The notes beneath the pieces are model-generated. The model was not told where the DNA came from, ran no database searches, and saw only the letters and a program-made list of their open reading frames with translations. Below are positions 1 to 48,759 of a DNA stretch of 48,759 bases, piece by piece; the stretch's first letter is position 1; the number at the start of each line of letters is the position of its first letter. Source of the stretch: Photobacterium sanguinicancri (lineage in GTDB: Bacteria; Pseudomonadota; Gammaproteobacteria; Enterobacterales; Vibrionaceae); contig NZ_NOIF01000014.1 in assembly GCF_002265265.1 (NCBI RefSeq), positions 1 to 48,759 on the forward strand, given 5' to 3'. The translations under genes were made by a program, and so were the position numbers.

Positions 1-106
1 ATAATAACCTTTAATAATCAATACCTTCCTTTAGGAACGTAGCTTTGCCTACCTAATTAGAAGTAGTTGACTGGTAGGCCGAATAGACAAAGACGAAGAT
101 ACAGAA

Positions 107-1006
107 ATGAAAAAGACCACAGCAATGTTCGTTGAACAAGCACGGGCTTTTCATAACGGAAAATACGGTTATGAAAATTTCGTGTATACCAACGCCAAAG
201 CCAAAAGCCTGATAACATGCCCAATACATGGCGACTTTGAACAGCGAGCAGATGCTCACCTAGCGGGTAGAGGTTGCCCTAAATGTGCAGGTAAAGAAAA
301 ACAAACAATCAAAGAGTTTGTGATAAAAGCCAAGACAGTACATAAAGACAAATACGATTACAGTAAGTTTGTCTATCGTGGTTCACTTGAGAAAAGTACC
401 ATTATTTGTCCACACCATGGTGAATTTGAACAGCGCCCTAATTCGCATTTAGCGGGCAAAGGCTGTCCAAGTTGCTCTCGTTCTACGCCTTTAACGCAAG
501 CGCAGTTCATTGAGCGTGCTTACGCTATTCATCATGGCAAATATTATTATGATCGCTTCGTCTATGCCGGAGCATTAACAAAAGCGACCATTACTTGCCC
601 ATTACACGGCCCTTTTGAACAGCGGCCCGATACACACTTACGTGGTGCTGGCTGTCCTGCCTGTGCAAAAAACAATCGTACAAAAACCACGTCAGATTTC
701 ATTAGCCAAGCACTACGATTACATAATAAACGTTATAGCTACGAGAATTTCGTGTATGTAAACGCGAGAACAAAGGGGAAAGTGACCTGTGCGCTACACG
801 GCACATTCGAACAGCTTCCCTTTAATCACTTAGCAGGTAACGGTTGCCCCCAATGTGCTGCGCAAAGTCGTCCTAGCTTCACTGGTAGTCGGTTACAGCC
901 ATTCTTCTTGTGGTTGCTAAAACCTTTATTGACCCACACGCCCCACTTTCACACTTTATTCTTGCATCACCCTGTATTTCATCATGCAGTGACTCGATTG
1001 ATTTAA
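107..1006 (+). CDS. Four-repeat zinc-ribbon-like protein (DUF723-like repeats)
   Basis: The 299-residue protein is built from four tandem units of about 63 residues. Each has an N-terminal aromatic/basic part (pattern F..A...H..KY.Y..FVY), then a CP.HG.FEQ block, then HL.G.GCP.C. The four-Cys/His sets lie near residues 38/41/57/60, 101/104/120/123, 164/167/183/186 and 228/231/247/250, so each unit probably binds one zinc. In phage and mobile-element proteins such units usually precede a nuclease or another DNA-acting domain. Here the tail after residue 250 is about 49 residues, rich in Phe, His and Leu, with no nuclease motif. The function is unknown; nucleic-acid binding is an inference. The ribosome binding site is weak. 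Confidence 0.75.
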   Translation: MKKTTAMFVEQARAFHNGKYGYENFVYTNAKAKSLITCPIHGDFEQRADAHLAGRGCPKCAGKEKQTIKEFVIKAKTVHKDKYDYSKFVYRGSLEKSTIICPHHGEFEQRPNSHLAGKGCPSCSRSTPLTQAQFIERAYAIHHGKYYYDRFVYAGALTKATITCPLHGPFEQRPDTHLRGAGCPACAKNNRTKTTSDFISQALRLHNKRYSYENFVYVNARTKGKVTCALHGTFEQLPFNHLAGNGCPQCAAQSRPSFTGSRLQPFFLWLLKPLLTHTPHFHTLFLHHPVFHHAVTRLI

Positions 1007-1131
1007 GTAACACATCAAACTACCAGTTTCACTGCACTGAGATGTCATTCGCAGTTCTCTGAATTGAAAAAGCACTAACCCCAGTTGTTCTTTAGAATGC
1101 GGTGCTAATTATTTTAGGGAACTGCCAGCCA

Positions 1132-1980
1132 ATGCAAAATTCAAAGTTTCAATGTTTAAGCAAGCGAAATAAAGCTAAGCGAGATAATTGCTTAAAGCGC
1201 GTGGATGTCAATGAAGTTGACATGTATGTACTTGATGAGAAAGGTTTCATTGCTCTTTGGATTTCGTCAATGAAAATGCAAGGCTTAAGTGATGTTCAGA
1301 TTGAAGCTAAGGCAACAGCTTTGGGAGTTGCTGGTTTTATCGCGTCTAACGGCAGTGCAATGCACGACATAAAAAACTTCTATCTGCTAGCAAATGATTT
1401 AAAAAAAGGTGGCTCAATATTAAGCAAGTACGAAGTCACGAAAAATGGCAGTAAGAGCTACATCAAGTTCAAAGGTAATCATAAACTAAGAAATATAATA
1501 AAAGGTACACGTTACCTGTCAAGTAATGCCAAAGTCATTACCTTAGGCATTGGTAAAGCAGGTATGCGAGCATCTGCAAAAGCAGGAGTTATAGTAACTG
1601 TTATCTATTCTGTGGCATTTCGGACTCTTGAACTTGCTTTAACAAAGAACTATTCAGTCGCCAATTGGGTATCAAATGTGAGTTCTGATTTAACAATGGC
1701 CGCAATTGCCACTGTTATTGGATTAATTGTAGGAACATCAGTGATAGCTTCAGGTATTGTTGTTGCCCCTATCTTTACTCTTGGAGTAGTTACATTTATT
1801 TCTGGGTGGTTACTAGATTACTTGAACGGACGATACCTCATCAAGAATAAAATAGTTAACGCACTTAATAACTACCTCGACCAACAAGCAAAACTTAGAG
1901 TCGATAACGCAATACACAGAGGGTTAACTAACAAAGCTACGCAAAGTTTACACATCAATACTCATGGACTAATGTTCTAA
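1132..1980 (+). CDS. Orphan protein with C-terminal membrane hairpin, possible pore-forming toxin
   Basis: I do not recognise this 282-residue protein. The ATG at 1132 is preferred over an in-frame GTG at 1102 because AGGGA lies 11 bases upstream of it. The first 140 residues are soluble and basic. Hydrophobic segments follow at about 150-171 and 187-232; the latter is a Gly/Ala/Val/Ile-rich double segment like a helical hairpin. A basic amphipathic tail follows. There is no signal peptide. The stop codon overlaps by one base the start of a three-helix membrane protein, so the two are translationally coupled. A late hydrophobic hairpin beside a small membrane protein recalls pore-forming bacteriocins and their immunity proteins, but no sequence family was identified. 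Confidence 0.7.
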   Translation: MQNSKFQCLSKRNKAKRDNCLKRVDVNEVDMYVLDEKGFIALWISSMKMQGLSDVQIEAKATALGVAGFIASNGSAMHDIKNFYLLANDLKKGGSILSKYEVTKNGSKSYIKFKGNHKLRNIIKGTRYLSSNAKVITLGIGKAGMRASAKAGVIVTVIYSVAFRTLELALTKNYSVANWVSNVSSDLTMAAIATVIGLIVGTSVIASGIVVAPIFTLGVVTFISGWLLDYLNGRYLIKNKIVNALNNYLDQQAKLRVDNAIHRGLTNKATQSLHINTHGLMF

Positions 1981-2525
1981 TGCAAAAAGTAATGCATACC
2001 CTATTTGTCATAGCCTTATGTGCTATCTTGAGTTTTTTTTCAGCTTTTCGGCTTTACGAATATCTATCATTAGAGACCATTGAAATTCAATTAGATCTCG
2101 GTTATGAAATCATTTTTATAGACCCAACCTATATGTTAGGTATTTGTGGCTTAATTACGATGCCATTCCTACTTACATATATTATTTGGACTCATATATT
2201 GGGTAAAGATGGTTCTGGCCGTATGGGTAAGGCATTATGCGTACTGTTTGGTATTGGTTTGCTTTTCGCTATTCCAGGTCAAATTATCGAACATCAAAGA
2301 CAAAAGAGTATCGCTCGTGAACATGGTTTCGTTGATTGCCCTTCATTTACGTTGCTTTCAAGCACTCATATCGTTGAAGCTATGGTCAAAGATCCTCAAT
2401 ACTGTACAGATGACGAGATCACTAACATAGCTAAGTATGGCTACTTTCGTGAACTGTCTGAAGTAAATGCGTATGTAGATAAGGTGTATAATATTGAGTC
2501 TCCCCAACCCGCTACCGATATCTAA
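1980..2525 (+). CDS. Three-helix membrane protein, candidate immunity partner
   Basis: This 181-residue protein shares one base (TAATG) with the end of the preceding gene, so the two form one operon. Membrane segments are visible at about residues 5-27, 55-77 and 84-102. A polar C-terminal domain of about 75 residues follows, with two cysteines (GFVDCP and PQYCTD) that could pair if it is periplasmic. The spacing of that domain weakly recalls the DUF1240 family of small membrane proteins, an impression I could not test. Its size, topology and coupling suit an inner-membrane immunity protein, but no function is established. Confidence 0.7.
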   Translation: MQKVMHTLFVIALCAILSFFSAFRLYEYLSLETIEIQLDLGYEIIFIDPTYMLGICGLITMPFLLTYIIWTHILGKDGSGRMGKALCVLFGIGLLFAIPGQIIEHQRQKSIAREHGFVDCPSFTLLSSTHIVEAMVKDPQYCTDDEITNIAKYGYFRELSEVNAYVDKVYNIESPQPATDI

Positions 2526-2568
2526 TTAGCGCAGTAACACATTCAGTGTGATTGATTTAAAACACGCA

Positions 2569-2593
2569 TAAAAAAGCCGACTCTCGTCGGCTT
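2569..2593 (-). terminator. Terminator of the bio operon, possibly bidirectional
   Basis: An 8-bp perfect stem (2574-2581 with 2586-2593) has a TCTC loop. Read on the minus strand it is followed by a run of Ts, so it suits the end of bioBFCD. The plus-strand run is poorer but may also end the upstream pair of membrane proteins. Confidence 0.75.
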
Positions 2594-2657
2594 AATTTAT
2601 ATCTATCTACTTACTGCAAGTAGCATTCTACACTTCATGCAGCATGTGCTTGGTCAA

Positions 2658-3338
2658 TTATAATCCAAGCGGTGCTAAGTTGATGTACTTAGACAAATCG
2701 CGCTTTTTAATACTCGGCATGTATGGGATTTCGCCTAGTTTAGGTGCACCTAGATTATCTTCCATCATACGAATGATTTCCGCGTAATTCTCTGTACCCG
2801 GATTAATTCGGTTCGCGACCCAACCCACAAGCTCTAAGCCGTCGTTACGGATTGCTTCTGCCGTTAGAATCGCATGGCTCATACAACCAAGCTTCACGCC
2901 AATAACCAAAATAACAGGTAACTTCTCTTGTTTTACCCAGCTAGAAAGATAATCGGTACGTGAAACAGGGACACGCCAGCCACCCGCACCTTCAACTAAT
3001 ACCGCTTCAGACTTCGCTTTTAGGGCTTCGAGGCCCGCAGAAATCACTGGGAATTCAATCACACGGTTTTCTTGCTCTGCAGCTAAGTGTGGTGACACCG
3101 CCGCTTCAAAAGCATAAGGGTTAACTTCGTCGTACTCTAGTTCAACAACAGAGGCTTCTTGAATGTACAACGCATCAGAATTACGCATGCCTTCATCTGT
3201 TTTTACACTGTCTGACGCTACTGGCTTATAACCTGCCATCTTGATATTCGCGCTAGCCGCAGCTTGTAGAATTGCGCGTGTGGCAACCGTTTTACCGACT
3301 TCGGTATCGGTTCCTGTCACAAAGAAAGCGTTAGTCAT
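2658..3338 (-). CDS. bioD: Dethiobiotin synthetase
   Basis: BioD closes the ureido ring of dethiobiotin from 7,8-diaminopelargonate, CO2 and ATP in the cytoplasm, the penultimate step of biotin synthesis. The 226-residue length is normal. The P-loop GTDTEVGKT is at residues 8-16, the second conserved block is [10 protein letters not shown] near 115-125, and the base-binding NR is in the C-terminal third. It is the last gene of bioBFCD and overlaps the end of bioC by eight bases. GGAG nine bases upstream supports this start. Confidence 0.97.
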
Positions 3339-4179
3339 TAATTATTACTCCAAAACAGACTTGATAGGTTGCTGGCAGTTGGCCTTTCTCATCTCTAAAC
3401 TCATCGTAAGCGCGTTCTAAAGCCTGAATTGTCTTGCGACTAGCTAAGCCTGCTTTGCGTTCTCGCTGCAGATGCGTCGCCCCTATCCCTTTCAGGTCTT
3501 TCATGAGTTCAACTGCCGTATTATATTTCACTGTAATCGGAAGGAATTCTAGGGTATCGATTTCGCCCCCCGCTTGCGCCAGCGCAAGTTTTACCGCCTT
3601 TTGCGAAAGAAAGTGGTTCACATGTTGATATTGATCAACCTGCTGCCACGCATAACGAAGCTCACACAATGAATTTTCTGCCAATGTGGTGAATAAAATA
3701 CACCCACCTGGTTTGACCACACGTCGTAGCTCTTTTAAAGGTATTGATAAATCAGTACACCACTGTAACGCCAAAGAGGTATATGCAACATCAAAGCTAC
3801 TATCAGAAAAAGGGAGCTTTTCTGCGTCCCCCTGTTGATAAGTGATTTGGTTACCACAGCGCTGTTTCGCCTGTTCAAGCATCTGTGACGATAAATCTAT
3901 CGCACAAACATCAAAGCCACGATTGGCGAGTTGCTCTGAAAAATACCCAGTGCCACACCCAACATCGATCAATTTACTCCCCACAGGCATCAATGTAGGG
4001 AGTTTTTCCAAGAGTTGGTAGCCAACAAGTCGCTGAAAAGCGGCGGATTTATCATAATTCGCAGCCGCTTTACCAAAGGCCGCCGCGATAGCCTCTTTAT
4101 CAGCATACTGATTGTGTTCTAACTGGCTGGCTGACTCTGGGGAATTAATAGCTAACACCGCTTTTGCAACATCAGTCAT
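3331..4179 (-). CDS. bioC: Malonyl-ACP O-methyltransferase
   Basis: BioC uses S-adenosylmethionine to methylate the free carboxyl of malonyl-ACP, which lets fatty-acid enzymes build the pimeloyl chain of biotin. The SAM-binding motif VGCGTGYF lies near residue 74, and the conserved entry block [12 protein letters not shown] begins near residue 33. The protein has 282 residues, about 30 more at the N-terminus than the E. coli enzyme. The start overlaps the bioF stop by eight bases and the stop overlaps the bioD start, so expression should be coupled. No bioH is visible in the window. Confidence 0.95.
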
Positions 4180-5323
4180 ACATCACCTCATTGATTGTTG
4201 TTGCTAGGTATTTAACATCTTCGATGTTATGGCTAGCTGTTAATGTAATACGTAATCTCGCGCTGTTCACCGGCACTGTTGGTGGGCGAATTGCACTTAC
4301 CCAACACCCTCTTTGATTCAACATTTGCGAAAGCTGCATTGCTTTTTCACTGCTACCGACAAGCAAAGGTTTAATTGGCGACTGGGTATTGTTAAAGGCA
4401 ATAGCATCATCAAGCACATGTTCAAATTCTGCGCTTAAGTGCGCCAGTTTTTCGCGTCGCCATTCATCTTGTTGAATGAGTTCACATGCGGTTGAAAGTG
4501 CATAAGCTTGCGCGGGAGGCATGGCGGTTGAATAGATAAAATGACGCGCAAACTGTACAAAGTACTCAGCCGTTTGTTCATTGCATAATACGGCAGCACC
4601 TTGTAAACCAAAGGCTTTACCGAAAGTGACAATAAGAATATCGGCTTTAATATTGGCAAAATCGCAGCTTCCGCGGCCTTTTTCTCCCAATACACCACAA
4701 CCGTGCGCATCATCCACCATTAGCCAGGAAGAAGATGACTGCGTTGCTTTTGATATATCAGCCAAAGGAGCCAAATCACCATCCATACTGAATACACCTT
4801 CCGTTACCACCAAAGATGCTTGATCTACTTGTTGAGTGAGTAACTGACGTAAATGCGCGACGTTATTGTGCTTAAAACGCTTCATATTGGCAGGCGATAA
4901 CATGCCCGCTTCTATTAGTGATGCATGGTTAAGTTTATCTTGCAGCAAGCTATGGGTTTTATTTAGCAAGGTAAACAGCACAGCTTGATTAGCACTAAAG
5001 CCACTGTTAAACAGTAACGCTCTGTCATAACCTAACCATTGTGCGAGCTGTTGTTCTAATTGTTGATGGGGTTTATTAAAGCCAGTGACAAGTGGCGATG
5101 CCCCACTACCCGCACCATAACGTTGCAACCCTTGTTGCCACGCTTGCAATAAACGCGGCTCTTGCGCTAAACCAAGGTAATCGTTTGATGAAAAGTTCAG
5201 TAACATTTTTCCTTGGTAATTCACCTGTTGCGCTATACGTTCAAGGCACTCACGCTGGCGATATAAACCCTGTTGTTGGCGGTCTGCCAGCGCTTGTGTG
5301 ATGTGTTCGTTAAACTGTTGCAT
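4172..5323 (-). CDS. bioF: 8-amino-7-oxononanoate synthase
   Basis: BioF is a PLP enzyme that condenses pimeloyl-ACP with L-alanine to make 8-amino-7-oxononanoate. The conserved block SSNDYLGLA is near the N-terminus, the [10 protein letters not shown] block is mid-protein, and the PLP lysine lies in TFGKAFG. The reading frame extends upstream to 5389, but the ATG at 5323 gives about 383 residues, close to E. coli BioF at 384. The longer start would add an odd N-terminus lying deep inside bioB. With the chosen start the gene overlaps the end of bioB by 14 bases. Confidence 0.95.
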
Positions 5324-6362
5324 CGTAAAACAAATCATCTTTACTTGGACGCGAAGCCACACGCTCTGCCACACGATCAAGCAATTCATGCTCTTGGATT
5401 TGATCCGGTTTTGCTGCTTGCTCTTGGCTGTTAATACCTAATTTAGCAAACAACTGCATGTCTTTGTCTTCACCTGGGTTCGGCGTAGTAAGCAGTTTAC
5501 AACCATAAAAAACCGAATTAGCACCCGCCATAAAGCACAGCGTTTGCATTTGCTCATTCATGTCTTCACGTCCAGCTGAAAGGCGAACTGCAGATTCAGG
5601 CATAATGATACGTGCAACCGCGACAATACGAACAAAGTCGAATGGGTCTACGTCATCCACGTTTTCAAGCGGTGTCCCCTTCACTTTCACCAACATGTTG
5701 ATTGGAACACTTTCAGGGTGAGTCGGTAAGTTCGCCAGTTCAACTAGCAGTGCAGCACGGTCACGTGAGCTTTCACCCATGCCAATAATGCCGCCCGAAC
5801 AAATTTTCATACCTGAATCACGCACATGACCAAGTGTATCTAAACGATCTTGGTAAGTACGGGTCGTAATAATGCTGCCGTAATATTCAGGTGATGTATC
5901 TAGGTTATGGTTGTAGTAATCCAAACCCGCATCAGCCAACACATTGGCTTGATCGCCCGTGATCATGCCCAGCGTCATACAGGTTTCTAACCCCATATCC
6001 TTTACCCCACGGATCATATCCAAGAGGTAAGGCATATCGCGTTCTTTCGGGTTTTTCCACGCAGCCCCCATACAGAAGCGAGTAGCACCAGACACTTTTG
6101 CTTTATTTGCAGCCTCAAGTACTTGTTCTACTTCCAGCAAGCGTTCACGCTCTACATCAGTGCGGTAGTGTGCACTCTGCGGGCAGTATTTACAGTCTTC
6201 AGGGCAAGCACCTGTTTTGATCGACAGCAAGGTACTAACCTGAACTTTATTTGGTTCGTGATATTGGCGGTGTATCTGCTGCGCTTCAAACACTAGATCC
6301 ATAAATGGCTTATCAAATAAAGCTTGAACTTCCGCGACGGTCCAGTCGTGTCTTACTTCCAC
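5310..6362 (-). CDS. bioB: Biotin synthase, radical SAM enzyme
   Basis: BioB inserts sulfur into dethiobiotin to form biotin, using a radical-SAM [4Fe-4S] cluster and a sacrificial [2Fe-2S] cluster. The radical-SAM motif CPEDCKYC is near residues 54-61, followed by the conserved blocks [14 protein letters not shown] and YYNHNLDTS. An in-frame ATG exists at 6386, but the GTG at 6362 has AGAGG eight bases upstream and gives 350 residues beginning VEVRHDW, matching the Vibrio form. It is the first gene of bioBFCD and is transcribed divergently from bioA. Confidence 0.96.
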
Positions 6363-6533
6363 GTGTATAACCTCTTTCTTTAGCAATTGGGTACGATTTT
6401 TTACGTACCATTTTGCACAATCGACATGCTTAACTGCTTGTTATTATTCTGATACCAGCTCTAGTGACTGACATAACAAACGCGCCAGTAAATCTATTTC
6501 TATGAATAATTTTACTTACTGTAATGCTTGGCT

Positions 6534-6587
6534 AGTCTACGTAGACTTAGTAGACTGTCAACTAACAACAAACACCAAGGTTTACAT
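6534..6587. promoter_or_regulatory. Divergent bioB/bioA control region with BirA-like operator
   Basis: The right half-site GGTTTACAT (6579-6587) is an eight-of-nine match to the half-site of the enterobacterial BirA operator. A weaker left half CTGTCAACT (6555-6563) lies 15 bases away. On the minus strand the left half contains TTGACA (6557-6562), a perfect -35 hexamer for bioB, so bound BirA would block it. A perfect 14-bp palindrome, AGTCTACGTAGACT, lies at 6534-6547 beside the operator. BirA repression of both directions is known for bio loci; assigning it here is inference. Confidence 0.6.
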
Positions 6588-6589
6588 CT

Positions 6590-7879
6590 GTGCAAGAATT
6601 AACCAATAAAATAGATTTAGAATTTGATCAACAGCACATCTGGCACCCCTACACCTCCACGCTAAACCCTCTTCCTTGTTACCCTGTCACAGGTGCAAAT
6701 GGTGTTTATCTGGAATTAGAGGATGGTAGGCAGATTATTGATGGGATGTCTTCGTGGTGGTCAACCATACATGGCTATAACCATTCGGTTCTGAATGGCG
6801 CTGCAAAAGCACAAATTGATAAAATGTCGCATGTGATGTTTGGCGGGATCACCCACCAGCCAGCAGTAGATCTGTGCCAAAAGTTAGTTGCGATGACACC
6901 AGCGCCACTTCAACATGTTTTTCTTGCGGATTCAGGGTCTGTTGCCGTTGAAGTCGCCCTAAAAATGGCACTGCAATATTGGCACACTAAACAAGAACGT
7001 CGCCCTAAATTTCTGACGGTACGTCATGGCTACCATGGGGATACTTTTGCTGCAATGTCAGTAACAGATCCTGATAACTCGATGCACAGTTTGTATAAAG
7101 GTTTCTTGCCTGAGCACATTTTTGCCGACTCTCCAGAATGTGGTTTCTTCGATGAATGGTGCGAATATGATATTTCTGATTTTCGTGATCAAATTACCGC
7201 ACATCAGACTGAACTAGCTGCAGTGATCCTTGAACCTATCGTGCAAGGTGCTGGCGGTATGCGCCTTTACCACCCAACGTTCCTCAAACGTGTCCGCGAA
7301 CTGTGTGATAAGTTTGGCATACTCTTAATCGCTGATGAAATCGCAACAGGGTTTGGACGTACAGGGAAATTATTCGCTTGTGAACATGCAAACATCAGCC
7401 CAGATATTATGTGTGTGGGCAAAGCGTTGACAGGTGGATACATGACGCTATCGGCTACTTTGGCAACTAAGCATGTTGCTGATACTGTATGTGGCGGGGA
7501 TGCGGGCTGTTTCATGCATGGGCCCACTTTTATGGGTAACCCATTAGCCTGTGCAGTTGCCAACGCCAGTTTATCAATACTGCAAGAAGGCAAATGGCAA
7601 CAACAGGTATTGGCAATAGAAAAACAACTTGCGGTTGAATTAACAGAAATTAGCCACCTAAGTGCCGTGAAAGCTGTACGCTGGCTTGGCGCAATTGGTG
7701 TGGTTGAATTGCATCAAGCTGTCGATATGGCCAGTATTCAGCAAGCATTTGTAGATGCTGGTGTCTGGATTCGCCCATTCGGGAAACTTGTGTACATCAT
7801 GCCACCTTTTATTATTACGCCAGAGCAACTTAGTAAACTCACTTCTGCTATTTTTACTGTGCTTTCTGCATCAGAATAA
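6590..7879 (+). CDS. bioA: Adenosylmethionine-8-amino-7-oxononanoate aminotransferase
   Basis: BioA is a class III PLP aminotransferase that transfers the amino group of S-adenosylmethionine to 8-amino-7-oxononanoate, giving diaminopelargonate. Visible landmarks are HIWHPYTS near the N-terminus, DGMSSWWSTIHGYNH, the cofactor aspartate in DEIATGFGRTG and the PLP lysine in GKALTGGY. The length of 429 residues equals that of the E. coli enzyme. The start is GTG, three bases after the operator half-site. bioA is the only bio gene on this strand. Confidence 0.97.
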   Translation: MQELTNKIDLEFDQQHIWHPYTSTLNPLPCYPVTGANGVYLELEDGRQIIDGMSSWWSTIHGYNHSVLNGAAKAQIDKMSHVMFGGITHQPAVDLCQKLVAMTPAPLQHVFLADSGSVAVEVALKMALQYWHTKQERRPKFLTVRHGYHGDTFAAMSVTDPDNSMHSLYKGFLPEHIFADSPECGFFDEWCEYDISDFRDQITAHQTELAAVILEPIVQGAGGMRLYHPTFLKRVRELCDKFGILLIADEIATGFGRTGKLFACEHANISPDIMCVGKALTGGYMTLSATLATKHVADTVCGGDAGCFMHGPTFMGNPLACAVANASLSILQEGKWQQQVLAIEKQLAVELTEISHLSAVKAVRWLGAIGVVELHQAVDMASIQQAFVDAGVWIRPFGKLVYIMPPFIITPEQLSKLTSAIFTVLSASE

Positions 7880-7892
7880 CGCCATTATCGAA

Positions 7893-7925
7893 AAGCAGAC
7901 AAATTCCTACATTTGTCTGCTTATA
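7893..7925 (+). terminator. Terminator after bioA
   Basis: An 11-bp perfect inverted repeat (7893-7903 with 7912-7922) has an 8-base loop, 14 bases after the bioA stop. The T-run after it is short. Confidence 0.6.
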
Positions 7926-8129
7926 CTAAACCCAAAGCTACACAATGATCGTTAAATAATAATAATTCGTACTAGAACGTATATGCGTTCTCTTTGAGTA
8001 CCAGTGATTCAATCTAGCCCTATAAAGCACACGGATAGGTCAATAATAACTTGCTAGGTAAATGACTGTTCTCGCGATATATGCCGCTACCTATTGGCAG
8101 GCATTATTAACGTCAGTAAGGGTTATATG

Positions 8130-8690
8130 ATGCAGTTACCCCTATTCCCCCTTAAGCTATACCTACTACCTGGTGGGATAAGCACGCTTCGAATATTTGA
8201 ACCTAGGTATGTCCGATTAGTCAAAATGGCGATGGCATCTAATGAAGGTTTTGGCCTTTGCATGCAAACCGATGACAACCTTTGTCACTTTGGTTCACGC
8301 GTTGTTATTACCGATTTTGATCAAATGCCCGATGGCTTCTTGGGTATCACTGTACGTGCTATCGATAAATTTGTGATCAATCAGCATTGGACAGAAGATG
8401 ATGGTTTGATCATGGCAACGACGTCAATTATCCCCAATTGGACTCCCACCGAAATAAAATATATCGACCGTGATTTATCTAGTGGGCTTCAAATGCTATT
8501 TGAAGAATACCCTGAACATGCAGCGCATTATCCTCACCCAGATTTTGAAGATATGGCATGGGTATGTCAGCGTTGGCTCGAGATTTTGCCTATAGGTACA
8601 GAGCAAAAGCAATGGTTTATGAGTCGCAGCGATCACAAGGCTGCATTGTCCTTTCTACACTCAGTTATAGACGAAGAATTAAAAAGATAA
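8130..8690 (+). CDS. LON substrate-binding (PUA-like) domain protein
   Basis: This protein of about 187 residues matches the N-terminal domain of Lon protease: LPLFPLKLYLLPGG at the start, then RIFEPRYVRLV, GFGLC and a beta-rich core with ITVRAIDKF. It has no AAA+ or protease part, as is usual for stand-alone LON-domain proteins, whose role is poorly defined. Adjacent ATGs at 8127 and 8130 are possible; 8130 has the better spacing to TAAGGG. It precedes the sigma-factor gene by 80 bases on the same strand, but that gene appears to have its own promoter. Confidence 0.85.
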   Translation: MQLPLFPLKLYLLPGGISTLRIFEPRYVRLVKMAMASNEGFGLCMQTDDNLCHFGSRVVITDFDQMPDGFLGITVRAIDKFVINQHWTEDDGLIMATTSIIPNWTPTEIKYIDRDLSSGLQMLFEEYPEHAAHYPHPDFEDMAWVCQRWLEILPIGTEQKQWFMSRSDHKAALSFLHSVIDEELKR

Positions 8691-8691
8691 G

Positions 8692-8718
8692 TGATCCATT
8701 CCTAATTCCGCTACGTAA
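8692..8718 (+). promoter_or_regulatory. Predicted ECF11 (RpoE/ChrR-type) promoter
   Basis: TGATCC at 8692-8697 is followed after 16 bases by CGTAA at 8714-8718. This is the arrangement described for ECF11 sigma factors controlled by ChrR, and it resembles the Rhodobacter RpoE promoter. It lies two bases after the LON-domain gene and about 50 bases before the sigma-factor start, so it predicts autoregulation. Confidence 0.65.
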
Positions 8719-8770
8719 ATCTCAATACATGTTCGTGGAAGTGTTTCTTAACAGAGGCATTATTGAGATT

Positions 8771-9403
8771 ATGTCATTAACAAATTACTATCATACTCAA
8801 TCTAATCGACCTCAACCTCGGGCTAGAGTTTCAATGGATGAATTGAGTATTGAGAAACAAAAAGAACTGCTTGCCAATATCGCATTGCACCGTGATAAGT
8901 CTTCGTTCGCTGTTATTTTTTCACATTTCAGCCCAAAAGTTCGTATCTACGGATTGAAGTACTTAAAGCAAGAAGCGGTTGCAATGGAGCTTGTCCAAGA
9001 AACAATGATGAAAGTGTGGCGCAAAGCCCATCTTTTTGATGGCTCGAAAGGAGCCGCATCAACATGGATTTACACCATCATGCGTAATCTTTGTTTTGAC
9101 ATGCTCCGTAAACAGCAATCAAGCAGAGAAGATAATTATAGTGACGATTTATGGCCTATTTTTGAAGAGCGGCTCGCAAGCCACACAGATGAACAAGCCA
9201 ATGCAACCTTGAGTGACGAGTTGCTGGTTTACATAGAGACCTTGCCCGAAGCACAGCAAGTAGTGGTGAAGGAGATTTATTTAAACCAACGATCTCATCA
9301 AGATGTCGCCGACCAGTTAGGCGTTCCTGTGGGAACAATTAAGTCACGATTGCGTCTTGGGTTACAAAAGTTACGAGGGCAATTGGAGAATAGCGATGAT
9401 TAA
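8771..9403 (+). CDS. rpoE: ECF sigma factor, RpoE/ECF11 type (ChrR-controlled)
   Basis: This 210-residue protein has only sigma regions 2 and 4. Region 2 includes the ELVQETMMKVWRKA core-binding segment and the DNA-melting block GAASTWIYTIMRNLCFDMLRK. Region 4 ends in the helix-turn-helix SHQDVADQLGVPVGTIKSRL. The next gene encodes a ChrR anti-sigma factor and overlaps by eight bases, which places it in the group responding to singlet oxygen and organic peroxides. The ATG at 8771 was chosen because longer starts lie within the previous gene. This is not the classical envelope-stress RpoE with RseA. No photolyase or cyclopropane synthase gene, common targets of this group, lies nearby. Confidence 0.9.
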   Translation: MSLTNYYHTQSNRPQPRARVSMDELSIEKQKELLANIALHRDKSSFAVIFSHFSPKVRIYGLKYLKQEAVAMELVQETMMKVWRKAHLFDGSKGAASTWIYTIMRNLCFDMLRKQQSSREDNYSDDLWPIFEERLASHTDEQANATLSDELLVYIETLPEAQQVVVKEIYLNQRSHQDVADQLGVPVGTIKSRLRLGLQKLRGQLENSDD

Positions 9404-10094
9404 ACATCACCCGCATGCAGCGTTAATGCAAGACTACGTGGAAGGTAAGCTACCGCTATCACTTTCAATTGCGGTCTCTGCTCATATTGAGCTATGCCCA
9501 TGCTGCCAACAGCAAGCCGATAAACTTACCACGCAAACAGCCATGCGCTCTTGGCGTGACGCCGAAACACCGACGGAGCCGAAAAGTGCTGTAGCATCTG
9601 CCGAAGCTGAATTTGATCTGCAAGCCAACTTTGATGCGATGTTTTCTGACATTGTAGAAAATGAAACAGCAGAGCCAATAGTGCATACACCGGTTGAAGT
9701 TACGACCGTGGAATGTAAAGGCTCGCGCTACCCACTACCACGTGCGCTTCGTAGTTTCGATGGTTTAAATTGGCATGGATTAGGTAAAATTACTCGTGCC
9801 CGTTTACCACTTGAAGAACAAGAAGTACGCGCAAGCCTGCTTCATATTGATAAAGAAGGCACAATTCCAGCACATACGCACAAAGGCTACGAATTAACAT
9901 TACTATTGGCAGGCGAATTCAGTGATGAGAATGGTGTATATCACGCTGGCGATTTTATTTGGCTAGATGCCTCTAACCATCACACCCCTGAAACCAAAGA
10001 AGGGTGTCTGTGCTATACAGTGGCAAATGCCCCGCTGCACTTTACTCAAGGTGTTAGCCAACTGCTAAATGGGATAGGTAAAGTCATTTACTAA
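9396..10094 (+). CDS. chrR: ChrR-type zinc anti-sigma factor with cupin domain
   Basis: ChrR holds its cognate ECF sigma inactive until singlet oxygen or a related oxidant is sensed. The N-terminal zinc-binding anti-sigma domain shows an early histidine pair and the HIELCPCC block (H-x3-C-x2-C) near residues 30-37. The C-terminal cupin domain has PAHTHKGYE, a later glycine turn and the HH pair at SNHHTPE, typical metal ligands. The ATG at 9396 has GGAG seven bases upstream and overlaps the sigma gene. A linker of about 60 residues separates the domains. Confidence 0.92.
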   Translation: MIKHHPHAALMQDYVEGKLPLSLSIAVSAHIELCPCCQQQADKLTTQTAMRSWRDAETPTEPKSAVASAEAEFDLQANFDAMFSDIVENETAEPIVHTPVEVTTVECKGSRYPLPRALRSFDGLNWHGLGKITRARLPLEEQEVRASLLHIDKEGTIPAHTHKGYELTLLLAGEFSDENGVYHAGDFIWLDASNHHTPETKEGCLCYTVANAPLHFTQGVSQLLNGIGKVIY

Positions 10095-10128
10095 GCTAAA
10101 TCGATTCAACCTAATTAGGCTTGCCCAA

Positions 10129-10160
10129 AAACACCGAGTGATCACTACTCGGTGTTTTTT
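10129..10160 (+). terminator. Terminator after sigma factor/chrR
   Basis: A 9-bp perfect stem (10131-10139 with 10147-10155) with a 7-base loop is followed by six Ts, a strong rho-independent terminator. Confidence 0.9.
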
Positions 10161-10701
10161 GCATTGTCGGCTCCCTCTGCTTGTGCTCCCTGTTCTTACC
10201 ATCCCCCCTACGCATTTTCACCTTGTAATAAAAGTTCAAAACCACATAAAAACGCCCTAAATGTAGTTTTATTACACCACTTATTTTCAGCTAAAATTGA
10301 ACTTCACGCAGAAAAGCACGATTTCGCTAAATCCACACTCTTAATGCCGCTATTTCATTAGGTCATTCATACAAAATCATTGTTTCCAATAGTGCTCCAA
10401 TTGACTTTTATTAGATTTACCCCAGCAAACATAAGCCATTGATTTAAAACAAAGCAAAGTGAATATTGGAATTTAACATTTCATTACCAATCACACATTG
10501 GTGATTTGTCTGATGAAATCACCAAATAAAAAGCATAGCGAACTGTATTTTCATACTTACAATATTCTTCCCACGACGTCGTAGAAATCGAAACACCAAG
10601 AAAAATTCACGAAAGTTACAACATTAATAATTACAAAATCGACTACCGCTTTAGTGCACACAACACTCGGCATGGATAGTCACGATAGAGTGGAATACAG
10701 C
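10161..10701 (+). promoter_or_regulatory. Long lldP upstream region with overlapping inverted repeats
   Basis: This stretch of about 540 bases holds no convincing gene; a 69-codon frame inside it begins within the preceding terminator. Its notable part is 10486-10525. ACCAAT (10486-10491) pairs with ATTGGT (10497-10502). A perfect 10-bp repeat follows, TTGGTGATTT (10498-10507) with AAATCACCAA (10516-10525). The two structures share bases and cannot form together. The TTGGT/ACCAA content recalls GntR-family LldR or PdhR sites, but spacing and orientation differ. Confidence 0.45.
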
Positions 10702-12285
10702 ATGTTAAACCTTGTTATTTCGGTAGTCCCTATCTTGCTACTGATATGGATGATGACCAAAAAGAATGCATTGCCATCGCACATCGCGTTACCGGTGACG
10801 GCATTATTAATTGGTGCCCTACAACTTTTTTACTTTGGTTCAGATGTCACCTTACTTAGCGCCAATATTGTCGCAGGGATGTTATCTGCCATTACCCCAA
10901 TTTCTATTATTGCGGGCGCCATTTTATTAAACCGAACAATCGCCCTTTCAGGCGCTGAAGATGTTATTCGCCAATGGCTAGAAACCATCAGCCGCAACCA
11001 AGTTGCACAGCTAATGATTATTGGTTGGGCATTTGCTTTTATGATTGAAGGTGCATCAGGTTTTGGTACACCCGCGGCCATCGCTGCACCTATCCTAGTT
11101 GGTTTAGGCTTTAATCCACTTAAAGTCGCAATGTTAGCGCTGGTGATGAACTCTGTTCCCGTTTCTTTCGGTGCCGTTGGGACGCCAACATGGTTTGGCT
11201 TCGGCAATTTAGGGCTAAGCGACAGTGAGCTACTTGAAGTCGGTCGTAATTCAGCACTAATGCATGCTATTGCTGCCTTTGTCATTCCTGTATTGGCATT
11301 GCGCTTTGTGGTTAGCTGGCAGCAAATTCGTCGCAATATGCTGTTTATCCAATTGAGCATTCTTGCTTGTACTGTGCCTTATATCCTATTTGCACAATGG
11401 AACTACGAGTTCCCATCCCTGATTGGTGGTGCTATTGGTTTAGCGGTATCAATTGTTCTTGCCCGTTACAAGGTGGGGTTAGAAGAACCTGAAGCCGATA
11501 CACAACATAAGACAACACACATTCCGTTTGGTCAGATTGTAAAAGCAATGAGCCCAACTTTGATGTTAATCGTCATCTTAATTGTTACCCGTATTCAGCA
11601 ATTAGGCATTAAAGGCATGCTAACCGATGCAACGCCAATGCTTAACTTGAACTTAGGTTTCTTGGGTGATTTGTCTATTAGCCAAGCGCTAATCATCAAA
11701 CTGAGTAATATTCTAGGTACTGAAACCGCATGGGCTTACAAAACATTGTACGTGCCTGCATTAATCCCTTTCTTCTTAGTTGTGCTGATTTCAATCCCAG
11801 TGTTCAAGCTACCAAAGGCTGTGGTTAAGCAAGTATTTAGCGAAACAGCTAGCCGTATCAAGATGCCGTTTATCGCATTAGTGGGCGCATTGATTATGGT
11901 GAAGTTCATGATGATGGGTGGCGATAATTCGCCAATCATGACAACAGGACGCGCGTTCTCTGATTTAACAGGTACAAACTGGCAGTTCTTTGCTTCTTAC
12001 CTTGGTGCACTAGGGGCATTTTTCTCTGGCTCTGCCACGGTATCGAACCTGACTTTCGGTGGTATCCAACAAACCATCGCCCACACCGTTGGCTTACCCG
12101 ACACGACTATTTTAGCCCTACAGTCTGTTGGTGGCTCTATGGGTAACATGGTGTGCATTAACAATATTATTGCGGTATCTACAATCTTAGGGATAGCGAA
12201 TAAAGAAGGTTACATCATTAAGCGTACCGTTATACCTATGGTGCTTTATGGTGCAATTGTTGCGGTAGTGAGTGTGTTTATTTAA
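10702..12285 (+). CDS. lldP: L-lactate permease
   Basis: This integral membrane transporter of the LctP family brings lactate into the cell with protons. From the ATG at 10702 it has 527 residues and about twelve hydrophobic segments. Family blocks visible include EGASGFGTPAAIAAPILVG, SVPVSFGAVGTPTWFG, FFSGSATVSNLTFGG and the C-terminal LALQSVGGSMGNMVCINNI. An upstream in-frame ATG at 10654 would add a polar N-terminus unlike the family. The lutABC-type oxidation genes follow on the same strand, so import and oxidation of lactate are linked here. Confidence 0.93.
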   Translation: MLNLVISVVPILLLIWMMTKKNALPSHIALPVTALLIGALQLFYFGSDVTLLSANIVAGMLSAITPISIIAGAILLNRTIALSGAEDVIRQWLETISRNQVAQLMIIGWAFAFMIEGASGFGTPAAIAAPILVGLGFNPLKVAMLALVMNSVPVSFGAVGTPTWFGFGNLGLSDSELLEVGRNSALMHAIAAFVIPVLALRFVVSWQQIRRNMLFIQLSILACTVPYILFAQWNYEFPSLIGGAIGLAVSIVLARYKVGLEEPEADTQHKTTHIPFGQIVKAMSPTLMLIVILIVTRIQQLGIKGMLTDATPMLNLNLGFLGDLSISQALIIKLSNILGTETAWAYKTLYVPALIPFFLVVLISIPVFKLPKAVVKQVFSETASRIKMPFIALVGALIMVKFMMMGGDNSPIMTTGRAFSDLTGTNWQFFASYLGALGAFFSGSATVSNLTFGGIQQTIAHTVGLPDTTILALQSVGGSMGNMVCINNIIAVSTILGIANKEGYIIKRTVIPMVLYGAIVAVVSVFI

Positions 12286-12388
12286 TAAAGACTCGCTACA
12301 AGCGCAGCATTCGGAGCGATTAGGAACCAATCCGTACCCATAATAATAAGAAGAAACATCAGTAACACAATTAGAGACACACAATAAA

Positions 12389-12467
12389 CGGCCTCGCATC
12401 AGGGGCCGACTTTTAGTCCATCTCGATACGTTCTTATACTTGTATAGATAGGTCAGTATCGAGATGG
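12389..12467 (+). other. Two hairpins between lldP and the lut operon
   Basis: A short hairpin, CGGCC (12389-12393) with GGCCG (12404-12408) and a brief T-run, may end lldP transcription. A long one follows: 12-bp arms CCATCTCGATAC (12418-12429) and GTATCGAGATGG (12456-12467), perfectly complementary, around a 26-base loop that contains ATAC/GTAT. Two more small inverted repeats lie before lutA, at 12479-12493 and 12509-12523. Termination, attenuation or protein binding are all possible. Confidence 0.5.
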
Positions 12468-12537
12468 GTATAAACAGACAACGCTAAGCGTTGCCAGAAT
12501 CACTATACGGTAGCAATGCTGCCAACTGGAGCAATGT

Positions 12538-13257
12538 ATGAAGGTTAACTTCTTTGTCACCTGTCTATGCGACACGGTAAAAGCTGAAGTAGCTAAAAAA
12601 ACAGTCCTGTTACTCGAACAACTTGGCTGCGATGTTATTTTCCCTGAGCAACAAGGTTGCTGTGGTCAACCTTCTCTCAATAGTGGCTATATCGACAGCA
12701 GTAAACCTGCAATGAAAAACCTTATTCGCGCATTTGAGTGTAATGATCTACCGATTGTGACCCCTGCAGGCTCATGCGCAGCATCGGTAAAACGTTACCC
12801 AGAATATCTGGCTGATGAACCAGAATGGGCGGAGCGTGCGCAGAAAGTTGCGGATCGTCTGTTTGAATTAACCCAATTTGTCGTAAATACCTTAGGTGTT
12901 GAGAACGTTGGCGCCCGTCTTGAAGGACGTGGTGTATATCACCCGTCGTGTAGCTTAATCCGTAAATTGAACGTTCGTGAAGAACCACTCAAGCTGCTCG
13001 CGAATGTCGAGGGTTTAGAGTTGCTACCGATTGAGAACCAAGAAACCTGTTGTGGGTTTGGCGGAACCTTCTCTGTGAAAATGGCCGAAATTTCTGGTGA
13101 GATGGTCAAAGAAAAGGTCCATCACATCTCAGCGGTAGAACCTGATTTTCTTATCGGCGCAGATGTTAGCTGCCTAATCAACATTGGTGGCCGTCTTAAC
13201 CGTGAAGGTAAACCCGTTAAAGTAATGCACATTGTTGATGTGCTGATGAGCCGCTAA
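12538..13257 (+). CDS. lutA: L-lactate oxidation complex protein LutA/YkgE-like
   Basis: LutABC-type complexes (YkgEFG in E. coli) oxidise L-lactate to pyruvate in the cytoplasm. This 239-residue subunit carries two cysteine-rich domains of the heterodisulfide-reductase type, with [12 protein letters not shown] near residues 40-51 and [11 protein letters not shown] near 168-178. An early cysteine pair lies in TCLCDT. GGAG is seven bases before the ATG. The lutB gene begins 11 bases after the stop, and lldP lies upstream. Confidence 0.92.
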
Positions 13258-13268
13258 GGAGATCACAC

Positions 13269-14678
13269 ATGTCGATGAAAACCAGCAATGTAAAATTTAA
13301 AGATCGTATTAAAGTCCAAATGAAAGATGACTTTATGCGTAAATCTGTCGCCAATGCCCAAACCCGTATGTACGCCAACCGCCAAAAAGCGGCAGACAAA
13401 CTTGGCAACTGGGAAGAATGGCGCGAAATGGGGATGGATATTCGTAACCATGTTCTAGAGAACTTGGATTACTACCTGCATCAACTGAGCGAAAGTGTCG
13501 AAAAAAATGGCGGTCAGGTCTTCTTTGCCCACACCGCAGAAGAAGCCACTAGCTATGTAGAAAGCATTATTCAGGCAAAAAATGCCAAAAAAGTCGTTAA
13601 GTCTAAATCCATGGTAACGGAAGAAATTAACCTCAACCATGTAATTGAACGTAACGGCTGTGAAGTAGTAGAAACCGATTTAGGCGAATATATTCTTCAA
13701 GTCGATGACTGCGATCCCCCATCGCACATCGTTGTGCCAGCCCTGCACAAAAACCGCTACCAGATCCGTGATATTTTCCAAGATAAAATTGGTTATCAAG
13801 GCAGTGAAGACCCTGAAGAATTAACCCGCTACGTGCGTGATTACATTCGCCACGATTTTCTTGAAGCAGACATTGGTATTACTGGCTGTAACTTCGCCGT
13901 GGCAGATTCCGGCACAGTTACACTCGTCACTAATGAAGGTAATGCTCGTCTTGCGACTAGCTTACCCAAAACACATATCGCGGTAATGGGGATGGAGCGT
14001 ATTGTTCCTACCTTTGAAGAGCTGGATATTGTTATCAGCCTCTTGTGCCGCAGTGCTGTTGGCTTGCCGCTAACTGGCTATGTCACCGCACTAACAGGTC
14101 CGCGCGAAGATGATCAAACTGACGGCCCTGAAGAGTTCCATTTAGTGATCGTCGATAACGGTCGCTCAGATATATTAGGATCAGAATTTCGCGACATTCT
14201 ACGCTGTGTGCGTTGCGCGGCTTGTGTTAACACTTGCCCTGCTTACCGCCATATTGGTGGTCAATCTTACGGCTCTATCTATTCTGGCCCAATTGGTGCT
14301 GTTTTGTCACCGCTACTGGGTGGCTACGATGATTTCAAAGATCTGCCTTATGCCTGTAGTTTGTGTAAGGCCTGCCATGATGTATGCCCAGTAAAAATTC
14401 CACTTTCAGACCTGCTACTGAAACACCGCCAGAAAATGGGTGAACAGAAAGTCACACCATTGGGCGAACGTGCATCTGTTGGTGTATTCAATTTCATTAA
14501 TGCTCGACCAATTCTATGGGATACCACCGTACGCGTGGGTGCCACAATGGCCAGCGGCCTAATTCGAAATGGTAAGTTACCCGTAAATATGGGTGCGATT
14601 AGTGAGTGGACTGAAGCGCGCGATTTACCTACACCAGACGGTCAATCTTTCCGTAGCTGGTTCAAAAACCGTAATTAA
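13269..14678 (+). CDS. lutB: L-lactate oxidation iron-sulfur protein LutB/YkgF-like
   Basis: The 469-residue subunit has an N-terminal LUD (lactate utilisation) domain, with [11 protein letters not shown] and [13 protein letters not shown] near residues 205-240. A ferredoxin-like part follows with two four-cysteine sets, [12 protein letters not shown] near 312-323 and [12 protein letters not shown] near 362-373, for two [4Fe-4S] clusters. It should pass electrons from lactate within the LutABC complex. AAGGAGATC precedes the start, and lutC follows closely. Confidence 0.94.
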
Positions 14679-14693
14679 CGAGGAGTGGCAATC

Positions 14694-15440
14694 ATGAGTC
14701 AAATTCATAATCGCGACAGTTTCTTAGATAACATTGCAGAAAAACTAGGCCGCCCTCGCCAAATCGAAGCGGTTGAGCGACCAGCACTGAAATACACCTG
14801 CCACCAAGAAGTGATGGCAGATTACAGCCTAGATGAACTAAAAGCGGCACTAGTTGATTACACGCACACCGCATTAGGTGCGCATGCTGTTGAAACAACA
14901 CAAGCTGATCTTACCCAGACATTGGCGGCGGTATGTGAAAAATACTGTGAAGATGAAACACAAGATGCAGACGCTCCGGCTAAAGTGGAAGAAACGGTAA
15001 TTTCAGCCGACCCGCGTTTATTAAACTTAATCGATGTAGAGCAGCTAAAGACTGACACTCACCATGTCCACGTCTGGAACCCAGAACTCGGTTACGCACC
15101 TAACATTGAAGTGGCTGAACGCGCAAAGGTAGGCGTGGTATTTGCCGAACAAGCCTTAGCTGAGTCTGGCACTATGGTGCTTTACAGCAACCCAGCACAA
15201 GGCCGTGCAATCAGCCTACTACCTGAAGCATCCGTGTTTGTTGTACCTAAAAGTACTTTGGTGGCGCGCTTAACCCAAGCAACCGCCAAACTACACGAGA
15301 AAGCGCAAAAAGGTGAACGTATGCCATCCTGCGTTAACTTCATCTCTGGTCCTAGTTCAACAGCCGATATCGAGTTAATCAAAGTGGTTGGTGTTCACGG
15401 CCCTATTTATGCGACTTACGTGATTATCGACGACCTATAA
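14694..15440 (+). CDS. lutC: Lactate utilisation protein LutC/YkgG-like
   Basis: This is the third subunit of the lactate oxidation complex, a single LUD-domain protein of about 248 residues. It shows the conserved AEQALAESGTMVLYS block and the C-terminal ISGPSSTADIELIKVVGVHGP signature. The ATG at 14694 has GAGGAG upstream at good spacing; a GTG at 14685 lies on that ribosome binding site and is unlikely. It ends the operon, and a terminator follows within 60 bases. Confidence 0.92.
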   Translation: MSQIHNRDSFLDNIAEKLGRPRQIEAVERPALKYTCHQEVMADYSLDELKAALVDYTHTALGAHAVETTQADLTQTLAAVCEKYCEDETQDADAPAKVEETVISADPRLLNLIDVEQLKTDTHHVHVWNPELGYAPNIEVAERAKVGVVFAEQALAESGTMVLYSNPAQGRAISLLPEASVFVVPKSTLVARLTQATAKLHEKAQKGERMPSCVNFISGPSSTADIELIKVVGVHGPIYATYVIIDDL

Positions 15441-15463
15441 GTCAAATCAATAGTTAAAGAGTC

Positions 15464-15497
15464 AAGGCTATGCTTCAATTGGAGCATGGCCTTTTTA
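15464..15497 (+). terminator. Terminator after lutC
   Basis: An 11-bp stem with one wobble pair (15464-15474 with 15483-15493) is followed by five Ts. It separates the lut operon from the LysR gene. Confidence 0.85.
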
Positions 15498-15556
15498 GCT
15501 TTATACTACTTTCCTATATACCTGATTTATCACTATCACCATTAACGAGTTCTTTT

Positions 15557-16462
15557 ATGCCTCAAATCGACGATTTAGTGTTATTTACCCAAGTGATCGA
15601 GCATGGCTCTTTTAGCAAGGTCGCGGAAATAAACAAAATAACTAAATCGGTCGTCAGTAAGCGCATCAGTAAGTTAGAAAATGAGCTTGGTGTACAACTG
15701 ATTTACCGCACAACACGAAAGTTGACGCTGACAGAACCCGGTTCTGTGCTGTTCCATCGTGCCAAAGAAATCAATCAAGTGGCACAATCCGCCTTTGATG
15801 CTGTCACTGGCTATAGCGAAGCACTATCAGGTAATATTCGAGTTTCTGTTCCCACCATTTCAGGCGAACTTCTACTGGCTGAAGCCTTGTCCGATTTTTG
15901 CCAAAGTCACCCAGGCTTAACTGTCGAAATGTCGATGGATAATCACTTCGTTGACTTAGTATCAGACAACTTTGACCTTGTTATTCGTACTGGCTACTTA
16001 GAAGATTCCAGCCTCATTGCTCGCCATATCTTCAACTCTCGTTGGATGATTTGTGCCTCGCCAAATTATATTGCGCAATTTGGCTTACCTGAAACCCCCA
16101 AAGGTTTGCTACACCACAATTGCTTGGGTTATACCCAGCAAAGTACCGGGCCCTTTGATTGGTTATTCATCCGTAACAATAACGAAAATTACACTTTAAA
16201 AGTTGCAGGTAATTTTGCCTCAGATAATGCAGCAGCATTGAAAAAGGCGGCACTCAAGGGTAACGGGATTGCCTACCTACCCACCTGTTTAATTTATGAT
16301 GAATTACAACGCGGTGAGCTGATTGAAGTCCTGCCAAAACACTCGGGAAAAGTAGTTGGTATTTACGCAGTTTATCCTTATACCAAAAAACCATCTAAAC
16401 GAATTCAGGCCTTAATTGAGCATATTCGTGAACGCTACATGGGGATTAAAGAGCGCTTTTAA
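15557..16462 (+). CDS. LysR-family transcriptional regulator
   Basis: The 301-residue protein begins MPQIDDLVLFTQVIEHGSFS, with a winged helix-turn-helix including KITKSVVSKRISKLENELG. The CrgA-type substrate domain has the typical SGNIRVSVP start and DLVIRTG. The longer frame from 15470 runs through the lut terminator, so the ATG at 15557 is preferred. It resembles the AaeR/CrgA subgroup. Lying directly after lutABC it may regulate lactate genes, but many such regulators act elsewhere and the effector is unknown. Confidence 0.88.
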   Translation: MPQIDDLVLFTQVIEHGSFSKVAEINKITKSVVSKRISKLENELGVQLIYRTTRKLTLTEPGSVLFHRAKEINQVAQSAFDAVTGYSEALSGNIRVSVPTISGELLLAEALSDFCQSHPGLTVEMSMDNHFVDLVSDNFDLVIRTGYLEDSSLIARHIFNSRWMICASPNYIAQFGLPETPKGLLHHNCLGYTQQSTGPFDWLFIRNNNENYTLKVAGNFASDNAAALKKAALKGNGIAYLPTCLIYDELQRGELIEVLPKHSGKVVGIYAVYPYTKKPSKRIQALIEHIRERYMGIKERF

Positions 16463-16477
16463 TGCCATGATTACGAG

Positions 16478-17194
16478 CTAACCTCCACTGTCGATCTGAA
16501 TCATGACTGCATCAGGTCGCCAGTACTCAAACTCGCAATCAATAAGCTCGCCGTCTTGCTTGTAGTTTACCCGGCATATTTTCATTACAGGCTGGCCTTC
16601 GGCTAAGTTCAGTGCTTTGGCGACATGAGCAGGTGCTGCGGTTGGAATCACGTCAAAGCGTGAACGTTGTGTTTCATAACCGTATTTTTCTCGATAAAGT
16701 CGCGTCAATGACAGTGTCAGATCCTCTGCCAATATATGGGGAAACAATGCGGCTTTTAAGCAATTTTCAACAAATAATACAGCTCTCCCATCAATATACC
16801 TCAAGCGTTCAATAACATGGATTTGCACCATTTCCTGAAGATCGAGTGCTTTAGCATAGTCACCTACCGCCACTTCGGTGCGAATATTCAGCAAGCGGGT
16901 TTCAGCACTCCTATGCTGTTCACTAATCATGTGATGAAAGTGACTTCGTGACAGCGGGTTATAGCAGATTCGATCGGGCGATACATACCAGCCACGCCGC
17001 TCCTCGCGATAAATAAGCCCTTCGGTTTCTAACGACACTAATACATCTTTAATGGTGATACGTGTTGTTGCAAACAGTTCACTTAGCTCTCTTTCAGAAG
17101 GTAGTTTCTGTCTTTGGCTGATCAAACGTGACTGCATTTGCTGGCGAAGAATCGTTTTTATTTTTCCTAGCTGTGTATTTGCGTGTGTGCCCAT
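16478..17194 (-). CDS. GntR/HutC-family regulator with UTRA domain, PhnR-like
   Basis: This 238-residue protein has an N-terminal GntR winged helix (LPSERELSELFATTRITIKDVLVSLETEG, broken here only by its loop; wing at RRGWYVSP) and a C-terminal UTRA ligand domain. It resembles PhnR/PhnF regulators of phosphonate and organophosphate uptake. It is divergent from a phosphorus-compound ABC operon, 214 bases away. The ATG at 17194 was chosen because the 26 residues upstream form an unrelated hydrophobic stretch. A TGATCTAGTCCA site just upstream of its start suggests autoregulation. Confidence 0.88.
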   Translation of the reverse strand: MGTHANTQLGKIKTILRQQMQSRLISQRQKLPSERELSELFATTRITIKDVLVSLETEGLIYREERRGWYVSPDRICYNPLSRSHFHHMISEQHRSAETRLLNIRTEVAVGDYAKALDLQEMVQIHVIERLRYIDGRAVLFVENCLKAALFPHILAEDLTLSLTRLYREKYGYETQRSRFDVIPTAAPAHVAKALNLAEGQPVMKICRVNYKQDGELIDCEFEYWRPDAVMIQIDSGG

Positions 17195-17197
17195 CTC

Positions 17198-17209
17198 TGA
17201 TCTAGTCCA
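17198..17209. promoter_or_regulatory. Operator-like site upstream of the GntR gene
   Basis: TGATCTAGTCCA matches ten of twelve positions of TGGTCTAGACCA, a form bound by HutC-subfamily regulators such as PhnF. It lies four bases upstream of the regulator start, and a near copy lies before the divergent operon. Assigning it to this regulator is inference. Confidence 0.5.
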
Positions 17210-17382
17210 ACAACCATAATTGATGAACAAGATAAGACAGCTAAATAACAATTTAATGACAATATCTTTCACTGCTCCCTATTGGATTATTGAAATATTC
17301 ACGACATATAACCGCATTAAAACTGTAAAAAAACTCCATTAAAAGCGTCATATTCCTTCCCTACCATACAAGTCGAACTTAC

Positions 17383-17394
17383 TGACCTAGTCCA
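17383..17394. promoter_or_regulatory. Operator-like site before the binding-protein gene
   Basis: TGACCTAGTCCA differs by one base from the site at 17198 and is in the same orientation. It sits immediately upstream of the AAGGA ribosome binding site of the operon's first gene, where a bound repressor would act as a roadblock. Confidence 0.5.
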
Positions 17395-17408
17395 GAAGGA
17401 TGGAGACA

Positions 17409-18476
17409 ATGAATACTTTGCTTAGCCGTTCAACCGCATTTTCTGCAACTCTAATTGCAACCAGTTTTTCCGCATCGGTAGCAGCGAAAGACGCAAGCCT
17501 AGACACACTTATTCAAGCAGCCCAAAAAGAAGGCGCTGTGTACAGTGTAGGGATGCCAGACAGTTGGGCTAACTGGAAAGGAACTTGGGCTGATCTCCAA
17601 GCTAACTACGGTTTGAAACACCAAGATACCGATATGAGTTCGGCGCAAGAAATTGCAAAATTTGAAGCTGAGAAAAAAAGTGCAACTGCAGATATCGGTG
17701 ATATCGGTTTTGCCTTCGCTCGTGTAGCAGTTAAAAAAGGCGTGACACAAGCATACAAGCCAACCACATGGGATAGCATTCCTGATTGGGCCAAAGACGA
17801 AGACGGTCATTGGGCGCTGGCTTACACAGGCACGATTTCTTTTATTACCAACAACAACCAAGTAAAGAATGCACCGAAAAGCTGGGATGATTTACTAGAT
17901 GGTGATTACAAGGTCACTGTTGGCAATGTCGGTGTTGCAGCCCAAGCAAACAATGCCATTTTAGCCGCCGCGTTTGCCAAAGGTGGTGACGAATCGAACC
18001 TTAAACCTGCGCTTAAATTCTTCTCTAAGCTAGCAAAGCAAGGCCGTTTATCTTTCACTGATCCTAATATGGCGAACCTTGAAAAAGGCGAAGTTGAAGT
18101 AGCTGTAATGTGGGACTTTAACGCCCTAAATTACCGCGACAAAATCGATCGTGACCGCTTCACTGTCACTATTCCTCAAGATGGTTCGGTCATTTCAGGC
18201 TACACCACCATCATCAACAAGTACGCTCAAAACCCTAACGCCGCAAAACTAGCGCGTGAATATATCTTTAGCGATCAGGGCCAAATTAACCTTGCTGAAG
18301 GTTATGCTCGCCCTATTCGTAGCAATGTCACCCTGCCTAAATCAGTCCAAGATAAGCTGTTATCAAACGACCTTTACACCAATGTACAGCCAGTCACTGA
18401 CTTTAAAGCATGGGAAAAATCAGCACGTAAGCTGCCACGTCAATGGCAAGAAAGTGTTCTTATTCACCAGCAGTAA
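17409..18476 (+). CDS. Periplasmic binding protein of a phosphorus-compound ABC transporter
   Basis: The 355-residue protein has a classical signal peptide (cleavage expected after SASVAA) and an extracellular solute-binding fold of the iron/spermidine/2-aminoethylphosphonate type. Visible blocks include GDIGFAFARVAVKKG, PKSWDDLLDGDYKV and VAVMWDFNALNYRD. The ATG at 17409 has AAGGA eight bases upstream, whereas the ATG at 17400 would overlap it. It opens an operon with two permeases, an ATPase and two hydrolases. The ligand is inferred to be a phosphonate or organophosphate; an iron or polyamine ligand cannot be excluded. Confidence 0.85.
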   Translation: MNTLLSRSTAFSATLIATSFSASVAAKDASLDTLIQAAQKEGAVYSVGMPDSWANWKGTWADLQANYGLKHQDTDMSSAQEIAKFEAEKKSATADIGDIGFAFARVAVKKGVTQAYKPTTWDSIPDWAKDEDGHWALAYTGTISFITNNNQVKNAPKSWDDLLDGDYKVTVGNVGVAAQANNAILAAAFAKGGDESNLKPALKFFSKLAKQGRLSFTDPNMANLEKGEVEVAVMWDFNALNYRDKIDRDRFTVTIPQDGSVISGYTTIINKYAQNPNAAKLAREYIFSDQGQINLAEGYARPIRSNVTLPKSVQDKLLSNDLYTNVQPVTDFKAWEKSARKLPRQWQESVLIHQQ

Positions 18477-18535
18477 TCGTTAAGACTCACTTGAAATAAC
18501 GACGCGATCCAAAGACTGATACAGAGATTATTACG

Positions 18536-19351
18536 ATGAAAAACAAGGTCATTTTAGTTGTGCTTGATGGCCTCAATTACCAAGTAGCCCGTGATTGTAT
18601 GGGCTACTTAAATGGTCTGATTGAGCAGCAACGAGCAACCTTATACCCAATACAATGCGAGCTACCGTCGATGTCTCGCCCACTGTACGAATGTATTTTA
18701 ACGGGTATTCGTCCTGTCGAAAGCGGCATAGTGAACAACGACATTGCACGTTTATCGCATAACGATTCCATTTTCAGTTTGGCGAAATCTCAGGGCAAAG
18801 TCACGGCGGCAGCGGCATACCATTGGGTCAGTGAGCTGTATAACCGTGCGCCTTACAATGCCGTGCGTGATCGCGTTACCCATGACGAAACCATGAATAT
18901 TCAACATGGCTGTTTCTATCACTGGGATCACTACCCAGATGAGGCGTTGTTTTTAGATGCCGAGTATTTACGCCGTACATATAACCCAGATTTTTTGTTG
19001 ATCCACCCGATGAACATTGACGATATCGGCCATAAGTTTGGTTTAGATTCACGACAGTATCGCAACAGTGCGCGTGGTGCAGACATTTACTTATCTAACT
19101 ATATCGAGCAGTGGCTAGCGGATGGTTATCAAGTGATCGTCACCAGTGATCACGGCATGAACAACGATTTATCACACGGTGGTATTTTGCCAGAAGAGCG
19201 TGAAGTGCCCTTCTTTGTGATTGGTGACAAGTTCACCCACCAACAAGACATCACTAAAACCGTAAAACAAACAGAGATCTGCGGCTTGGTTTGCCAACTG
19301 ATGAACCTTGACCACAACAAACCTTATACTCAGGAATTGTTAGCCCTATGA
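18536..19351 (+). CDS. Alkaline-phosphatase-superfamily phosphodiesterase-like hydrolase
   Basis: This compact 271-residue enzyme belongs to the alkaline phosphatase superfamily that includes nucleotide pyrophosphatases and phosphonoacetate hydrolase. Likely metal ligands are D11, the D-x3-H motif in NIDDIGHKFG near 160-168, the DH of TSDHGM near 204-207 and the H of LSHGG. The probable nucleophile is S47 in LPSMSRP, where many relatives have Thr. There is no signal peptide, so it acts in the cytoplasm on imported substrate. Its stop overlaps the next permease start (ATGA). It is shorter than phosphonoacetate hydrolases (about 400 residues), so the substrate is open. Confidence 0.82.
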   Translation: MKNKVILVVLDGLNYQVARDCMGYLNGLIEQQRATLYPIQCELPSMSRPLYECILTGIRPVESGIVNNDIARLSHNDSIFSLAKSQGKVTAAAAYHWVSELYNRAPYNAVRDRVTHDETMNIQHGCFYHWDHYPDEALFLDAEYLRRTYNPDFLLIHPMNIDDIGHKFGLDSRQYRNSARGADIYLSNYIEQWLADGYQVIVTSDHGMNNDLSHGGILPEEREVPFFVIGDKFTHQQDITKTVKQTEICGLVCQLMNLDHNKPYTQELLAL

Positions 19352-20238
19352 GTAGCTCGACTCTGACGCAGGCATCCCCTGCGTCTTCTTCACGCATTAA
19401 AAGTCGATTGAGCAAATTAAAGCCCGCGCTTTGGCTGGCGCCTTTTGCGGTGTTCTTCTACCTTTTTCAGCTCGCCCCAATGATCTGGGTGCTAGTAAAC
19501 AGCTTTATTTACGACGATGAATTTGCACTTGATAACTATAGCGAGATATTTGATTCTGCTTTCATGATGCAAGCATTCAGCAACAGTTTATGGTTATCCA
19601 TATGGTCGAGCATTATTGGCCTCGCGATCGCAACGCTGCTGGTTTCATCGCTGCGCCGAGTAGATTCTAAAATCCGCGATGGTGTGGTTGCTTTCACTAA
19701 CATGAGCAGTAACTTTTCTGGCGTACCTCTCGCCTTCGCCTTCATCATTATTTTAGGAACCAATGGCGCTATCACTCTGCTGCTAAGACAGTACGGCTTA
19801 TTAGGCGATTTTGATTTATATGGCAAATGGGGCTTATTGATTCTGTATATCTACTTTCAGATTCCATTGGCAGTGTTACTGCTCTACCCAGCTTTTGATG
19901 CCCTAAACGATGATTGGCAAGCGGCAGCTGCACTGTTAGGTGCAAAAACCTGGCATTACTGGCTAAAGATTGCCTTACCTGTTCTGTCACCAGCCCTGTT
20001 TGGCACCTTAATTATTTTGATTGCCAACGCCATTGGCGCGTATGCCAGTGTGTTCGCTCTGACATCAGGCAACTACAACATCATTACCGTTCGTATTGCG
20101 AGCTTGGTATCAGGGGATTTATTCCTTGAGCCTAACCTCGCTGCCGCTATCTCAGTCATCCTTATGGCAATGCTGGCTTTCATCACCGTTGTTAACCAGT
20201 GGCTTATCGCCAAAAGCTACGCAGGGAAGAAAAACTAA
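19348..20238 (+). CDS. ABC transporter permease, first subunit
   Basis: A 296-residue inner-membrane protein with about six hydrophobic segments and the binding-protein-dependent permease loop, seen as DDWQAAAALLGAKTWHYWLKIALP. It pairs with the next permease to form the channel that takes substrate from the binding protein. Start and stop overlap the neighbouring genes (ATGA and TAATG), so the subunits are coupled. It resembles permeases of the 2-aminoethylphosphonate and iron(III)/spermidine groups. Confidence 0.9.
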   Translation: MSSSTLTQASPASSSRIKSRLSKLKPALWLAPFAVFFYLFQLAPMIWVLVNSFIYDDEFALDNYSEIFDSAFMMQAFSNSLWLSIWSSIIGLAIATLLVSSLRRVDSKIRDGVVAFTNMSSNFSGVPLAFAFIIILGTNGAITLLLRQYGLLGDFDLYGKWGLLILYIYFQIPLAVLLLYPAFDALNDDWQAAAALLGAKTWHYWLKIALPVLSPALFGTLIILIANAIGAYASVFALTSGNYNIITVRIASLVSGDLFLEPNLAAAISVILMAMLAFITVVNQWLIAKSYAGKKN

Positions 20239-21026
20239 TGCAAAACCTGAATACAGCTTTCCACAAAACCGTGGTGTACTCGATTGTCAGCATCATGCTC
20301 ATTCCCATATTAGCGACGTTTGTCTATTCAATCTCTTCGCGCTGGGGAGCAACGGTATTACCCGATGGTTTTACCTTTGATTGGTATATTAACTTACTGA
20401 CTGATAGCCGTTTTCTTGATGCCTTTGGCCGCTCGCTGTTTATCTGTATTGCAGCACTAACGCTAAGCGTAATCTTGATTCTTCCCACGATTTTTGTGGT
20501 GTTCTATTACTTTCCTAAGCTTCACAAAGTCATGAATATGCTGATTTTGTTACCTTTCGCAGTACCGCCTGTGGTGTCGTCTGTTGGTTTGCTTCAGCTA
20601 TACGCCGACAGTGAAATTGCACTCATCGGCACGCCTTGGATTTTGATTGGCACCTATTTCACCATTGCGTTGCCTTTTATGTACCGCGCCATTGCCAATA
20701 GTTTTGATGCTATCAATCTGCAAGATTTGATGGATGCCGCACACCTGCTGGGAGCAAGCACATCGAAAGCCTTCTTACTGATTATTTTACCTAACTTAAA
20801 AAAAGGCTTAATGGCATCGCTGTTCTTGTCTTTCTCTTTCTTACTGGGTGAGTTTGTTTTCGCCAATATTTTGGTCGGCACCCGCTACGAAACCCTGCAA
20901 ATGTATTTATACAACATGCGTAACACCAGTGGCCACTTTACATCTGCACTGGTGATGACCTACTTCCTATTTATTTTTGTACTGACTTGGCTGGCAAGTC
21001 GTTTCAGCCGAGGAGCAAACTCATGA
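20238..21026 (+). CDS. ABC transporter permease, second subunit
   Basis: A 262-residue inner-membrane protein with about six transmembrane helices and the EAA-type loop at LMDAAHLLGASTSKAFLLIILPNLKKG (the loop that contacts the ATPase). The ATG shares one base with the stop of the first permease; an earlier frame start at 20199 would lie well inside that gene. The end overlaps the ATPase start by four bases. Confidence 0.9.
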   Translation: MQNLNTAFHKTVVYSIVSIMLIPILATFVYSISSRWGATVLPDGFTFDWYINLLTDSRFLDAFGRSLFICIAALTLSVILILPTIFVVFYYFPKLHKVMNMLILLPFAVPPVVSSVGLLQLYADSEIALIGTPWILIGTYFTIALPFMYRAIANSFDAINLQDLMDAAHLLGASTSKAFLLIILPNLKKGLMASLFLSFSFLLGEFVFANILVGTRYETLQMYLYNMRNTSGHFTSALVMTYFLFIFVLTWLASRFSRGANS

Positions 21027-22042
21027 GTTATGTAACTGCGAAAAACCTAACCAAACGTTTTGGTGATAACACTGTCTTTGAAAATGTCGATTTCACCATA
21101 GAAAAAGGGGAATTCATCACCTTACTTGGCCCGAGTGGTTGTGGTAAATCGACACTTTTACGTAGCCTGACAGGGTTAGACCCACTCAATGGTGGTGCAA
21201 TATGGGTTAACGGTGAAAACATCACTCAACAAACCCCACAGCAACGCGGCATTGGCATGGTATTTCAATCGTACGCGCTTTTTCCCAATATGACGGTCGA
21301 AGAAAACATCGCGTTTGGCCTTAAAATGAAAAAGATGGCGAGTAGCGATATCCAACGTGAAGTCGCTAAAGTTATTGGTTTGGTTGAGCTTGGTGGCCGT
21401 GAAAAGCGCTATCCACACCAGCTTTCAGGCGGTCAGCGCCAGCGGGTGGCATTAGCACGAGCCTTGGTTGTTAAGCCTCGAATTCTATTATTAGATGAGC
21501 CGCTTTCAGCGCTGGATGCTAAGATCCGCAAGCATTTGCGCCAACAGATCCGTGACATTCAAAAAGAGATGGATCTTACGACTATCTTTGTAACCCACGA
21601 TCAAGAAGAAGCCATGATCATGTCGGATCGGATCTTCTTAATGGACAAAGGGAAAATCGTTCAAGCAGGATCGCCAGAAGAGATCTACACCCAACCTGCC
21701 AACGAGTTTGTAGCTGGATTCATGGGTCACTACAACTTGGTTAATGCCGACAAAGCCAAACAACTCTTTGATATCGAGACGAGCTGGAAAGTGGCTATCC
21801 GACCGGAATCTATCTACGTAAAAGAGGCTGGCCGCCAATACGGTGATCATATATCTGCACCACAAACAGGCACCATTAAAAACCACCAACTACTGGGTAA
21901 CGTCATTCGATACCAAGTTGATGTCGATGATTGTGAACTCACCGTTGATTTACTTAACCGTTCATCAGAAAGATTGCTCGCAGCTGGCAGTCAATTAGAG
22001 CTATTGTTTAACCTTAACGAAATTCAACCTGTGAGCGCGTAG
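21023..22042 (+). CDS. ABC transporter ATP-binding protein
   Basis: The 339-residue ATPase shows Walker A GPSGCGKST near residue 40, the Q-loop in VFQSYALFPNMT, signature LSGGQRQR, Walker B RILLLDEPLSA and the switch histidine in FVTHDQEEA. A C-terminal TOBE-like domain of about 100 residues marks it as a PotA/FbpC/PhnT-type subunit. The start at 21023 follows AGGAG and overlaps the second permease. It powers the transporter formed with the two preceding proteins. Confidence 0.93.
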   Translation: MSYVTAKNLTKRFGDNTVFENVDFTIEKGEFITLLGPSGCGKSTLLRSLTGLDPLNGGAIWVNGENITQQTPQQRGIGMVFQSYALFPNMTVEENIAFGLKMKKMASSDIQREVAKVIGLVELGGREKRYPHQLSGGQRQRVALARALVVKPRILLLDEPLSALDAKIRKHLRQQIRDIQKEMDLTTIFVTHDQEEAMIMSDRIFLMDKGKIVQAGSPEEIYTQPANEFVAGFMGHYNLVNADKAKQLFDIETSWKVAIRPESIYVKEAGRQYGDHISAPQTGTIKNHQLLGNVIRYQVDVDDCELTVDLLNRSSERLLAAGSQLELLFNLNEIQPVSA

Positions 22043-22043
22043 C

Positions 22044-22703
22044 ATGTCGACCCCTTTGTATGTTTTTGATATGGATGAAACCCTGATCAACGCTGATTGC
22101 GCGATGATCTGGAATGAATTTTTAGTTGAGAAAGGTATTGCGGCTGATGCAGGCTTTATCGCAGAAGATCAGCGATTAATGGGCTTATACGCTAACGGGA
22201 AGTTAGATATGGAGGATTACCTCAACTTCTCGATGGCTCCCCTTGCCGACATGCCTAAAGCAGACGTTGATGCGCTAGTAGCAGAGTGTGTGGAGTCACA
22301 TATTTTAGCCCAGCAGTTTAATCAGTCTAAAACACTGATAGCACAATTGCAGCGTGACAATATCGATATGGTGATCATCTCTGCATCGGTCACCTTCTTA
22401 GTGCAAGCCGTCGGCCGCCGCTTGGGAATACCCGTTGCGTTAGGGATTGATTTAGTCGAATCGAATAATTGCTATACCAGCCAAATTTCAGGCGTGCCAA
22501 GTTATCGTGAAGGCAAGGTAACGCGCCTTAATCAATGGCTTACCGCGCAAGAAAAAGACTACAGCGAAGTGCATTTTTTTACTGATTCAATCAACGATCT
22601 GGCTTTGTGTGAACACGCTGACTTTGCTTATTTGGTTAACCCTTGCCCTCGCCTTCGAGCGCATGCCAATCAACCAAACTGGACAATATTAAGCTGGGAT
22701 TGA
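22044..22703 (+). CDS. HAD-IB phosphatase (SerB-like)
   Basis: This 219-residue haloacid-dehalogenase hydrolase has motif I FDMDETLINAD (D9 nucleophile, D11 acid/base), motif II IISAS, a lysine in REGKVTRL and motif IV FFTDSINDLAL. It resembles phosphoserine phosphatase-type HAD-IB enzymes, with a helical cap between motifs I and II. One base separates it from the ATPase gene, so it belongs to the operon. A phosphodiesterase-like enzyme followed by a monoester phosphatase would release phosphate from an imported diester; this pathway is inferred. A terminator follows. Confidence 0.88.
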   Translation: MSTPLYVFDMDETLINADCAMIWNEFLVEKGIAADAGFIAEDQRLMGLYANGKLDMEDYLNFSMAPLADMPKADVDALVAECVESHILAQQFNQSKTLIAQLQRDNIDMVIISASVTFLVQAVGRRLGIPVALGIDLVESNNCYTSQISGVPSYREGKVTRLNQWLTAQEKDYSEVHFFTDSINDLALCEHADFAYLVNPCPRLRAHANQPNWTILSWD

Positions 22704-22742
22704 TTGCAACTGCTTAACTAAAAGCCGTCAACTAGAGACATT

Positions 22743-22770
22743 AAAAAAGCAGCCACTCGGCTGCTTTTTT
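22743..22770. terminator. Bidirectional terminator between the HAD gene and mlc
   Basis: A 6-bp GC stem (GCAGCC 22749-22754 with GGCTGC 22759-22764), loop ACTC, is flanked by six As and six Ts, so it can act on both strands. Confidence 0.9.
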
Positions 22771-22825
22771 ATTTCAAGTTAGTTTATAGCGCGGGTTCAA
22801 CTGCTAGACCTAGCAAACGAAGCTT

Positions 22826-24043
22826 TCATCCTTCGTTGATCAACTTCATTAATAAGTGACCATCATAAAGCGCCTGTTTTACCAAAGCTGCACCCGGCAT
22901 GGTTGCTTGAGTGTAAAAACAGCTTTCATCAATCTCTAAATCTTTATTGTAAACCGGCAATGATTGCGTACGGATACATTCCATAATGGCAGGATAAAGA
23001 ATTTTCTTGGCATGATTTAACTCGCCACCAATCAAGATCTTCTCTGGATTAAATAAGTTGACCATAATCGCAATAGCTTGCCCAAGGTGATGACCTAATT
23101 CGATAATCACTTGGCGTGCTAAAGTATCATTGTCTAATGCCGCATCACAGATACTTTCAATCGTTACCTTACGACCATGAAGTGAAGACGGGTGACCTTC
23201 TCGTAACCGTGTTTCAACTTGTTCAAGTATCGCAGGCAGACTGGCAACCGTTTCAAGGCAACCATGGTTACCACAGAAGCATCGCTTACCATAAGGTTTG
23301 ATTTGAATATGACCCAATTCACCTACGTTACCAATACGACCTTGTAGCACGGTGTTATCAAGCACAATACCCGCACCCACACCATGATGAACCGACACCA
23401 AGATTGAATTAGCAACACCACGTGAATTACCAAACAGCTTTTCCGCCAACGTCCATGAACGTGTGTCGTTGCCGATAAAGACAGGTAAACCTGTTTCTTC
23501 ATGAAGTGCTGGCCCCAGGGCCAAGTTCTCAACATTATAGTGCGGCATTTGTACAACCACACCATCGTGCGCATTCACAACACCCGGCAATGACACTGCA
23601 ATCGCCGTAATGCGATCAACTTCATTCACATGGTTGGCAAAAAAGGTATTGATCTCTTCCAGCAGCTTACTAAGCACATCATCTTGTTCGAGTTCATCAA
23701 TATTCTGGCGTTCTTCCACCAAAATATCGCCGCCTAACTCGTGCAAGGCGATGGTTAAGTAACCTCGCCCCAAGCGCAATGACATGAATTGCCAGCCTTC
23801 ATTGGCGGGCACTAAGCCAATCGCAGGGCGACCTCGACTTGTTGATTCCTGATACGGGGTTTCTTTGATAAGATGCGCATCAATTAATTCACGGGTTATT
23901 TTGGTAATACTGGCTGGTGCTAACTGACTTCGCTTTGATAATTCGATGCGAGAGATAGGCCCAAACTGGTCAATGAGTTTATAGACGCTGCCGGCATTGT
24001 TTCGTTTTATATGATCGATATGTCCAGGCTGAGCGACATACAT
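22826..24043 (-). CDS. mlc: ROK-family sugar-PTS repressor Mlc
   Basis: Mlc represses glucose PTS genes and is titrated by dephosphorylated EIICB-Glc at the membrane. The 405-residue protein closely follows E. coli Mlc (406): N-terminal AQPGHIDHIKRNNAGSVY, helix-turn-helix in LAPASITKITRELIDAHLI, ROK sugar-kinase-like core, zinc motif CFCGNHGCLE and a C-terminal amphipathic end (YDGHLLMKL). AGGAG eight bases upstream of the ATG at 24043 fixes the start; an upstream ATG at 24115 adds an unrelated stretch. An operator-like repeat lies just upstream. Confidence 0.93.
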   Translation of the reverse strand: MYVAQPGHIDHIKRNNAGSVYKLIDQFGPISRIELSKRSQLAPASITKITRELIDAHLIKETPYQESTSRGRPAIGLVPANEGWQFMSLRLGRGYLTIALHELGGDILVEERQNIDELEQDDVLSKLLEEINTFFANHVNEVDRITAIAVSLPGVVNAHDGVVVQMPHYNVENLALGPALHEETGLPVFIGNDTRSWTLAEKLFGNSRGVANSILVSVHHGVGAGIVLDNTVLQGRIGNVGELGHIQIKPYGKRCFCGNHGCLETVASLPAILEQVETRLREGHPSSLHGRKVTIESICDAALDNDTLARQVIIELGHHLGQAIAIMVNLFNPEKILIGGELNHAKKILYPAIMECIRTQSLPVYNKDLEIDESCFYTQATMPGAALVKQALYDGHLLMKLINEG

Positions 24044-24086
24044 TGCCAATACTCCTGATAAGAAAAAAACGTACAGGTGAATTTTT

Positions 24087-24102
24087 TTACTTTGCGAAGT
24101 AA
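24087..24102. promoter_or_regulatory. Operator-like inverted repeat upstream of mlc
   Basis: TTACTT-TGCG-AAGTAA is a perfect 6-bp inverted repeat 44 bases upstream of the mlc start, in T/A-rich flanks. It resembles the AT-rich palindromes bound by Mlc and NagC, so autoregulation is plausible. Confidence 0.35.
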
Positions 24103-24261
24103 TTGTGAAGTTCAATCTTCCCAGTACGTGATACTCATCACGATGAATTACAAATTAGCGCATTATTCCGGCTCTTGATAACGGTAAAAGGCATGCTACT
24201 AAGCAATATTTTGCGTAATTTTTTCGTTGAATGAAATTAGCATTCTCCACTGAGGTTTACG

Positions 24262-24930
24262 GTGTACAAATTAAACGAAGTCTTTGAAACAATTCAAGGT
24301 GAAGGTGTTTTCACTGGAGTTCCTGCCATTTTTGTTCGATTACAGGTATGTCCTGTTGGTTGCTCTTGGTGCGATACCAAACAAACTTGGAGTGCAGAGC
24401 CAAGCGATTTTACTGACCTTGATACCATCATGGCGAAAAAAGAAGACTCACCATTATGGACAGAACTCGACGCAAATGGCGTTGTACAGTTACTGATTGA
24501 CCAAGGCTACACCGCAAGACACGTTGTGATTACAGGTGGCGAACCTTGCATCTATGATTTACTGCCGCTGACGCAAGCGTTAGAAAGTGCGGGATTTCAG
24601 TGTCAAATTGAAACCAGTGGTACATCTGAAGTATTAACGACAGAAGCCACCTGGGTGACGGTTTCACCTAAAATTAATATGAAAGCCAAGTTACCTGTAC
24701 TTGCAAGTGCCCTAGAACGCGCTAACGAAATCAAACACCCAGTCGGCACGCAAAAAGACATCGACCAACTAAATGCATTGATCGAAGGCAAAGCATTACG
24801 CAGCGATGTGACTATTGCCCTTCAGCCTATCAGCCAAAAACCACGTGCCACCGATCTGTGTATTGAAACCTGTGTGAAACGCAACTGGCGCTTATCGATT
24901 CAAACACACAAATATCTCGCGATTGCATAA
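24262..24930 (+). CDS. queE: 7-carboxy-7-deazaguanine synthase
   Basis: QueE is a radical-SAM enzyme that contracts 6-carboxytetrahydropterin to 7-carboxy-7-deazaguanine on the queuosine pathway. The 222-residue protein has FETIQGEG, the cluster motif C30-x3-C34-x2-C37, VVITGGEPCIYDLLPLT and the C-terminal IALQPISQ and THKYL blocks, all close to E. coli QueE. One change is V29 where E. coli has Gly before the first cysteine. The start is GTG with GAGG upstream. It is divergent from mlc, and no other queuosine gene is in the window. Confidence 0.95.
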   Translation: MYKLNEVFETIQGEGVFTGVPAIFVRLQVCPVGCSWCDTKQTWSAEPSDFTDLDTIMAKKEDSPLWTELDANGVVQLLIDQGYTARHVVITGGEPCIYDLLPLTQALESAGFQCQIETSGTSEVLTTEATWVTVSPKINMKAKLPVLASALERANEIKHPVGTQKDIDQLNALIEGKALRSDVTIALQPISQKPRATDLCIETCVKRNWRLSIQTHKYLAIA

Positions 24931-25240
24931 GGTAACCTTCGCTCAATCTCAATAAGAGTGACGTGATTTAAGTTCAGTGCATACTTTATTGCACTGAGCT
25001 TTATTTTGCTGACTCCTCTTCTTTACTGTACAACCTTTTTACACATTCTTATTTTTTAGACCTCAGCACCATCTTCAAGATCGGTCGCATAGTTTCACAC
25101 AAGCCCCCTCTTGGCCTTTCTATACTCACCCAAAATAGATCGACATTTCTCGCGCTAACTAAACTATTCATGATGAGAAATGCGTTCAAGCATAACCTTC
25201 GTGCAGTTGCACGATTTACCGTTTTAACAGGGGAGTTGCT
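24931..25240 (+). other. Intergenic region between queE and the lipoprotein gene
   Basis: The 310 bases hold no gene. A perfect 8-bp hairpin, TCAGTGCA (24974-24981) with TGCACTGA (24990-24997), followed by a T-rich stretch, is the likely queE terminator. The rest should contain the lipoprotein promoter, which I could not place. Confidence 0.55.
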
Positions 25241-28057
25241 ATGCGTGCTTTCATTCGCATCATGGCTGTAGCCATGCTTGGTGGAATATTAACAGCCTGT
25301 GGTGGTGGAGGCAGTGATGATCCTGTTGTCGCACCACAAGAAGCTGTTGAAATATCTAGTCGATTTACCGTGACGGTAGATGTACCTGAAGGGCTAGCGA
25401 CGGCTTATCAATCAACATCGCCCAAGTCCAAATCACCGCTATCAATCAATATTATTAGTACCGCTTACGCTGATATCCTATCCAGCCTCCAAGAAAAGAA
25501 TTTCAAAGTGGTACTGATCGACGGGCAAGGGAAAATCTATCGTACCTCTACCCTGTCTGGCTGGAAAAAACTCAGCAATGGCGGCTATCAATTTGATGCC
25601 GACACCTCGTTGCGAATGAACGCCATACTCTTAGTTGATCTCTTCAATGAGCCTGAGGTTATTATTGGTGACCCTTTACCTAAATACCTCTACATGGTGC
25701 CATTAACCAGCGGTGAAGTGGTCGTGTCACTAAACAGTACCCTCGCCTACCAAGCCATCGCAAAACGTGTCGTCGAAAAAGGTGATTGGGGGGTATTTCT
25801 CGAAACAGTTGTTGATCCTAACGTGCGTAAACTCCGTGAAGCGACTGCCTACATGACGCAGATAAACAGCGAGATAGAATCGGCTTTACGTCCGCAATTA
25901 GGCACACTCGGCATGACGCTGCAAAATATTTTAATACTGACCAAAGTAAAAGATATTACCGATGGCATTATCGATCGTACCTACTCTGAGCAACTCGGCG
26001 CAGAAGGTAACATCGAAGCGATATTAACCGACGGTTATTGGCGTCTAAAAAGTTTTGATTCGAACCAAGGTAGCGGTATCAATGCAAACCAATACGCTTA
26101 TGATGGCGCCGAAACCCGCCAGACAGATACAGGCTGGCGAAAAGACGGTAGCACCGACATCAACTTTTCCACTTACTTTACCTATTTCAGTGAAAGTACC
26201 CGCTTTTCATCTAATGATATTTCGAAGCAAGTATTCACAGGTGGCGGTTGGCAAGGCTTATTCGATTACGACAAAGTTGTCTTAACCACAAAAAAAATAG
26301 CCGTCATGTCCAATTCGGCTCTACAAGGCAGTGAAGAACTGGGTAACAATTTAAGCGTGAAAGTGTATCCGCTTTCAGGTAAGAAGATCCGTTATTTCTT
26401 GTCATCGAAAGATAATCATCACATCAGTAAATACATCCCTGCCGAGACAGAATTTACCGAGGATACATACGGCTTCTATTTCACGTGGCAACCGCAACAA
26501 GAACAGTATTTATTGTGTGACACCCGCGACAACAACGATGCTTGCCGAGTCAGTGCACCCGCTCAACCCAGCGTGCATATTACCGCGCTTGAGGATGTTT
26601 CGAGTAATGTACGAGCCAGCCAAGTATTAGAGGTAAAAGGCTTTACCTTATCTGATAGATTCGTCGTTGAGTTCATTGAAGATGACGGCTTTTTTACTGC
26701 TTATTACTGGTTCAATATCGCGGGCGATAACTGGGATGTGTTCACGGAAGGCACTTTCGCCCCTGTCACATTAGGTAATACCGAGTTTATTCAATTTGTG
26801 GTGCCAGATATTGTCAAACAGCTTGATGATAGTTACCGCTTCACCACCAACAACCTCTTTTTGGTGGAAGACCGAAACTTCGTCAACATTGGGGAAACCT
26901 TATTGAAATTCGAAGCCTTCCATTTCGCAGGTTTCGATAACAACGCCAAAGCGCAGATTTTTTCCGCAGCAAGTCGCAGTAACCTACCACCCTTTGGTCG
27001 CTGTAGCTTTGGGGATACCTCAACAGCAACAACGGATAAGTACCTCAACGCAATTATTGAATGTGGGGGCGATGAACGCTTTACCGCCAGTGATGTTGAT
27101 GGGCTAATTAACCAACATCTAGTCCAACTAACAGATACTGGCGATATCGACACCGTCATCCTAAAACCTGACAACACTTGGAAATACTATATCAATGGTG
27201 ATCGTCAATTTAACGATCGCACTTGGGCGCACACGCCTGAAGGTTACCTCAAGATCAACTGGGATCCAGCCCAAGAACAAGATTTTGATTTAATGGCAGT
27301 CACTAGCCGAGATCGAAACACTAACCTCTATGCCTATAAAGTGTTCTTCTCGCGCTTTGATCCTTTTGGCCCTGTAATAAACTCTATCTTTTCGTCTATC
27401 AACAAAGAATATTCACCGTTTGAACTCACCGCGTGTACCACTGGTGATTCTGGTTGGGATATGACGACCGTAGCACCCTTAACTAAATCAACCCAAGTCC
27501 AATATCAGAATGAAACTGCGGCTTGTATGGTCGGTTGGGATAATAAAGTCGTTCGTTTTAACGAAGCAATGTTAATTGGTGAAACCGGCATTGCAAGCGA
27601 TGACAAAGCCCTAAAGTTTGCCAGCGACAGCTCACGCTTTCTCAAACTAAGTGATGAATTCGATGGCGATTTTTTCCGTGGAAAATATATCGATTCTGCA
27701 GGTTGTGGTTTCAACATTGATATACATTGGAAAATAGATGAAAACGGCAGTCTGTTTTATCAAGCTGTTGATGGCTCGCTTAATGAGCGTATCACCATGA
27801 CAGAATCAGATGGCTTACGCTTTACAATTAAAGCCTTCAATCATCAAACACGCTGGCAAGCAGCGCTACAATTTGCCACCGATGACGGTGAAGTTTGGAG
27901 CGATACAATCACCTTTATTAGCGCCAGTGACGTGCCTAATGTGACGACGATTCAACCGCCAGTTGTGCCAGAAGGACAGCCACAACCCCGTCCACCCGGT
28001 ATTGCAAACGGCACAATACTTGATGACGGACGTGCTTGTGAATACGTTACGCCATAA
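25241..28057 (+). CDS. Large orphan outer-envelope lipoprotein
   Basis: This 938-residue protein begins with a lipoprotein signal (basic N-end, hydrophobic core, lipobox LTAC with C20) and then GGGGSDD, so it is lipidated. Gly/Asp after the cysteine leaves inner versus outer membrane sorting undecided. I recognise no domain. The body is rich in aromatic and acidic residues with repeated Trp/Gly/Tyr patches, suggesting beta structure. Several cysteines in the last third (RCSFGD, IIECGG, ACTTGD, AACMVGW, SAGCGF) could form disulfides, and the end is proline-rich. GGGGAG precedes the ATG. It appears monocistronic. Confidence 0.85.
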   Translation: MRAFIRIMAVAMLGGILTACGGGGSDDPVVAPQEAVEISSRFTVTVDVPEGLATAYQSTSPKSKSPLSINIISTAYADILSSLQEKNFKVVLIDGQGKIYRTSTLSGWKKLSNGGYQFDADTSLRMNAILLVDLFNEPEVIIGDPLPKYLYMVPLTSGEVVVSLNSTLAYQAIAKRVVEKGDWGVFLETVVDPNVRKLREATAYMTQINSEIESALRPQLGTLGMTLQNILILTKVKDITDGIIDRTYSEQLGAEGNIEAILTDGYWRLKSFDSNQGSGINANQYAYDGAETRQTDTGWRKDGSTDINFSTYFTYFSESTRFSSNDISKQVFTGGGWQGLFDYDKVVLTTKKIAVMSNSALQGSEELGNNLSVKVYPLSGKKIRYFLSSKDNHHISKYIPAETEFTEDTYGFYFTWQPQQEQYLLCDTRDNNDACRVSAPAQPSVHITALEDVSSNVRASQVLEVKGFTLSDRFVVEFIEDDGFFTAYYWFNIAGDNWDVFTEGTFAPVTLGNTEFIQFVVPDIVKQLDDSYRFTTNNLFLVEDRNFVNIGETLLKFEAFHFAGFDNNAKAQIFSAASRSNLPPFGRCSFGDTSTATTDKYLNAIIECGGDERFTASDVDGLINQHLVQLTDTGDIDTVILKPDNTWKYYINGDRQFNDRTWAHTPEGYLKINWDPAQEQDFDLMAVTSRDRNTNLYAYKVFFSRFDPFGPVINSIFSSINKEYSPFELTACTTGDSGWDMTTVAPLTKSTQVQYQNETAACMVGWDNKVVRFNEAMLIGETGIASDDKALKFASDSSRFLKLSDEFDGDFFRGKYIDSAGCGFNIDIHWKIDENGSLFYQAVDGSLNERITMTESDGLRFTIKAFNHQTRWQAALQFATDDGEVWSDTITFISASDVPNVTTIQPPVVPEGQPQPRPPGIANGTILDDGRACEYVTP

Positions 28058-28423
28058 CGGAGTGTGGCGTCACAATTGGCTACTATTTAATAACAATTAA
28101 AAACAATGCATCGCGCCTTAACGACAAAGTTTTGGCGCGATTTCCGTTTCATTTGTGACAAATAAATCTGATAAATTCATCTGTGTCAGTTTTATCCACC
28201 ACTATCACATTACAAAGTATGCAATTGCATGCGCCACATCACAATAACCATACCAAAACCAATGATTAACATTTTTAATCAGTAACATATCAATATGTGT
28301 GATCATCCTTCCACACTGCGTACGGTCAGAGACACCGAATAATTTGTCAAATTAAAGAGTCTACTTCAAACAACAAGCGGCATTAGACCGCAGCGTCATC
28401 AATCGCTTTTAAGGAAGAAATAC
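28058..28423 (+). other. Intergenic region with lipoprotein terminator and chemoreceptor promoter region
   Basis: A perfect 8-bp hairpin, ATCGCGCC (28110-28117) with GGCGCGAT (28134-28141), followed by T-rich sequence ends the lipoprotein gene. Further on, TGATTAA-CATTT-TTAATCA (28263-28281) is a perfect 7-bp inverted repeat that could bind a regulator. No gene is seen. Confidence 0.5.
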
Positions 28424-30043
28424 ATGCGATTAACCATTGCTCACAAACTATTACTCACACTGCTAGCCGTTTTTACACTGGTACTTGCCGCGTCGTTAAC
28501 CTATGAATCTTATCAACAGAAAGCCTTGCTCCAATCAGTAATTAGCGAGCAAACGCTCGATAAAGCTGGCAACTATTTTGATAGCTTAAACATGATGATG
28601 TTAACGGGCGCTATGGGACAGCGAGAAACTCTTCGTCAAAAAGTACTGTCACACTCAGGTATCGACAATGTCCGTGTGATCCGCGGCGAAGGCATCACCA
28701 AATATTTTGGTGCGGGTTTGAAAGGTCAAACTCCTGTTGATGAATTCGATCGCCGTGCCTTGCTGGGCGAACAAATTGTTGAAACAGTTCAGACCCCAAA
28801 TGGGCAAAACTTACTGGTTGCTCTCCCTATGAAAGCGAGCAGTGATTATCGTGGTACAAATTGTTTGTCGTGCCACATAGTGCCAGAAGGTGAAGTACTG
28901 GGGGTTGTCCGCCTTGAATATAGCCTCGGCCCACTCTATGAGCGTGTCAACAAAGAGCTATTACTTGCAGCCGGGATCATGGCATTAATTGCCGGTACTG
29001 GCTTCTTATTCGCTTTATTCATGATTCGCCGCATTATCGTGCGTCCGCTACGCCGTGTATCAAACTACATGAAGCACACCAGTATTAATAAAGACCTTAG
29101 CTCACGCCTGAACGAAACACGCCAAGATGAAATTGGTGAACTCTGCCAAAGCTACGATCAACTGCTCGATAACTTCTCTGCAAGCTTACAACAGGTGCAA
29201 ACCACATCAGAATCACTGACACTTCAAGCAAATGAACTAATCTGTGTTGCCTCCAAGACCACTCATGCAGTCGAATCACAGCGATCGGAAACCACTGACA
29301 TTGGTGCGGCAATAGAACACATGCAACAACAACAGCACAATGTTGAGCAACGCACCGCAGAAGCCGCCACCCTAAGTCAAAATGCGTCCGACTCCGCACG
29401 CCAGGGTACACAGTTGGCGATCAGTGCTGGCGATGACATTCGTTACTTAGTGAAAGATATTGAGAACGTGCAAACACGAATAAACCACCTGAATGAACAA
29501 AGCAGCCAAGTGACAACAATTTTGGATGTCATTCGTGGGATTGCTGAACAAACTAACCTACTCGCATTAAACGCGGCGATAGAAGCGGCACGCGCGGGAG
29601 AACAAGGACGTGGCTTTGCCGTCGTTGCCGACGAAGTGCGTAATCTTGCGACACGTACCCACCAAGCAACAGGCGATATTCAAACCATTATTGAAGTTTT
29701 ACATCAAGGCAGTGAGGCATCAGCCAAAGCAGTAGAAGATACCTGTAAAACAGCCTACGCAAAAATGGAAACCATTGAACAGTTGTCACAAGCTTTATCT
29801 GATATAGGTAATCATATTCAGGTAGTTAACACGCATGCGAATGACATTCAGCAACAAAGTGCCGAACAAGCCAATATGGCAGATTCAGTAAATATAAAAA
29901 TTGAAACCATTACCCGTCATGCGGATGAAACTTCATCTCATGCCATGCAATCTAAAGAGATTAGTGTAAATCTTGAACAGTTAGCAGAGCAATTAGAGCG
30001 ATTACTTCATCAATTTACGCTTTCAAGTGATAACAAAGCTTGA
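28424..30043 (+). CDS. Methyl-accepting chemotaxis protein with c-type haem motif
   Basis: This 539-residue chemoreceptor has a membrane helix at residues 9-26, a periplasmic sensor, a second helix at about 179-200, a HAMP domain and a cytoplasmic signalling domain. The latter has the hallmark hairpin tip, [20 protein letters not shown] followed by [15 protein letters not shown]. Near the end of the sensor is C147-L-S-C150-H151, a covalent c-haem attachment motif in the correct compartment. That suggests redox, oxygen or nitric-oxide sensing. The sensor resembles Tll0287-like (DUF3365) haem domains. AAGGAAG precedes the start. Confidence 0.92.
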
Positions 30044-30142
30044 TGCTTGACGTAAGACAGGTAATATTAATGCTTCGGAATGTATCTTAAAGCACAATAT
30101 GTCAATTACGACCAAAGTGCCTTAACGGAGAATAATTTAAAC

Positions 30143-31543
30143 ATGACTTACGCGCCTGTAACAGACGTATTAAGCGGAAAGCTGGCAGTAGACACTGAAG
30201 TCACTGTCCGCGGTTGGATCCGCTCACGTCGTGATTCCAAAGCTGGGATCTCTTTTCTTGCCATTTATGACGGCTCTTGTTTCGACCCGATTCAGGCCGT
30301 GGTCCCAAATGAGTTAAATAATTACCAGGAAGAAGTACTTAAACTGACAACTGGTTGCTCTGTTGAGGTCACTGGTAAGATTGTTGAGTCTCCTGCTAAA
30401 GGTCAAGATTTTGAACTAGCTGCAACAAATGTAAAAGTTGTTGGTTTAGTTGAAGACCCAGACACATACCCAATGGCGAAAACTCGTCACTCAATCGAAT
30501 ACCTTCGTGAAGTGGCTCACCTTCGTCCTCGTACTAACATGATTGGTGCTGTAGCGCGTGTTCGTAACTGTCTATCGCAAGCTATCCACCGCTTCTACCA
30601 CGAGCAAGGTTACTTCTGGATGTCTGCACCACTTATCACAGCGTCTGACTGTGAAGGTGCGGGTGAAATGTTCCGCGTATCAACGCTTGATCTTGTGAAC
30701 ACACCAATGACTGACGCTGGTGAAGTCGATTTCGATAAAGACTTCTTCGGTAAAGAAACGTTCCTAACGGTATCTGGCCAGCTAAATGCTGAAACGTATG
30801 CTTGTGCACTAAGTAAAGTGTACACATTCGGCCCTACGTTCCGTGCGGAAAACTCAAACACAAGCCGCCACCTAGCTGAATTCTGGATGGTTGAGCCTGA
30901 AGTTGCTTTTGCTGATCTTAACGATGTAGCAAAACTAGCAGAAGACATGCTGAAGTATGTGTTTAAAGCAGTACTTGAAGAGCGTCGTGACGATCTTGAG
31001 TTCTTTGCACAACGCATCAACAAAGACGCAATTTCTCGTCTAGAGAGCTTCGTTGATTCTGACTTCGCACAAGTTGATTACACTGACGCAATCCAAATCC
31101 TAAAAGATTCTGGCCGCGAATTTGAATTCGATGTTGAGTGGGGCATCGACATGTCTTCTGAGCACGAGCGTTACCTTGCAGAAGAACACTTCAAAGCTCC
31201 TGTTGTTGTTAAAAACTACCCGAAAGACATCAAAGCATTCTACATGCGTATGAACGATGACGGTAAAACAGTAGCGGCAATGGACGTTCTAGCACCTGGT
31301 ATCGGTGAAATCATCGGTGGTTCTCAACGTGAAGAACGTCTAGAGCTTCTAGACAAGCGTATCGACGAAATGGGTATCGACCCAACTCACCTAGATTGGT
31401 ACCGCGACCTACGTCGTTACGGTACAGTTCCTCACTCTGGCTTCGGTCTTGGTTTTGAACGTCTAGTGACTTACGTAACGGGCATGCAAAATATCCGTGA
31501 CGTAATCCCGTTCCCACGTGCACCACGCTCTGCAAACTTCTAA
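30143..31543 (+). CDS. asnS: Asparaginyl-tRNA synthetase
   Basis: AsnS charges tRNA-Asn. The protein is a class IIb synthetase with an N-terminal OB-fold anticodon domain ([14 protein letters not shown]), motif 2 ([22 protein letters not shown], split by its loop) and motif 3 ([10 protein letters not shown]). The ATG at 30143 gives 466 residues, equal to E. coli AsnS, whereas the longer frame from 30080 adds an unrelated stretch. A strong terminator follows. asnS also lies close to aspC in E. coli. Confidence 0.97.
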
Positions 31544-31553
31544 TTAGAGGTTC

Positions 31554-31582
31554 GCTCACAAGCATTGTAAAAGGCTACCTTC
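31554..31582 (+). repeat. Direct repeat, left copy (asnS terminator arm)
   Basis: This 29-base stretch matches 33192-33220 at 28 positions. It covers the flank, left arm and first loop bases of the asnS terminator. The pair brackets a two-gene cassette. Confidence 0.85.
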
Positions 31583-31596
31583 GGGTGGCCTTTTTT
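31569..31596 (+). terminator. asnS terminator with UUCG loop
   Basis: A stem (31569-31579 with 31584-31594) capped by TTCG and followed by six Ts is a near-ideal terminator. Its left arm and upstream flank recur as a direct repeat at 33192-33220. Confidence 0.95.
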
Positions 31597-31871
31597 ATCT
31601 CTTCTGCTCAGTATCTATCTATATTGGCAAACCAAGTCCACCAGCCACACAGTACAACCCTTTATATAAACGCCGCTCTGATACGAACTTACTTCAACAT
31701 CTCTGTAATAATTCAACTACTCACTTATGGTTTAACAACTCTCGATCGCAATGACATGGCTATAGTGATTTCGTGAACAGAAAATACGATACCCTTTGAA
31801 AATCAATTCGTTTCAAATCACACGAGTAGAGGTACCTAAATAGCTCTAACTCTGCTGTTGGGTAAATCACT
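31597..31871 (+). other. Upstream region of the secreted/SleB-like gene pair
   Basis: There is no supported gene in these 275 bases; a 63-codon frame here looks spurious. An inverted repeat, TTTGAAA (31795-31801) with TTTCAAA (31811-31817), precedes the first gene by about 55 bases. No clear promoter or strong ribosome binding site was found. Confidence 0.35.
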
Positions 31872-32384
31872 ATGCCGATTATAAAAACATCGTTATCAGC
31901 AAGCCATTTGTTACTGTCTACCCTTGCGCTTGCTACCATCATATTTTGTCTATCGCTTTTCCCAGCGACAGCAAGCGCATCGGATCAAAGCAGTAAGCAA
32001 CCTTTTACTGGTATCCCTGTCAGCACCCTAAAAAGTCACAGCGCATTGATACAGCAGATTTCACAAATCATCACCAATAAAAGTGAACAACTCGAACACC
32101 ACATTTATTTAAGTCGATATTCCCCATCCGATCTCACTACTTACGTTTATTGGCACCAAGGTAAGGAACTTTGGATTTTACCCATCAGTACTAAAGATAA
32201 CGAAAGTTGGGCGTTCATCCAATCCAACGCCAATATGCAGAGAATTGATTTACTCAATCACGTTGTTGACAGCGCAGATGATGTAGGAAGCAGTACTTTT
32301 CTTGTTGATAAAGTTTGGGCATCAAAACGCATTTACGATGCTGTTGTTGAAGGCGAACATTTAACCATCAAAATAAAGGAATAA
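31872..32384 (+). CDS. Secreted/periplasmic orphan protein, candidate immunity protein
   Basis: This 170-residue protein has a signal peptide (hydrophobic core about 13-30, likely cleavage after TASA at residue 36) and a mature domain of about 134 residues with no cysteine and no motif I recognise. Two bases separate it from the next gene, which encodes a SleB-like hydrolase without a signal peptide. A small periplasmic protein encoded with such an enzyme is the usual arrangement for a peptidoglycan-targeting effector and its immunity protein. That role is inferred from size, location and coupling only. Confidence 0.75.
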   Translation: MPIIKTSLSASHLLLSTLALATIIFCLSLFPATASASDQSSKQPFTGIPVSTLKSHSALIQQISQIITNKSEQLEHHIYLSRYSPSDLTTYVYWHQGKELWILPISTKDNESWAFIQSNANMQRIDLLNHVVDSADDVGSSTFLVDKVWASKRIYDAVVEGEHLTIKIKE

Positions 32385-32386
32385 TA

Positions 32387-33184
32387 ATGACCAGTTTTAT
32401 CGACAGTCGAGGAATAACAATCAGCTCTGTTAAAATCCCTAAAAATGATATTAAACGCCTTAGAACTAATGGGCTAACGGCACGGATAGCCAAAGACATA
32501 ACACTCACTAGTGGAAAACAAATTACTTCAACCTTAAAACCCAACCCATATAATGGCGGGAAAGGTCAGTGGACAATCGATATAAAAGCCACCGCTGTTG
32601 GTAAAACGACATTAAAAGCAAAAGCGGGAGCAAAAGAAGCAACTCTAGATATTGAAGTATTTGCTAAAAAAATCATTCAATTACCCGAGAAAAATACCGA
32701 ACAAGGCCTACTCGCAAGACTATTTATTGCAGAATCCGTTAATCCTAGTAGCCCTCGCTATAAAGAAGTTGATGCGTCTACCTCTATGCTTTGGATGCGT
32801 CAGGTAATAGAAAACCGTAAGTCCGACAATAAACCTTCTCGATTTGCAATTAGTACGAATACAAATGTCACTTATAAAGATGTCATTACCGCCAGAAATC
32901 AATTTCACGGCTTTGAAGGCTACCCTAGTCTCATTGAATCTATCAGCAATAACCTATCTCTCATCATGACAATCGCCAATAACTATAATCATCCTGAAAG
33001 AGAAACCTATTCAAATTTCGTAACAGCAGCACTTAATGCGGCAAAAGCTAACGCACTTGCGAAATTTACAGATCCAACGTCAAATGGACTCTATGGGTGG
33101 CGAACAAAAGGATCTAGTGAACCAGGCGGTGACTTTGTAAAACATGGCAATCTAGCAGGTCAAACATTCTACACATTAAAATAA
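32387..33184 (+). CDS. Ig-like plus SleB-like cell-wall hydrolase, candidate secreted effector
   Basis: The 265-residue protein lacks a signal peptide. Residues 9-93 look like a beta-sandwich, Ig-like domain (TLKPNPYNGGKGQWTIDIKA, then TTLKAKAG, TLDIEV). Residues about 105-265 resemble SleB/Hydrolase_2 cell-wall hydrolases: LLARLFIAES with E116 as likely catalytic acid, QVIENR, the DVITARNQFHGFEGYP block and a C-terminal GNLAGQTFYTL close to the family's terminal pattern. Encoded just after a secreted partner, it fits a type VI or similar exported effector. No secretion genes are in the window. Similarity was judged by eye. Confidence 0.7.
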   Translation: MTSFIDSRGITISSVKIPKNDIKRLRTNGLTARIAKDITLTSGKQITSTLKPNPYNGGKGQWTIDIKATAVGKTTLKAKAGAKEATLDIEVFAKKIIQLPEKNTEQGLLARLFIAESVNPSSPRYKEVDASTSMLWMRQVIENRKSDNKPSRFAISTNTNVTYKDVITARNQFHGFEGYPSLIESISNNLSLIMTIANNYNHPERETYSNFVTAALNAAKANALAKFTDPTSNGLYGWRTKGSSEPGGDFVKHGNLAGQTFYTLK

Positions 33185-33191
33185 GAAACTA

Positions 33192-33220
33192 GCTCATAAG
33201 CATTGTAAAAGGCTACCTTC
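33192..33220 (+). repeat. Direct repeat, right copy (truncated terminator)
   Basis: This copy of 31554-31582 differs at one base. It begins eight bases after the SleB-like gene and lacks the right arm of the hairpin, so it cannot work as the original terminator. Confidence 0.85.
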
Positions 33221-33535
33221 ACTAACATTCCCCCCTTTAACTATCCTCCTTACCTCTTGAACATTCTCCTATTTTTCAACACGTTCGCTCTCTCGACAAC
33301 AAAGTAAGGGCGCATTTTCGCTACCTGCATCAAGGTTCATTTGCTACTGGTCAGGTATTATACGCATTCGGTCACTTAGCATTACTTCAATCCCTCTTGT
33401 GGTTACCCAACCTACCTCAAGGGCAGAAAAAATTCTGACTTAAGGAATTCAAGCCAAACAGGTTTGCCAGATTAGGTTTTGGCTGTTGATTCGACAGCTC
33501 TGAAATCGGGCAATACAAAAGGAAGCGATCAATTT
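33221..33535 (+). other. Intergenic region before the MauE-like gene
   Basis: About 315 bases hold no supported gene. The sequence is pyrimidine-rich at first. A near-inverted repeat, AGCCAAAC with GTTTTGGCT, lies around 33451-33484. GGAAG at about 33520 serves the next gene. Confidence 0.35.
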
Positions 33536-33982
33536 ATGAAAACTAAAGGGTATTTCCATCTTTTTGTTACCTCTTTTGTGCTGCTGTGTGCGGCGGCGCT
33601 CACGGTCAAAGGATTTGTCTTATCGGAACACACTAGATTACTACTTAGCGATACTGGCATCGTCCCTATTATGTATGCCGAATCAATCGCTTTTGCCTTA
33701 CCGCTTGTGCTTGGCATTAGCGCACTCACCACCTACTTTGGCATTACAACATTAATTCCTGTTATTGCGGCTTTTAGCATACACATTGCCCTATTGGGGC
33801 TAGCGCTTCATCAAGGCTTACATTTTGATTGCGGCTGCTACCTTCCGGGTTCGCTTCAGTCAGAAGTGTACAGCACACTTCAGCCACAATTTATCATCCT
33901 ACTGCTAATCCTTAGTGTTTCAGCAGCACTTTATTATTTCAATAACTTGGCAAACCACCGCGCTATGACACCAACCGTCTGA
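33536..33982 (+). CDS. MauE/DoxX-like redox membrane protein
   Basis: The ATG at 33536, with GGAAG upstream, gives 148 residues with four hydrophobic segments. It has FDCGCYLPGS, a two-cysteine motif typical of MauE-like proteins that pass reducing equivalents across the membrane. The next gene, a periplasmic rhodanese, starts 37 bases on, so the two probably work together in envelope thiol or sulfur chemistry. The exact substrate is unknown. Confidence 0.75.
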   Translation: MKTKGYFHLFVTSFVLLCAAALTVKGFVLSEHTRLLLSDTGIVPIMYAESIAFALPLVLGISALTTYFGITTLIPVIAAFSIHIALLGLALHQGLHFDCGCYLPGSLQSEVYSTLQPQFIILLLILSVSAALYYFNNLANHRAMTPTV

Positions 33983-34019
33983 TGTGGCGGCGCAAGCCTA
34001 CTTTTATAAGGATACAATC

Positions 34020-34598
34020 ATGAGACAAAACAAGGCATCTTTGCACTCGCTTTCTTTCCTACGTATCGGACGCAGCTTTTCACTCAACATTCTTATTCTT
34101 GCCAGCGCATTGTTAACCTTACCGTTGAGTGCCAATGCAGGGCTGTTCGGCGGTAAATTCAAAGCCGAAGTAGAGACAGAACAAGTGGCCATCAAACTTC
34201 ATAATGAAACCCTAGCTGGCAACTATCAGCTTATCGACACTAACGGGCTCAAAGCACTCACCGAACAAGATACTGATGTAATGATTGTCGATGCAATGCC
34301 GTTCAAAGACAGCTACAAGAAAGAACATATCCCAAGTGCTATGCAATTCGAGTTTCCTATCCCTAATATGCCAGAGTGGGATTCAGCATTAACCGACCAA
34401 AAATCAGTTGAGGACTTCACCCAGCTTCTTGGTGAAGACAAGAGTAAAACCTTGGTCTTTTACTGTGGTTTCGTGAAATGCAGTCGTAGCCATAATGCTG
34501 CTGCTTGGGCAGTGAAGCTCGGTTACACCAATGTCTATCGTTACCCTGGTGGTATTTTTGCGTGGAAAGGCGCTGGCTTTAAAACCGCTTCGCTATAA
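34020..34598 (+). CDS. Periplasmic rhodanese-domain protein
   Basis: The 192-residue protein has a signal peptide (hydrophobic core about 21-34, cleavage near SANA) and one rhodanese domain. VDAMPFKDSYKKEHIPSA is the entry motif. The active-site loop is YCGFVKCSRS, whose first cysteine is the expected sulfur carrier and whose second could form a disulfide with it. YPGGIFAWKGAGF ends the domain. AAGGA precedes the ATG at 34020. It likely forms an operon with the preceding MauE-like gene. Confidence 0.85.
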   Translation: MRQNKASLHSLSFLRIGRSFSLNILILASALLTLPLSANAGLFGGKFKAEVETEQVAIKLHNETLAGNYQLIDTNGLKALTEQDTDVMIVDAMPFKDSYKKEHIPSAMQFEFPIPNMPEWDSALTDQKSVEDFTQLLGEDKSKTLVFYCGFVKCSRSHNAAAWAVKLGYTNVYRYPGGIFAWKGAGFKTASL

Positions 34599-34626
34599 CT
34601 CTTCCCTCACAATTACTTTCAATATT

Positions 34627-34668
34627 AAAAAGGTGGGCCGTCAGATATGATGGCCAGCCTTTTCCTTC
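34627..34668 (+). terminator. Terminator after the rhodanese gene
   Basis: AAAAGG and GGGCC on the left pair with GGCC and CCTTTT on the right, with a small internal mismatch, and a T-run follows. It ends the MauE/rhodanese pair. Confidence 0.65.
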
Positions 34669-34827
34669 AATACTGTTAGGGCACTACCAACTGACCGATA
34701 TACCAACAATAAAGTAAAATATGTAACAAGCAGGCTATCGTAAATAGACTTGGTTGCAGGGTTAGAATAAGCTTACGCCTATCCGCTTATCTCGGTAAGC
34801 AGCAACGCTAAACCACATGAGTCTATT

Positions 34828-35397
34828 ATGATCAGAGAAAACACCCTAGTGCCAGCAAGCCAATGGGCCAAACCCTTCGTTTCTGAAGTCGCTGAAATTA
34901 TTAACCAACTAAAAGAATATGGTTATGATTCAGCAACCCTTGCTCATTTAACTGGTCTACAAGAGAAAAAACTCTCTGATTGGATGTCACGCTATAAGCG
35001 CGAACCGGATAATGTGTCTGAGATCCCTTACCCTTGCTGGTGTTTTCTCGCCGCTCTAGCAGGTCGACCAAACATTCAAAACAATGGTCAACCTATTGAT
35101 GTTGATGCAAGAAAAGTCATGCGCGCATTTAAACCAACAGCGTTTAAAAATAAAAACGCTTTTGAAATGCCTACCGAAAAAGAATTTAAGCGCATTATTG
35201 GTGACAATACCTTTACAGGTATTACAGTCGAGAGCCTTTGTGAAGCGTTTCAGTGGAAGCCCGCTCAACTGTCGATTAGCCTAGAAGAAAGCACCCTACC
35301 TTTTTTAAACTGGTGCCTTATTCTCATGCTTTGTGGTTTCAACATCCAAAAAATGCTGTTGACTGAGCATGACGGCGAAATAATGCTAAATCATTAG
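34828..35397 (+). CDS. Orphan two-module helix-turn-helix-like protein
   Basis: I do not recognise this 189-residue protein. It seems to contain two related helical modules. Residues about 20-80 hold a GLQEKKLSDWMSRY segment followed by IPYPCWCFLAALAG. Residues about 120-180 hold GITVESLCEAFQW followed by LPFLNWCLILMLCG. Each pairs an HTH-like segment with a hydrophobic Cys-containing helix. There is no signal peptide, and a role in DNA or RNA binding is possible. A terminator follows, and the convergent neighbour is a DUF1456 gene. Confidence 0.7.
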   Translation: MIRENTLVPASQWAKPFVSEVAEIINQLKEYGYDSATLAHLTGLQEKKLSDWMSRYKREPDNVSEIPYPCWCFLAALAGRPNIQNNGQPIDVDARKVMRAFKPTAFKNKNAFEMPTEKEFKRIIGDNTFTGITVESLCEAFQWKPAQLSISLEESTLPFLNWCLILMLCGFNIQKMLLTEHDGEIMLNH

Positions 35398-35432
35398 GGG
35401 CGGCTAATTTACGAGCAAGCCCTAGATACAAC

Positions 35433-35457
35433 AAAGGCTACCCAAAGGTAGCCTTTT
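35433..35457. terminator. Bidirectional terminator, same arm sequence as the asnS terminator
   Basis: A perfect 10-bp stem (35433-35442 with 35447-35456), loop CAAA, is flanked by T-rich sequence on the right and a few As on the left. The arm AAAGGCTACC is identical to that at 31570-31579 and at 33208-33217. Confidence 0.85.
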
Positions 35458-35515
35458 ATTATCTCTATCTATACGTGGTGCTGACTATACTTCGTATAAT
35501 CAATTCTATTTCGTA

Positions 35516-35989
35516 TTATTCAGATTCTACTTCTGGGCGTTCTTTACGTTGAACACCTAATAAGAAGTTACGTAAGATCTGATCTTTACACTCACGGTAG
35601 TGTTTGTTTTCAGGCTTACGGAAAAACGCGCTAAGCTCATGCTTACTTAATTTAAAGTCGATGCTTTCCAGGATTTCCAACACATCTTCAGCACGGTAGT
35701 TCAGTGCGATACGTAGCTTCATGAAAATCATGTTATTCGTTAAACGCGCTTCAGGCTTAGGTTGCTCGCCTTCTTTCTTACCACGTTTGTGGTTGATTAA
35801 ACCATTTAGAAAAATAGACAGCTCAAGATCTGTACATTTTTTGAAAGCGTCATCATCGTCTTTCTTCAACCAATCACTAACTTGCTCTCTAGTGACTTCA
35901 TGCTCTGCAGCAGCAAAGATAGTAATCATCTCTGCGTCATTAAAATCAAAAGTATAGCGAATACGGCGTAAGATATCGTTGTTGACCAC
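35516..35989 (-). CDS. yehS: DUF1456 family protein, YehS-like
   Basis: This 157-residue protein matches the YehS family (about 156 residues in E. coli). It is an internal duplication: NNDILRRIRYTF opens the first half and NNMIFMKLRIALNY the second, each followed by a helical segment with an E/D-W/F motif (VSDWLKK, LSAFFRK) and a closing ILRNFL-type helix. The function is not established. It has no signal peptide. Confidence 0.88.
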   Translation of the reverse strand: MVNNDILRRIRYTFDFNDAEMITIFAAAEHEVTREQVSDWLKKDDDDAFKKCTDLELSIFLNGLINHKRGKKEGEQPKPEARLTNNMIFMKLRIALNYRAEDVLEILESIDFKLSKHELSAFFRKPENKHYRECKDQILRNFLLGVQRKERPEVESE

Positions 35990-36142
35990 AAGTATGTCCT
36001 AGGTTTATTACAGCTCAGTCAAGATGACTCACTGCGAAATTTTGCCGTATTTTACCAGACATCAGCGCAACTTTATTCCTAAAGCGATATTATTTCTTTA
36101 CTTACCTGCTATAGTTGCGGTTCTTAAACGAGATAGAACACT

Positions 36143-36358
36143 ATGACACAAGTAAACAATCCGCTACACGGCATTACCCTCGAAAAAATTCTTACAGAAT
36201 TGGTTGAGCATTATGGTTGGGATGAACTAGGTTATCGCATCGACATTCGTTGCTTCAACCAAGATCCAAGCATCAAATCGAGCCTTAAGTTTTTACGCAA
36301 AACAGAATGGGCGCGCACCAAAGTTGAAGCACTTTATATCGATATGGTTCAAAAGTAA
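36143..36358 (+). CDS. VF530/DUF2132 family small DNA-binding-like protein
   Basis: The 71-residue protein begins [19 protein letters not shown] and ends [17 protein letters not shown], the signature of the VF530 (DUF2132) family common in Vibrionaceae and other gammaproteobacteria. Members are small helical proteins described as DNA-binding-like; the physiological role is unknown. It stands alone and is divergent from the yehS-type gene. Confidence 0.9.
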
Positions 36359-36374
36359 TTCGCAGGTTTAGAAT

Positions 36375-36400
36375 AAGAGCTAGTAACGCTGGCTCTTAAT
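36375..36400 (+). terminator. Weak terminator after the VF530 gene
   Basis: AAGAGC (36375-36380) pairs with GCTCTT (36392-36397), with an inner AG/CT pair, but the T-run after it is poor. Confidence 0.4.
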
Positions 36401-36576
36401 ACCATATCAGTTAACACCACCTCTTAATATCACGCTTCCTCCTCCTTGCTTTACATTCAAGTCCGCTGACCATCCCACTTATAGGCATTATATTTGATCT
36501 TTATAGGGTAATAACTCTAACTTGAGCTAACCTAACTGTAACGACTACCACAACGTTCACAGGGAAGGAGAACGCA

Positions 36577-37335
36577 ATGCTCGGGATAAATGTCACTCAA
36601 GAAAATCACATTCTGTCGCTTGAGATTGACCGACCATCAGCTAAAAATGCCATCAACCAAGACATGTATAAAGCACTGGCAGACACTATTGAGGCATGCC
36701 AAAGCAACAATAGCGTGCGCGCTATTTTACTGCATGCGCAAGGGGGTGTTTTTACCAGTGGCAATGATATGCAAGACTTCCTTGCTATCTCTCATGGCGC
36801 TCAAGACAACCACGCAGGTCGCTTCATCAAAGCACTAATACGTAATAAGAAACCTGTAGTCGCTGTTGTAGAAGGTGCAGCCATTGGTATTGGCACTACC
36901 CTTTTACAGTTTTGTGATTTTGTGTTCATTTCACCGCATGCTTTTTTCAAAACGCCCTTCGCTCAATTAGGACTATGCCCTGAATTTGCATCAAGCCAGT
37001 ATTTGTCACGCCTAATTGGTATCCGAAAAGCCAAAGCGATGCTGATGCTCGGTGAAATCATGACGGCAGAAGAAGCTCTCAGTTTAGGGTTTGTTACTAG
37101 CCTAAGCTATAACCCAATGGAAGATGCGAATAGCTGTTTAGATCAACTTACTTTACTTCCACCCTCAGCGATGCAAATCAGCAAATCTATGTTGGTAGAT
37201 TTTGAAGTAAATGAATTGATCGACACTGTTGATGCGGAAAATAAACAATTGTTCCACCTCCTTACTCAACCAGAAGCACGAGAAGCGATCACCGCGTTCC
37301 TCGAAAAGCGACCTGCAGATTTTAGTCAGTTTTAG
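36577..37335 (+). CDS. Enoyl-CoA hydratase/isomerase family protein
   Basis: The 252-residue protein has the crotonase fold. The first oxyanion-hole block is GGVFTSGNDMQDF near residues 55-67, the second is VEGAAIGIGTTLLQFCDFVF near 101-120. The acidic residue in LCPEFASS, near 133-140, suits a delta3-delta2 enoyl-CoA isomerase or PaaG-like activity more than a two-glutamate hydratase. It acts on CoA-linked acyl chains in the cytoplasm. GGAAGGAG is well placed before the ATG. The gene stands alone, so the pathway is not shown by context. Confidence 0.88.
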   Translation: MLGINVTQENHILSLEIDRPSAKNAINQDMYKALADTIEACQSNNSVRAILLHAQGGVFTSGNDMQDFLAISHGAQDNHAGRFIKALIRNKKPVVAVVEGAAIGIGTTLLQFCDFVFISPHAFFKTPFAQLGLCPEFASSQYLSRLIGIRKAKAMLMLGEIMTAEEALSLGFVTSLSYNPMEDANSCLDQLTLLPPSAMQISKSMLVDFEVNELIDTVDAENKQLFHLLTQPEAREAITAFLEKRPADFSQF

Positions 37336-37358
37336 TCAAAGCAAGACAAGAGCATAAA

Positions 37359-37384
37359 AAAGCCAGCATAAGTATGCTGGCTTT
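37359..37384. terminator. Bidirectional terminator between the enoyl-CoA gene and the MFS gene
   Basis: A perfect 12-bp inverted repeat (37359-37370 with 37373-37384) is flanked by As on the left, giving a good minus-strand T-run for the MFS gene, and by TTT on the right. Confidence 0.8.
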
Positions 37385-37410
37385 AAGTACATAACGAATG
37401 ACATTCGTTA

Positions 37411-38787
37411 TCAGGCTATCGCAGCCTTAGCTTTCATTCTTTTTTCTGTTTTATCCGCAACTCGATTCGGCTCATCGTCATCTTGGACAAACACAACAAA
37501 CAAGCCAGCAGCTACCATTGCACAACCACCTAACACTAATGCCATCATAGTGTTGCCATCAAATGCCCAGCGAGTGAAGAAACCAAGAATACCCGCCGCT
37601 AGAATCTGGGGAAGCACAATAAAGAAGTTAAATACGCCCATGTAGAAACCCATTTTACGGCTTGGCAACGCACCCGCTAGGATAGCGTAAGGCATACATA
37701 GAATGCTTGCCCATGCGATGCCAATCCCCACCATGTTAAGCATCAACATCTGTGGGTTTTCAATTAAGGAAATCGAAGCCAAGCTCACGCCACCAATCAT
37801 CAAAGCAAGTGAGTGAACAAATTTACGGCTGGTACGGTTTGCAAGCCAAGGTAAGGCAAATGCGGCTAAAGCAGAGATACCATTATAAGCGGCAAAACAA
37901 AGGCCAACCCAATCAGCTCCTTCGTTATACAGGGCAGAGCTGGTGTCTGACGTACCAAAAATATGCGATGTAACCGCTGACGTGGTGTAGATCCACATTG
38001 CAAATAGTGCAAACCAAGAGAAAAACTGAACAACCGCAAGCTGCATCATGGTTTTAGGCATGGCACGAAGATCGTCCATAATTTCTTTCAGGCTGGCTTT
38101 TTCTTCTTGTACTTCTGACGCTACACCAGATTCTGCAGCATGGAACTTATCCATCTCAGCTGGAGAGTATTCTTTGGTTTTAAATACCGTCCACAAAATA
38201 GAAGCTAAAAAGACAACGGCACCACAAAGGAACGAGATCTTCACTGATGGCGGAACTTCGCCAGCAGGAGCGGTATTCGCAACATCAAATACATTACTTA
38301 AAATGTAAGGCATTGCAGAAGCCACAACAGAGCCGATACCGATAAAGAATGTTTGAACAGCAAAACCTTGTGTACGCTGTTCTGACGGCAAATTATCAGC
38401 GACTAGAGCGCGAAACGGTTCCATCGATACATTAATTGACGCATCAAGAATCCATAGCATACCCGCGGCAACCCACAGGTACGGCGAATAAGGCATGATG
38501 ATTAACGCAAACGACGAAGCAATTGCGCCACATAAGAAGTAAGGTCGACGACGGCCAAGCGGCGTCCAAGTTCGGTCACTAAAGTAACCAATAATTGGCT
38601 GTACAAGTAAACCTGTTAACGGTGCTGCAATCCACAAAATAGGGATTTGATCGATGCTGGCGCCAAGCGTTTCAAAAATTCGGCTAACATTTGCATTCTG
38701 TAAACCAAAACCAAACTGGATCCCTAAAAACCCGAAACTCATATTCCATATTTGCCAAAACGACAGGCGTGGCTTTTCCATTTTCAT
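37411..38787 (-). CDS. MFS sugar transporter, SLC45/maltose-type
   Basis: The 458-residue protein has about twelve membrane segments and the features of the GPH/SLC45 branch: FGLQNANVSRIFETLGA, GYFSDRTWTPLGRRRPYF (MFS loop with RRRPY) and MEPFRALVADNLPSEQRT. Related bacterial proteins import maltose, sucrose or similar oligosaccharides with cations. ATGs at 38787 and 38781 are both possible. Its upstream region contains a perfect CRP-site match, consistent with carbon-source control. No glycosidase gene is adjacent, so the sugar is unknown. Confidence 0.85.
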   Translation of the reverse strand: MKMEKPRLSFWQIWNMSFGFLGIQFGFGLQNANVSRIFETLGASIDQIPILWIAAPLTGLLVQPIIGYFSDRTWTPLGRRRPYFLCGAIASSFALIIMPYSPYLWVAAGMLWILDASINVSMEPFRALVADNLPSEQRTQGFAVQTFFIGIGSVVASAMPYILSNVFDVANTAPAGEVPPSVKISFLCGAVVFLASILWTVFKTKEYSPAEMDKFHAAESGVASEVQEEKASLKEIMDDLRAMPKTMMQLAVVQFFSWFALFAMWIYTTSAVTSHIFGTSDTSSALYNEGADWVGLCFAAYNGISALAAFALPWLANRTSRKFVHSLALMIGGVSLASISLIENPQMLMLNMVGIGIAWASILCMPYAILAGALPSRKMGFYMGVFNFFIVLPQILAAGILGFFTRWAFDGNTMMALVLGGCAMVAAGLFVVFVQDDDEPNRVADKTEKRMKAKAAIA

Positions 38788-39343
38788 CCCCGATTAAACT
38801 CCAGCGGCAACACCTAATGTTGTTGTTTAATAAACATCCAACAAATAGAAGAGACCATACTATTTCCATGCTCAGGGCTGATGAAGATGAGTAAAAATCA
38901 TCGTTACTATGTTTTTTACTATCTAATTGGCTTTTTGTGGTGTTTTATAATTAAAAGCCATATTAAATCATCATATTAGAGCGTTTTCCTTCGGGGAGTA
39001 ATCCTACGTTAGAGCTATCCGTACCAACTGTGATCAGTTTCACATCACAATGTTACATCACGCGAATATCTCGTAAAATTACATCAAATATGATCACCAC
39101 CACAAAAAACACTAGATTCAGTTCACAAAACAGCCAATAAACTCAATAAATAACGTTATTTAGTAACCAACGCACTATCTATTTTCTCTGTTTTTTATCG
39201 GGTGGTTACGAGTAAGATGCAAAAAATAGCAGGTGTGAAAATAAATCGAGCTAAATTGTTGCATTTTGTTGTAAATAGGCACTCTCAAAGGGTATAAAGA
39301 GAAATAAAGCCCTTTAATACTCTCAGCATGGATGACCACCACA
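38788..39343. promoter_or_regulatory. Divergent regulatory region between the MFS transporter and aspC
   Basis: About 555 bases hold no supported gene. TGTGATCAGTTTCACA at 39029-39044 is a perfect match to the CRP half-sites TGTGA-N6-TCACA. It lies about 240 bases from the MFS start and 300 bases from aspC. The surroundings are very AT-rich. Which gene it controls is undecided, but a sugar transporter is the more usual CRP target. Confidence 0.6.
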
Positions 39344-40534
39344 ATGTTTGAAAAAATCGTAGCCGCACCTGCCGATCCAATTCTAGGCCTCACTGAAGAA
39401 TTCAAAAATGATTCTCGCGCAGAAAAAATTAATCTGGGTGTAGGTATTTATAAAGATGAAACAGGTAACACGCCAGTTTTAGCGACTGTTAAAAAAGCAG
39501 AAGCCATCTTACTAGAGAAAGAAACCACTAAGTCATACCTCAGTATTCCTGGTACTGCGGAATATGGCCTTGCTGTTCAGCAGCTTCTTTTCGGTAATGA
39601 CGCGTCTATTATTGCAAACAAACGTGCGCTAACAGCACAAGCGCCAGGTGGTACTGGTGCACTCCGTGTTGCTGCTGAATTTATTAAACGCCAACTTGGT
39701 GATGTGAAAGTATGGATCAGTAACCCTACATGGGCTAACCATAATGGTGTTTTTGCGGCTGCAAATCTTGAAACGGCTCAGTACGGTTACTACAACGCAG
39801 AAACGAAAGACATGGACTTTGCAGCAATGCTTGAAGACCTCTCTAAAGCAAATGCTGGCGACATCGTACTGCTACATGGCTGCTGCCATAACCCAACAGG
39901 TATCGACCCAGATTCGGCGCAATGGGAACAGCTAGCGGCTCTGTGTGTAGAAAAAGAGCTACTACCAATGTTCGATTTCGCCTACCAAGGTTTTGCAGTC
40001 GGTGTTGAAGAAGATGCAGTTGGTCTTCGCATTTTCGCAGCGCAGTGCAAAGAGCTCCTAATTGCGAGTTCATTCTCTAAAAACTTTGGCCTATACAACG
40101 AACGTGTCGGTGCTTTCACACTTGTTGCAGAAACAGCAGAACTCGCAACCACAGCATTTAGCCAAGTGAAAAGTATTGCTCGCGTTATTTACTCTAACCC
40201 ACCAGCGCATGGTGCAGCTATCGTGACGGAAATCCTAAATGATGTAGCTTTACGTGCAGAATGGGAACAAGAAGTGGCTGAGATGCGTGACCGTATCCAA
40301 GAGATGCGTACTCTATTTGTAAACACCTTAAAAGAACTAGGTGTTGATGCAGACTTTAGCTTTATTGAACGTCAAAACGGTATGTTCTCGTTCTCTGGTC
40401 TAAATAAAGATCAAGTTAACCGCCTGAAAGACGAGTTTGCTATCTACATTGTCGGTTCTGGCCGTATCAGCGTAGCGGGAATGACAAAGAACAATATGCT
40501 ACCACTATGTAAAGGTATTGCCGCAGTACTGTAA
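39344..40534 (+). CDS. aspC: Aspartate/aromatic aminotransferase
   Basis: This PLP enzyme transfers amino groups between aspartate (and usually aromatic amino acids) and 2-oxoglutarate. The ATG at 39344 gives 396 residues, the length of E. coli AspC, and begins [16 protein letters not shown]. Conserved blocks are [33 protein letters not shown] and the PLP lysine in [15 protein letters not shown]. The E. coli order asnS-ompF-aspC supports the name aspC, although tyrB-like use is possible. A strong terminator follows. Confidence 0.93.
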
Positions 40535-40578
40535 GCCTAATCCGCTTTAACATACCAGCTGCACAAATCAGAATAAGT

Positions 40579-40606
40579 GAGGGGGCTAATTAGCCCCCTC
40601 TTTTTT
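40579..40606 (+). terminator. aspC terminator
   Basis: A perfect 22-base palindrome (GAGGGGG arm at 40579, ending at 40600) is followed by six Ts. Confidence 0.95.
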
Positions 40607-40663
40607 ATTAACTTCTTATATTTTTCGTGTAAAGCACGCTTTGAAGCATGTTCGAATTACCGA

Positions 40664-40969
40664 TTAGCCTGATTTATCTAACGGTAAAACATTACAGAAC
40701 AATTCCCTTTCATATTGACGCTCTAATTGATCTCGCCAAGGCTTATTTGATACCGGTACCAAATAAAATTTTTCTCTTGATGTATCTGTCACAAAAGCCA
40801 TGCCATGCTGCATAAGCTCATAATGGATATCGTTTACAAATCCCAGAGAAAAACTCTGTCGGCCCGTTAGCTGATTAATATCGTCGCGCGTCAAACATAC
40901 CCCTTGTTCTTCTTCAGCAAAGCGATTACGAAGCCAGTCAGAAAACTCTCTAGCACTTATCATCGTCAT
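40664..40969 (-). CDS. Small conserved-looking protein of unknown function
   Basis: I do not recognise this protein of about 101 residues. The ATG at 40969 was chosen because GGAGG lies eight bases upstream; longer starts lack this. It is helical and polar, with REFSDWLRNRFAEEE, a DDINQLTGRQ segment like a small HTH and PWRDQLERQYEREL near the end. It lies convergent with aspC and has its own upstream region. Confidence 0.7.
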   Translation of the reverse strand: MTMISAREFSDWLRNRFAEEEQGVCLTRDDINQLTGRQSFSLGFVNDIHYELMQHGMAFVTDTSREKFYLVPVSNKPWRDQLERQYERELFCNVLPLDKSG

Positions 40970-41190
40970 AAATCTTGCCTCCGAGTGTATATACCAATCC
41001 ACTAACTACTTTGATGGATAAGCTCAGTTTTTAATTGGTATTAAGTCCCTGAATATTTAACTCCGTTATAGATAAGTTATAGCAGAGACTTAAGAAATCG
41101 TCAGATTAATGAGATGTAGATAGCAAAGATGAGAATAAAAAGGTGGCTAAGATGCAGAGGGGTGACACATGGTATGAAAAAAGAAGGGAA

Positions 41191-41220
41191 CACCCGCCTC
41201 TAGCGATAAGAGGCGGGGTG
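41191..41220 (-). terminator. Terminator after the H1-like gene
   Basis: A GC-rich stem (41191-41201 with 41209-41220, one bulged G) lies seven bases after the stop of the minus-strand gene. A T-rich stretch follows on that strand. Confidence 0.75.
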
Positions 41221-41226
41221 CGAGAA

Positions 41227-41628
41227 TTAAGCCGCTTTGTAAAGCACTTTATTACCCGCAAGCTGGATACGCTCAACTAGACCTTCTTCAGCCAGTTTTT
41301 TAAGCGCGCCAGTCGCCCAAGAAGCCGCTTTCGCATCTTCTTGACCTGCTTGAAGACCAATCCCTTTAGGATTAATGCCTTCAGCATTGCTTACAACAAT
41401 ATCAAGCACTTGCTGCTGCTTTGGAGTCAAAGACACTTTTACAGCAGGTGCTGCTTGAACTGTCTTTTTTTCTTCTACAGGTTTCGCCGCTGGTGCAGCT
41501 TTTACTGTTTCTGCAGTTGGTGCTTTTTTCACAGCATCTTTTTTCGCTGCTGGTTTTGCTACTGCTACATTTGCTAATACACGCTTTTGCAGCTTAAGCT
41601 GAACTTTACGTTTGTGAGAGATTCTCAT
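41227..41628 (-). CDS. Histone-H1-like protein with C-terminal winged helix
   Basis: The 133-residue protein has a basic start (RISHKRKVQLKLQKR), a low-complexity Ala/Lys/Pro/Val linker over about residues 20-65, then a compact domain of about 68 residues. That domain contains LTPKQQQVLDIVVSNAEG, a helix pair (WATGALKKLAEEGL) and a beta-wing (VERIQLAGNKVLY), which reads as a winged helix-turn-helix. The design recalls bacterial H1-like nucleoid proteins. Its role is unknown. It appears monocistronic, with a strong terminator. Confidence 0.75.
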   Translation of the reverse strand: MRISHKRKVQLKLQKRVLANVAVAKPAAKKDAVKKAPTAETVKAAPAAKPVEEKKTVQAAPAVKVSLTPKQQQVLDIVVSNAEGINPKGIGLQAGQEDAKAASWATGALKKLAEEGLVERIQLAGNKVLYKAA

Positions 41629-41968
41629 TAAATTTCCTACTCCGTTGCACTACTTTCAGTCGCCACTGTACCAGCGGGAAAAAGTAAGCGCGTTTTATAC
41701 CAAGGATGTCAGAGAAATGCCAGCAAACGGTTATTTAACCCACAACAAAACATGATTTCACTCAAAATTCTGATGAATTTGTCCAAAATTAGCCATTTAC
41801 GCTGCTTGAGGGAGCAAAATTGCAAGAAGTGGATGTAAGGCATAAGATTATAAAACACAGTGCATTCTTAAACCCCCTCATGCTCACCAAGTAGCATAAA
41901 GGTACGTGTAATATTAATTATTAAAGCCAGAACATAACTTAAATCGTTAATTTAAATAGAAAGTGTTT
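41629..41968. other. Divergent intergenic region
   Basis: The 340 bases between the H1-like gene and the DUF2982 gene show no gene, RNA or clear operator. The stretch just before the DUF2982 start is AT-rich, with AGAAAG as a weak ribosome binding site. Confidence 0.4.
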
Positions 41969-42709
41969 ATGCATGATCCTGCAAATACTGCTCCTGTGTC
42001 CGAGGCTCCTTTGATGGAAACTCGTTATATCAAACCAGTAAACAGTCAGCCTAGTATTTACTGGTTTGCGCTGAGCCTTGCGATGATTTTAGCTATTGGA
42101 ATCACCAGTTTTATTTTACCCACCATCAACAATGTCGGCTTATCCGTTTTGTTGCTTTTTGCACTTACTTTTTCGGTGATCGCTTTTAAGCAAATGAACG
42201 CGCCGATTCTTACTTTTACTTTGAGCTTCATGCACTTTCAATACCACAGCGCGGAGGGTGGCTGGTCTATCCGCTGGCAAGCTATTCAACAACTTGGACT
42301 AACAGAACTACCCACGACAGAAGGCTGGTACCAAACACTGCCTTGGATGGGCGTGAAACTTAAAGACTACGATGCTTTTTTAACGTCTGTATGCCCACGA
42401 GTAGCAAGCAAAATGTTAATTGAGCAAAGAGGGCTATTATTTCTTGCTGTTAAACGTACCCCCAACAGCCCACACGCCATTGAAGACATGTTATTTGATG
42501 ATACCCCTTACACCACACAAAAAGGCGTTGTACTCAAAGGGCTCATCGCCATGCTAGCCAACCGCATGCGCTATAACCGTGAACTTTTGGGGTTTGATTT
42601 CTTTATCTCTGATGATTTACTCGATCGACCATTAGGGGAGTTTATTGGCCTTGCTCGGCGTTATCTTGCCCAAGCGAATGATGCCCCGACTTTTAAGCAT
42701 AAAGTCTAG
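41969..42709 (+). CDS. DUF2982 family membrane protein
   Basis: The 246-residue protein has a polar N-end, two membrane helices at about 29-50 and 56-75, and a cytoplasmic domain of about 170 residues with WYQTLPWMGVKLKDYDAFL and a closing LGEFIGLARRYL helix. It fits the DUF2982 family found in Vibrionaceae and Shewanella; function unknown. The ATG at 41969 is preferred to a GTG at 41963. Confidence 0.78.
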   Translation: MHDPANTAPVSEAPLMETRYIKPVNSQPSIYWFALSLAMILAIGITSFILPTINNVGLSVLLLFALTFSVIAFKQMNAPILTFTLSFMHFQYHSAEGGWSIRWQAIQQLGLTELPTTEGWYQTLPWMGVKLKDYDAFLTSVCPRVASKMLIEQRGLLFLAVKRTPNSPHAIEDMLFDDTPYTTQKGVVLKGLIAMLANRMRYNRELLGFDFFISDDLLDRPLGEFIGLARRYLAQANDAPTFKHKV

Positions 42710-42714
42710 GCACA

Positions 42715-42746
42715 AATAAAAAAGCCACACCAAATAAGGTGTGGCT
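42715..42746. terminator. Terminator between the DUF2982 gene and gloC
   Basis: A perfect 9-bp stem (42723-42731 with 42738-42746) is preceded by a run of As, so it is strongest for minus-strand gloC transcripts. It lies 14 bases after the DUF2982 stop. Confidence 0.8.
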
Positions 42747-42788
42747 CCAAGTGATTATTACAGAATAGTTACCTGTAATATTCCGAAC

Positions 42789-43442
42789 TTAATACAGTGG
42801 CATTTCATCAGCAACAAATGGGTTTGAAGCGCGTTCGGTACCAAAAGTTGATAATGGACCATGACCCGGTACAAACGTGACATCATTACCTAAAGGCCAT
42901 AGCTTACCTTTAATTGAATTGATCAATGTTTGGTAATCACCCTTAGGGAAGTCAGTACGGCCGACACCACCGTTAAACAATACATCTCCAACAAAGGCGA
43001 TCTTAGCGTCAGTATTGTGCAAAATAACATGACCTGGAGTGTGTCCAGGGGTATGAAGTACATGCAGAACTTGATTACCCACAGGGATTTCATCACCTTC
43101 ATCTAACCAGCGGTCAGGGTCAAATGCTTCTGTTAATGGGAAACCAAACATCTCGCTCTGACGCTCGAGACCTTGTAGCCAAAATGCATCCTCTTTGTGT
43201 GGACCCCATACAGGTACACCTAAATCAGCAGCCAGCGCAGTTGTACCGCCCACGTGATCTAAATGACCATGAGTCAGCACAAGCTTAACGACATTAAGGC
43301 CAAGCTCGGCAACTTTTGCTTTCAGTAAGTGAATATCACCACCTGGATCGACAACCACTGCTGCTTTGGTCTCATCACACCATACAATTGAACAATTTTG
43401 CTGATACGGTGTTACAGGTACAATTTCAAATTGAAGGCTCAT
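42789..43442 (-). CDS. gloC: Metallo-beta-lactamase-fold hydrolase, type II glyoxalase GloC/YcbL
   Basis: The 217-residue protein matches YcbL (215 in E. coli), a small glyoxalase II that hydrolyses S-lactoylglutathione. Metal ligands are visible in THGHLDHVGG (HxHxDH), in LHTPGHTPGH, in the FVGDVLF aspartate and in the final VPGHG histidine. The ATG at 43442 with AAGGAAA upstream fits the family; a longer frame to 43538 adds an unrelated stretch overlapping the mepK terminator. Next to mepK and ldtD, as in E. coli. Confidence 0.92.
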   Translation of the reverse strand: MSLQFEIVPVTPYQQNCSIVWCDETKAAVVVDPGGDIHLLKAKVAELGLNVVKLVLTHGHLDHVGGTTALAADLGVPVWGPHKEDAFWLQGLERQSEMFGFPLTEAFDPDRWLDEGDEIPVGNQVLHVLHTPGHTPGHVILHNTDAKIAFVGDVLFNGGVGRTDFPKGDYQTLINSIKGKLWPLGNDVTFVPGHGPLSTFGTERASNPFVADEMPLY

Positions 43443-43494
43443 ACTGACAGGTTTCCTTAGAATTAAACTGATACAAGAGTACCATTTTCTATCT

Positions 43495-43533
43495 AAAAAC
43501 AACAAAGCAGACATGCTGTGTCGGCTTTGTTGT
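43495..43533 (-). terminator. mepK terminator
   Basis: Ten-bp arms (43499-43508 with 43524-43533) extend inward by GACA/TGTC, and Ts follow on the minus strand. It lies 14 bases after the mepK stop. Confidence 0.8.
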
Positions 43534-43546
43534 CTCATTCATGTCG

Positions 43547-44101
43547 TTACCCACGCCAGCTTCTTACTGGACCAGTATCGATATGAACAAAATCACTTTT
43601 CGGATAGTACCCTACTCCGCCTAAGCGTAATTCTTTGGCTGCTTTATGGACTTTCGATAAAGGTACACCTTCTAAATTAAAGTCGATGGCTTGTCCTTTC
43701 ATGTGGTAACTTTTTTTCGCTACCCCACCATTTTTTTGCAGCAGCTGATTAGTTTTTGGCGAACGGTAACCTGAAATGATTCGAACTTGACCCTTATGGC
43801 CTAAATTAGCCTGAATTTTAGCAATGCCATCAAAGAGCTTGTTATCCATTTTCGCGACTTCATTTTGGCGAAAATCCCGACAAATTTGGTAAATACGCTG
43901 AAGTTCTTCCGGTAAATAATCTTCACCATCAAAGTACTGTGTATCTAAGTCTTCACCAGTGTGGATATTACACATAGACATTTGACGTGGGTTAGTCGAC
44001 TTAAATGGGCTTGCTATCGCAAGCTGTGGAAACAGGCTTGCCCCTAATGTAATACCACCAGCAATCAGAATCTGACGGCGTTTATAATCAATATCTGACA
44101 T
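43547..44101 (-). CDS. mepK: Murein DD-endopeptidase MepK (YcbK, DUF882)
   Basis: MepK cuts peptide cross-links of peptidoglycan. The 184-residue protein is close in size to the E. coli enzyme. It begins MSDIDYKRRQILIAGG, a twin-arginine-type signal (KRRQILI), and ends its signal near AIAS. M15-like zinc ligands are visible in SYHMKGQAIDF (H and D) and FVHIDTGP (H). The ATG at 44101 excludes an upstream stretch unlike the family. It sits between ldtD and gloC, and MepK and LdtD act together on 3-3 cross-links. Confidence 0.93.
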   Translation of the reverse strand: MSDIDYKRRQILIAGGITLGASLFPQLAIASPFKSTNPRQMSMCNIHTGEDLDTQYFDGEDYLPEELQRIYQICRDFRQNEVAKMDNKLFDGIAKIQANLGHKGQVRIISGYRSPKTNQLLQKNGGVAKKSYHMKGQAIDFNLEGVPLSKVHKAAKELRLGGVGYYPKSDFVHIDTGPVRSWRG

Positions 44102-44204
44102 CCCAAAAACCCATTTAAAACCAAAAACACAACACGATGTTGCCCGAACGCCGATTAAATTAACGTTCAAATTTTAAACAGTCAAATAGGATAGATAGAA
44201 TAAA

Positions 44205-44230
44205 ACACCGCTTCATTGCTGAAACGGTGT
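44205..44230 (-). terminator. ldtD terminator
   Basis: An 11-bp stem with one mismatch (44205-44215 with 44220-44230), TTGC loop, lies 25 bases after the ldtD stop and has a T-rich end on the minus strand. Confidence 0.65.
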
Positions 44231-44254
44231 CTAATTATTGAGAATTAAGCAGTT

Positions 44255-46045
44255 TTAGTCTTTGTAAACAGTTGTAAGTTTCTGTTCAGTTTGCGAAGCA
44301 TAGCTCATTTTATCGTATAGATAGACGTCATCTCGGAAATTTACTAAGCCTTCGTCGTCAACCCACGCAGTTTGATAAATGAGGTGAACTTGGATCTTAT
44401 TCTTTAACCCTACCGTTTTAGTACTAGAGCGAGAACTCAGTGTATTCACACGTTGTTCTGACACGCCTGAGTAATTTAACAAGATCATCGCCAAATCATC
44501 AGCATGTTCGACGCGAACACAACCCGAGCTAAATGCGCGACCATCTTCATTAAACAAGCTCTTTGCCGGAGTATCGTGCAAATAGATCGCGTTCTTATTG
44601 GGAATATTAAACTTATATCGACCCAATGCATTACGCGCCCCTGGCTTTTGACGAAGTCGATACGGAAAGGATTTAACAGACACATTATTCCAGTCTATCG
44701 CTGATACGGGGATTTGCTCTGAACTTGTCCAGCTACGAATAACAGCAAAATTTTTACGAGTGATATAGCTACTGTCGTATTTAGCTTTAGGCAAAATATC
44801 TTTCTGCATAATGGAAATCGGTACATTCCAGTATGGGTTGAACACGATCGAGTTAATACTTGAGCTCATTAACGGAGTGCGACGATCGGGACGACCGACA
44901 ATCACTCGGCTATCCATAATATGCTTATTATCCAGCCATAAGTTCATCTCATACCCTGGAATATTCACAATCAACACTGAAGATACATCCATCGGCCAGA
45001 GACGTACTCGCTGGGTATTTAAAGCCAGCACGCGTACCCGTTGCTTGGGTGATAAAGCTAACCAATAGCGAGTTTTAGGGCCAATCACACCATCCACTTT
45101 CAACCCATGACGATGTTGAAAGCTTTTAACAGCTTGAACTAAATCAACATTGTAGTGACGGATATTGGATGCACGAAGTGATTCGGCTTGATAGTCCGTT
45201 AAATCACCGAGTTGATGCAATACCGTGATTAACGCTTCAGGTTGCTTTAATGGGGCACCTAAACGAATAATGCCCCTTTGATAAAACGTTGGCCACGCGG
45301 CAGATTCAAGCTGTTGTAATTCGTTAATAGCTAACACCATCCGAGTATAGCTTTCATCTAGTGGTTTAAGTGAGGTAACAAAATAACGTAGGCGATTCGT
45401 TTCTACTGCATTCAATATCCGCGCAATTGCTGCTTCAGACGGTAGTGGTAATGGCATGGCCAATCCACTCCCAAATAACCATTGCTTACCATATTGTGGC
45501 AGGCCTTCTACATAGCTCATATAACTCAGCAAGGTATCTGTCGCTAGTAAATCGTACTGTCGCCAATCATTACCTTGCTTAAAATGTTGAAGCATACCGT
45601 AACGACGCGAAAACTCAGGATCAATACCCGCTAAGGCCAGCACCCGAATTTGACTTTCAAACTCATTAGCAACAAAAGAATCTTGCCAAAGTGGTGTATA
45701 ACCGACGGCATAATAAATTTGAGCTAACTTATCAACATATTGTAAATCAAGAACATTACCAGCAACGTCAGATACCCAAGATTTTGCTTTTTGCATTTCT
45801 AATGGTGCTGACTTAAGAGATACCGCCCCTGGAACTTGCGGTGAATCAGCTGGTGGCTGCCATGTATTCTTTGATGTAGTAACGGTGGAGGTAGTCGAGG
45901 TAGAATCTGCTGGCTGAATATCCTGAGTGATAGCACCTTGTGAGGTTAAAATAGGTACGGCATTATCATCTGCAATTGCCCACTGCGGGCCACTGAGGGC
46001 GAGCAATAAAGCGACGGATAAACTGCATTGTTTTCTCATAGCCAT
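44255..46045 (-). CDS. ldtD: L,D-transpeptidase LdtD (YcbB)
   Basis: LdtD makes 3-3 cross-links in peptidoglycan and is the main carbapenem-tolerant cross-linking enzyme in E. coli. The 596-residue protein has a signal peptide ending near AIAD, a scaffold region, a peptidoglycan-binding domain (VQAVKSFQHRHGLKVDGVIG, split here only by name) and a YkuD catalytic domain. That domain has IYLHDTPAKSLF and the catalytic SSGCVRVEH. GGAG just upstream supports the ATG at 46045 over a frame start at 46087. mepK and gloC follow. Confidence 0.93.
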   Translation of the reverse strand: MAMRKQCSLSVALLLALSGPQWAIADDNAVPILTSQGAITQDIQPADSTSTTSTVTTSKNTWQPPADSPQVPGAVSLKSAPLEMQKAKSWVSDVAGNVLDLQYVDKLAQIYYAVGYTPLWQDSFVANEFESQIRVLALAGIDPEFSRRYGMLQHFKQGNDWRQYDLLATDTLLSYMSYVEGLPQYGKQWLFGSGLAMPLPLPSEAAIARILNAVETNRLRYFVTSLKPLDESYTRMVLAINELQQLESAAWPTFYQRGIIRLGAPLKQPEALITVLHQLGDLTDYQAESLRASNIRHYNVDLVQAVKSFQHRHGLKVDGVIGPKTRYWLALSPKQRVRVLALNTQRVRLWPMDVSSVLIVNIPGYEMNLWLDNKHIMDSRVIVGRPDRRTPLMSSSINSIVFNPYWNVPISIMQKDILPKAKYDSSYITRKNFAVIRSWTSSEQIPVSAIDWNNVSVKSFPYRLRQKPGARNALGRYKFNIPNKNAIYLHDTPAKSLFNEDGRAFSSGCVRVEHADDLAMILLNYSGVSEQRVNTLSSRSSTKTVGLKNKIQVHLIYQTAWVDDEGLVNFRDDVYLYDKMSYASQTEQKLTTVYKD

Positions 46046-46146
46046 TGGAACTCCCTCACTGACATAATGTAAGTATGGCAAACGCATTCACCACAGGGAG
46101 TAATTTTAGTAATTAGTCACTCTTCAAGGTGTATCAATTCTTAAAC

Positions 46147-46401
46147 TTAAGCCAAAACACTCCAATAATTATCCCATAAAACAGGGTTATTGCTGGCGCT
46201 ATTTTTACCAAGCTGCGAGATGCTTAACATCTTGCCAAAGCCAGATCCAACCACCCATTTTTTATTAATAACCCGCACGCTAGAAGCGTCAATAAATGGG
46301 TATATATCAATTAGCTGCTTATAATCGTGTTCAAAAAAAATGCGCAACCATATTTGGCTGCGCATTTCTATTCTAAGCTCGTTATCAGCTTGTGCTGTCA
46401 C
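46147..46401 (-). CDS. Doubtful small protein overlapping a terminator
   Basis: An 84-codon frame with no recognised family. Its first third lies across the strong minus-strand hairpin at 46338-46367, so a transcript from the BCCT gene would end inside it. No good ribosome binding site was seen. The Trp/Asp/Asn-rich end looks protein-like, so it could be a remnant, but it is most likely not a gene. Confidence 0.25.
   Translation of the reverse strand: MTAQADNELRIEMRSQIWLRIFFEHDYKQLIDIYPFIDASSVRVINKKWVVGSGFGKMLSISQLGKNSASNNPVLWDNYWSVLA
46333..46367 (-). terminator. BCCT transporter terminator
   Basis: A perfect 9-bp stem (46338-46346 with 46359-46367) and an inner CCA/TGG pair are followed on the minus strand by eight Ts, about 57 bases after the BCCT stop. 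Confidence 0.9.
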
Positions 46402-46423
46402 TTAGCTTTATACTAACTTACCG

Positions 46424-48025
46424 TTAGTTTCCTGGGCCAATACGGTCCATAAATGTCATGTGTGGTGAGCCATCTTGCGCCCTTAAGCGAATCCGGTCTT
46501 CAACCTGACGTTCTTTCTCTTTCCGTAAGCCAATAATCAGCGAATAACACATCATCAACATAATTACAGAGAAAGGTAAGCCCGCGGTAATCGAAGCTGC
46601 TTGTAAGGCCGCTAAACCGCCAGTCAGCAATAGAATTGCAGCAACTAAACCTTCGCCTAAGCCCCAGAAAATACGGTGACGTAGCGGTGGCTCTTGATCA
46701 CCAACCGATAGCAAGGTTGTTACAACTAAAGTGCCACTATCTGAAGAGGTAATGAAGTACGTACAAATCAGTAGAGTTACAACACCTTTAGCAATAGGCT
46801 CAATCCAACCGGTATTCATCAGGCCAATCGTTTCGTATAACGCTAACGTTAGGTCTTTATTCACCGCATCGATCACACCGCCACCATCGAATAATTCAAT
46901 GTGAAGTGCTGTACCACCAAATGCAGTTAACCAGAACATCCCAAGCAACGAAGGAACAATCAATACACCAATCGAGAATTCACGAATCGTACGACCTTTC
47001 GAGATACGCGCAATGAACATACCAACAAACGGTGCCCATGAAATCCACCAGCCCCAGTAGAATGCAGTCCAGCCTGATTGCCACGCTGAAGTACCATTCG
47101 CTTCAGAGTTAGTCCAGAAGCTGAGTGCCACAACATTAGAGAGGTAATCACCAATGTTCTGTACGAAGCTGTTTAAGATGTAAATCGTTGGACCAAATGC
47201 GACAAAGAAAATCAGGATCAGAATACTCAACCATAAGTTAAGTTCTGATAAAATTTTCACACCCTTACCCACACCCGATACGACGGATAAAGTGGCAATG
47301 GATGAAACAACCGCGATCAAAATCAGCTGGTTGGTCATCGACACATCAATACCAATTAACTGATTTAAGCCAGTATTCATCTGTGCCACACCCAAACCGA
47401 GTGAGGTCGCTACACCAAATACTGTACCAAAAACAGCTAATACGTCCGCCGCATGTCCCCAGAAGCCGTAAATACGATCGCCCAAAATTGGGTAAAGCGC
47501 AGAACGAATCGCCAAAGGTAACTTACGACGATAAGAGAAGAATGCCAGTGATAAGCCGACGATCACATAAATGGCCCACGGATGAAGACCCCAGTGGAAG
47601 AAGGTTAATCGCATCGCCACTTGCGCAGCTTCCGGTGTACTACCTTCGGTAATAAACGGGTTGCTTTGCAGGTGGAACATTGGCTCTGCGATACTCCAGA
47701 AGATCAGGCCGATACCCATACCCGCCCCGAATAGCATCGAGAACCAAGCAAAGTAACTAAACTCAGGTTCGGTATCGTCATCCCCTAACTTAATATCGCC
47801 GTAGCGACTAAAAATAAGGAATACAGCAAAGAAAAAGAATAGCGCGACAACAAGAATGTAATACCACTTGAAGCCAGCAATGATTGAGTCTTTTGCGCCA
47901 GTGAACCATGATGCTGCAAGTTCTGGGTCAAAAGCACCAAAGAGAAGGAAGAGCGCAATCACTGTCATGGCCGTTACTGCCATCGGTGGATTGAGCCCTT
48001 TCAGTAAACCTGATTTTGCTCTCAT
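46424..48025 (-). CDS. BCCT family choline/betaine-type transporter
   Basis: The 533-residue protein has twelve hydrophobic segments and the BCCT signature around GWWISWAPFVGMFIARISKG, with FGAGMGIGLIFWSIAEP earlier. Such carriers import choline, glycine betaine, carnitine or DMSP with sodium or protons, usually under osmotic stress. The C-terminal tail is short and charged, unlike the long regulatory tail of BetT. GGAGG precedes the ATG. The upstream gene ends ten bases before it, so the two form an operon. The substrate cannot be named from sequence. Confidence 0.93.
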   Translation of the reverse strand: MRAKSGLLKGLNPPMAVTAMTVIALFLLFGAFDPELAASWFTGAKDSIIAGFKWYYILVVALFFFFAVFLIFSRYGDIKLGDDDTEPEFSYFAWFSMLFGAGMGIGLIFWSIAEPMFHLQSNPFITEGSTPEAAQVAMRLTFFHWGLHPWAIYVIVGLSLAFFSYRRKLPLAIRSALYPILGDRIYGFWGHAADVLAVFGTVFGVATSLGLGVAQMNTGLNQLIGIDVSMTNQLILIAVVSSIATLSVVSGVGKGVKILSELNLWLSILILIFFVAFGPTIYILNSFVQNIGDYLSNVVALSFWTNSEANGTSAWQSGWTAFYWGWWISWAPFVGMFIARISKGRTIREFSIGVLIVPSLLGMFWLTAFGGTALHIELFDGGGVIDAVNKDLTLALYETIGLMNTGWIEPIAKGVVTLLICTYFITSSDSGTLVVTTLLSVGDQEPPLRHRIFWGLGEGLVAAILLLTGGLAALQAASITAGLPFSVIMLMMCYSLIIGLRKEKERQVEDRIRLRAQDGSPHMTFMDRIGPGN

Positions 48026-48034
48026 GTCGCCTCC

Positions 48035-48568
48035 TTACTCTTCCGAGTAAAAATCTTCGCCAACATGCTCACCAGCACCACGAACAGCACGATAAACCAC
48101 TTGGCCAGTAGCTTCTTTACGGTGATCAACAAGGGTTACTGAAGGCTGACCATTCACGGCATTACGTTGGCCTAGGAAGATAGCCATCGGAATGCCTAGA
48201 TTGCTCACTCCACTTGAAATCCACATACGATCAAAATCGTAGTTACCGCCAATGAATTCTAACTGAGATAAGCTGGTGTCAAAGCCCGCAAGGAAGTATT
48301 CCATCGCTTGTACATTCGGGAACATGTGCGCCAAAATGTAAGCGTATTGCAACTCATTAACTAAATTAGGTAATGTAAACTTACCCGTTTTATCTGCGCC
48401 AACAGATGGAACACCCCATGAAGAGTGAACAGTTAGTTCTTCCGGTTGGCTATCATCAAAACGAGGTTCATAGCGTACAAACGCTGAGGAGTCCGGCAAC
48501 TCATAACGAACACGAAGAATTTGAAGATCTTCTACAATCTCTTTTACGGTTAAATTATCAGAACTCAT
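48035..48568 (-). CDS. Orphan protein encoded with the BCCT transporter
   Basis: A soluble protein of about 177 residues, starting MSSDNLTVKEIVEDLQ, with no signal peptide or membrane segment and no family I recognise. Notable parts are ILRVRYELPDSSAFVRYEPRF (shown in two overlapping halves in the protein's first 45 residues), ELQYAYILAHMFPN and LGIPMAIFLGQRN. ATG codons at 48580 and 48568 are both possible; the latter has a slightly better upstream AAAGA. It is directly before the transporter, so it may adjust its activity or supply, but this is inference. Confidence 0.75.
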   Translation of the reverse strand: MSSDNLTVKEIVEDLQILRVRYELPDSSAFVRYEPRFDDSQPEELTVHSSWGVPSVGADKTGKFTLPNLVNELQYAYILAHMFPNVQAMEYFLAGFDTSLSQLEFIGGNYDFDRMWISSGVSNLGIPMAIFLGQRNAVNGQPSVTLVDHRKEATGQVVYRAVRGAGEHVGEDFYSEE

Positions 48569-48622
48569 AATATCTTTCATCAAGCTAAAGAAGGCAAAAT
48601 ACTACCAAAAAAGGAGGGGATT

Positions 48623-48712
48623 ATGAAAGAAAATGGCAAATTAGCCACATTTATTAAGAATAATTGTGGAATTCCACCTCAAACGGTAGATTCTTTGACC
48701 ACTCCATTATAG
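48623..48712 (+). CDS. Possible 29-codon small ORF with strong ribosome binding site
   Basis: The ATG at 48623 follows AAGGAGGGGATT, one of the best Shine-Dalgarno sequences in the window, and opens a 29-residue frame beginning MKENGKLATF and ending at TAG 48710-48712. It diverges from the BCCT pair. It may be a true small protein, a leader peptide or the start of a gene broken by the stop; the rest lies near or past the window edge. Confidence 0.4.
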   Translation: MKENGKLATFIKNNCGIPPQTVDSLTTPL

Positions 48713-48759
48713 CCACCAAAATCAATATTAGTTAGAACTCTAATGTTTTCACATCTAAC

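Follow-up and report, generated by a model that had tools for sequence, protein, structure and literature searches.

The receptor gene at positions 28424–30043 of the window (the whole stretch of 48,759 nucleotides of Photobacterium sanguinicancri DNA analysed here) probably encodes a c-haem chemoreceptor, with a single Cache sensor in which His151 and Met59 would coordinate the haem iron, and in which release of Met59, driven by a change of redox state or by nitric oxide (NO), would lead to a taxis response. Receptors of this kind, with a near-obligate haem motif, are common in Photobacterium, Vibrio and their relatives. New details are the asnS neighbourhood of the gene in most of the Vibrionaceae loci examined and a shortened sensor–HAMP form in another genus.

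Receptor architecture and conservation of the motif

The open reading frame (ORF) starts with ATG and encodes a product of 539 amino acids which, from the ORF and its Pfam matches, is arranged as a first membrane helix (TM1), a putative c-haem Cache sensor, a second membrane helix (TM2), a HAMP domain and an MCP signalling domain, all on the forward strand. The approximate positions of TM1 (28442–28498) and TM2 (28958–29026) come from hydropathy, with hydrophobic 19-residue windows beginning at residues 2–11 and 177–188. The aligned region of the periplasmic single-Cache sensor covers residues 22–176 (28487–28951; the structural model reaches 28963), its first residues, from residue 22, overlapping the end of TM1. 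HAMP (PF00672, residues 201–250, 29024–29173) and MCPsignal (PF00015, residues 343–497, 29450–29914) both lie above the Pfam cut-off, which makes the product a methyl-accepting chemotaxis protein. The CLSCH haem-attachment motif (28862–28876, residues 147–151), with Cys147, Cys150 and the predicted proximal ligand His151, is found some 25 residues ahead of TM2. Because hydrophobic windows flank CLSCH and both HAMP and MCPsignal come after it, the motif is placed between the membrane helices. By composition, about 0.0013 CXXCH motifs would be expected in a receptor of 539 residues, and the window receptor is the only CXXCH carrier among the 30 distinct chemoreceptor ORFs of the genome, these being the ones of 38 Pfam matches that were given as loci.

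The unbiased test of conservation is a profile that ends before CXXCH, searched against 295 genomes of the order. It gave 74 matches (the window included) in 68 genomes, and when all the sequences were read CXXCH was present in 73 of them; the lone match lacking it is marginal, with 41 residues and an E of 5e-4 against this motif-free profile. Since matches to a profile free of the motif keep CXXCH this consistently, its presence is not due to chance, and within the 295-genome sample the sensor, to judge from these sequences, is never retained without its motif save for that one marginal match. Accordingly, the initial annotation, which had read CLSCH from codons 147–151 inside a periplasmic sensor just before the second membrane helix and had named loss of the motif in orthologues as what would refute a haem, is confirmed on the first point by the ORF, codons, hydropathy and Pfam, and withstands the second.

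The other sets agree, with the note that the sets of 16, 80, 30, 44 and 74 sequences overlap in part and include the window. CXXCH occurs in 16/16 relatives, in 30/30 strong phylum matches (window included) and in 41/44 weak ones, and the three weak matches without it are fragments. The 40 weak phylum loci were picked by hand out of a longer list, with L196 duplicating L155. The figure for named GTDB loci (79/80, the best 80 of 264, with an ambiguous base in the His codon of the eightieth) is biased because the search patterns contained the first Cys of the motif. The sensor is carried by 14 of the 52 genomes of the genus, two of which (G000 and G459) are the same species, and the sensor or a recognisable relative by 97 of 398 sampled phylum genomes. 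Such receptors had been called known but uncommon: that they are known holds, and in view of the latter count "uncommon" needs to be qualified. In one genome (locus L158), three chemoreceptors with related CXXCH-bearing sensors are found close together.

Homology, predicted fold and haem ligands

The sensor is homologous to the c-haem sensors GSU0582 and GSU0935, through intermediates only. A profile built from the window and ten relatives reached, among solved structures, GSU0582 (3b47) with an E of 5.3e-10 and GSU0935 (3b42) with 2.7e-8. The window sensor alone matched no solved structure in the PDB, and a profile of closer relatives did not reach 3b42 or 3b47, which is why the link is said to run via intermediates. 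That profile gave LytS (E 0.048) together with short cytochrome and other matches; LytS and the short cytochrome matches are superseded by the broader profile. In the reverse direction, three profiles of distant relatives only found the window receptor at E values of 5.6e-13, 6.4e-22 and 9.7e-20, and still at 4.7e-7, 1.1e-14 and 1.1e-10 when the motif was masked, whereas none of the genome's 29 other receptors did better than an E of 160 against the distant-relative profiles. The window CXXCH aligns with the CQSCH of the solved sensor, at the equivalent place and including the His.

The sensor was modelled with AlphaFold2 (mean pLDDT 80). The model begins with two N-terminal helices, one long and one short; it also has four strands, another two short helices and a closing C-terminal helix, and pLDDT is lowest near Met59 and the motif (block means 59–64). 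The predicted fold of the sensor is thus that of a single Cache domain in which CXXCH sits between the last two strands, 3 and 4; sCache_heme, a structural class of single Cache domains, is described as having its CXXCH inserted at the same place (preprint PMC12889525, cited here, like PMC8396549 below, from the parts available to us). Foldseek matches of the model include WalK, GSU0935 (3b42, E 3e-4, ranks 5–6), CitA and Tll0287 (5b82, E 0.034). In VIA-align, among the matches listed, WalK gave a Z of 12.7 and an rmsd of 2.5 over 124 residues, and DcuS and CitA gave Z values of 10–11; 3b42 is missing from the 50 rows listed there, an absence that carries no weight.

Ligand-binding Cache domains, the citrate sensor CitA among them, are found with the nearest folds, which would suit a small-molecule sensor that takes a soluble ligand as its signal and has a structural haem, and a haem with Met/His ligation would also be compatible with a structural or electron-transfer role. 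We consider this reading unlikely, as the motif is near-obligate (one marginal exception among 74 matches in 295 genomes) and related solved sensors switch ligand with redox state (PMC8396549, in part); an additional soluble ligand would still be compatible with a sensing haem.

The predicted distal haem ligand is Met59 (28598–28600). This conserved residue aligns with residue 26 of the 3b42 chain, or Met60 once numbered by the offset of His144, so that the distal methionine of GSU0935 has its counterpart here by position only. Met59 is kept in 50/52 diverse sequences, the exceptions being a Val (L172) and a gap in a partial sequence (L182). These loci were picked by hand and cut around a CXXCH; the motif in 52/52 of them is therefore by construction, and only the Met count is informative. 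The methionine is found in 80/80 named loci (best 80 of 264), and the corresponding column of the 44 weak rows holds 34 Met and 10 gaps. In the dimer crystal of GSU0935, one haem is ligated by His144 and Met60 and the other has water, while the haem in the GSU0582 crystal has water instead of Met; Met60 of GSU0935 binds the reduced haem, detaches when it is oxidised, and in the reduced state gives way to CO and NO (review PMC8396549, as far as available).

The genome also encodes the haem chaperone CcmE, the maturation gene that was looked for. The CXXCH motif is found in non-haem proteins too, and the motif alone is no proof of a haem; it could bind a metal or form a disulfide with no haem attached. 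We regard this as very improbable here, since two homologous sensors carry haem c at this position in their crystals (PMC8396549, in part), the His and Met are conserved and CcmE is encoded. The proposal of the initial annotation that the periplasmic sensor bears a c-type haem is strongly supported by the near-obligate motif, the homology to GSU0582 and GSU0935, and CcmE: a haem is very probably bound permanently to the outer sensor.

Putative signal and genomic context

In the mechanism that we infer, which covers the presence of the haem, the switch of ligand, the signal and the direction of taxis, one c-type haem would be covalently attached to the Cache domain via Cys147 and Cys150, outside the membrane, by the cytochrome c maturation system. 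His151 would be the proximal ligand, and Met59, towards the end of the first and long helix of the sensor, most likely the removable distal one. Met59 would be released or displaced when the iron is oxidised or when NO binds it in the reduced state, and its departure would shift the helix continuing from TM1. TM2 and HAMP would then relay the change to the signalling tip and on to CheA, allowing the cell to steer by redox poise outside the cytoplasm, by NO or by both. The predicted methionine switch is approachable by single substitutions.

As to the signal, tight NO binding, and no stable complex with oxygen, is described for a related sensor-HAMP protein (preprint PMC12889525, available parts), and redox state or NO is therefore favoured over oxygen. 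By homology, these two signals appear to fit better, oxygen sensing being less likely. A c-haem serving mainly to sense oxygen has been proposed for DcrA of Desulfovibrio vulgaris, a periplasmic c-haem chemoreceptor for which both redox potential and oxygen are described (PMC8396549, in part). Such a role is improbable for the window receptor, because the sCache_heme proteins tested (a sensor-HAMP protein, a stand-alone one and the Cys variant of the latter) formed no stable oxygen complex according to the available text of the preprint PMC12889525, and because oxygen would have to compete with a methionine as sixth ligand.

A link to NO through nitrite reduction, drawn from the co-occurrence of NrfA, is suggestive only. 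In the genus, NrfA (PF02335) is found in 12/14 sensor-positive versus 8/38 sensor-negative genomes (Fisher p 4e-5, uncorrected for kinship), with five partial matches (E 1e-4 to 1e-5) left uncounted, including one from a sensor-positive genome. For the order, the corresponding values at E<=1e-50 are 36/67 and 50/228 (p 1e-6, again uncorrected for kinship), with G048, a marginal match without the motif, dropped. As 31 of the 67 sensor-positive genomes of the order lack NrfA, nitrite reduction by NrfA as the source of NO does not explain the spread of the sensor; families f10, f13 and f17 have the sensor without it. Copper nitrite reductase exceeds the cut-off in only 2/52 genus genomes, both sensor-positive. 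If the preferred redox/NO reading is true, cells that encounter host NO, nitrite respiration or steep redox gradients could read them outside the membrane, and swim accordingly.

We have also considered FNR-type control of the receptor gene. The best FNR-like site in the 366 bases before the gene (28087–28100) has two mismatches and nothing ties it to the gene, and this control was rejected. The whole window holds 59 FNR-like sites with at most two mismatches versus 37.8 expected, a number reached in 0 of 100 shuffles; the single perfect site is at 3625–3638.

Downstream of the receptor, on the same strand, lies an ORF (30080–31543, start probably at 30143) that we take, from its sequence, to be asnS; this conserved neighbour is context only. 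The asnS gene was found in the receptor locus in 9/9 other Photobacterium genomes and in 66/80 named loci (best 80 of 264), counts bounded by the limited locus flanks, with strand order read in examples. The receptor gene adjoins asnS in most Vibrionaceae loci examined. A functional link between the two was rejected, the conservation being one of order only and the intergenic gap 37–100 bases, according to which start is used.

A shortened form of the protein is found in another genus of the same order (g236, which we assume, from its gene content, to be perhaps Aeromonas). There, 15/15 matching sampled genomes carry a TM–sensor–TM–HAMP protein of 269–281 residues, with asnS in the same locus in 15/15 and no MCP domain after the stub. 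In the example on the reverse strand of L230 (4581–5396), to which 14 loci among L232–L250 are similar, Pfam finds HAMP only in a protein that appears to combine a haem-Cache sensor with TM and HAMP. The median pairwise dN/dS of 0.18 (104/105 pairs, range 0.05–0.36) argues that the stub is not decaying, and a full chemoreceptor copy is also present in 6 of the 15 genomes. Further afield, a GGDEF signature occurs in the same ORF in 24/40 weak phylum loci. A wider reading, which we put forward tentatively as possible though somewhat short of probable, is that there is a large Pseudomonadota branch of Met/His c-haem Cache sensors, with MCP and GGDEF among its outputs, that the Pfam profiles largely miss, and that its asnS-locus orthologue in g236 lost the signalling half and has been kept by purifying selection. 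Because the sensor–HAMP stub is kept without a signalling half, the haem module may act alone or via a partner receptor, needing no output domain of its own. The truncated orthologue is a natural experiment on a haem sensor without its output.

Three other parts of the window may be mentioned here. Between queE and the receptor, a lipoprotein-like ORF of 938 residues (25241–28057) has no Pfam match at E<=0.01. It appears to be fast-evolving, because its identity is 44–48% in eight Photobacterium loci, with 93% for L031 as the nearest, compared with 79–84% for queE, where present, and 92–96% for asnS in the same loci. Two adjacent ORFs of 170 and 265 residues (31872–33184) are likewise without a Pfam match at E<=0.01, and a rhodanese-domain protein encoded after a MauE-like membrane protein (33479–34598) may form a thiol-redox pair with it.

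Comparison with known c-haem sensors

In Pfam, the sensor of the window protein has no family above the cut-off. Weak matches in Pfam, including one to dCache_1 (14 bits against a cut-off of 45), were discounted. PF11845 and PF21563 have no match in the window protein at E<=10, and PF11845 finds nothing in the whole genome at the same threshold. When ten relatives were tested, PF21563 gave one match above the cut-off and five below it, while PF11845 gave five below and one, for L193, clearly above. PF21563 (Mcp40H-20_sensor) is named for class 40H chemoreceptor sensors, and we take its model to be built on the sensor domains of GSU0582 and GSU0935. The branch to which the window receptor belongs appears, from these profile searches, to be largely beyond the reach of Pfam.

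Chemoreceptors with c-haem are discussed for Geobacter, Desulfovibrio and Anaeromyxobacter (PMC8396549 among others). Among the open-access papers listed, including the available parts of PMC8396549, PMC3460858, PMC3831638, PMC9777591, PMC13401364 and the 2026 preprint PMC12889525, and as far as titles and abstract openings show, there was no report of the receptor in Vibrionaceae.

Compared with the sCache_heme class (DUF3365/Tll0287-like, PF11845), the window sensor shares the predicted single Cache with CXXCH between strands 3 and 4, and signalling members of the class likewise carry TM and HAMP fusions; one, from Pseudomonas azotoformans, binds NO (PMC12889525, preprint, in part). The class profile, in contrast, matches neither the window protein nor its genome, and the axial ligand of Tll0287 is a cysteine (same source), whereas a methionine is predicted here. 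DcrA is similar in being a chemoreceptor with a periplasmic c-type haem associated with redox or oxygen, but it has a cytoplasmic PAS domain (PMC8396549, in part) and Pfam finds none in the window receptor. The closest likeness is to GSU0582 and GSU0935, with which the window receptor shares a periplasmic Cache/PAS-like chemoreceptor sensor, the aligned CXXCH and the TM-HAMP-MCP output, and, for GSU0935, a helix methionine (Met60) aligned with Met59. It differs from them in falling beneath Pfam recognition, in the spacing from Met to His (92 versus 84), and in the YRGTNC before and PEGEVLG after the motif, which are kept in close relatives. The kind is already known from Geobacter, and the window receptor represents a further, widely conserved branch of it.
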